Under the pieces are notes generated by a model. It had not been told where the DNA came from. It searched no databases and saw only the letters and a list, made by a program, of their open reading frames with translations. The position numbers and the translations under genes are program-made. A stretch of 29,359 nt of DNA from a virus, in the IMG/VR virus record IMGVR_UViG_3300035188_000314, positions 1 through 29,359 of that record; one strand, given 5' to 3'. Below, one piece after another: positions 1-29,359 of the stretch. How positions within the stretch are numbered: the first letter of the stretch is position 1; each line of letters opens with the position of its first letter.

Positions 1-94
1 CGCAACTACGTTCACGCGGTCAGCAATGGTGACTGGGTTGCCCAGGCCAGTGCTGCGTGAGACATCGCGGTACTCGAACAACTGCACGCCGCCA
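1..94. repeat. Terminal overlap copy 1 (assembly closure)
   Basis: Bases 1-94 align without gaps to 29266-29359. The first 59 bases are identical, and mismatches fall at positions 60, 64, 81 and 94. Both copies lie in the same reading frame of the major capsid gene, so the window is a circular (or circularly permuted) genome cut inside that gene. A true fixed terminal repeat would be expected to be identical, so the mismatches point to merged strain variants. Confidence 0.9.
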
Positions 95-387
95 TTGCGG
101 GCGAGTGCGCGGAGTTCGTCGTTTGAGCCTTCGGTCTTCTCAACCTTCGGAGCGATTGCCGTGGCGTACTCAGCGCGAACTGCATCAGCAGCGCTTCGTG
201 CTTCCGTGGCTTCCTTCTCTGAGCGGATTGCGGCCGCAACCGTTGCAGCCTCCGAAGTAAGTTTCTCAAAGCGAGCCTGTGACTCGCCCTCAAGCGACTC
301 GCCCTTCTCGGCAAGGTCAGTCACGATGGACTGAGCCTCGGTCAAGAGGGAAGCACGCTTCTCGTGTAGCTTCCTAACGTCTGACAT
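1..387 (-). CDS. Major capsid protein, HK97 fold, N-terminal part (runs off the left edge)
   Basis: This is the N-terminal 129 codons of the HK97-type capsid protein; the rest is at 28498-29265. It starts at ATG 385-387 behind a strong AAGGAG ribosome site. The product begins MSDVRKLHEKRASLL. About 95 residues of charged, Ala/Glu/Lys-rich helix follow, which fits the scaffolding delta domain that the prohead protease removes in HK97-like phages. The mature core then starts near the motif EYRDVSRSTGLGNP. Joined across the ends the protein is 384 residues, close to the 385 residues of HK97 gp5. It lies just downstream of the protease gene, the usual order. Function is inferred from fold-type features and gene order; the identification is strong. 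Confidence 0.9.
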   Translation of the reverse strand, partial: MSDVRKLHEKRASLLTEAQSIVTDLAEKGESLEGESQARFEKLTSEAATVAAAIRSEKEATEARSAADAVRAEYATAIAPKVEKTEGSNDELRALARNGGVQLFEYRDVSRSTGLGNPVTIADRVNVVA

Positions 388-393
388 TTCTGT

Positions 394-399
394 CTCCTT
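394..399 (-). promoter_or_regulatory. Strong ribosome binding site of the capsid gene
   Basis: On the minus strand AAGGAG sits 6 bases before the ATG at 387, inside an A-rich stretch. It fixes the capsid start. The surrounding gap (388-494, 107 bases) is one of the few real spacers in the genome. It holds a weak 4-bp hairpin (TGCG/CGCA) near 459-472, and I see no convincing promoter hexamers there. Confidence 0.75.
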
Positions 400-494
400 T
401 TTTTGATTGGTTTCCACAATGTTGCGGCTCGCCTAGCGGGATGACCTGATCGCGGGCTTGCGTACTAGCGCAGCGGGGCGGGGTCTCGTGGCTT

Positions 495-1946
495 CTAGAG
501 CAGTTCTGATTCCATCTCGGCGAGCATCAGCTTGGCGCGAGCGATGGATGGGTCCACCCCTGTGCGCTTCGGAGCCAACTTCTCCGTGACGGTTTCAATC
601 ACCTCGACATCCTCTTCGGTCAGCGGTTGCGCTGACTTCAAGGACTCGATGGCTGAGATGAGCCGGTCGCCGTCTACGCCCATTCGGGACGCGACTTTGC
701 GAACGGAGGTCAAGCCCAGCGTCGCTGGGTAGGCGGGAGTCTGTCCTGCGGAGAGGACGCTCACCTCAAAGAGATTCACTTCGCGCAGCGTGCGCTCATC
801 CTCGTTCCACTCATCGCCGTTCTTTGGGATGGTGAAGCCGAAGGACATTCCCATCGCCAACGCCTCGTGCGTCAGCTTGGAGATGACGCCAGCGGCGTCT
901 GGGTCGGCTGGGTCAAGGCGAGCCTCAACCTTCAAGCCGCGCTCGTCTTCGGTCAGGGTAAGTCGGCCGCTCGCGGTCGTGGCGAGTGCGCGTGTCTCGT
1001 CGTGTCCAAAGAGGAAGGAGACAATCTTCTTGCCGTCAGCGACGCGCGAGAGCGTGCGACGGAAGGCGCCTGGAGCGATCACCTCGGTGAACGGAAGTCC
1101 AGCCGACGGTGCGCCAAAGAGCGCGGCGTAGCCGGTGAAGGTCTTCTGACCGTCTTCGTCTTCTCGAACGGTGAACTCGCCCATCGGAAGAGCGCGCGTC
1201 TCAAGTTCTTTCACGTCAAACCTCTCTTCTTCGGTCAGCGGCGCCAAGACGCCATCTGCCCATTCTAGGACGCGATCTGCGCCGTTCTCTGCTGTGGGAT
1301 CAACGCCCCACAGGTACGCGGCCACCGCGCCTGGTCCTGGGAAGTCTGGGTCGTCTGAGTTGCTGTTGCGCGGTACGCCTTCCCAGTCGCCACGGTGTCG
1401 CAGAATCCACGCGCGCATCCGCGTCACCTTGTCATCCTCGACTTGTCCAGCGCGCAGCTGCCGCGCCTCTTCAATCGTCTGGTCGGTCAGTCCGTCACCG
1501 GCATAGCCGTTGCGCTGGTAGGTCAGACCCTTCTCAGCGGCCTCTTGGATGTATTGCGGCACGTCAATCAGGATGCGCACTTGGTCATCTTCCTCGCCGC
1601 TATCGTCAGGCTGCCAGGCGTTGCAGTAGTAGGCGCCGCTCACGTAGTCATCCCACTTCTCGCAGTACGCCTTGTCGCCCTCAATCTTTGCTTCGTTGTA
1701 GAAGACGCAGTTGCCGCAGGCGCGGCCTTCTGGCACGTCAGGCGAGAGTGCAGGTCGGTAGTTATCTGGCAGGACGCGCGCGGCTGAATACTCGCCGCCC
1801 GGCTCAATGCCTTCGCCGAGTGAGACGGCAACCATCTGCGCGAGCGCATCTTCTTTGCTGTCGTGACAGCCGATGACCTCGCCGTCTTCCTTGACGGTCG
1901 CCCAGCCGTTGCAGTCTGCCGACTGGTCAGTGACGAAGTACGGCAT
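495..1946 (-). CDS. Prohead maturation protease with N-terminal HiPIP-like cysteine module
   Basis: The 483-residue serine protease should cleave capsid delta domains during head maturation. The C-terminal half (from about residue 252) is the S78/HK97 protease domain. It has GYAALFG, then EVIAPGAF, LFGHDETRALATTASG with the likely catalytic His (about 315), SFGF, and EVSVLSAGQTPAYPAT with the likely catalytic Ser (about 396). The family is usually about 200 residues, so half of this protein is extra. It comprises a short N-terminal module (MPYFVTDQSADCNGW), a four-cysteine segment at residues 77-108 (CGNC, YCEKW, YYCNAW), and an AWILRHRGDWEG / AVAAYLWG segment. The chosen start is ATG 1944-1946, which shares a base with the portal stop (TAATG). 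An upstream in-frame ATG at 1997 would overlap portal by 52 bases. Confidence 0.88.
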   Translation of the reverse strand: MPYFVTDQSADCNGWATVKEDGEVIGCHDSKEDALAQMVAVSLGEGIEPGGEYSAARVLPDNYRPALSPDVPEGRACGNCVFYNEAKIEGDKAYCEKWDDYVSGAYYCNAWQPDDSGEEDDQVRILIDVPQYIQEAAEKGLTYQRNGYAGDGLTDQTIEEARQLRAGQVEDDKVTRMRAWILRHRGDWEGVPRNSNSDDPDFPGPGAVAAYLWGVDPTAENGADRVLEWADGVLAPLTEEERFDVKELETRALPMGEFTVREDEDGQKTFTGYAALFGAPSAGLPFTEVIAPGAFRRTLSRVADGKKIVSFLFGHDETRALATTASGRLTLTEDERGLKVEARLDPADPDAAGVISKLTHEALAMGMSFGFTIPKNGDEWNEDERTLREVNLFEVSVLSAGQTPAYPATLGLTSVRKVASRMGVDGDRLISAIESLKSAQPLTEEDVEVIETVTEKLAPKRTGVDPSIARAKLMLAEMESELL

Positions 1947-3142
1947 TACTCTGTCGGCTCCGTGTCGCCAAGTGTGCCGATGTTCAGCGGCTTCCAAAAC
2001 TCTGTCCCACCATCCACTGGCGAGCGGTCTTCAAGGGACCGCACTTCGTTGACCGACAGGAACCCATTGTTCAGCGCGGTCGCGTAGGAGTTGTAGCGCT
2101 CCTGCGTCGTGGCGCGCAGCAAGCCGTCAAGCGTGAACTTCAAGAAGGTCTGCTCGGCTCCTGGCACGATGCGCTGGAACGACGCCTCAAGGCGCGCGAT
2201 CATTGGTCCGAGTCCGAGTCGCAGCCACTCAATGCCGATCAACTCGACCGACGCATAGGAGGTGTTGCCGCCTGGGTACTGCAGCATATGAAGCGGCACT
2301 CCGTAGATGCGAGCGATCGCTTCCACGCCGTAGTGCATCGTCTCCACGAGCTGCAAGTCGCTGATCTTTGCGCCGAGCTGTAGATAGTCTGCGCCGCCAG
2401 TTAGCACGGCCACTCGCCACGCCTTGTCCACACCACCGTGTCGGCGACCGAAGCCAGTGCGAAGTGCCTCTGCCTGATCCTGCGTCAGTTCGCCTGGAAC
2501 CTTGATCAGACCGCCGACGCTTGCGTTGTTCTCGTAGAACTTCGCGCTGAAGATTTGCGTCGCGCTTGCAAGTCCGAGCGTCACCTTGTGATGCTCGATC
2601 GGTGACAGTCCACGATGGTTCTCGCCAGTGGCGAAGAGCGGGATGTGAATGATCTCTGCGGTCGTCAGCGTGATCGCGCCTTCGGTTGTCTCGATGTAGT
2701 AAACAGGCTCGCCGAACTCGCCGCTCCTGATCTCCACCTTCTGCGGATCAAGGACGCGGGTCTCAATCACATTGTCGGATGAGTCCCTAAGCAGCAATAC
2801 GAACGCGTTTCCGTCTAGCAGAAGTGAGGTTGTCACGCGATGCTTGAACTCAAAGGATGTGAAGTTCGGATTGTTCGGAATCGGGAAGTCCATCCATCGC
2901 GGACGCGGACGGTAAGGTCGGCGCGTTCCGTCAATGCGGATGTAGGTGTCCCACGGAAGTCCAGCGATCGTGTCGGCGTAGAGCTTGACTGCGGCGTAGA
3001 CCGCGCCAATGCTCGTGGCATTCTCTTGGTTCACCAGCACGCCGGCTGCGCCGCTCTGTGCCTCCTGAGTGACCCACTGGCCGCCGATGAATCGTTCCTC
3101 TTGTGGCTGTTGGCGTCCGAGGACGCGATCAAGGATTCCCAT
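1946..3142 (-). CDS. Portal protein, HK97 family
   Basis: This 398-residue protein should form the dodecameric ring at the capsid vertex through which DNA enters and to which the neck attaches. It begins MGILDRVLG, and early residues include TSIGAVYAAVKLYADTIAGLPW, the conserved opening of HK97-type portals. Later come TTSLLLDGNAFVLL, IIHIPLFA, the stem region KFYENNASVGGLIKVPG, and YGVEAIARIYGVPLHML near the C-terminal third, all typical of the family. Its length is slightly below the usual 400-430. It starts 8 bases after terL ends and couples by TAATG to the protease. The order terL, portal, protease, capsid is the classic HK97 arrangement and supports the call. Confidence 0.93.
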   Translation of the reverse strand: MGILDRVLGRQQPQEERFIGGQWVTQEAQSGAAGVLVNQENATSIGAVYAAVKLYADTIAGLPWDTYIRIDGTRRPYRPRPRWMDFPIPNNPNFTSFEFKHRVTTSLLLDGNAFVLLLRDSSDNVIETRVLDPQKVEIRSGEFGEPVYYIETTEGAITLTTAEIIHIPLFATGENHRGLSPIEHHKVTLGLASATQIFSAKFYENNASVGGLIKVPGELTQDQAEALRTGFGRRHGGVDKAWRVAVLTGGADYLQLGAKISDLQLVETMHYGVEAIARIYGVPLHMLQYPGGNTSYASVELIGIEWLRLGLGPMIARLEASFQRIVPGAEQTFLKFTLDGLLRATTQERYNSYATALNNGFLSVNEVRSLEDRSPVDGGTEFWKPLNIGTLGDTEPTE

Positions 3143-3150
3143 TCGTCTCC

Positions 3151-4773
3151 CTACAACTCAATCCACTTGACCTCAGCCTTCGGCTTCGGCGCTGGTGCGT
3201 TGCCTAGTGTACCCGCTCTGCTGTGTGCCATAAGGCTAGCCACTAGGAGGTCTATGCGCTTCAATGACGTTTTGCTCTCTTTCCGAATCATAAGCCCATT
3301 GCGGGAATAATACGGCGTGGCATTTGCAGCGTGGCGAGCCAGCGAGGGATTGCCGTCGTGCTTCACTCTGCCGTTGACGACGGCATCGTAGAACGCAGCT
3401 GTGGCTGGCACCATCCGCGAAGGCGTCTGAGGGAACTCGACCACAGGCAAGCCCATCTGCTGCCACGCCTCCATCGAGCGCTGCCACCTGAAGGGGTCGC
3501 AGACAATCTCTCGGACGTTGTGCATCTTGCAGATGTCAAGCATCTTGGCTTCCACCTCCTCCACCGGCACACGCCAGGCGAGTTCGGCGTCTAGCGGCCG
3601 CTCCCAGTGTCCGAGGACAAAGAACGCCTTGTCTGCCACGCGGCACGCGACGATGGCAGTGGAGTCGTTGCTGAACGAGCCGTCAAAGCCGAGGACAATC
3701 TCGTCCTCCTTGTTCAGCGCGATCTGGTCATCCTTGCAGGCGTCCCAAGTGCCAGTCGGCAAGAATGCCGTCGCACTGCTCACCCATTGGTTGAGCCTCT
3801 TCGTCCTGAACTCTGCCTCTGGCGTGCGCTTCTTGGCTGAGAGTAGGTCGTCAAGCGACAGGATCGCAGGCTCGCTGAGCAGCCCAGGGTTGGCTTCGCT
3901 CCACTTCGTCTCGTCGAGGTAGGCGTCATCAGCGGCTTCCCACCAGGCCATCCCAAGCGTTGGATCGTCGTTCTCTCCAGAAATGCGCCGCCGCGCCAAC
4001 TGGTAGAGCGTGTAGGCGATGGAGTCCGAGCCAGTGGAGTCAGTGCGCGGTCCTGCGGTCGTGATCGCCACGAAGAGCGGCGAGCGGCGTGCGCCCATAG
4101 AGAGCGAAAGCACGTCAAAGAGTTCACGGCTCGGCCACGCAGCCAACTCGTCAGCGATGACCAGCGAGGCGCTCAAGCCCTCCTTCGTAAAAGCCTCCGA
4201 ACTCAACGCCTTGTAGACGGTGCCAGTTCCCTTGAACTCCATCGCATCTCGGTAGACCTTGATCTGCGCGCCCAGTTCTGGACTCATCTCAACGGCTCGT
4301 CTGGCGTGGCTCATCACGAGCTTCGCCTGATCGCGATCAGCGGCTGCCGAATAGATCTCGCCGCCTCGGTCGCCATAGAGTCCGAAGAAGAGCGGCAGGG
4401 TAGAGGCGAGCGCGGTCTTGCCGTTCTTGCGCGCGATGCCAGTCAGGAAGAAGCGGTGCGTGAAGGTCTGGTCTTCCTTGCGTGCCAGCATCCTGCGAAG
4501 GAGGCGTCTCTGCCAGACCCTGAACTGGAGCGGCTCGCCGGAGGCGCCAGCGATGGAGTCTTTGGCGATGGGTACGAGGTCCTCGGCAAAGTCGGCAACG
4601 ATGTCGCCCAAGCTGCGGCTGAGGTCAGCCGAAGCGACAGGGGTCAGCCAGCGCGGTGGCCACCCTTCTGTTGCATCCGGTCGCGGTACTTCTCGATCTT
4701 GCTTTGACTCTCCACCATTGCGATCCCTAGCTTGGCTCGGTCGGCTGGAGTCAGTCCGAGGTGATTCATCCAC
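3151..4773 (-). CDS. terL: Terminase large subunit (packaging ATPase and nuclease)
   Basis: The motor protein pumps DNA into proheads and cuts it. The adenine-binding region PLQFRVWQRR is at about residue 81. Walker A is GIARKNGKT (112-120) and Walker B is LVIADE (204-209). The RNase H-like nuclease has acidic residues in LGFDGS (D364), IVCDPFRW (D426) and RIDLLVAS (about D508). At 540 residues it is a normal length. The first ATG at 4773 gives an N-terminus rich in charged residues that overlaps terS by 130 bases. The next ATG (about residue 95) is too late, as it would remove the adenine-binding motif. A CTG exactly at the terS stop (4645-4647) is another possibility. The start is therefore uncertain, the function is not. 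Confidence 0.94.
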   Translation of the reverse strand: MDESPRTDSSRPSQARDRNGGESKQDREVPRPDATEGWPPRWLTPVASADLSRSLGDIVADFAEDLVPIAKDSIAGASGEPLQFRVWQRRLLRRMLARKEDQTFTHRFFLTGIARKNGKTALASTLPLFFGLYGDRGGEIYSAAADRDQAKLVMSHARRAVEMSPELGAQIKVYRDAMEFKGTGTVYKALSSEAFTKEGLSASLVIADELAAWPSRELFDVLSLSMGARRSPLFVAITTAGPRTDSTGSDSIAYTLYQLARRRISGENDDPTLGMAWWEAADDAYLDETKWSEANPGLLSEPAILSLDDLLSAKKRTPEAEFRTKRLNQWVSSATAFLPTGTWDACKDDQIALNKEDEIVLGFDGSFSNDSTAIVACRVADKAFFVLGHWERPLDAELAWRVPVEEVEAKMLDICKMHNVREIVCDPFRWQRSMEAWQQMGLPVVEFPQTPSRMVPATAAFYDAVVNGRVKHDGNPSLARHAANATPYYSRNGLMIRKESKTSLKRIDLLVASLMAHSRAGTLGNAPAPKPKAEVKWIEL

Positions 4774-5132
4774 TTGCGAATACTCTCCTCTGCGCTTGTC
4801 CTCATCCCCGCCGCTGGGTGAGCGTAAGCATAGCCCTTGTCCGTATAGAGGACTGGACCATCGGTTGAGAGCCGAGCCTCCAGACCTGCAAGGAACTCAA
4901 TGTCCTTGACCAGCATCGTCAGCGCGTCTCGGTCAGAGACGGCGATCCAGGAGCCTGCGTATTCCACGATGCGGTGCCAAGCCTCGGTTGCGATCGGTCC
5001 CAAACCGTCCGGCACGCCCAGTTCGGACGCACGAGGCAGGCTGTTTGCGAGCTGCACAACTACGGCCCGACTCGGCTTCAACGTGCCGCGCTTGGCTTTG
5101 ATTTCGTTTGGAATGCGTGCTGGTCCTGACAT
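4644..5132 (-). CDS. terS: Terminase small subunit, P27-like
   Basis: This 162-residue DNA-recognition subunit of the packaging terminase should bind the pac or cos site and load the large subunit. The N-terminus (MSGPARIPNEIKAKRGTL) has the basic, Pro-containing start usual in the P27 family. Next comes LGPIATEAWHRIVEYA and a helical SDRDALTMLVKDIEFL segment. The C-terminal part (IRKWMNHLGLTPADRAKLGI) has the LGLTPxxR motif that recurs near the end of this family. The start chosen is ATG 5130-5132, preceded by a G-rich stretch (AGGGGGG) acting as a weak ribosome site. It overlaps the terL reading frame, and its position right upstream of terL supports the call. Confidence 0.85.
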   Translation of the reverse strand: MSGPARIPNEIKAKRGTLKPSRAVVVQLANSLPRASELGVPDGLGPIATEAWHRIVEYAGSWIAVSDRDALTMLVKDIEFLAGLEARLSTDGPVLYTDKGYAYAHPAAGMRTSAEESIRKWMNHLGLTPADRAKLGIAMVESQSKIEKYRDRMQQKGGHRAG

Positions 5133-5240
5133 AAGCCCCCCTAGCCTAACCTGCCTGCGCCTGCGCAGCACTCGGTGCTGGATACCCGACCGCCTCGTGT
5201 GAATAGAATAACGAACGCCCCCCGTATTAGGACAGACGTT
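5133..5240 (-). other. Spacer upstream of terS: hairpin, possible -10 box, candidate packaging or promoter region
   Basis: This 108-base gap is among the longest non-coding stretches. On the minus strand it holds, in order, a run of G residues, an AT-rich patch with TATTCT (5205-5210) that fits TANNNT without a convincing -35 box, and a perfect 6-bp hairpin CAGCAC-cga-GTGCTG (5166-5180). A short TGCG-cagg-CGCA stem follows. In related phages the cos or pac site and a late promoter often lie just before terS, so either role is possible. Neither is shown by the sequence. Confidence 0.35.
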
Positions 5241-6470
5241 CTACTTTGTCTTAGATGCGCGGCGTTGCGCGCGGTTCAAGGTCGGTGCCGGCATCGGTGC
5301 TGCGCTGGGCTTCTTGCGCGCTGTCATCAACTCGATCAGCGGCTTCCAGTCCTGCTCATAGACCTTCACCTGGTCGTAGCGTTCCATCGCAGCGGATACC
5401 GCCCCCCTGTCTACCCGCCCCCCCTTCGTCTCTTCATAAACTTCTTGCAGCGCAGTGACAATGGCAGGCACGTTCGGGATCGCAAAGAAAGAAACTTGGA
5501 ACTCGTCCCACACGCGCTGCACCGGCACTGCCTTGCTGTGCGGCCCGATCAACTCAGGCTGCGCGCTGAAGTCAGACACGATGACTGGAGTGCCGCACGC
5601 TTGGCTCTCCACGGCAGGGATGCCGAAGCCTTCGCCCATCGAGGTGAGGAGCTGCACGTCAGCAGCTGAATAGAGCGAGGCGATCGCGTCTTGCGGGATG
5701 CCGTTGCGGAAGTGGACTGGGTGTGGATAGCGCACTCGCTGCTGGTCAATGCCAAGCGATGCGACCAAACGCGGAATGTTCACGCCTTCACTGTGTCCGT
5801 TTGGCTCTGTGTGCAGCATCCAGTAGACGTCAGGTCGGTCTTTCATAAACGTCGCCATTGCGTCAGCCATCTCGCCGAACGCCTTGCGCACTGGGATGCG
5901 GCCACGGTTGGCTGCGTTCGTCACGACGAGGAAGGCGTCCTCTGGAATGCCCATTGCCTGTCGCACGCTCTTGCCTCGGTCGTAGAAGACAGCGCGGTCA
6001 ATGGCGTGCGGGATGTAGGTGAGTTCCTCTCTTGGGATGCCAGCCTTCAGGAGTCTGTCCTCACCGAAGCGGCTCATTGCGATGACGTGATGCTTACCTT
6101 GTATCGCGAACTGAGCAACACCTGGTGGCACTGGGTCGTGGTCAATGGGTGTCCAGCAGGCTAGGTTCAGTTCCTTGAACGCCTCAACGCCATTCAGCGG
6201 CCAGAGGTCAAAGAGGATGACGCCGAAGCCTGGCTGGTCTCCGACCCACGCCTTGATGTTCTCAGGCGCTGCGTCAAGCGAGTAGCGGATCAGCCCTTCA
6301 GGGAGGATTGGATGACCGTGTGAGCAGTTCATCATCACGGCAGCGCCGTGGTTCGCGGTGATCGCAACCTCGTGTCCGTCTCTCACCATCTGGTGAACGA
6401 CCTGCGCGGTCTGCATCCCATAGCCTGAAGGGATGTGGCAGGCGTTTGAGTACCAACCGATGCGGCTCAT
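5241..6470 (-). CDS. Glycosyltransferase, GT4-like (GT-B fold)
   Basis: The protein (409 residues) likely moves a sugar from a nucleotide-sugar to an unknown acceptor in the cytoplasm. The N-terminal Rossmann half opens MSRIGWYSNACHIPSGYG with a Gly-rich loop. The C-terminal half carries EGFGIPAVESQACGTPVI, the E-x7-E signature of family 4 retaining enzymes, after the segment IASLYSAADVQLL. The start is ATG 6470, chosen for its ribosome site GGAGAGG. The tail ends in the basic LNRAQRRASKTK, seen at the end of various phage proteins. The region encoding residues near ETKGGRVDRGA contains runs of seven and six G on the coding strand. It follows the HNH gene by 17 bases. Possible targets are host envelope glycans or virion proteins; I cannot tell which. 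Confidence 0.85.
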   Translation of the reverse strand: MSRIGWYSNACHIPSGYGMQTAQVVHQMVRDGHEVAITANHGAAVMMNCSHGHPILPEGLIRYSLDAAPENIKAWVGDQPGFGVILFDLWPLNGVEAFKELNLACWTPIDHDPVPPGVAQFAIQGKHHVIAMSRFGEDRLLKAGIPREELTYIPHAIDRAVFYDRGKSVRQAMGIPEDAFLVVTNAANRGRIPVRKAFGEMADAMATFMKDRPDVYWMLHTEPNGHSEGVNIPRLVASLGIDQQRVRYPHPVHFRNGIPQDAIASLYSAADVQLLTSMGEGFGIPAVESQACGTPVIVSDFSAQPELIGPHSKAVPVQRVWDEFQVSFFAIPNVPAIVTALQEVYEETKGGRVDRGAVSAAMERYDQVKVYEQDWKPLIELMTARKKPSAAPMPAPTLNRAQRRASKTK

Positions 6471-6487
6471 TGTCCTCTCCTCTGCTC

Positions 6488-6799
6488 CTACTTGTGCTTG
6501 GTCAAGCGACCGTGGCACGTTCTGCATACTACCCGAAGGCGATGCTCTGGCGCTAGTAGCGGACCGCCCTTGCTGATCGGATCAAGGTGGTCCACGGTCA
6601 GGTCGCTAGTCTTGCCGCAGACCTCGCACCACGGACGCTTGCTGCGGATCTGGCTGCTCAGCTTCTTCCACGCAGGGTCAAGGTATGGGTTGGGTCTGCC
6701 TTCCTTCCACCGGCTCTGCGCCGCCGCTCGATGCGTCTGGCATCGGTTGCCGACCATCGTCAGCACGCCGCAGTCAAGGCAGGGTCGCTGGAAGGTCAC
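6488..6799 (-). CDS. HNH endonuclease
   Basis: This 103-residue DNA nuclease has a beta-beta-alpha metal finger. The N-terminal CLDC with GNRCQTH may bind one zinc. The core is WCEVCGKTSDLTVDHLDPISKGG, in which DH is the catalytic pair, ending in RVVCRTCHGRLT with the second CxxC and the final H. In HK97-like phages a small HNH protein encoded close to the terminase genes assists cos cleavage and packaging. Here it lies two genes before terS. It starts with GTG (6797-6799) in a GTGA overlap with the gene upstream. A selfish homing enzyme is less likely, because the gene is locked into the operon by overlap. Confidence 0.88.
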   Translation of the reverse strand: MTFQRPCLDCGVLTMVGNRCQTHRAAAQSRWKEGRPNPYLDPAWKKLSSQIRSKRPWCEVCGKTSDLTVDHLDPISKGGPLLAPEHRLRVVCRTCHGRLTKHK

Positions 6800-7212
6800 G
6801 CCTTCGGGAACTCAGGGAGTGGCAGCCCAGGCGCGATGACCTTCGCCAAGTGATCCACCACGCGCTCGGTTGCATCTTCGTAGAGCGGGTCATAGATAGC
6901 CCACGCAATCTTGCCGAACGCTTCCTCCATTGCCTCAACGGTCTGATCGAGTCTCGCTGTCACGACGTGCAGCATCTCGTGCGTCAGCACCTCGCGCTGG
7001 AGTTCTGGCGTCTGCTTCCAGAAGTCGTGGCTCACGCGCAGTTCGGCAGTCTCTGCCTGTGCGTGCGGGTTGATGTCGGCCCACGCCTCAACGTCTGAGG
7101 CATCACGAGCCACGGTGATCTTCCAGTAGGTGACGTTCATTGCAACCTGCAGCTCGGCGACATACGCATCCAGCGCGTCGTATTTGTCAGGCGTCGGTTG
7201 CTTGGCTGCCAC
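6796..7212 (-). CDS. Putative zinc metalloprotease (zincin, HExxH)
   Basis: The 138-residue protein has LTHEMLHVV, an HExxH zinc-protease motif, near the middle. About 35 residues later the helical segment ATERVVDHLAKVI follows, whose Glu could be the third ligand, as in many phage-encoded SprT- or ImmA-like small zincins. The N-terminal third is a helix (YDALDAYVAELQVAMNVTYWKI). The start is GTG 7210-7212, chosen because a perfect GGAGGAC ribosome site lies just before it. An earlier in-frame start would run through two hairpins. Substrate unknown. It could be an unrelated structural zinc protein, but the HExxH helix is clear. Confidence 0.65.
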   Translation of the reverse strand: MAAKQPTPDKYDALDAYVAELQVAMNVTYWKITVARDASDVEAWADINPHAQAETAELRVSHDFWKQTPELQREVLTHEMLHVVTARLDQTVEAMEEAFGKIAWAIYDPLYEDATERVVDHLAKVIAPGLPLPEFPKA

Positions 7213-7237
7213 GTGTCCTCCAGTCCTCAACTTGGTC

Positions 7238-7288
7238 GCCTGCCGATGGGAGGACTCCACCGGCAGGCTTGAGCCGCGCAAGCGCGGC
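7238..7288 (-). other. Two tandem GC-rich hairpins in a spacer
   Basis: Within the 87-base gap 7213-7299 two strong inverted repeats stand side by side. The first transcribed is GCCGCG-cttg-CGCGGC (7273-7288). The second is GCCTGCCG/CGGCAGGC (7238-7268) with a 15-base loop that can itself pair GGAG with CTCC. There is no T-run after either, so a classic intrinsic terminator is unlikely. A Rho-independent variant, attenuator, RNA-stability element or packaging signal are all possible. The second hairpin ends about 25 bases before the GTG of the zincin gene. Confidence 0.6.
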
Positions 7289-7299
7289 GTCCGCCTATC

Positions 7300-7866
7300 T
7301 TACGGCTTGCGCCACACGGTCACGTAGGAGTCCTGAATCGGCTCAACGCCGAGACTGCTCAGCCACGACTTGACGAAGCGGTCTTTGCCATTGCCGTTGA
7401 TCTTGCAGTCATCCACAGCAATGAGGCACCCAGACGGCAGCCGAGGGTAGATGCTCGTCAGCTCGGCGAGGTGATGGGTTGGCGACTCAATGCCTGGGGT
7501 CACGTCGTAGGAATCCAGATACAGGAAGTCCAGCTTCTCAGGGTGCGGAATCATCCGCAGCCCCTGAACGGAGTCAATGCACTGCACGTCCACGAGCGGC
7601 GCCACCGTCTTGGCGTATGCCACGGCGCCTGGGTCAATGTCAAAGGCGATGGCGCTCCCGCCAGTGCGCTCGATGATCCAGTTCCAGACCTGCGTACTTT
7701 GCCCATCCCCGTTCCAGTTATCCGCCTGCCGAGCGCAGCCAGTCTCTGCAATGTGAACTGGACCCTGCTTGGCGAGCAGGTAGTAGGCGATCACCTTGAA
7801 CGCTGGCCAGCGGCGATCCTCGCCCACCTTGCCCCTGAACTCGCGCTCAAACTCGGCGAGGCTCAT
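7300..7866 (-). CDS. SAM-dependent methyltransferase-like protein (class I fold)
   Basis: This 188-residue protein resembles small class I methyltransferases of the Methyltransf_24/CmcI type. A strand and loop IAETGCARQADNW matches motif I (E/D-x-G). AFDIDPGAVAYAK is the acidic motif that binds the ribose. LDFLYLDSYD and then GCLIAVDD resemble the strand 4 and 5 regions. Substrate unknown; the nearby glycosyltransferase suggests small-molecule or glycan modification, which is inference. Start ATG 7866 overlaps the previous stop (ATGA). It ends in TAA before the hairpin spacer. The fold is likely, the activity only plausible. Confidence 0.65.
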   Translation of the reverse strand: MSLAEFEREFRGKVGEDRRWPAFKVIAYYLLAKQGPVHIAETGCARQADNWNGDGQSTQVWNWIIERTGGSAIAFDIDPGAVAYAKTVAPLVDVQCIDSVQGLRMIPHPEKLDFLYLDSYDVTPGIESPTHHLAELTSIYPRLPSGCLIAVDDCKINGNGKDRFVKSWLSSLGVEPIQDSYVTVWRKP

Positions 7867-8483
7867 TCGCTGATCTTGTAGGAGTTGGTGCGGCACGTCA
7901 CGCGGAAGACCATTCCGTTCACCTCTTTGATCTGCGCGTCAATGGCGCCGATCAAGCCGCACGCCTTGCAGACCGCCACGACGTCATCAGCCATTGCCTT
8001 GACGTCAAAGTTGTTCGGGTGCTTGGCGCGTGCCTCCTGCTCGTCCAGTCCGTCCTCCACCATTGCGATCTGCCCGTAGGTGATGTTGTTGCGCTCCCAG
8101 CCAAGAACGTGTCCAAGCAGGTCTTGGCTCAGGATGCTGCTGCTGCGCATCGCTTGGTCAATCCACGTCAGCCTTCCCTCGACTGTCTTCTCGCGGCTGA
8201 TCGCTGGTCGCGGCGCCTTCTTGGTCTCTTGCACGGTGCGGATGCGATACAGGTCCACGGTGCGCCAGCCGTCCTCTGCGACCTCACCGAACAGGTTGAT
8301 GAACCGCTGCTCAACGTCTTCTGGGACGCGGCGCTCTTCAGCGACGTAGGCGTAGGCGCTGCGCCGGCTGATCTTCAGTGCCTCGGCGAGTGCCTCGATG
8401 CGGCCCCGCGTGGACTTATGCGGGAAGGCGTGCTTGGCGACGATCCTCATCCAATCGCCACGAATGCTGCGAACAGTGAACAC
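7863..8483 (-). CDS. Helix-turn-helix protein of unknown role
   Basis: The 206-residue protein starts at GTG 8481-8483 behind an excellent GGGAGGG ribosome site. Near residues 28-50, RIEALAEALKISRRSAYAYV reads as a helix-turn-helix of the kind that recognises DNA. The middle is basic. The C-terminal half (GWERNNITYGQIAMVEDGL, then VVAVCKACGLIGAI) has no motif I recognise. A regulator of late genes would fit, since it lies near the end of the early block, but this is only context. It is coupled by ATGA to the methyltransferase-like gene. Confidence 0.6.
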   Translation of the reverse strand: MFTVRSIRGDWMRIVAKHAFPHKSTRGRIEALAEALKISRRSAYAYVAEERRVPEDVEQRFINLFGEVAEDGWRTVDLYRIRTVQETKKAPRPAISREKTVEGRLTWIDQAMRSSSILSQDLLGHVLGWERNNITYGQIAMVEDGLDEQEARAKHPNNFDVKAMADDVVAVCKACGLIGAIDAQIKEVNGMVFRVTCRTNSYKISE

Positions 8484-8498
8484 TTGCCCTCCCTCTGC

Positions 8499-8915
8499 TC
8501 AGGGACGAGTGTCATCCCATTCCGTGATTATGACGCGCACGACCCCAAGATGCAAGTCGCGCAGTGCGGCGAAGGCCTTCGGCGACAAGTCAACGCTGCG
8601 GCTGCGCTTCGTCCACTTGCGTTTCAGGTCTTGCTTGCAGCGCGCACAATGGTCAATCACAAGCGCATACACACAACGTTCTGGCTGGTCTGCGCGACAG
8701 ACCTTGATCTGGTACGGATCGTCGCCCCACCTGAACGATCCAACGGCCGCATAAAACTCCCAGCCTGCGCGCGTGTAGAAGGTGGACTGTTCGCCCTTGC
8801 GGTGATAGGTCGCGTCGTACCACGATGCGACGCCGCGCACTGGGATGCCGTGAGGCGTCCGCACTGGCACACTTGGATGAACGGTCAAGATAACCGCCAT
8901 CAAGAGTGCAATCAC
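8499..8915 (-). CDS. RlpA-like double-psi beta-barrel protein, N-terminal hydrophobic segment
   Basis: The 138-residue protein begins with a hydrophobic stretch (MIALLMAVILTVHPSV), a signal peptide or membrane anchor. It then has RGVASWYDAT, the opening of RlpA-like barrels (usually xASWYG). ALVIDHCARC holds the Asp that matches the conserved NDRGP position, and RSVDLSPKAFAAL corresponds to the family's closing IDLSxxAAxxL motif. RlpA proteins cleave naked peptidoglycan glycan strands in some bacteria, so a role in wall remodelling is plausible. Several Cys could form disulfides outside the cell. The start is GTG 8915 (GTGA overlap), or alternatively ATG 8900, which shortens the hydrophobic part. 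It is encoded among DNA-metabolism genes, which is odd. Confidence 0.7.
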   Translation of the reverse strand: MIALLMAVILTVHPSVPVRTPHGIPVRGVASWYDATYHRKGEQSTFYTRAGWEFYAAVGSFRWGDDPYQIKVCRADQPERCVYALVIDHCARCKQDLKRKWTKRSRSVDLSPKAFAALRDLHLGVVRVIITEWDDTRP

Positions 8916-9286
8916 TCAGGCGGCTCCGCTGCTACAAACCAATCGCAGAAGTCGTCAAGGTCAAGGATGATCACGGCGCGACGACGGCCGCCGCCAACGC
9001 CAGGACTGTCACCAATCACCAAGCCACGCAACTGGTCGCTCTTGACCGGCACGGTCTGCAACCAGTCCCACTGGCGTTCGCTGAAACTGCCGCCCACCTT
9101 GCACTGCACGGCGAGCCAGTCGTTCGCCACGTCCTGCTTGCCGCCGAACTGCCCGACGCGCTGACCGAGCAGGCGCTTGGCAACCTCGCGCTCAAAGGCA
9201 TTGCCACGAGCGCGGCTGTTCTTTCCCTTGCGGCTCTTGGCAGGGTCAATCATCTTCTTGGTGGCTTCGTCCTTGAAGTAGCCCAT
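8912..9286 (-). CDS. PD-(D/E)XK nuclease, Holliday-junction-resolvase-like
   Basis: This 124-residue nuclease has the order of acidic residues expected for small resolvases: the helix Glu in RGNAFEREVAKRL, then GGKQDVA with Asp, then LAVQCKVG as the (Q)xK strand. This layout (E, D, QxK) matches archaeal-type Hjc and phage resolvase-like proteins. It could resolve recombination or replication intermediates before packaging, alongside the annealing protein and exonuclease encoded upstream. Start ATG 9286 is in a TGATG overlap with the preceding gene. A general DNA-repair nuclease is the alternative. Confidence 0.7.
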   Translation of the reverse strand: MGYFKDEATKKMIDPAKSRKGKNSRARGNAFEREVAKRLLGQRVGQFGGKQDVANDWLAVQCKVGGSFSERQWDWLQTVPVKSDQLRGLVIGDSPGVGGGRRRAVIILDLDDFCDWFVAAEPPE

Positions 9287-9573
9287 CAGACGAGCCTCGC
9301 CAGCAGCGCAGTGCCGCCGTCGCTCAAGGTGAAACGGCTCGGCTGAACAATCATCACGCCGTGCTTGATCAGGTCAGCATTTGTCTTGCGGTTGCCGATC
9401 CCTTCATACAGAAAGAACCAGCCATCTGGCGCAATGGCGTCGGGGTAGCGTTGGCTCAGGATGCACCAGACGCGGCCAGAGACTCCTGGCTCGTAGCACC
9501 ACGCATCGGGACCCTCCTGGACGGCGATGACTTGATCGTCAAGGAACGGAGCCTTCCGCTCGATGCGGCTCAC
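9286..9573 (-). CDS. Conserved-looking small protein, unknown function
   Basis: This 95-residue protein starts at GTG 9571-9573, which overlaps the previous stop as GTGA. It opens VSRIERKAPFLDDQVIAVQ, has a beta-rich, aromatic middle (WCILSQRYPDAIAPDGWFFL) and a basic helix (RKTNADLIKHG). No catalytic or metal-binding pattern is visible. Reading further upstream is possible but would overlap the neighbour fully. I do not recognise the family. Its place between a zinc-binding small protein and a nuclease suggests an early accessory role. Confidence 0.6.
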   Translation of the reverse strand: MSRIERKAPFLDDQVIAVQEGPDAWCYEPGVSGRVWCILSQRYPDAIAPDGWFFLYEGIGNRKTNADLIKHGVMIVQPSRFTLSDGGTALLARLV

Positions 9574-9755
9574 TTCACGCAGCTCCTGTGGTACCAGGCG
9601 AAGCGGGTATGCCGCTTGTTGGCAACGAAGGTGATCACCTTGACGCGCCACGACTCCTTCAGCGTGTTCAGGTCGCCGCTGCAAGCGCCGCAGCTCGTCG
9701 CTGCGAACACAGGCTCCTTGCGAGGTCCGCCTCGCTGCGCCTTTACTGCTGCCAT
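9570..9755 (-). CDS. Small zinc-finger-like protein
   Basis: The 61-residue protein starts at ATG 9753-9755, set by the ribosome site AAGGAG six bases before it. It is basic at the N-terminus (MAAVKAQRGGPRK). It then shows CGAC followed about 40 residues later by YHRSC, a CxxC...HxxC arrangement that could bind one zinc. The start lies inside the last codons of the preceding membrane-protein gene (13-base overlap). Function unknown; a nucleic-acid-binding accessory is a guess. Confidence 0.65.
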   Translation of the reverse strand: MAAVKAQRGGPRKEPVFAATSCGACSGDLNTLKESWRVKVITFVANKRHTRFAWYHRSCVK

Positions 9756-9919
9756 AGCACGCTCCTTACGATCCAAATGACCGTGGCGAACGCCAAGATC
9801 AGGAAGATGGTACCCGCTGCCGCACCGCCACGCTTAGACGCCACCGGCAGCGTCAGCCCAACGATCAGCGCGAAGAAGAGTTGCAGCCCTGCGATCACGA
9901 GACCAACGCTATCCCACAC
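9743..9919 (-). CDS. Small two-span membrane protein
   Basis: This 58-residue frame fills the space between 9755 and 9921 that would otherwise be empty. It starts at GTG 9917-9919, one base after the upstream stop. It encodes two hydrophobic spans, SVGLVIAGLQLFFALIVGL and GTIFLILAFATVIWIV, separated by a short basic loop (ASKRGG), and ends SVLWQQ. This is a helical hairpin in the membrane with the loop probably inside. It could be a holin-like, superinfection-exclusion or host-take-over protein; nothing in the sequence decides. Ribosome site weak, so expression probably depends on coupling. Confidence 0.6.
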   Translation of the reverse strand: MWDSVGLVIAGLQLFFALIVGLTLPVASKRGGAAAGTIFLILAFATVIWIVRSVLWQQ

Positions 9920-9920
9920 G

Positions 9921-10112
9921 TCAGTGACCGATGCCGTTCAGCGTTGAGACCAGACGAGCGACCATCTTCTCAATGGCCTCTTGAGGCGTCTCGCCAGTTG
10001 CCGTGATCTCGCCGTCCTCGTCATCAAGGATCACTGTCCACACGCCCTCGATCTGCACGCAGTCCTGAACCCTGTAGCCGACCTGCGCTGCGAGAATCTC
10101 TAGCTCTCTCAT
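9921..10112 (-). CDS. Small alpha-beta protein, unknown (HicB-like or phage ABA-sandwich-like)
   Basis: The 63-residue protein has a central pattern GVWTVILDDEDGEITATG followed by the helix TPQEAIEKMVARL. It resembles the small strand-strand-helix proteins common in phages, including HicB-type partial RNase-H folds. No HicA partner is encoded nearby, so a toxin-antitoxin role is unlikely. Start ATG 10112 is in ATGA overlap with the kinase stop. Confidence 0.6.
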   Translation of the reverse strand: MRELEILAAQVGYRVQDCVQIEGVWTVILDDEDGEITATGETPQEAIEKMVARLVSTLNGIGH

Positions 10113-10666
10113 TCGCCCTCCATCTTGTCGGTGATGACGCGGTAGGCGTCCTCAGGCGACAGGCTTGTCGTGTCCACCGTAAGGTCTGACCTGCTGTCTG
10201 TCCAGCCCCTTTCCGTGATGTCGGCGGCTCCGTACAGGTTGCCGCCTACCCTCTCGCGCCTAACCTCCTCTGAGGCTGTCAGGCGAACGATGAAGATGTC
10301 TGGGTCAATGGCTCGCAGGTACTGCACCTCGGCATCCAGCCGCACGTCATCCACGACCACGCCAAAGCCGATCCGCTTCAGCTCAAAGTAGTCCTTGCGC
10401 CAGACCCTGAGCCAGAAGTGCGTGTCCACGCTGCGCATCGCCGCACCGATCTCCTGCAGCAGTTCTCTGCCGGTCAGGGTGTTGTTGCCGAAGTTTCGGC
10501 TCACGGTCAAGACCTCGCTCTTGCCGAGGTCGTTGTACGCCATCGCCGCGATGTGCTTGATGGCATCCGCGATGCCGTGCCGACGGTACTCACGATGCTC
10601 CACGAAGAGCGATGCAATGGTGGATTTGCCGCTCCCTTGCGGCCCAAGAATCGCCAGCGACCTCAT
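10109..10666 (-). CDS. Deoxynucleoside monophosphate kinase-like P-loop protein
   Basis: This 185-residue kinase probably phosphorylates dNMPs to dNDPs to feed phage DNA synthesis. The P-loop GPQGSGKST is at residues 8-16. The segment GRELLQEIGAAMRSVDTHFW and the later VVDDVRLDAEVQYLRA fit the phage dNMP kinase family (T4 gp1 type), where an Asp-Val-Arg motif lies near the substrate site. The lid-like segment ASEEVRRERVGG follows. ATGA overlaps exist at both ends, tying it to the nuclease-like gene before and the small protein after. A shikimate- or adenylate-kinase-like side role is possible but less likely. Confidence 0.8.
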   Translation of the reverse strand: MRSLAILGPQGSGKSTIASLFVEHREYRRHGIADAIKHIAAMAYNDLGKSEVLTVSRNFGNNTLTGRELLQEIGAAMRSVDTHFWLRVWRKDYFELKRIGFGVVVDDVRLDAEVQYLRAIDPDIFIVRLTASEEVRRERVGGNLYGAADITERGWTDSRSDLTVDTTSLSPEDAYRVITDKMEGE

Positions 10667-11364
10667 ACCGGCACTACTGAACTGATCGCCAGTTCCCGAA
10701 GCCCGTTCTCAATACGAGACCACGATCCAACAATCTTCTGAATGTCAGCGTCTGAGTATGTTGACCCAACGTTCAGAGCAATGGACTTGATCTGACCCCA
10801 GTCCATTGGCTGCAACTCAAACTCGCGGACGATCTCTCCAATACTTGGCCCGAAGTTGGCAAGCGCAAGGTGCTTCAACTCGATAAAGAATGCCGCTGGC
10901 GTGTTGGGTCGGAACTGCCGTGATTCCCACTCCAACACCGTAGCCATCGGGATTCGCCGTCCAACAGCGACCATTGCAGAGCCTTGCTGCATTAGCACCG
11001 GCACAATCGCCGTAATGCCTTTGTCGGCTGCCGCTGCTGCAGCCCTTGCGTCAACGATCAGGCACTTGCGGCTGGGATCAAGAGCAACAGCCTTAGCGTC
11101 TAAGCCCTTATCGTCAATGAATAGGTCTGCCTCCTTGACTGGACCGCTCGTGTCAAAGAAGCGGTGCTTTGGTCGCAATCCTGCAACCTCAGCCGTGTGA
11201 ATCGCTGCCCACTCGCCAATAACCCCTGCTAGGTCGTTCACGATGTTCTGATCAGAGCCTCGGTCTTGCTGGCTATTTCTAAATGCATTTCCCCTACTTG
11301 TCCTAGCTCCTGCCAGAATCGCAAGTCCGACTGCTATCTCCTGCTCCATTCTGAGCCTGATCAT
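10663..11364 (-). CDS. Putative PD-(D/E)XK-type protein, unknown role, AT-richer than neighbours
   Basis: This 233-residue protein has near its middle GEWAAIHTA, then KEADLFI and GLDAKAV. These together resemble the E...D...(D/E)xK layout of a nuclease, with CLIVDARAAAA following. The C-terminal 80 residues are helical (DWGQIKSIALNVGS, IQKIVGSWSRIENG) and unassigned. The start is ATG 11364, with GGGAGGACG behind it. Three 60-base stretches counted by hand (from 10741, 11101 and 11281) have 29-30 G+C against 38 in the kinase gene next door. It may therefore be a later arrival, though it is coupled to both neighbours by ATGA. Confidence 0.55.
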   Translation of the reverse strand: MIRLRMEQEIAVGLAILAGARTSRGNAFRNSQQDRGSDQNIVNDLAGVIGEWAAIHTAEVAGLRPKHRFFDTSGPVKEADLFIDDKGLDAKAVALDPSRKCLIVDARAAAAAADKGITAIVPVLMQQGSAMVAVGRRIPMATVLEWESRQFRPNTPAAFFIELKHLALANFGPSIGEIVREFELQPMDWGQIKSIALNVGSTYSDADIQKIVGSWSRIENGLRELAISSVVPV

Positions 11365-11801
11365 CGTCGTCCTCCCTTCGCAATAATCTCGCCAATACTC
11401 ATCACGCCGTTAGTAAGAGTCTTCTCTTCTCTAGTTCTGTTCTGGTTCTTCTCTAGTTCTATAGCGTGACTAAACCGTGACACAGGCTCTTTTCCCGCAC
11501 GAGCGCGCTGTTGCCGAATGGTCGACGTGGCGTCGACTTGCCATCGAGACCAGTTCGAGACCTTGACGAGACCATCTCCAGATGCCTCCAGCAAGCCCTC
11601 GGCGACCAGTCGGGGTACGCACCTTGAGAGGCGCGGCCCGATGACCGTGGCGAGGTGCCGACGGTCACGGAACTCGCCGCCCTTCCGCATCTCCTTCGCC
11701 ACTTCAAGGATCGTGACGAACGCACGAAACTCAATGTCGCTGAGGCTGCTGATGATTGCGTCCTTGTGTGCTTGTGCTGACCACTTGATCCAAAGTGCCA
11801 T
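11361..11801 (-). CDS. Replisome organiser-like winged-helix protein
   Basis: The 146-residue protein has an N-terminal helical winged-helix-like part (LSDIEFRAFVTILEVAKEM, then FRDRRHLATVIG and VPRLVAEGLLEA). A basic linker NWSRWQVDATSTIRQQRARAG follows, a layout seen at the start of DnaD-like and other phage replication-initiator proteins. The C-terminal helicase-loader part of such proteins is not evident, so it may be a shortened version. With no phage helicase or polymerase, it may direct the host replisome to the phage origin. Strong GGAGGAGG site before ATG 11801. A plain transcription regulator is the alternative. Confidence 0.55.
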   Translation of the reverse strand: MALWIKWSAQAHKDAIISSLSDIEFRAFVTILEVAKEMRKGGEFRDRRHLATVIGPRLSRCVPRLVAEGLLEASGDGLVKVSNWSRWQVDATSTIRQQRARAGKEPVSRFSHAIELEKNQNRTREEKTLTNGVMSIGEIIAKGGRR

Positions 11802-11828
11802 TTCAGTCCTCCTCCGACTTTCTCTTGC

Positions 11829-12560
11829 TTAGAACGGCAAGTCCTCTAGGTTCTGAGTGTCTTCTGGCACGAGCTTCGGCTTCGCCGGTGCAGCCGACTG
11901 CGACGCGACGAACTTCTGGCTCGGCTTGTCCTTGCAGTAGGCGCCGTCTGGCGTCTTGTGGCTCGCCGCCCAGAATGCGTAAGGCTTGCCAGTGGCCCTT
12001 GCGACACCTTCCTTCCACACCCAGAGTTCGCCGTGGCTGCAGGTTTCATCACCGACGTTCTGCGCGAAGAGCATTGCAGCCTTAGCAGCGAGGATGGCGT
12101 CATCCAGCGCTGGGTCAGACCCACTCGTAGAATCAACGGAGAGGGGCGTAGGAGCCACGGAGAGGCGCGGAACCCTCGCAAGTGGCACCGGGACACCCTT
12201 CTCAGGTGAATAGAGGCCTCGACCGATCCCTAGTGCGGCCGCAGCCCTGCGGCGACTATCTGTCACGCTGGACTTGATTGGCTCTTCGTCGCGCCCTGCG
12301 GCGTTCGGATAGCCCGCCTCCTCGATTGTCTTGCTCTGGCCCTCGTGATGAACAATGAGGCGACCACGCACCACTGCGTTAGCGGCGTCAACCAGTTCCC
12401 ACGAGAATGACCAGCCCATCGTGCCAAAGACCTCATCCAAGCGACCGTCAATCGCTCGCACGTCGGCATAGGTGAACGTCATTCCTGATCGACCTGGGCG
12501 ATGCTTCAGGTCCTTCTCCTCAAATGGTGCCAAGAGTGCTGCTGCGATGTCCTTGCTCAT
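11829..12560 (-). CDS. Rad52-family single-strand annealing protein with SSB-like C-terminal tip
   Basis: The 243-residue recombinase should anneal complementary single strands. Residues about 1-120 follow the Rad52/22 (Sak-type) pattern: LKHRPGRSGMTFTYADVRAI, EVFGTMGWSFSWELV, RLIVHHEG, then SSVTDSRRRAAAALGIGRGLY, matching the family's AxKRxAxxxGIGxYLY. The linker is Pro/Ser-rich. A second part (CSHGELWVWKEG, GKPYAFWAASHKT, YCKDKPSQKF) looks like a small Cys/His zinc module. The last residues LEDLPF are acidic and end in Phe like the tip of bacterial SSB (DDIPF). It pairs with the exonuclease gene just upstream (ATGA). Confidence 0.8.
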   Translation of the reverse strand: MSKDIAAALLAPFEEKDLKHRPGRSGMTFTYADVRAIDGRLDEVFGTMGWSFSWELVDAANAVVRGRLIVHHEGQSKTIEEAGYPNAAGRDEEPIKSSVTDSRRRAAAALGIGRGLYSPEKGVPVPLARVPRLSVAPTPLSVDSTSGSDPALDDAILAAKAAMLFAQNVGDETCSHGELWVWKEGVARATGKPYAFWAASHKTPDGAYCKDKPSQKFVASQSAAPAKPKLVPEDTQNLEDLPF

Positions 12561-13492
12561 AGTCCCTCCTCGTTCTTGAATCGGAAGACTCGCGCGCCTG
12601 GAACTTCCCGCGTCGCGGCTTCAATGATCTTCGGGTCCACTTTCGTTGCGACCTCCTTCCAGTCGGTCTTGACCGACGCCTTGTTCGCCTTCCACGTTGC
12701 CTGCCATCCGTTGCCGACGATCCCTGCCTTTTCGCCGATCGCTTCCTTCAGCGAGATGGCGAGGTTCTGCAGCTCTTCGTCAAGCAACTTAGATTCGTAC
12801 TGCTTTTCCGAATACAGCGCCGCCACGCGGTCAATGCCGTCCGTTGCGTTTGCGTACTCTTCGCTCGCCTGCGGCACGACCTGCGCCAGCGCGTCAGAGT
12901 CCTGACCCTGCAAGGCTGGCGGCGTCTGCGTTGCGAGCGCGTTCCTAAACTCCACTGCCTTGCGGTACAACTCCGTCTGGTAGTCAATGCTCGCAGCCAC
13001 CCGCTCGATGCGGAAGACCAACCCGCCGAGCAGGACTGCTACGTCGCACCACGGTGCGCCGGTGACAAACATTTGCCACTGCACCTGCGCCACCACCTCT
13101 GGCGGGACTGGGTGCAGACTCCAGCGCGGTGAGGTACTGGTCTTTATTTCCACCAAGCCCTCCTCGCCGACGATGGTGCGGTCGAGTGACGCCATCACCC
13201 ACGGCAGTTCCTTGAGTCGGACAATGCCGTTGCTGCGGCGCAACTCGCGGCCAGTCTCCATCTCGTAGAACTCTGCGACCGTGTTCTCCAGCAGGATGCC
13301 GCGAACGGCGGCTGGTCCCACTGGGTCTGGCTGATACTTCCCTAGCTTCTCCGCCCAGAGCTGGAAGGGAGTTTTATAGGGGTTCAGCCCCGCGATGACC
13401 GAGACGTCGGTCGCCGTGATGCCGTCAGCCCGAAGTGCGAACCACTCAGGACTGCGCTGCTCTGCCTTGACGAACTCGTATTGCTTGCTCAC
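12557..13492 (-). CDS. YqaJ-type (lambda exonuclease-like) viral recombinase nuclease
   Basis: This 311-residue exonuclease should chew one strand of dsDNA ends to give tails for the annealing protein. The YqaJ domain runs from the N-terminus: RSPEWFALRADGITATDVS, LNPYKTPFQLWAEKLG, RGILLENTVAEFYE, then ASLDRTIV with the catalytic Asp (104) and LVEIKTS with the E-x-K (115-117). The C-terminal 100 residues are helical (LYSEKQYESKLLDEELQNL), probably mediating oligomers or partner binding. The start is GTG 13490-13492 in a GTGA overlap, backed by a GGAGGG site. The 195 bases of open frame above this start are an artefact that shadows the zinc-ribbon gene. Confidence 0.87.
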   Translation of the reverse strand: MSKQYEFVKAEQRSPEWFALRADGITATDVSVIAGLNPYKTPFQLWAEKLGKYQPDPVGPAAVRGILLENTVAEFYEMETGRELRRSNGIVRLKELPWVMASLDRTIVGEEGLVEIKTSTSPRWSLHPVPPEVVAQVQWQMFVTGAPWCDVAVLLGGLVFRIERVAASIDYQTELYRKAVEFRNALATQTPPALQGQDSDALAQVVPQASEEYANATDGIDRVAALYSEKQYESKLLDEELQNLAISLKEAIGEKAGIVGNGWQATWKANKASVKTDWKEVATKVDPKIIEAATREVPGARVFRFKNEEGL

Positions 13493-13680
13493 TTGCCCTC
13501 CTTCTTCTTTCTGTCTTTCTTGGCGAACCCTTCGCCCTTGTAAACCACCGCCGCCGGTGAATAGACCATCCGCATCCAGCGGCCGCATTTCTCGCAGCGC
13601 GGGTTGTAGACGTTCGTGATTGAGTGCGTGTGTTCCTCGCGATGTCCGCAGTCGCCGCAGCGGTACTCGTAAACTGGCAT
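13489..13680 (-). CDS. FmdB-type zinc-ribbon protein
   Basis: This 63-residue protein begins MPVYEYRCGDCG and later has PRCEKCG, two CxxC pairs separated by about 20 residues, the pattern of FmdB/CxxC_CxxC_SSSS regulatory zinc ribbons. The family's typical third part is replaced by a Lys-rich tail (FAKKDRKKKEGK). It probably binds zinc and nucleic acid or protein. Its stop is joined by GTGA to the exonuclease and its start by TAATG to the membrane protein upstream. Confidence 0.78.
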   Translation of the reverse strand: MPVYEYRCGDCGHREEHTHSITNVYNPRCEKCGRWMRMVYSPAAVVYKGEGFAKKDRKKKEGK

Positions 13681-13838
13681 TAGCCAAGTACCACGAAGAC
13701 GATCACCAGAAGCGTCGCTCCGAGGATGCCAATGGCAATGTCAAGTTGCTGATCGCTGCGCTTTTGCTCATCCAGCAGCGTCGTGCGGATTGCCACTCGT
13801 TTGTAGACCAGTGGCTGCGTCCTTCTGTCCAACTTCAT
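13680..13838 (-). CDS. Small C-terminally anchored membrane protein
   Basis: This 52-residue frame occupies the otherwise empty strip before the zinc-ribbon gene. It starts at ATG 13836-13838 (ATGA with the microprotein upstream) and ends in a TAATG overlap. The first 33 residues are basic and polar (MKLDRRTQPLVYKRVAIR). The last 19 (AIGILGATLLVIVFVVLG) form one transmembrane span to the C-terminus. This tail-anchored layout with a basic cytoplasmic part is common in small host-acting phage proteins. Function unknown. Confidence 0.62.
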   Translation of the reverse strand: MKLDRRTQPLVYKRVAIRTTLLDEQKRSDQQLDIAIGILGATLLVIVFVVLG

Positions 13839-13921
13839 CGCATTGACCCCAGCGCCAAGAGCAGCACCATTGCTGCGATGAACGATACGACTGCCAAAGA
13901 ATCCAAGATGAGTGTCTTCAC
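13835..13921 (-). CDS. 28-residue single-span microprotein
   Basis: GTG 13919-13921 overlaps the preceding stop (GTGA). The frame ends in TGA that overlaps the next start (ATGA). The product is almost one hydrophobic helix (ILDSLAVVSFIAAMVLLLAL) with Lys near the start and Arg at the end. The double coupling, and the fact that it exactly fills the gap, argue for a real gene, but at this length chance is not excluded. Confidence 0.5.
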   Translation of the reverse strand: MKTLILDSLAVVSFIAAMVLLLALGSMR

Positions 13922-14148
13922 TTTGCTGCCTCCTTCAACTGCTCAAGGGTGACTTCGCCGGCAGAGATGCGAGCGATCTCGCTCCACGCGATTGGCGCGT
14001 GTTCTGCAACTGGCTTCTCATCGCGCTTCGGACGAACGCCCAGCTCAAAGATGAGCGAAGGGAGTTCGGTCGAGTTAGGGTCGCCGATCACGAATGTGGC
14101 GTGACCCTTGCGCTCGCTGCGGCTGACCCAGCCGAAGTTCTTGTTCAT
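13918..14148 (-). CDS. First gene of the early operon, unknown function
   Basis: This 76-residue protein starts at ATG 14148 with an excellent GAGGAGGT site (14151-14158), directly downstream of the promoter described at 14202-14231. It is a small mixed protein (FGWVSRSERKGHATFVIGD, then LPSLIFELGVRPKRD) with a C-terminal helix EVTLEQLKEAAK. I recognise no motif. As the first gene behind the only clear promoter it is probably made early and in quantity, which makes a host take-over or regulatory role plausible, by inference only. Confidence 0.68.
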   Translation of the reverse strand: MNKNFGWVSRSERKGHATFVIGDPNSTELPSLIFELGVRPKRDEKPVAEHAPIAWSEIARISAGEVTLEQLKEAAK

Positions 14149-14159
14149 CTAGACCTCCT

Positions 14160-14196
14160 CAGCAGGATCAGCCTTCTGGCTGGTTCCTCCCTGCTG
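14160..14196 (-). promoter_or_regulatory. Stem-loop at the predicted mRNA 5' end
   Basis: CAGCAGG and CCTGCTG (14190-14196 and 14160-14166) can pair, enclosing a second small hairpin CAGCC-agaa-GGCTG. The outer stem starts at the transcription start predicted from the promoter (about 14195) and ends just before the ribosome site. A stem at the very 5' end usually protects mRNA from decay. Confidence 0.5.
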
Positions 14197-14201
14197 TCAC
14201 G

Positions 14202-14231
14202 ATCCTAGAGCGTGATGTCACGGCTTGTCAA
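14202..14231 (-). promoter_or_regulatory. Sigma70/SigA-type promoter for the early operon
   Basis: On the minus strand a perfect -35 TTGACA (14226-14231) is followed after 18 bases by TAGGAT (14202-14207), which fits TANNNT. It lies in one of the longest gaps in the genome and points at the gene with the best ribosome site. The spacer contains GTGA-ca-TCAC, a small inverted repeat (14211-14220), and a TGTCACG repeat occurs nearby. These could be operator elements. It is the only convincing promoter I found. Confidence 0.65.
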
Positions 14232-14238
14232 GGGGTAG

Positions 14239-14270
14239 CCTCCCAGACTGGAGGAGGTCAGTCTGGGAGG
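14239..14270 (-). terminator. Perfect 11-bp hairpin over the end of the upstream gene
   Basis: CCTCCCAGACT (14260-14270 read on the minus strand) pairs perfectly with AGTCTGGGAGG (14239-14249) around a 10-base loop. It covers the stop codon of the gene ending at 14258 and lies just before the early promoter, so it may end or weaken read-through transcription. There is no T-run, so intrinsic termination is not assured. Confidence 0.45.
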
Positions 14271-14488
14271 TCGCTGGCATAGCCAGCGGCGTCATCGTCC
14301 TCATCGAGCAGCTCTAGAACCACCTCTAGGCACGCTCGGCAGATAGCGTAGGACAGGACTGCAGAATAGCCGACCGTGAGGCTGACTTCCTGTTCGGCAA
14401 ACCTCCACACCCTGCGAGTCTCCCCGCACGGCGTGCAGGCTCCTATGTCCTGCGGCCTCGGTGCCGGAGGCCCTGCAAGGAACGGCAC
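14258..14488 (-). CDS. Small CxxC zinc-binding protein
   Basis: The 76-residue protein starts at GTG 14488, sharing a base with the TAG of the phosphoesterase gene (TAGTG). It has two CxxC pairs, ACTPCGE near residue 18 and ICRACLE near residue 50, enough for one zinc. An acidic C-terminal tail (ELLDEDDDAAG) follows. No family recognised. Its last codons lie in the 11-bp hairpin. Probably the last gene of the transcription unit that includes the phosphoesterase. Confidence 0.6.
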   Translation of the reverse strand: MPFLAGPPAPRPQDIGACTPCGETRRVWRFAEQEVSLTVGYSAVLSYAICRACLEVVLELLDEDDDAAGYASDLPD

Positions 14489-15501
14489 TAGCTGAGCCTG
14501 ACGAGGTACTCCGCTGTGACGCCCTTTTCATTCTGAAAGAGCAGCCACTGACACGGTTCTCCTGCGGCAGCCAACTGCTCTTGGGCAAAGGTGTTGGTGG
14601 ACTCAATGCTGCCACCGTTCCAATGCGTCAAGCCGTTGAGATACATCCGAGTCGGCGTGTGGAAGTGCGCGCCGACTGAGTAGTCAAACTCAGCAACGCT
14701 TGCTCGCCATCCGCTCAACTTCTTGCCGAAGCCGTACCAGGGGAAGCCGGCAAAGCCGCCGCCTACCTGATCGCCGTGGAATAGGAACCACCGCTTGCCC
14801 AGCACATTGTCTACGGCGTACCAGTGGCGCTCACCTTGCGTGAAGGTCTCTGGCCAGTCCAGTCGCTTCTCTTCCCCGACCGCCATCCGCGCGATGCGAT
14901 ACATCATCGCGTCAGCGTTGCTTTCTGGTCTGAACGTTCCCTTGCGTCCAAGTCTGCCGTGGTTGCCGATTATGCCGACTACCTTTACCTTCTCAAAGTG
15001 CGCAAGCATCTCGCGCACTAATCGAGCAAGCGCCTCTGCCGCGCCAAACATTTGCGAGTAAAGACCTGAGTCAATCAGGTGCGCCTGTCCAGGGAAAATG
15101 TCCTCACCTTCCACAAGGTCTCCGAGCAGATAGATGTGCAGTTCACGCACTGGATGTGCTGTGCGCTGAATGTCTACAAGTCGCTTGACCTTCTCGCCAA
15201 GTTCCTTGACTCGCACCGCTGCGATCTCGCTGTTGTAGGTCGGTGTGATTTTCCCCCACTGCCAATCGCTCGCCAGCAGAATGGCGTGTTCAGGTTCGCC
15301 CTTGCGCTTGTCTGGCTTTGGAGCTGCAACCTTTGGAATGTTCATTCCAAGAGCCGCATCTTTTGCCGCCTGAAAGACGGCTTCCACCAGTTCCCCAGTT
15401 GCCTGCTCACGCTTTGCGAGCGCACGCAACGCGCGAACGTGCGCCGACTTCAGTTCGTTGAGTTCGTCCTCACGCTGAAACTCGATCAGGTCTTCTGGCA
15501 T
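14488..15501 (-). CDS. Calcineurin-like metallophosphoesterase
   Basis: This 337-residue enzyme belongs to the two-metal phosphoesterase superfamily. Motifs in order are LLASDWQWGK (the usual DxH is DxQ here), LLGDLVEGED (GDxxE), IIGNHGR (GNH), LFHGDQVGG and GAHFHTP (GxHxH). The first 70 residues are a helical extension (EDELNELKSAHVRALRAL). Substrate unknown; phage relatives may act on nucleotides or DNA ends. The DxQ at the first metal site is worth noting but also seems normal for some phage members. The start ATG 15501 was chosen over an upstream one that would overlap the preceding gene fully. It overlaps that gene by 16 bases. Confidence 0.8.
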   Translation of the reverse strand: MPEDLIEFQREDELNELKSAHVRALRALAKREQATGELVEAVFQAAKDAALGMNIPKVAAPKPDKRKGEPEHAILLASDWQWGKITPTYNSEIAAVRVKELGEKVKRLVDIQRTAHPVRELHIYLLGDLVEGEDIFPGQAHLIDSGLYSQMFGAAEALARLVREMLAHFEKVKVVGIIGNHGRLGRKGTFRPESNADAMMYRIARMAVGEEKRLDWPETFTQGERHWYAVDNVLGKRWFLFHGDQVGGGFAGFPWYGFGKKLSGWRASVAEFDYSVGAHFHTPTRMYLNGLTHWNGGSIESTNTFAQEQLAAAGEPCQWLLFQNEKGVTAEYLVRLS

Positions 15502-15719
15502 TTGCAGTCCCCTCTCCTGTGTCGCTGGATGTTCTGCTGCGCCCAGTGCTGGTTGCGAATCTCGCACCACTTCTGGATTGCCTTTGCCGTGATCTTCGCG
15601 GCTGCGAGCGCCTTGTCCAGCGATTGCCGGTCAGCGTCGCTTATCTCAAGCAACTGATAGCCGCAGAGTGGCCCTTTGTAGGCACCCTGCAGCGTCAGGA
15701 ACTCGTCTAACTCCTCCAT
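15486..15719 (-). CDS. Small HTH-like protein with RHRRGxCxC tail
   Basis: This 77-residue protein is preceded by a perfect TAGGAGGT site. The segment DADRQSLDKALAAAKITAKAIQ and then WCEIRNQHW reads as two or three helices. It ends in RHRRGDCKC, a basic Cys-containing tail seen in many small phage helix-turn-helix proteins. It probably binds DNA. As the first gene after a 73-base spacer it may open its own transcription unit. Confidence 0.6.
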   Translation of the reverse strand: MEELDEFLTLQGAYKGPLCGYQLLEISDADRQSLDKALAAAKITAKAIQKWCEIRNQHWAQQNIQRHRRGDCKCQKT

Positions 15720-15766
15720 TGCGACCTCCTACTTCGGCGCGACTACACGCCGATGAACCGAGAGTG

Positions 15767-15782
15767 AAGCCTCCTCAGGCTT
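15767..15782 (-). other. Small perfect hairpin between holin and HTH genes
   Basis: AAGCCT-gagg-AGGCTT is a 6-bp stem with a 4-base loop in the 73-base gap 15720-15792. It follows directly on a TTGACA (15784-15789). I find no matching -10 box, and no T-run follows. It may mark the end of the lysis unit or a control point. Confidence 0.4.
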
Positions 15783-15792
15783 GTGTCAAGAC

Positions 15793-16032
15793 CTACTTCT
15801 TGCCGCCGATGCCGTAGTCGCTCTGGCTTGGGTCGAGCGCCTTGACCAGTACGGCCAAGCCTGACGCCAGACCAGCCGACAGGACGGTTCGGAAGTCGCC
15901 GCCAGTGATGTCGAGCAGCGGGATGCCGAGTCCGAGTGCGACTGAGATTGAGACCGTCAGGAAGGTGCGAACTGCGTCAAGCACCATCTCGTCAAGTTTG
16001 CTTGCGTCAAGAATCTTCTGAACCTTGTTCAT
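15793..16032 (-). CDS. Holin-like membrane protein
   Basis: The 79-residue protein begins MNKVQKILDASK and has two hydrophobic spans: TFLTVSISVALGLGIPLL and, after a short GGDF turn, VLSAGLASGLAVLVKAL. A polar C-terminus (DPSQSDYGIGGKK) follows. Size and layout fit class II phage holins of the r1t type. It lies immediately after the candidate endolysin. The start is ATG 16032 with AAAGGA before it. A GTG at 16047 overlapping the previous stop (GTGA) would add five residues. Confidence 0.7.
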   Translation of the reverse strand: MNKVQKILDASKLDEMVLDAVRTFLTVSISVALGLGIPLLDITGGDFRTVLSAGLASGLAVLVKALDPSQSDYGIGGKK

Positions 16033-16043
16033 TGTCTTTCCTT

Positions 16044-16661
16044 TCACTTCTTCGTCACGATGACAATGTGGCTTGCAGGCGAGCCTGGCTTGCCTGAAGC
16101 GATTGCCTTGAGTTCAGCCTCCGTGACTGGCACGGCGTACTGTTCCTTCGGTACACGCTCATCAAACGTAGGGTCGGCGAAGACCAGCGTCTGCGCCTCT
16201 GAATCATAGCCCGCGCTGGTGAGGTGTCCGTACCCTGCGGCGATCACCTTGGGGTCCTTCTTCTGCCAGTACGACGCCCAGTTGCGGTGCCACTTGGACA
16301 GCGCCTGCTTTGGGTAGCCGATCGGTGCCTGCACCCAGACGATGAGTGCGGCGCCAGCCTTCGCAGCTGCGATTGCCTCGGCGAAGGTGTCGGCAGGCTT
16401 TGCCTTGCAGCCCAGTTCGCGGACGGTCTTCATCATCTCGCTCAGGCTTGAGCCGTTGTCGCTGACCCCCTGCTTCTCCTTGAAGCCGGTGGCGCGCTCC
16501 TTTGCCGCTACGCCGTCGGCTGCGCTGAAGTCAGGCGCGTAGCCGTTCACGAAGGCCGCAGCCGCAGCCGCGCTGGATGGCCCGCAGTCGTCAAGGATTG
16601 CGCCGACCTTCTTCTGCGCCTCGGCGTCAGAGTAGAGCTGCGACTTGATGCGGTACTTCAT
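16044..16661 (-). CDS. C39-like cysteine peptidase, candidate endolysin
   Basis: This 205-residue protein has the three parts of a papain-like C39 fold: LDDCGPSS with the catalytic Cys (C26), AAGYGHLTSAGYD with the His (H146), and LVFADPTF with the Asp (D163). In between lies a helical part and IVWVQAPIGYP, typical of C39_2 domains. Next to a holin gene, the best guess is that it cuts peptide bonds in peptidoglycan. No cell-wall-binding domain or signal peptide is seen. The start is ATG 16661 in ATGA overlap with the gene before. Protein processing is the alternative role. Confidence 0.7.
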   Translation of the reverse strand: MKYRIKSQLYSDAEAQKKVGAILDDCGPSSAAAAAAFVNGYAPDFSAADGVAAKERATGFKEKQGVSDNGSSLSEMMKTVRELGCKAKPADTFAEAIAAAKAGAALIVWVQAPIGYPKQALSKWHRNWASYWQKKDPKVIAAGYGHLTSAGYDSEAQTLVFADPTFDERVPKEQYAVPVTEAELKAIASGKPGSPASHIVIVTKK

Positions 16662-16912
16662 TCGCCGATGTCTTCCTTGATGTGCGCGGCGAGTGCAAGA
16701 CCAGCCTTCTGGTAGTCGAGTGCCGCGCTGATCGGATGACCAGCGGTGCAGCCCTCGCTGTAGTCGTTGCCGTTGTCGCCACGCTTCCAGAGCGTGCCGC
16801 CGAAGGCGCTCGCGTCTTCGCTTGGCACGAGTGCAACCCACTCGCCTGGCGCGGTGTCAATGCGCGTCCAGCCCTGCTCCTTCAGTTCCCTGCGGTGATC
16901 TTCGGTTGTCAT
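16658..16912 (-). CDS. Small protein of unknown function near lysis genes
   Basis: The 84-residue protein starts at ATG 16912 (ATGA overlap; GAGGTGG site). It reads [15 protein letters not shown], a helix, followed by beta-rich TAPGEWVALV and GGTLWKRGDNGND, and ends with a helix LALAAHIKEDIGE. No known motif. A longer open frame upstream overlaps other genes and is not used. It forms part of the lysis operon by overlap on both sides. Confidence 0.6.
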   Translation of the reverse strand: MTTEDHRRELKEQGWTRIDTAPGEWVALVPSEDASAFGGTLWKRGDNGNDYSEGCTAGHPISAALDYQKAGLALAAHIKEDIGE

Positions 16913-17112
16913 TCTTTCCACCTCAAGTATCCTGTTGCGATCCAGACGATTGTCATCAGGATGAACAGCGTTGCCATTGTGCTTTGCGTCTGACCTTCTG
17001 GTAGTACGACCACCGCGAAGAGCAGACCGAGGATCGTCCACGAGCCTCCGACTAAATCGTTGATGATGTTCCTAAGCACGGCGACCACCCTTTCGGCTTG
17101 GCGTATTTCCAT
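16909..17112 (-). CDS. Two-span membrane protein
   Basis: This 67-residue protein starts with the amphipathic segment [16 protein letters not shown] and has two membrane spans: [15 protein letters not shown] and [18 protein letters not shown], ending RWKE. ATG 17112 has GGGAGG close by and overlaps the previous gene by 41 bases. A GTG at 17079 would give 56 residues and an 8-base overlap. It may be a second holin or antiholin partner; sequence alone does not decide. Confidence 0.6.
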
Positions 17113-18142
17113 TGCCTCCCGCTGGTCCGCCGCCGCCAATGTTAGCAGCCGCTCGTGCTGCATTTGACGCTGCGGCAGCCACACTTGCAACTTGGCTGGC
17201 AATGATTGCGACGGCAACCGGCTGCGCTTCTTCCTTCTCAATCGGGTCAAGGTCTTTGCCGATCTCGGTGATGGCCGCAATGTTGGTGAACACCTCGGTC
17301 ACCGCTTCGGCAACCGCCTCGACCGCAGCCCCTACAACTGGCAGAGCGGGTTCGGGTTCAGGAGTAGGTACAAGAGTGGGATCAGGAGATACGGAAGGAG
17401 ATGGCGGAACTTCTGTTGGTGCAGGCGTTGGCTCTGGCGTTGGTTCTGGGGTTGGTTCATTTGTCACCTCGGGACTTGGCTCCTCCGTTGGTGATGGGGT
17501 TGGTTCGGGTGTTGGTTCTGGCGTTGATTCGGGTGTTGGCTCGGGTGTTGGTTCAGGCGTAGGCTGAGGCGTCGGCGTAGGCTCTACAGAAGGCTCTGGC
17601 GTAGGGGTAGGAGCCACGCTAGGGCTGGGTGAAGGTGGTTCTGGTGTCTGGGTAGGGGTCGGCTCAGGAGTCGGCTCTGGAGACGGCGTAGGGCTGCCTA
17701 CGGCGATTGTGAGGAAGCCGATGCCGCAGCACGAGTCGGTGGACAGCACGCGGAAGCCGAACAGGTCACCTGCGGCCAGCACCACCTCGATGTAGCCGGT
17801 GGCTGATTGCGTGTTGCCCTCTGCAAGCGTGAGCCACTCGCCGCCCACGAGATACTGCGGCTTGTCGTAGAAGGCGCCGTCGGTCGTCAGGTATGACCAG
17901 AGGTACTGCGCCGTCTCAGCTTCTAGTGCGGTTGTGGTCAGGCTGGTTAGCGCGTTCCAGCGTGGCTGCTCAGGGAGCGGATTGTTCGCGCCGCCGATCG
18001 TGACGGAGCCATCCTCGTTGACGACAACGGTGCCGTTGGAGTCGGTGCTGAACTCCCACTCGTCAAGATCGTCAAGCGCGTAGACAGGCTGAACGAATGG
18101 CAAGACGATTGCCAAAGCGAGCAGGAGTGCGCGCAACCTCAC
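17072..18142 (-). CDS. Secreted protein: signal peptide, beta domain, Pro/Thr/Glu stalk, Ala-rich C-terminus
   Basis: The 356-residue protein starts at GTG 18140-18142 (GTGA overlap). Its first 22 residues ([18 protein letters not shown], then PVYA) are a good signal peptide with cleavage after VYA. A beta-rich domain (residues about 23-148) contains [19 protein letters not shown] and [18 protein letters not shown]. It resembles the beta-sandwich of some secreted bacterial proteins, possibly for sugar binding. Residues 151-266 are a stalk of PTPEP-type repeats. The C-terminus is Ala/Val-rich ([21 protein letters not shown]) and ends basic. I know no phage family with this order. It may sit on the host surface or modify adsorption. 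Confidence 0.65.
17345..17692 (-). repeat. Tandem repeats encoding a Pro-Thr-Pro-Glu stalk
   Basis: About 115 codons are dominated by PTPEP, PSP and PTPTP units, giving short imperfect DNA repeats (GGTTGG/GGTGTTGG on the plus strand). Such stalks are rigid, are often glycosylated outside cells, and change length easily. Confidence 0.8.
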
Positions 18143-18327
18143 TTGCCTGATTGAGATTGCAACCACGCCAGAAGCGTGCCGATTCCTCCTACGCCAAGCA
18201 AGGCGCCAAGCCCCTTCAGGACGGCGAGGCCGCCCTTCATCTGGTCAATCTCCGCCTTGAGGTCGTCAATCTTTGCGGACTGCGCGTCCAGCCGGTCAAT
18301 GATTGCGTCTACTTGGGATCGTGTCAT
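18139..18327 (-). CDS. XhlA-like coiled-coil membrane protein
   Basis: The 62-residue protein begins with a coiled coil ([20 protein letters not shown], then [11 protein letters not shown]) followed by one membrane span ([20 protein letters not shown]) and a short polar tail. This is the layout of XhlA/haemolysin-type lysis accessory proteins, which anchor to the inner membrane face and work with a holin. ATG 18327 directly abuts the TAA of the hub gene. It likely belongs to the lysis group. Confidence 0.65.
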
Positions 18328-20403
18328 TTATCTCACCCGCGCTAGCTGGCTACTCAAACTTGATTGCGGCTTGAAGCTGAATGTGATTGTGATGATCTGC
18401 GTGAATGACCCGCGCTCTAGCGTCCAGTCTACCTGCTCAATCCGATACAAGCCGCTCAGACCAAGTTCAGCACACGCAACATCCACCCATTGACCAGGCT
18501 CCCATCGCTTGACGAGCGCAAATGTAGATGCGCCCGTTTGCGCGTAGCCTGCGCTGAATCCGTACTGATTGTGCGCCGCAGTCCCTGCTCCACGAATCAC
18601 GGCGACGCCAGTCAAGAGCGGCTGGTGCGGCTGCAAGAAGAATGACAATCCCGCGTTGTAGGAGTTCGTCTTGTACGCCGACGTCACGCTCGTCTCTGGG
18701 ATCTCCTCCTCAAACAGCGGCGCGCCCTTTCGCTTTGCAAAGCCGTAGTCTTCGTATGTCTGCGCGTATGGCGTGTAGGCGGTGCCAGCGTTTGCAAGCG
18801 GGATGCCTGCCTTTGTTCCTTGATTGTTGAAAGCGATCTCAAGGTTGAATGGGTTGAGCGTTGCTGCGGCTGAGGTCGTGTTCGGGTCGGCCGTCCCAGT
18901 CGTGATCAACTTGTACGGAGCGGTCGCATAGGTTGGCTCATTGCCAGCGTCCGCAAGGCTGTAGTTCAGGTTGCCATTGGGGTCCACAAAGTAGCGGCGA
19001 GGCTTGCCGTCAATACCCTGGAAGTAGCCTGAGATCTCATCCAAAACGCCGCGAATGGACTGAGCGTCAAGAGAGATTTCATCCTTGTTCAGTTCTCCAG
19101 AAGCGCCAACGATGAACGCTGTCCCCTGCGTGTTGAACAGGCGCTGGAACGCAGGGTCTCCGTTCTTGAACTTGTCCACTGCATTGAGGATCGTTGTCAC
19201 AGCCTCCGTCTCTGTCTTGCTTCGCGCCCCGATCGTCAGCGTCTGGTTGCCGATTGCGCCAGCAGGGGTCATCACGGCTTGGGTGCGAACCTTCGCTTCG
19301 GTCAGCGTGAACGTTCCACCTGCGGGGATTGCCGTTCCGACATTGACGACAAGCTGATCGGCTCCCGCACTTGATGGCGACTCGAATGCGCCGTTCACGA
19401 GGCTTTGGACTGTTGCGTTGGTGTGCGTGATGCCGCTGATGAATACTGGACCACCGACAAGGAGGTTGCTGCCAGACGGCATCTGGTAGGTAAACGATGA
19501 CCCTGACACCGTGATGCTCGTCGGCGCAAAGTTGGCATTGCCAACCGCGTCCGGATGCGTTGCTGTTCCGCCCTGGTAGTAGGTAAAGGTGTTCCCAACG
19601 GCATTTGAGACCACGATTGCGGTGCCGTTGAACTCTGCGATTCCGCCACCGTTGGCAGTACCGATCGTCACCGTCCCGCCATCGGTCAGACCGTGGGATA
19701 GGTTTGTCGTGACGGTGACAGTGCCGCCTGAGCGCACAAGGCCGTCAATGGCGATCAGGCGCCGCTGTTGCCCTAGCGAATAGACGAACACCTTCTCAAG
19801 AAGGCTGGTCACGTCTTGCATCTGCACGGTAGAGATCACGCCCTGACCTGATCCGTTGAGTCCCGCCGCGACGCTAGAGACCACGCTCGTGAAGTAGACG
19901 TCGCTGCCGTCGGCTTCTGGCGTGGTGCCAGTGTTCGCCTTGACAATCCTGATGCGCGTCTGATCTGGGACGAGCGTGTACCACGGACCGTCGCTCGGAA
20001 CGTCGTCCTGCATAATCTGAATCGAGCTGCTTGCGCCAGAGCCGTCGCCACTGGCGGCAAAGACAAGCGATTCGGTTGGCACATAGAGCGCGCTGTCTTT
20101 GGCAGAGCCTGAGTAGTTGATCAACGGATTCAGCAAGTCATAACTAATACAGGCAGAGCCGGTCACCCCAGTCCCAGCGGTTCCTGATGAGGTGTAGGTA
20201 AAGGTGCTTCCTGACGTTGCCGTGATCTGGAACACGCCATTCATCGAGGTTCCTGCAACGCCGCTTGCGTCAGCCATTTGAATGTACGCGCCAGTTGTGA
20301 TGCCGTGCGGCGCAACCGTTGTGACCGTGACGGTGCCAGAGGTGCGAACCGCCGAGGCGATCGGCGTTAGGTCAATCCACGCCTGAAATGGTGCCGTTGC
20401 CAC
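18328..20403 (-). CDS. Tail hub / distal tail protein
   Basis: The 691-residue structural protein directly follows the tape measure. The N-terminal half holds two to three beta modules with the pattern TVTVTT..HGLTDG..VTI....FTY, a small repeat common in phage virion proteins (around residues 23-75 and 228-285). The C-terminal third (PGQWVDVACAELGLSGLYRI, then EQVDWTLERG and ITFSF) resembles gp27/hub-type tail-tip proteins, where a ring protein ends in a lectin-like strand pair. The start is GTG 20401-20403, two bases after the tape measure stop. Only one large tail-tip gene is present, so this protein may combine distal-tail and hub roles. Confidence 0.72.
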   Translation of the reverse strand: MATAPFQAWIDLTPIASAVRTSGTVTVTTVAPHGITTGAYIQMADASGVAGTSMNGVFQITATSGSTFTYTSSGTAGTGVTGSACISYDLLNPLINYSGSAKDSALYVPTESLVFAASGDGSGASSSIQIMQDDVPSDGPWYTLVPDQTRIRIVKANTGTTPEADGSDVYFTSVVSSVAAGLNGSGQGVISTVQMQDVTSLLEKVFVYSLGQQRRLIAIDGLVRSGGTVTVTTNLSHGLTDGGTVTIGTANGGGIAEFNGTAIVVSNAVGNTFTYYQGGTATHPDAVGNANFAPTSITVSGSSFTYQMPSGSNLLVGGPVFISGITHTNATVQSLVNGAFESPSSAGADQLVVNVGTAIPAGGTFTLTEAKVRTQAVMTPAGAIGNQTLTIGARSKTETEAVTTILNAVDKFKNGDPAFQRLFNTQGTAFIVGASGELNKDEISLDAQSIRGVLDEISGYFQGIDGKPRRYFVDPNGNLNYSLADAGNEPTYATAPYKLITTGTADPNTTSAAATLNPFNLEIAFNNQGTKAGIPLANAGTAYTPYAQTYEDYGFAKRKGAPLFEEEIPETSVTSAYKTNSYNAGLSFFLQPHQPLLTGVAVIRGAGTAAHNQYGFSAGYAQTGASTFALVKRWEPGQWVDVACAELGLSGLYRIEQVDWTLERGSFTQIITITFSFKPQSSLSSQLARVR

Positions 20404-20405
20404 GG

Positions 20406-21686
20406 TTAGTCAATCCCTGGGATGAACCGACCCGTTGAGGAGTTCGCCTGTCCTCCGAGCCTAAGGTCAATAGTGTCAAGCGTCTGCGTTCCGATGACTA
20501 CATTCGCACCGATAGGTCCTGTCGGATATGGCGACATTCCGCCGCCGCCGCCTCCGCCACCACCGTAGGCTCCACCGCCTCCTGTAAATGTTGGGAAGGC
20601 AGCCTGCTCCCTTGATTTCCCGCCAAGTCGGTCAAGAAGCTTGATTGCCTCGGTCGCCAAGTTGATCAGGAAGGTAATTACCTCGATCACGCCGTTGATG
20701 ATTCCAAGCAGAAGCTCAAACGCCCCACCAATCGCAGAGACTGCAATTGCGAGCGGACCATCTCCGTCATCCCAAAGTGCAACCACGAGGTCGCCGACTT
20801 TGCCGAGTAGTTTGCCAACGTTGTCCGCAAGTTCCTGAATCTTTGGGCTAAGCTTTTCTCCGATCGGTCCGACGACGGCAAGCACAGAGTCAACAAAACC
20901 TCCTTTTTCAGTGAGCTTGGCGCCAGCGTCAAAGATGACATCTCCAAGCGTGGTCATCAACTCCTCGGTGATCGGCAAGACATTAGTTGTCAAAAATCCG
21001 AGGGCGTCGGTGACGGCTGGAATAAATCGACCGCCGAGCGCGTCCATTTGCTCCCCAAACTCGATCTGAGCAGTCAGCAACTTGCCGCCCACACTGTCAG
21101 CAAGTTCTTCCGCAACAGGAAGGAACTTCTCGTTCGCTTGCTTCAGGATGTCGGTGACGGTGGCGCCCTTTTCAATCGGTCCGATCAGCGCAGCAAGTCC
21201 ACGAGTTGTTCCATTGGCAGCCTTGCCGATCAACCCCATCACGGTCGCCATATCCTTGCCGGTCACGGACGAGATCGCAGCGGCAGTGGCGTTCGCCTTC
21301 AACAAGTTGTTCTGACCCTTGAAGAATCGTGAGCCGACCTCTAGCCCAGCGCGAACATCGTCGTCGGTCTTGCCGAATCGCTGGAACGCCTTGATCTGCT
21401 CCTCAATCTTTGGACCAATCTTGTCTAGCTCAAAGCCTCGCGCCTTGAGTGCAGCGTTGGTGAGGATGGTTGAACGCTGATCCTCAATCGCACCCTTGAC
21501 GCTTGCGACCACAAAGCCAGCAAGAGCAGTAGCTGCCACGGCTGCGCCAGCGGCAATCGCCTTGAACGCAGCGCCAGCGGAGGACTGGAGTCGGCCCATT
21601 GCCTTGCCGATGTCGCCAATCGGTCCTGTGGCGGCGTCCTTCGCCGCGATGACGAAGTTCGCGGAACGATCAGACCCGAATGCCAT
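20406..21686 (-). CDS. Tape measure protein
   Basis: At 426 residues it is short for the family. From the usual ratio of about 1.5 Angstrom per residue it predicts a tail near 60 nm. It has a hydrophobic segment (AIAAGAAVAATALAGFVVAS), long helical stretches, a second hydrophobic part (AFELLLGIINGVIEVITFLI), and a Gly-rich patch near the C-terminus. Helices rich in Ala/Lys/Glu, together with its position after the chaperones and before the hub, fix the identity. ATG 21686 is preceded by GAAGGTGAG. No lytic transglycosylase or peptidase domain is visible. Confidence 0.85.
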   Translation of the reverse strand: MAFGSDRSANFVIAAKDAATGPIGDIGKAMGRLQSSAGAAFKAIAAGAAVAATALAGFVVASVKGAIEDQRSTILTNAALKARGFELDKIGPKIEEQIKAFQRFGKTDDDVRAGLEVGSRFFKGQNNLLKANATAAAISSVTGKDMATVMGLIGKAANGTTRGLAALIGPIEKGATVTDILKQANEKFLPVAEELADSVGGKLLTAQIEFGEQMDALGGRFIPAVTDALGFLTTNVLPITEELMTTLGDVIFDAGAKLTEKGGFVDSVLAVVGPIGEKLSPKIQELADNVGKLLGKVGDLVVALWDDGDGPLAIAVSAIGGAFELLLGIINGVIEVITFLINLATEAIKLLDRLGGKSREQAAFPTFTGGGGAYGGGGGGGGGMSPYPTGPIGANVVIGTQTLDTIDLRLGGQANSSTGRFIPGID

Positions 21687-21689
21687 TAC

Positions 21690-22217
21690 TCACCTTCTCT
21701 TGAACTTCAAGATCGTGGCGCGAAATGCGCCGTTGTTGAAGAATGATTCTACCGTCTTCGCCATCGCCTCCATCGCAGTCTTCTGGTGCGCTTCGTTCTT
21801 GGAGACGCGGGTGACGAATGGGTTGGCTGGAACTGCCTTGACTGCCTTCGGCCCGTTCTTAGTCTGGCGCACGCCGCTGATCCCAGAGGTCACAAACCAG
21901 CGATACCACGCTCCACCACTTCCACCATCTCGGCTGCGTCCAGCCCTCGGACCGACCACTGCCGCAGGCGTGTTGAACCGTGCGCGGCGTGCAGTGACCG
22001 ACTTGCGGAGGCGCCCTGGCGTCTTGGTGGTCCTGCCGACTGGAGCCTCTGCCCGCATCGGCTTTACCATCGTCCGAGCTGCGTTCAGGGTCGCAATGCT
22101 CAGGAGGCGCTTGTAGGCGCTAGGGTTTGCGCCTTCAAGGAAGCCGAGCTGCAATGCCTTGTAGTTCGAGTCCACGTCAAAGGAGATCGTCAGTCGATCA
22201 AGCGAGTTAGCGGCCAC
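21690..22217 (-). CDS. gp10-like tail completion protein
   Basis: The 175-residue protein matches HK97 gp10/minor-tail-type neck proteins in outline: ARTMVKPMRAEAPVGRTT, GRLRKSVTARRA, and near the end AVPANPFVTRVSKN, the conserved P-x-PFxxxA/V stretch. Such proteins finish the tail top. The gene would normally lie before the tail terminator; here it follows the assembly chaperones, which is odd. Start GTG 22217 overlaps the end of the chaperone frame by 11 bases. Confidence 0.7.
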   Translation of the reverse strand: MAANSLDRLTISFDVDSNYKALQLGFLEGANPSAYKRLLSIATLNAARTMVKPMRAEAPVGRTTKTPGRLRKSVTARRARFNTPAAVVGPRAGRSRDGGSGGAWYRWFVTSGISGVRQTKNGPKAVKAVPANPFVTRVSKNEAHQKTAMEAMAKTVESFFNNGAFRATILKFKRR

Positions 22218-22682
22218 GACGCTCCTTTGGCTGTAGGTCGGACATCAGCATCAGTGTACGAAGGAAGTCTCCGCTTTCCCACTCCAGCACTTCGTGCGGT
22301 GGGATGTGGAACTTCTCGGCAATGAGGTGTGCCGCGATTAGCGGGTGCGGCGTGAGCGAACGACCCGCCGCCAGCCGCTGGGCGTCGAGTCTTATCGAGG
22401 GGGGAGTGCTGCGACTGCCTCCGACCACTTCTCAATCGTCTGCGTCAGTGCGTCCATCGGCGAGTCAATGATGCTCTTCGCCGGCTCGTTGTCGTCGGTG
22501 AGGAAGTTGTGCTTGGTGATAAGGCGCTCAATCGCCTTCATCGCGCGCTCCGCCTCACCACTTTGCAGGTCAATAAGAATCCGAGCAGGAACGCCCTCTG
22601 CCTTCATCGTGGCTGTCCAGCCGTCAAACGGCGCGGACAGGGTGATCTCAACGGTGCGGAACTGTGGCTTGCTCTGGCTCAT
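22207..22682 (-). CDS. Tail assembly chaperone, frameshifted long form (G-T)
   Basis: A -1 frameshift at 22398-22404 joins the short chaperone to the second frame to give a protein of about 158 residues. The second part (SIRLDAQRLAAGRSLTP, then AAHLIAEKFHIPPHEVLEW and DFLRTLMLMSD) has the pattern of the downstream chaperone segment in many siphophages (xPPHEVLxW). Both forms should bind the tape measure during tail assembly, with the long form made in small amounts. The order major tail, G, G-T, tape measure is the classical context. No separate start for the second frame has a good ribosome site. Confidence 0.78.
22392..22682 (-). CDS. Tail assembly chaperone, short form (G)
   Basis: This 96-residue protein starts at ATG 22682 and reads MSQSKPQFRTVEITLSAPF, then WTATMKAEGVPARILIDLQ and EAERAMKAIERLITKHNFL. 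It resembles gpG-type tail assembly chaperones, which are helical and acidic at the end. Its stop TAA (22392-22394) lies six bases after the CCCCCCT slip site. Identified from position and frameshift more than from sequence. Confidence 0.78.
   Translation of the reverse strand: MSQSKPQFRTVEITLSAPFDGWTATMKAEGVPARILIDLQSGEAERAMKAIERLITKHNFLTDDNEPAKSIIDSPMDALTQTIEKWSEAVAALPPR
22398..22404 (-). promoter_or_regulatory. Programmed -1 frameshift slip site C CCC CCT
   Basis: On the minus strand codons CTC CCC CCT can slip back one base to CCC CCC, changing from the stop-bound frame to the next frame, which continues SIRLDAQ. Both re-pairings are exact except at the wobble base. It occurs between major tail and tape measure genes, where lambda-type frameshifts sit. 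Confidence 0.75.
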
Positions 22683-22712
22683 CTAGCCTCCTCCTCTGCT
22701 ACTAGCTTGAAC

Positions 22713-23720
22713 TTACGGCAACGCCGCTAAGTCGCTATTCACGACGATGCGAAGGCTCTTCGCGCTCACCGTGTCGTAGACCAGCGTACCAGTCACGGCC
22801 ATCGTGGTCAGACCATCTTCGGCGCCAGCCATCTGCTGAACTTCCGTTGGGACGATCATCGCAAGGATGTGTGCCGAGTAGGTGCCGTTGCTCCACGTCA
22901 GTCGCACGCCCTTCGGGGTCGCTGCCTGATAAGCGTCGTACCACGTAGAGACTGCGCTCGAGGTGCTGCTTACCGTCATCGTCAACGTTCCAGTGAACGG
23001 GTTGCTTTCGCTGTGCGTGCTGAATACGGTCGTGCCTGCAAGGTAGGACTGGCGCGTGATGCCTGCATTGAACTCCAACGAGAAGTCAAGCAGGTACTGG
23101 TATGCCGTGCCGTCAGCCGTGCCTGGGAAGGTTGAGCCGTGCTGGAAGGCGTTCCAGAGGCGTCCCGCCATAAACGGCGAGGTTGGCGTGCCTTCGGCAA
23201 GCGTCGCGCTGTTCTTGGCGATCTGCTGCGCGAAAAGGTTCGCGCTCAGGTTCGTAAGTCCGCTGCGGTCAGCCGCGATTGTGATGGACTCTGCAAGGCA
23301 GTAGTTCGCCGCGTATGCCTGCGTGCCGTCTGTTGCGATCAACGTGTAAGAGGTCGGCGAGTTCGCCGCCGTCATCGAGTAGTCGTAGTCCCACTCGTAT
23401 GGCGCAGCCGTGCCTGAAGGCGTATCGGTGCGCGTCATTGAGAGCCAGAGTGGAAGTTCGCCGACGCTCACGGCAGGGACCGTCGCGCTGAGGGTTGGCT
23501 CAACGGAGATGATCGTGCCGGTCGAGCCGATGAGTGGGTTGCGAAGTGCAACGGATCGCTCGGTGCCAAGTTCAATCGTTGTGCCGTTGCTGATCACGCC
23601 AGTTGGCGTCACGAGCAGCTTGCGGCCGCCGCTGGTCAGCGTCGGGATGGTTCCAGGCGTCGCCTCCTTGAAGGCGACCAACTTGCTGAACAGTACGTTT
23701 CCTGCGGATGCGGCTGGCAT
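22713..23720 (-). CDS. Major tail protein
   Basis: The 335-residue protein builds the tail tube. It is beta-rich, Thr/Ser/Ala/Gly-rich and opens MPAASAGNVLFSKLVAFKEA followed by TPGTIPTL. Later segments include TGTIISVEPTLSATVP, DFSLEFNAGITRQSYLAGT and NPFTGTLTMTVSS, and it ends AVTGTLVYDTVSAKSLRIVV. These are typical of tube proteins with an extra C-terminal Ig-like part. It sits between the terminator and chaperone genes, and is made from ATG 23720 in a TAATG overlap. A 30-base spacer with GGAGGAGG follows to the next gene. Confidence 0.83.
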   Translation of the reverse strand: MPAASAGNVLFSKLVAFKEATPGTIPTLTSGGRKLLVTPTGVISNGTTIELGTERSVALRNPLIGSTGTIISVEPTLSATVPAVSVGELPLWLSMTRTDTPSGTAAPYEWDYDYSMTAANSPTSYTLIATDGTQAYAANYCLAESITIAADRSGLTNLSANLFAQQIAKNSATLAEGTPTSPFMAGRLWNAFQHGSTFPGTADGTAYQYLLDFSLEFNAGITRQSYLAGTTVFSTHSESNPFTGTLTMTVSSTSSAVSTWYDAYQAATPKGVRLTWSNGTYSAHILAMIVPTEVQQMAGAEDGLTTMAVTGTLVYDTVSAKSLRIVVNSDLAALP

Positions 23721-23932
23721 TATTCGGTCTCCTTGTCTTCAGCCGCAGTCGCGGCACGCTTGGCGATTCCTGCTGCGATCCAAGCCTCTGCCTGAACCAC
23801 AGGTGCGCTGATGATACTACCGTCCGACGGCAGACCAGCCACGAACTCTCCCTGTGGGATTGAGCCTGGCACGAACTGCACGTCAATGTGGCTGATCACT
23901 GGATAGGTCAGCGGCTTCTTCAGTTCAGGCAC
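23720..23932 (-). CDS. Small protein before the major tail gene, unknown
   Basis: This 70-residue protein starts at GTG 23930-23932 (8-base overlap) and reads VPELKKPLTYPVISHIDVQF. It has a Pro-rich middle (VPGSIPQGEF) and ends helical (EAWIAAGIAKRAATAAED). Its coupling by TAATG to the major tail gene suggests a tail role, perhaps a neck or connector piece. No family recognised. Confidence 0.6.
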   Translation of the reverse strand: MPELKKPLTYPVISHIDVQFVPGSIPQGEFVAGLPSDGSIISAPVVQAEAWIAAGIAKRAATAAEDKETE

Positions 23933-24368
23933 TTGTTCCAATCGCCTCCACACACGCAATTTCCACCGCTGCGGAGATGGTCAAGAAGTCTTGATCTCCC
24001 CAGGTGTCAGTTCCCATTGTAGTGCTAACGACGCTCGCTTGAGATACGCCGCTCGTATTGTCAAGCGTCACGCCGTCAATGAAGGCGTCGCGCAGCCACG
24101 TGCGCCACGTCATCAGGTCTTCATACTTGCGCGCAAGGTCAGCCTGCGGCATCAGGTAGAGCGTGACGTTGAGGGTCAGCGTGATCTGGCGATTAGATGC
24201 GCCGTAGGCAACGGTGTCGTCGCCAGGGATGATGACCACCGCCGGTGCGACGGCAAGGTTGTCTGGCGGGTAGGCGTGGACAGCCCGAAGGTTGTAACCA
24301 ATCGGCGCAGGCGTATTCAAGAGATGATCGCGAAGCCCTTCGATCACGGTCTTGTCTGCAAAGCTCAT
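23925..24368 (-). CDS. Tail terminator-like neck protein
   Basis: The 147-residue protein fits siphophage tail terminators (lambda U/HK97 gp10 neighbourhood). It has a helix at the start (TVIEGLRDHLLNTP), then NLAVAPAVVIIPGDDTVAYG, strands NRQITLTLNVTLYLM, and a helix LARKYEDLMTWRTWLRDAF. It ends in strands LTISAAVEIACVEA. It should cap the tail tube before joining to the head. ATGA overlaps the fibre-chaperone gene before it. Placement before the major tail gene supports it. Confidence 0.7.
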   Translation of the reverse strand: MSFADKTVIEGLRDHLLNTPAPIGYNLRAVHAYPPDNLAVAPAVVIIPGDDTVAYGASNRQITLTLNVTLYLMPQADLARKYEDLMTWRTWLRDAFIDGVTLDNTSGVSQASVVSTTMGTDTWGDQDFLTISAAVEIACVEAIGTSA

Positions 24369-24628
24369 CTGAGTAGCGTCGCAATCTCTTCTTCAGTTAG
24401 TCCAAGCGCGGCAAGTTTTGCGCCAGCACTTACCTTATTCGGATCCTCTGATGGGAGGACTAGCGGTTCTGGCGCAATCCATTGCCCATCAACTTTTCGC
24501 CATCCAATGCCAATGTGGTCTTCTGCCTGCTCAATGACGGCACCGTCTGGCGCGATCCATTCTGATTCACCATCCCATACAACAACGTTCGTAACCAGAT
24601 CGTTTTCAATTACAAGGTATCGGCTCAT
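24365..24628 (-). CDS. Tail fibre assembly chaperone-like protein
   Basis: The 87-residue protein reads MSRYLVIENDLVTNVVVWDG, then SEWIAPDGA, IGIGWRKVDGQWIAPEP and a C-terminal helix. Repeats of W-x-x-x-G with (D/A)G-W and P-E-P occur in small phage proteins encoded after fibre genes, some of which assist fibre folding. It overlaps the fibre stop (ATGA). Like the fibre tip it is AT-richer than nearby genes. Confidence 0.6.
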   Translation of the reverse strand: MSRYLVIENDLVTNVVVWDGESEWIAPDGAVIEQAEDHIGIGWRKVDGQWIAPEPLVLPSEDPNKVSAGAKLAALGLTEEEIATLLR

Positions 24629-27033
24629 CCAATCACCCACACTCTCACGCGGCCATTGCCGCCAACTCCACCAGCACCAGATGTTTGACCGTTTCTTGCG
24701 GCACCACCGCCTCCACCGCCGCAGCCAAATGCTCCTGCTGCGCCTGCGCCGCCGGTTCCACTCGCGTGACCGCCGCCTCCACCGCCGGCAGATGAACTTG
24801 CAGTTCCCCCTGCACCGCCAGTTGCAGTTCCAGCAGCGCCACCATTTCCAACAGTCACCAGACCAGCGTAGGAGGTCGCCTGATGTGATGAGTAGTCTCC
24901 ATACCTCTTGCCTCCTGGCTGACCGGCGCTCGCCGTGTTTGAGGCGTTGATGTTCCCACCTGCTCCACCCCCAGCGCCGACGACGCCGGAATTCGCGCCA
25001 GCAGATGGCGTGTCACTAAATCCGCAAATTCCACCCATTATCCATCGCGGCTGAAGGTTTCCAGATCCTGCGCCGGTGAAAATTAGCGATGCGGTTCCTC
25101 CGACACCTTGTGTTGTTTGAGGAACAACATCATCTACTGCCATAAAAGAGTTCATTATCATTGGCTGCGTTTTTGCGCCAGTATTTCGTCCAAAATTCAA
25201 TGCGCCAAACGACGTCACTCCACCAACGCCACCCGCTCCGCCTGCTGCCGTATTTGCGCTTGTCGCCGTACCGGCAGCACCACCTGCGCCAATGGTGACG
25301 CTTACCGTGCCGCCAGCAGTTCCGATGTCGGTCATCAAGTAATTGAAGAGGCCATACGATCCTCCGCTTCCGCCATCTCCTCCAACGGCGGCTATGCCAG
25401 CGCCACGAGTGCTACCGCCAGATCCTCCGCCGCCAGGATTTAGCACTTCAAGAATTACGATGGCACTTCCAGATGCGGATGCTGGAATGACGAACGAGCC
25501 GTTCCCAGTGAACTCCTGGTACTTGAGGATGCCGCCGCCTGCCGAGATCGTCGTCCACGCAGGAACGCCAGCCGAAACTCCCAGGACTTGACCAGCGGTT
25601 CCAACGCCGAGTCGAGCAACGGTTGCGCTACCACTTGCATAGAGCAAGTCGCCAGCGGTGGTGACGGTGTTCTTCGGAATCGCGGTTCCAGCCAAGTCGT
25701 AGGCTGACTTGACGCTGTTGGGCGTGGCTGCGGTCGTGGTGCTTGTGCTGCTCGTGGAGTCCGTGAGCGTTGTGACGCCGTAAACGTCGCCAATTGCGGC
25801 AGTGCCTGGAACTACTGGGGTTGTCCACTGCGTGTTGTAGTCCGTTGCGTTGATCTTGGAGAGGACCTGCCCTGCAGTCCCGCCGACCGGCACGCCAGTT
25901 CCTGCAGGCCCTGTTGCCCCAGTTGCGCCTGTCGCGCCTGTTGAGCCAGCGACGCCTTGCGGAATGCTGAAGTCAAAGATCGCCGCGCCAGAGCTGCCGA
26001 CGTTGGTGACAGTGGCGTTTGAGCCAGCCGTTCCAGTGATGACCGTGCCGACCGCGATTGTCGCAGCAGCACCAGTTGATCCTGTCGCGCCTGTGTTTCC
26101 AGTATCACCCTTGTCTCCCTTGACAAGCGTGAAGTCAAAGACAGCCGCTGATGACGAGCCTGTGTTGGTGACTGCAACTGCGGTGCCTTGCGTGACGTTG
26201 CCTACGGCGATGGTTGCCGCTGAGCCTGCCGCACCAGTTGATCCAGTCGCACCAGTTGCTCCTGTGTTGCCAGTGTCACCCTTGACGAGTACGAAGTCAA
26301 AGACCGCAGCGGAGGAGGAGCCTGTATTGGTCACCGCAACGGCAGTACCCTGCGTGACTGCGCCAACGGCGATGGTGGCGGCAGAACCCGCCGCGCCTGT
26401 GGCGCCCGTGTTGCCTGTTGCCCCTGTATTTCCTGTGTCGCCCTTATCGCCCTTATCGCCCTTGACAAGCGTGAAGTTGAAGACCGCAGCGGAACTTGAT
26501 CCGCTGTTGGTCACCGCAACGGCAGTGCCTTGCGTGACGGTGCCAACTGCAATCGTGGCTGCAGAGCCAGCAGCGCCAGTCGCGCCGGTTGCTCCAGTTG
26601 CACCAGTTGCACCTGGCACGAGAACAAAGTCAAAGACAGCGGCGGAACTAGACCCAGTGTTCGTGACGGCGGCTGCGGTGCCAGATGTGACGCTACCAAC
26701 CGCGATCGTTGCGGCTGATCCTGCAGCTCCTGTCGAACCTGTGGCACCAGTGTTGCCAGTGTCACCCTTATCACCTTTGACAAGTACGAAGTTGAATACG
26801 GCAGCCGATGAGGAGCCGCTGTTCGTGACGGCAACAGCCGTCCCCTGCGTGACCGAACCGACAGCAATGGTTGCAGCAGAACCAGCAGGACCTGCGGTAC
26901 CCGCTGGACCAGTTGCGCCTGCAGGACCTGTCGGACCCTGCGCGCCTGCGGGTCCAGGTGCCTGAACGACAATCTCTGTGCGCGTGTCGTTGATCGAGAT
27001 GATCTGCTGCGTCAGGTCAACTTCTACGGTCAT
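24625..27033 (-). CDS. Collagen-like fibre with six repeat modules and Gly-rich tip
   Basis: The 802-residue fibre has an N-terminal anchor (MTVEVDLTQQIISINDT), then a collagen-like shaft of Gly-x-y triplets. The shaft alternates with six copies of a small module (AATIAVGxVTQGTAVAVTN followed by SSSAAVFDFxLVKG). A junction (WTTPVVPGTAAIG), a linking part with SVKSAYDLAG, and a C-terminal Gly-rich domain (GGGGSGGSTRGAG, then SVTIGAGGAAG and GGGGGHASG) follow. It likely forms a trimeric fibre that binds host receptors. It is placed among head-neck genes, not after the tail tip, so it could be a neck or head fibre. GC falls at the C-terminal tip. ATGA overlaps bind it to both neighbours. Confidence 0.8.
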   Translation of the reverse strand: MTVEVDLTQQIISINDTRTEIVVQAPGPAGAQGPTGPAGATGPAGTAGPAGSAATIAVGSVTQGTAVAVTNSGSSSAAVFNFVLVKGDKGDTGNTGATGSTGAAGSAATIAVGSVTSGTAAAVTNTGSSSAAVFDFVLVPGATGATGATGATGAAGSAATIAVGTVTQGTAVAVTNSGSSSAAVFNFTLVKGDKGDKGDTGNTGATGNTGATGAAGSAATIAVGAVTQGTAVAVTNTGSSSAAVFDFVLVKGDTGNTGATGATGSTGAAGSAATIAVGNVTQGTAVAVTNTGSSSAAVFDFTLVKGDKGDTGNTGATGSTGAAATIAVGTVITGTAGSNATVTNVGSSGAAIFDFSIPQGVAGSTGATGATGATGPAGTGVPVGGTAGQVLSKINATDYNTQWTTPVVPGTAAIGDVYGVTTLTDSTSSTSTTTAATPNSVKSAYDLAGTAIPKNTVTTAGDLLYASGSATVARLGVGTAGQVLGVSAGVPAWTTISAGGGILKYQEFTGNGSFVIPASASGSAIVILEVLNPGGGGSGGSTRGAGIAAVGGDGGSGGSYGLFNYLMTDIGTAGGTVSVTIGAGGAAGTATSANTAAGGAGGVGGVTSFGALNFGRNTGAKTQPMIMNSFMAVDDVVPQTTQGVGGTASLIFTGAGSGNLQPRWIMGGICGFSDTPSAGANSGVVGAGGGAGGNINASNTASAGQPGGKRYGDYSSHQATSYAGLVTVGNGGAAGTATGGAGGTASSSAGGGGGGHASGTGGAGAAGAFGCGGGGGGAARNGQTSGAGGVGGNGRVRVWVIG
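25925..26945 (-). repeat. Six imperfect fibre repeats plus collagen triplets
   Basis: Copies start near minus-strand positions 26880, 26718, 26575, 26395, 26223 and 26070, about 140-180 bases apart. The protein copies are nearly identical (SAATIAVG), but the codons differ between copies. The last copy is divergent (ATIAVGTVITG). Confidence 0.85.
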
Positions 27034-27383
27034 CGCGTCACCTCTGGCGTGACGGTCGCGGCTCCTTGCAAGAGGCGCGTCACCACGCCGCCTGCGCTCA
27101 CGAGTTCAAGGTCATAGACGCCGCTGAATGGCGCGGTCAGTGCAGCCGTGGTCGTCGCCGAGATAAGGATTGCAACCGTGCCAGCCGCCCCGCCAAGTGT
27201 GATCCCAGCGCCGCTCGTCAGGCTGACAATGCTGGTGCTGGATGAGTACGTCTCGCGGACTTGCATCCGCGCGCTGTAGCCAGTGAGGTTGATCGCCGTG
27301 CCTGCCGAGTCCTTCCACGTGACGGTCAGCTCAAACGTCGCGCCCTGGTTGATCGTCAGGTCAAAGCTATTGCCGAGCGCCAT
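27030..27383 (-). CDS. Beta-rich fibre-base or baseplate-like protein
   Basis: The 117-residue protein reads FDLTINQGATFELTVTWKDS, then GTAINLTGYSARMQVR, AGTVAILISATTTAAL, GVYDLELVSAGGVV and RLLQGAATVTPEVTR. This F-x-x-x-x-G-x-T-F pattern with a closing EVTR is common to small phage proteins located next to fibre genes and resembles the N-terminal domain of receptor-binding base proteins (BppU-like). It starts in a TGATG overlap with the connector gene and is joined by ATGA to the fibre. Probably the anchor of the fibre. Confidence 0.68.
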   Translation of the reverse strand: MALGNSFDLTINQGATFELTVTWKDSAGTAINLTGYSARMQVRETYSSSTSIVSLTSGAGITLGGAAGTVAILISATTTAALTAPFSGVYDLELVSAGGVVTRLLQGAATVTPEVTR

Positions 27384-27982
27384 CAGCGTGCCAGCCCTTC
27401 GCGCTTTCGGTACGCCTCAAGAAGCACCTGCGCTTCAGGGTGCAGTGCGCGTGTTTGGCGAAGGATGCCGCCGAGGTCTTGCGAGCCGATCACGCCGAAC
27501 GGCGAGGTGCGGCTCGACCAGACTGCGCCCGCTTGAATGATTGCCGCTTGCTTCACTGCGCTCGGCACGGACGGCCACCCGAAGACGCCGACCACCTTGA
27601 CGCCTCGATACACGTCGCGCGGGAAGTTGCGCGGCCACGTCACCGATACGTCGATCTCGTTGTACGGCCAGCCGTCCAGAGCTGCGTTGCCTGGCGCGAG
27701 GTTGTAGTCGGTGCCTGCGGTCCACGTTGTCTCGTAGGTGCCGTTGGCGTCGTCATCTGTCGTCAGCGTCGTGACGCTCACGAGGTCGTCAATCAGGACG
27801 TACTGGTAGTCGGTCGCCGTGTAGTAGCGCGTCTCCGTCGCCGTGCCGAAGCCTTGCTTGCGGTCGGTGTAGAGGTCAATGAGTGCGTCGGTCGCATCGA
27901 GGACAGACTGCAGCGCCGTGTCGTCGGAGCTGTCGCTGATCCCGATTGCAGCCTTGAACTCGGCGAGACTTGCGTATGACAT
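27383..27982 (-). CDS. Head-tail connector, gp6-like
   Basis: The 199-residue protein begins MSYASLAEFKAAIGI and then LQSVLDATDALIDLYTDR, the opening of gp6/gp15-type adaptors (a helical bundle that sits under the portal). Later VTWPRNFPRDVYRGVKVVGV and VKQAAIIQAGAVWSSR are typical of the family. It is longer than HK97 gp6 because of a beta insertion (ATETRYYTATDYQYVLIDDL) common in Gram-positive and actinophage relatives. ATG 27982 has GGAGG before it and abuts the previous TAA. Confidence 0.8.
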   Translation of the reverse strand: MSYASLAEFKAAIGISDSSDDTALQSVLDATDALIDLYTDRKQGFGTATETRYYTATDYQYVLIDDLVSVTTLTTDDDANGTYETTWTAGTDYNLAPGNAALDGWPYNEIDVSVTWPRNFPRDVYRGVKVVGVFGWPSVPSAVKQAAIIQAGAVWSSRTSPFGVIGSQDLGGILRQTRALHPEAQVLLEAYRKREGLAR

Positions 27983-28261
27983 TTAGCGGCCTCCGATTTG
28001 TAGGACGTACAAGGTGTGTGTCCCTGAGTTGGTGACAGCATACAACTGCACCCGCTCAGGAACGTTGATTGTCAGGGTGCTGCCACTGTGCAGCGCGAAT
28101 CCAGTGGAAGCAGTGACGCCTAGCGGTCCAACGTAGATATCGTGGTTGCCTTGCGTGTCCGTGTGCAGAACAAAGGTCGAGCCAGGCACCAAGCCCTCGC
28201 CGACGGCAACGGCTGCCGTGCCGACCGTGACCTGCCTGCTGCTGATGCGCTGCTCGCTCAC
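27983..28261 (-). CDS. Small beta-rich virion-like protein
   Basis: The 92-residue protein starts at GTG 28261 in GTGA overlap and reads SEQRISSRQVTVGTAAVAVG, then GSTFVLHTDTQGNHDIYVG, PERVQLYAVTNSG and LYVLQIGG. It is a beta sandwich in character, as in small decoration or neck proteins encoded between capsid and connector genes. Function inferred from place only. Confidence 0.62.
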   Translation of the reverse strand: MSEQRISSRQVTVGTAAVAVGEGLVPGSTFVLHTDTQGNHDIYVGPLGVTASTGFALHSGSTLTINVPERVQLYAVTNSGTHTLYVLQIGGR

Positions 28262-28425
28262 TCGCTTTTGCCCTTCTCCCGCTCTCTAAGCGGCGTTCGC
28301 TTCACGGTGGCTGTATTGCCCCACCTGACCACAATGGCGCGCTCTACGTGGCTCGTAGGTGCCTCTGCGTTGATTTTATCAGCGCCCTTGCGCCCCAGTT
28401 TCTTCAGTCTCTTCCAGATGTCCAT
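28258..28425 (-). CDS. 55-residue basic protein after the capsid gene
   Basis: The frame starts at ATG 28423-28425 with a strong AGGAGGGG site and ends GTGA-coupled to the next gene. It is very basic (MDIWKRLKKLGRKGADK, later TPLREREKGKSE) with a short hydrophobic core (RAIVVRWG). It fills the gap between capsid and the beta-rich protein and could bind DNA or capsid. Function unknown. Confidence 0.65.
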   Translation of the reverse strand: MDIWKRLKKLGRKGADKINAEAPTSHVERAIVVRWGNTATVKRTPLREREKGKSE

Positions 28426-28444
28426 TTCCCCTCCTGATGCGAAC

Positions 28445-28472
28445 AGGGAGCCGAGCCGAAGCCCGACTCCCT
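28445..28472 (-). terminator. Hairpin with TTCG loop after the capsid gene
   Basis: A 12-base stem AGGGAG-t-CGGGC / GCTCG-g-CTCCCT (one G-T pair, one wobble) closes a TTCG tetraloop, 26 bases after the capsid stop. A UUCG-capped stem is very stable. There is no T-run, so it may slow 3' decay of capsid mRNA or allow partial termination. Confidence 0.6.
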
Positions 28473-28497
28473 GCCGCTCAACCTAGTGTCTAACGGA

Positions 28498-29359
28498 TTA
28501 GACGTTGGCTGACTTGTACGACTTGACCGCTGAAGCCTGTGAAAGCCCAGTGGCGCCGCGCACCTGAACCTTGTAGGAGATGAGGCCGAGGTTCCACGCG
28601 AACTCGCGGGAGACTTCAACCTGCACGCCGCCTACGAGGACGGTGTAGATCTGTCCGAGGTCACCAAACAGGATTGCGCCTGCGGTGTCATCGGTCAGGT
28701 CAATGAGTGCTGCACTGTAGATCGGCGCTCCGAGGAGTCGATCTGGAGTGTTCGCATCGCCTGGTCGGAAGATTGGCTGTCCAGCCGTATCCACGAGACC
28801 AGTCACAACGCCGAGCGTTGTGTCGTTCATCAACCAACCAGCCTTTGGCGCGCGTCGGTACGCCTGGTTCACAGACGCCTTCAGCTTCGCAAGGTCGGTG
28901 AAGGTTGGGTTGATTGACACCGTGCCGGAGCCAGTTGCGCCAATCGTAGCCTGAGCCGCGACTGCCGTACCAGCAAATGCACCGTGAGCAACTGCGACTT
29001 CGGCGCCGCACTTGTCGGCGATCATCGCGGATAGGTCGAACGCCGCATCCGTTGCGAGTTCTTCCGTCACCTGAATGATCGTCGCGTACTTGACTGGTGT
29101 GAGGGACAGCGCGCTGAGCGTTCCGTCCGACTCGCCAATCGTGCCAGCCTCAGCAACCGATCCAGCGGTTCCAAGAGCCGTGACTCGTGGGAACTGGATG
29201 TTATTGCCGGTGCTTGCGCGAACCACAGTCACGATTGCTGGGTCAATGAATGGGTTGAACTGTGCCGCAACTACGTTCACGCGGTCAGCAATGGTGACTG
29301 GGTTGCCCAGGCCAGTGCTGCGTGTGACGTCGCGGTACTCGAACACCTGCACGCCGCCG
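28498..29359 (-). CDS. Major capsid protein, C-terminal part (continues at window start)
   Basis: This is the core of the HK97-type capsid protein; the N-terminal part is at 1-387. It carries STGLGNPVTIADRVNVVAAQ, QVTEELATDAAFDLSAMIAD, then GWLMNDTTLGVVTGLVDTAG, PDRLLGAPIYSA and LFGDLGQIYTVLVGGVQVEV, ending VRGATGLSQASAVKSYKSANV. These are the P-domain and A-domain patterns of the fold (flanking strand and helix, then WLMN, and FGD..Y near the end). The last 94 bases overlap the first 94 of the window, with two of four differences changing residues (VTR against VSR, QVF against QLF). The stop is TAA 28498-28500. Confidence 0.92.
   Translation of the reverse strand, partial: GGVQVFEYRDVTRSTGLGNPVTIADRVNVVAAQFNPFIDPAIVTVVRASTGNNIQFPRVTALGTAGSVAEAGTIGESDGTLSALSLTPVKYATIIQVTEELATDAAFDLSAMIADKCGAEVAVAHGAFAGTAVAAQATIGATGSGTVSINPTFTDLAKLKASVNQAYRRAPKAGWLMNDTTLGVVTGLVDTAGQPIFRPGDANTPDRLLGAPIYSAALIDLTDDTAGAILFGDLGQIYTVLVGGVQVEVSREFAWNLGLISYKVQVRGATGLSQASAVKSYKSANV
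29266..29359. repeat. Terminal overlap copy 2 (assembly closure)
   Basis: This 94-base end aligns with 1-94 at 90 of 94 positions, in the same capsid frame. See the first copy. Confidence 0.9.

Follow-up and report, generated by a model that had tools for sequence, protein, structure and literature searches.

The protease gene and its N-terminal modules

We analysed a window of 29,359 nucleotides, the whole of a virus contig (IMG/VR record IMGVR_UViG_3300035188_000314) whose phage is described as freshwater. One part of the major capsid gene lies at each end of the record (1-417 and 28498-29352, minus strand), from which we read the contig as a siphovirus genome of about 29.4 kb that is circularly permuted and probably complete. 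Genes for the small and large terminase are followed by those for portal, protease and capsid protein, and the protease ORF begins at position 1946 with an ATG that shares bases with the portal stop codon (TAATG). The relevant features are the following, where HiPIP stands for high-potential iron-sulfur protein.

1946-3142, minus strand: portal gene, directly upstream of the protease; the portal of this phage is without the cysteine module
495-1946, minus strand: gene for a prohead (capsid maturation) protease of the S78 family, HK97-type, 483 aa, with modules N-terminal to the protease domain
1791-1946, minus strand: module A, residues 1-52, faintly DUF2188-like, accompanying module B
1611-1778, minus strand: module B, four-cysteine domain with a predicted HiPIP fold, residues about 57-112
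1758-1760, minus strand: Tyr63 codon, possible equivalent of the conserved tyrosine of HiPIPs (Tyr in 61/64 relatives, Phe in 3/64)
1716-1718, minus strand: Cys77 codon, first of the C-x2-C pair, candidate ligand, invariant in relatives
1707-1709, minus strand: Cys80 codon, kept in relatives
1701-1703, minus strand: Phe82 codon, candidate cage aromatic
1662-1664, minus strand: Cys95 codon, kept in relatives
1653-1655, minus strand: Trp98 codon, candidate cage aromatic
1626-1628, minus strand: Tyr107 codon, candidate cage aromatic
1623-1625, minus strand: Cys108 codon, kept in relatives
1614-1616, minus strand: Trp111 codon, in the YYCNAW ending, putative cage aromatic
1242-1592, minus strand: module E, residues 119-235, helical phage module, phrog_2859
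720-1175, minus strand: S78 protease domain, residues 258-409 (PF04586, E 1.7e-30; TIGR01543)

The gene is assigned to the S78 prohead proteases by this domain and by its place between the portal and major capsid genes, and the best fold match of the protease was the T4 gp21 protease. The first-pass annotation, made from the letters alone, had reported Cys77, Cys80, Cys95 and Cys108 spaced as C-x2-C-x14-C-x12-C and ending in C-x6-V-x3-Y-Y-C-x2-W, which is exactly how the minus-strand ORF reads. It had also placed this cluster inside the protease; the cysteines are indeed part of the same protein, but they belong to an N-terminal extension that lies outside the protease fold. As it had further noted, Tyr106 stands where the HiPIP signature C-x(6,9)-[LIVM]-x(3)-G-[YW]-C-x(2)-[FYW] has Gly, so the module departs from that signature. 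We did not take this departure as disqualifying, nor the Gly as defining, because a characterised protein, Ferrovum HiPIP-41, has Cys at the same position (PMC10879576). The order and spacing of the cysteines are those of HiPIPs (the gaps in 1hpi are 2, 13 and 13), and the codon pattern for CxNCxF/Y occurs once in the window against 0.04 occurrences expected.

The adjoining module A has conserved residues of its own: C12, C27 and H28 are invariant in 19 aligned proteins, and might, to judge from this conservation, provide another site for a metal or a disulfide beside module B. The DNA encoding the CNGW ending of module A resembles that encoding the CNAW ending of module B, a likeness judged to be due to chance.

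Relatives of module B and their likeness to HiPIPs

A four-cysteine module on a capsid protease had been thought unusual, a view that is corrected by the finding of at least 584 relatives, which make it common in this group of environmental phages. From viral contigs we assembled 64 non-redundant copies of the module by whole-protein similarity, module alignment, a short-loop variant and a DNA pattern. Since copies selected by pattern bias the conservation of Cys, Phe/Tyr and Trp, these positions were rechecked on sets selected by similarity, either with the cysteines masked or with a profile built without the pattern-selected copies. All four cysteines and the Trp were kept in 61-63 unique relatives found with the query cysteines masked, and Val102 and Trp111 were likewise kept throughout the copies selected in that way. 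Among the 64 copies the gap between the second and third cysteines ranges from 7 to 18 and that between the third and fourth from 12 to 14. Only two named phages carried relatives: phiPsal1, a phage of Pontimonas salivibrio, and the Actinomycetia phage DSL-LC01, in which the match was weak. A search of 84,980 genomes of bacteria and archaea confirmed no relative; it used patterns tied to the protease-type motif, which distant forms may escape.

DSL-LC01 (OQ999401.1, 63803-68722; our locus L318) has three consecutive genes annotated as capsid maturation protease, the middle one of which matches HIPIP weakly close to its C-terminus. At two other loci (L205 and L305), where the neighbouring genes are unrelated, small proteins bear HiPIP-like motifs of the CGNC/CGDC type, singly or in pairs (GPTHCGNCEYY...CCNHW).

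When the whole protease was compared with Pfam, HIPIP was the only match besides S78 (residues 69-111, E 0.019, 15.7 bits). Alone, the module of the window scored 20.5 bits against HIPIP (PF01355), just below a 22-bit cut-off that is a curation threshold and not a defining property. HIPIP matches were found in 49 of the 64 copies, two relatives exceeding the cut-off (L181 with 23.4 bits and the record of L243 with 23.3 bits). DUF7140 was considered as a better family and rejected; it matches 16 of the 64 members, and in one individually viewed member it scored 17.7 (cut-off 27), below HIPIP. When a profile of all 64 copies was compared with all PDB sequences, HiPIPs occupied ranks 1-15 (E 3.5e-5 to 0.036) and the first non-HiPIP followed at 0.52; a profile built from 17 copies selected by similarity still ranked HiPIPs 1-8, with weaker E-values (0.0013-0.035). 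Profile-profile comparison by hhalign with a small set of PDB HiPIPs gave 95.9%. We also scored the copies with a profile made from HiPIPs only, and 32/64 outscored all 100 shuffles in which the cysteines were held fixed; the copy in the window was reached by 2/100 shuffles, and four copies by more than 5/100. Since most copies outscore their shuffles, the likeness to HiPIPs, as far as sequences can tell, exceeds the four cysteines alone, though it is modest for single sequences.

Predicted structure points in the same direction. An AlphaFold2 model of the module, built from 63 sequences, had a mean pLDDT of 94.6, and in a Foldseek comparison with the PDB, HiPIPs took ranks 1-11 (E 6.3e-3 to 0.13) as well as ranks 13-17; E-values as modest as 6e-3 are expected for a domain so small. 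With VIA-align, 14 HiPIP entries reached Z 6.0-7.8 across 54-60 residues, and although Z below 8 can reflect a merely common arrangement, here the HiPIPs span the whole domain and stand clear of unrelated folds. Below them came only small accessory subunits of glycyl radical enzymes (Z 2.2-4.3), which bind [4Fe-4S] clusters and have HiPIP-like folds (PMC12590467). The HiPIP fold is that of the predicted module model: a full-length model, made from only 19 sequences, was of low confidence (pLDDT below 50 in the module) with strands at the same places. High confidence in the module model thus depends on the diversity of its alignment, and AlphaFold may be reproducing HiPIPs already known to it. 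The first-pass annotation had named two outcomes that would speak against kinship, cysteines far apart in a predicted structure and a confident match to an unrelated zinc ribbon; the former did not emerge in the model, and there was none of the latter among the PDB profile and fold matches. Its suggestion of a HiPIP resemblance has thus been strengthened by profile, profile-profile and predicted-fold comparisons alike, and we regard it as very probable, on the predicted model, that module B has a HiPIP fold.

By their position in the sequence, aromatic residues corresponding to those of the HiPIP pocket, the conserved Tyr included, are also present. The upstream Tyr is found in 61/64 phage copies (Phe in the other 3), Phe/Tyr two residues after the second cysteine in all 64, Trp/Phe three residues after the third in 57/64 (Val in 7), Tyr/Trp immediately before the fourth in 53/64, and Trp three residues after the fourth in all 64. 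The search pattern itself accounts for part of the Phe/Tyr and Trp counts but has no bearing on the Tyr count. We take these positions to match Tyr19, Phe48, Phe66, Trp76 and Trp80 of C. vinosum HiPIP. A role for the aromatics and the conserved Tyr in the cluster pocket of HiPIPs is stated or cited in PMC10879576.

The closest known proteins are HiPIPs of family PF01355, above all its small members, those of Rhodocyclus tenuis (1isu) and Ectothiorhodospira vacuolata (1hpi) and PioC of Rhodopseudomonas palustris. They share with module B the order and spacing of the cysteines, the CxNC start, the C-x2-W end, the upstream Tyr, the aromatic pocket and the predicted fold, but differ from it in the signature Gly and in that this phage's copy misses the Pfam cut-off by a small margin. 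In the functional sense, HiPIPs are electron carriers that are exported and whose bound [4Fe-4S] cluster cycles between 3+ and 2+ at high potential. Module B is instead fused to phage head proteins and has no signal peptide, and its cluster is putative. Because it is internal to a 483-aa head protease or forms the end of portals, and is not a small periplasmic protein with an export signal, we file it as a HiPIP-fold domain and not as a HiPIP electron carrier.

Automatic annotation has already touched the module's family. Among its BFVD fold neighbours, Siphoviridae sp. ctrok7 and Synechococcus phage S-SRM01 have entries with HiPIP names or likeness, so some viral entries are HiPIP-named; further neighbours, compared by names only, were an XkdF, a portal and a prohead protease of uncultured Caudovirales. 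Open-access journal papers, searched by title and abstract, gave no account of a HiPIP-like phage head module, its exchange or its function.

Exchange of modules among head proteins

Fused proteins join module B to modules A, C (HAD-like), D (DUF5824, PF19141) and E in numerous arrangements that precede the S78 domain or, in one case, follow it; one protein (L243) has two copies of B. Module B also forms the C-terminus of a different, SPP1-like type of portal (L181-L199). At eight loci (L201, L202, L228, L230, L231, L240, L272 and L274) it is encoded by a separate gene for A+B or A+E+B, 118-239 aa long, between a short S78 protease gene and the major capsid gene. These small proteins (L202 772-1128, L274 from 2497, L201 and five further loci) are the unfused counterpart of the fused protein in the window.

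On a tree of S78 domains the presence of B changes at least nine times, and five of these changes are forced by well-supported branches. Furthermore, three sets of identical S78 domains bear different N-terminal modules. The DNA of L006 and L047 matches at 92% through the portal gene to the first codons of the protease, does not match over the N-terminal modules, and matches again at 95.6% from module E onward. Module B is, therefore, a mobile cassette that has recently been exchanged between otherwise near-identical phages. Despite this turnover, it is under strong purifying selection and is the most constrained of the four regions that we tested (pN/pS 0.20, compared to 0.25 for A, 0.51 for E and 0.54 for S78).

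The exchange hotspot extends from the portal stop codon to module E (L006 3022-3350 versus L047 2626-2996; also L012/L034/L044 and L031/L048); its flanks are 86-96% identical in DNA and the modules between them are unrelated. The HAD phosphatase-like module makes up about 130 N-terminal residues at L043-L061, L064 and L065-L071 and retains the motifs DIDGT, VSAR, K and DND. It replaces or joins the cysteine module on otherwise near-identical proteases, and is thus a putative enzyme fused to a capsid protease. The DUF5824 module is movable within the same proteases and occurs at several positions (L034, L038, L054 and others).

Possible cluster and role of module B

The best overall explanation, which we favour with some reserve, is that module B is a self-contained, accessory [4Fe-4S] domain of HiPIP fold that serves docking or packaging during procapsid assembly. 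The four cysteines of residues about 57-112 would hold one [4Fe-4S] cluster in the conserved aromatic pocket, supplied by the cluster-assembly machinery of the host, and the cluster would lock the small, helix-poor domain into shape. That the module holds such a cluster rather than another metal or none is likely, its type and occupancy being read from the resemblance to HiPIPs. The small subunits of glycyl radical enzymes offer a parallel, since in BSS beta and gamma and the small subunit of 4-hydroxyphenylacetate decarboxylase a HiPIP-like fold serves as an accessory subunit and not as an electron carrier (PMC12590467). Unlike module B, these belong to anaerobic enzymes and have no fusion or contextual tie to phage head proteins. 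BSS beta is prone to proteolysis when it is unable to bind its cluster (PMC12590467), which fits a need for the cluster in the folding of module B.

Within the head proteins, module B would be accessory to assembly and stand outside the catalytic unit. When HK97- and T4-like heads assemble, the procapsid encloses the protease, and the C-terminal part of the portal points inward. Module B on the protease or the portal C-terminus would thus end inside the procapsid, its third carrier being the small separate protein, and the module could act as a cluster-stabilised docking or packaging element and perhaps be removed when the protease matures the head. We favour such a module since its carriers are all minor components of the procapsid, but give a structural or docking role, as opposed to electron transfer, sensing or cargo, only about an even chance.

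The strongest rival is delivery of cargo. The N-terminal modules (HiPIP-fold, HAD phosphatase-like, DUF5824 and E) would be brought into the procapsid by the protease or portal and freed by proteolysis, to act in the infected cell or to exit with the DNA into the next host. Their rapid swapping on identical protease domains looks accessory rather than core, they occur in almost any order and also in separate genes, and the motifs of the HAD module are intact; yet the separate versions are located in the head operon, which is compatible with a role in assembly, and we consider cargo possible but rather improbable. The same modest expectation applies to the broader idea that head proteases and portals carry interchangeable modules, iron-sulfur and phosphatase-like ones among them, into the procapsid as cargo or as host-adapted assembly factors.

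It seems unlikely that the four cysteines instead bind a single zinc, or form two disulfides, and merely stabilise a small domain derived from or resembling HiPIPs. Zinc is a common occupant of Cys4 sites in phage proteins, the loop between the second and third cysteines varies in length, and two BFVD fold neighbours are labelled, by name only, zinc finger and zinc-ribbon. Zinc ribbons, however, have two knuckles and module B has a single C-x2-C pair; no zinc protein had a meaningful PDB score by profile or fold, the nearest matches below the HiPIPs being [4Fe-4S] subunits; and the aromatics of the HiPIP pocket, not needed for zinc, are kept. Least probable, and in our view very doubtful, is a redox or iron sensor that holds back protease activity until the time or the circumstances are right: module and protease are linked, clusters in HiPIP folds change redox state, and the HiPIP-fold subunit of BSS alters the activity of its partner (PMC12590467), but the module is missing from some proteases whose catalytic domains are identical, it also occurs on portals and in a separate gene, and its shuffled positions, including one C-terminal to S78, argue against a fixed allosteric link. 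Given its exchangeability, its separate-gene form and its presence on portals, module B does not appear to be a regulator wired to the protease active site.

If it does hold a cluster, the HiPIP-fold module would contain the first iron-sulfur cluster that we know of in capsid-assembly machinery, all those known to us in phage particles being at the tail tip. Lambda gpL and the RcGTA hub are phage structural proteins of that kind with a Cys4 iron-sulfur cluster (PMC7296036, citing Tam 2013); they are different proteins, of the tail tip and not the head, and the available part of that source makes no mention of a HiPIP fold. The exchange of cassettes on identical protease domains amounts to a natural experiment on module function, and the separate A+B protein, being small and expressible, lends itself to direct testing. 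With a HiPIP-fold domain on the head protease and the portal, capsid assembly would be bound up with the host's redox state and its supply of clusters.
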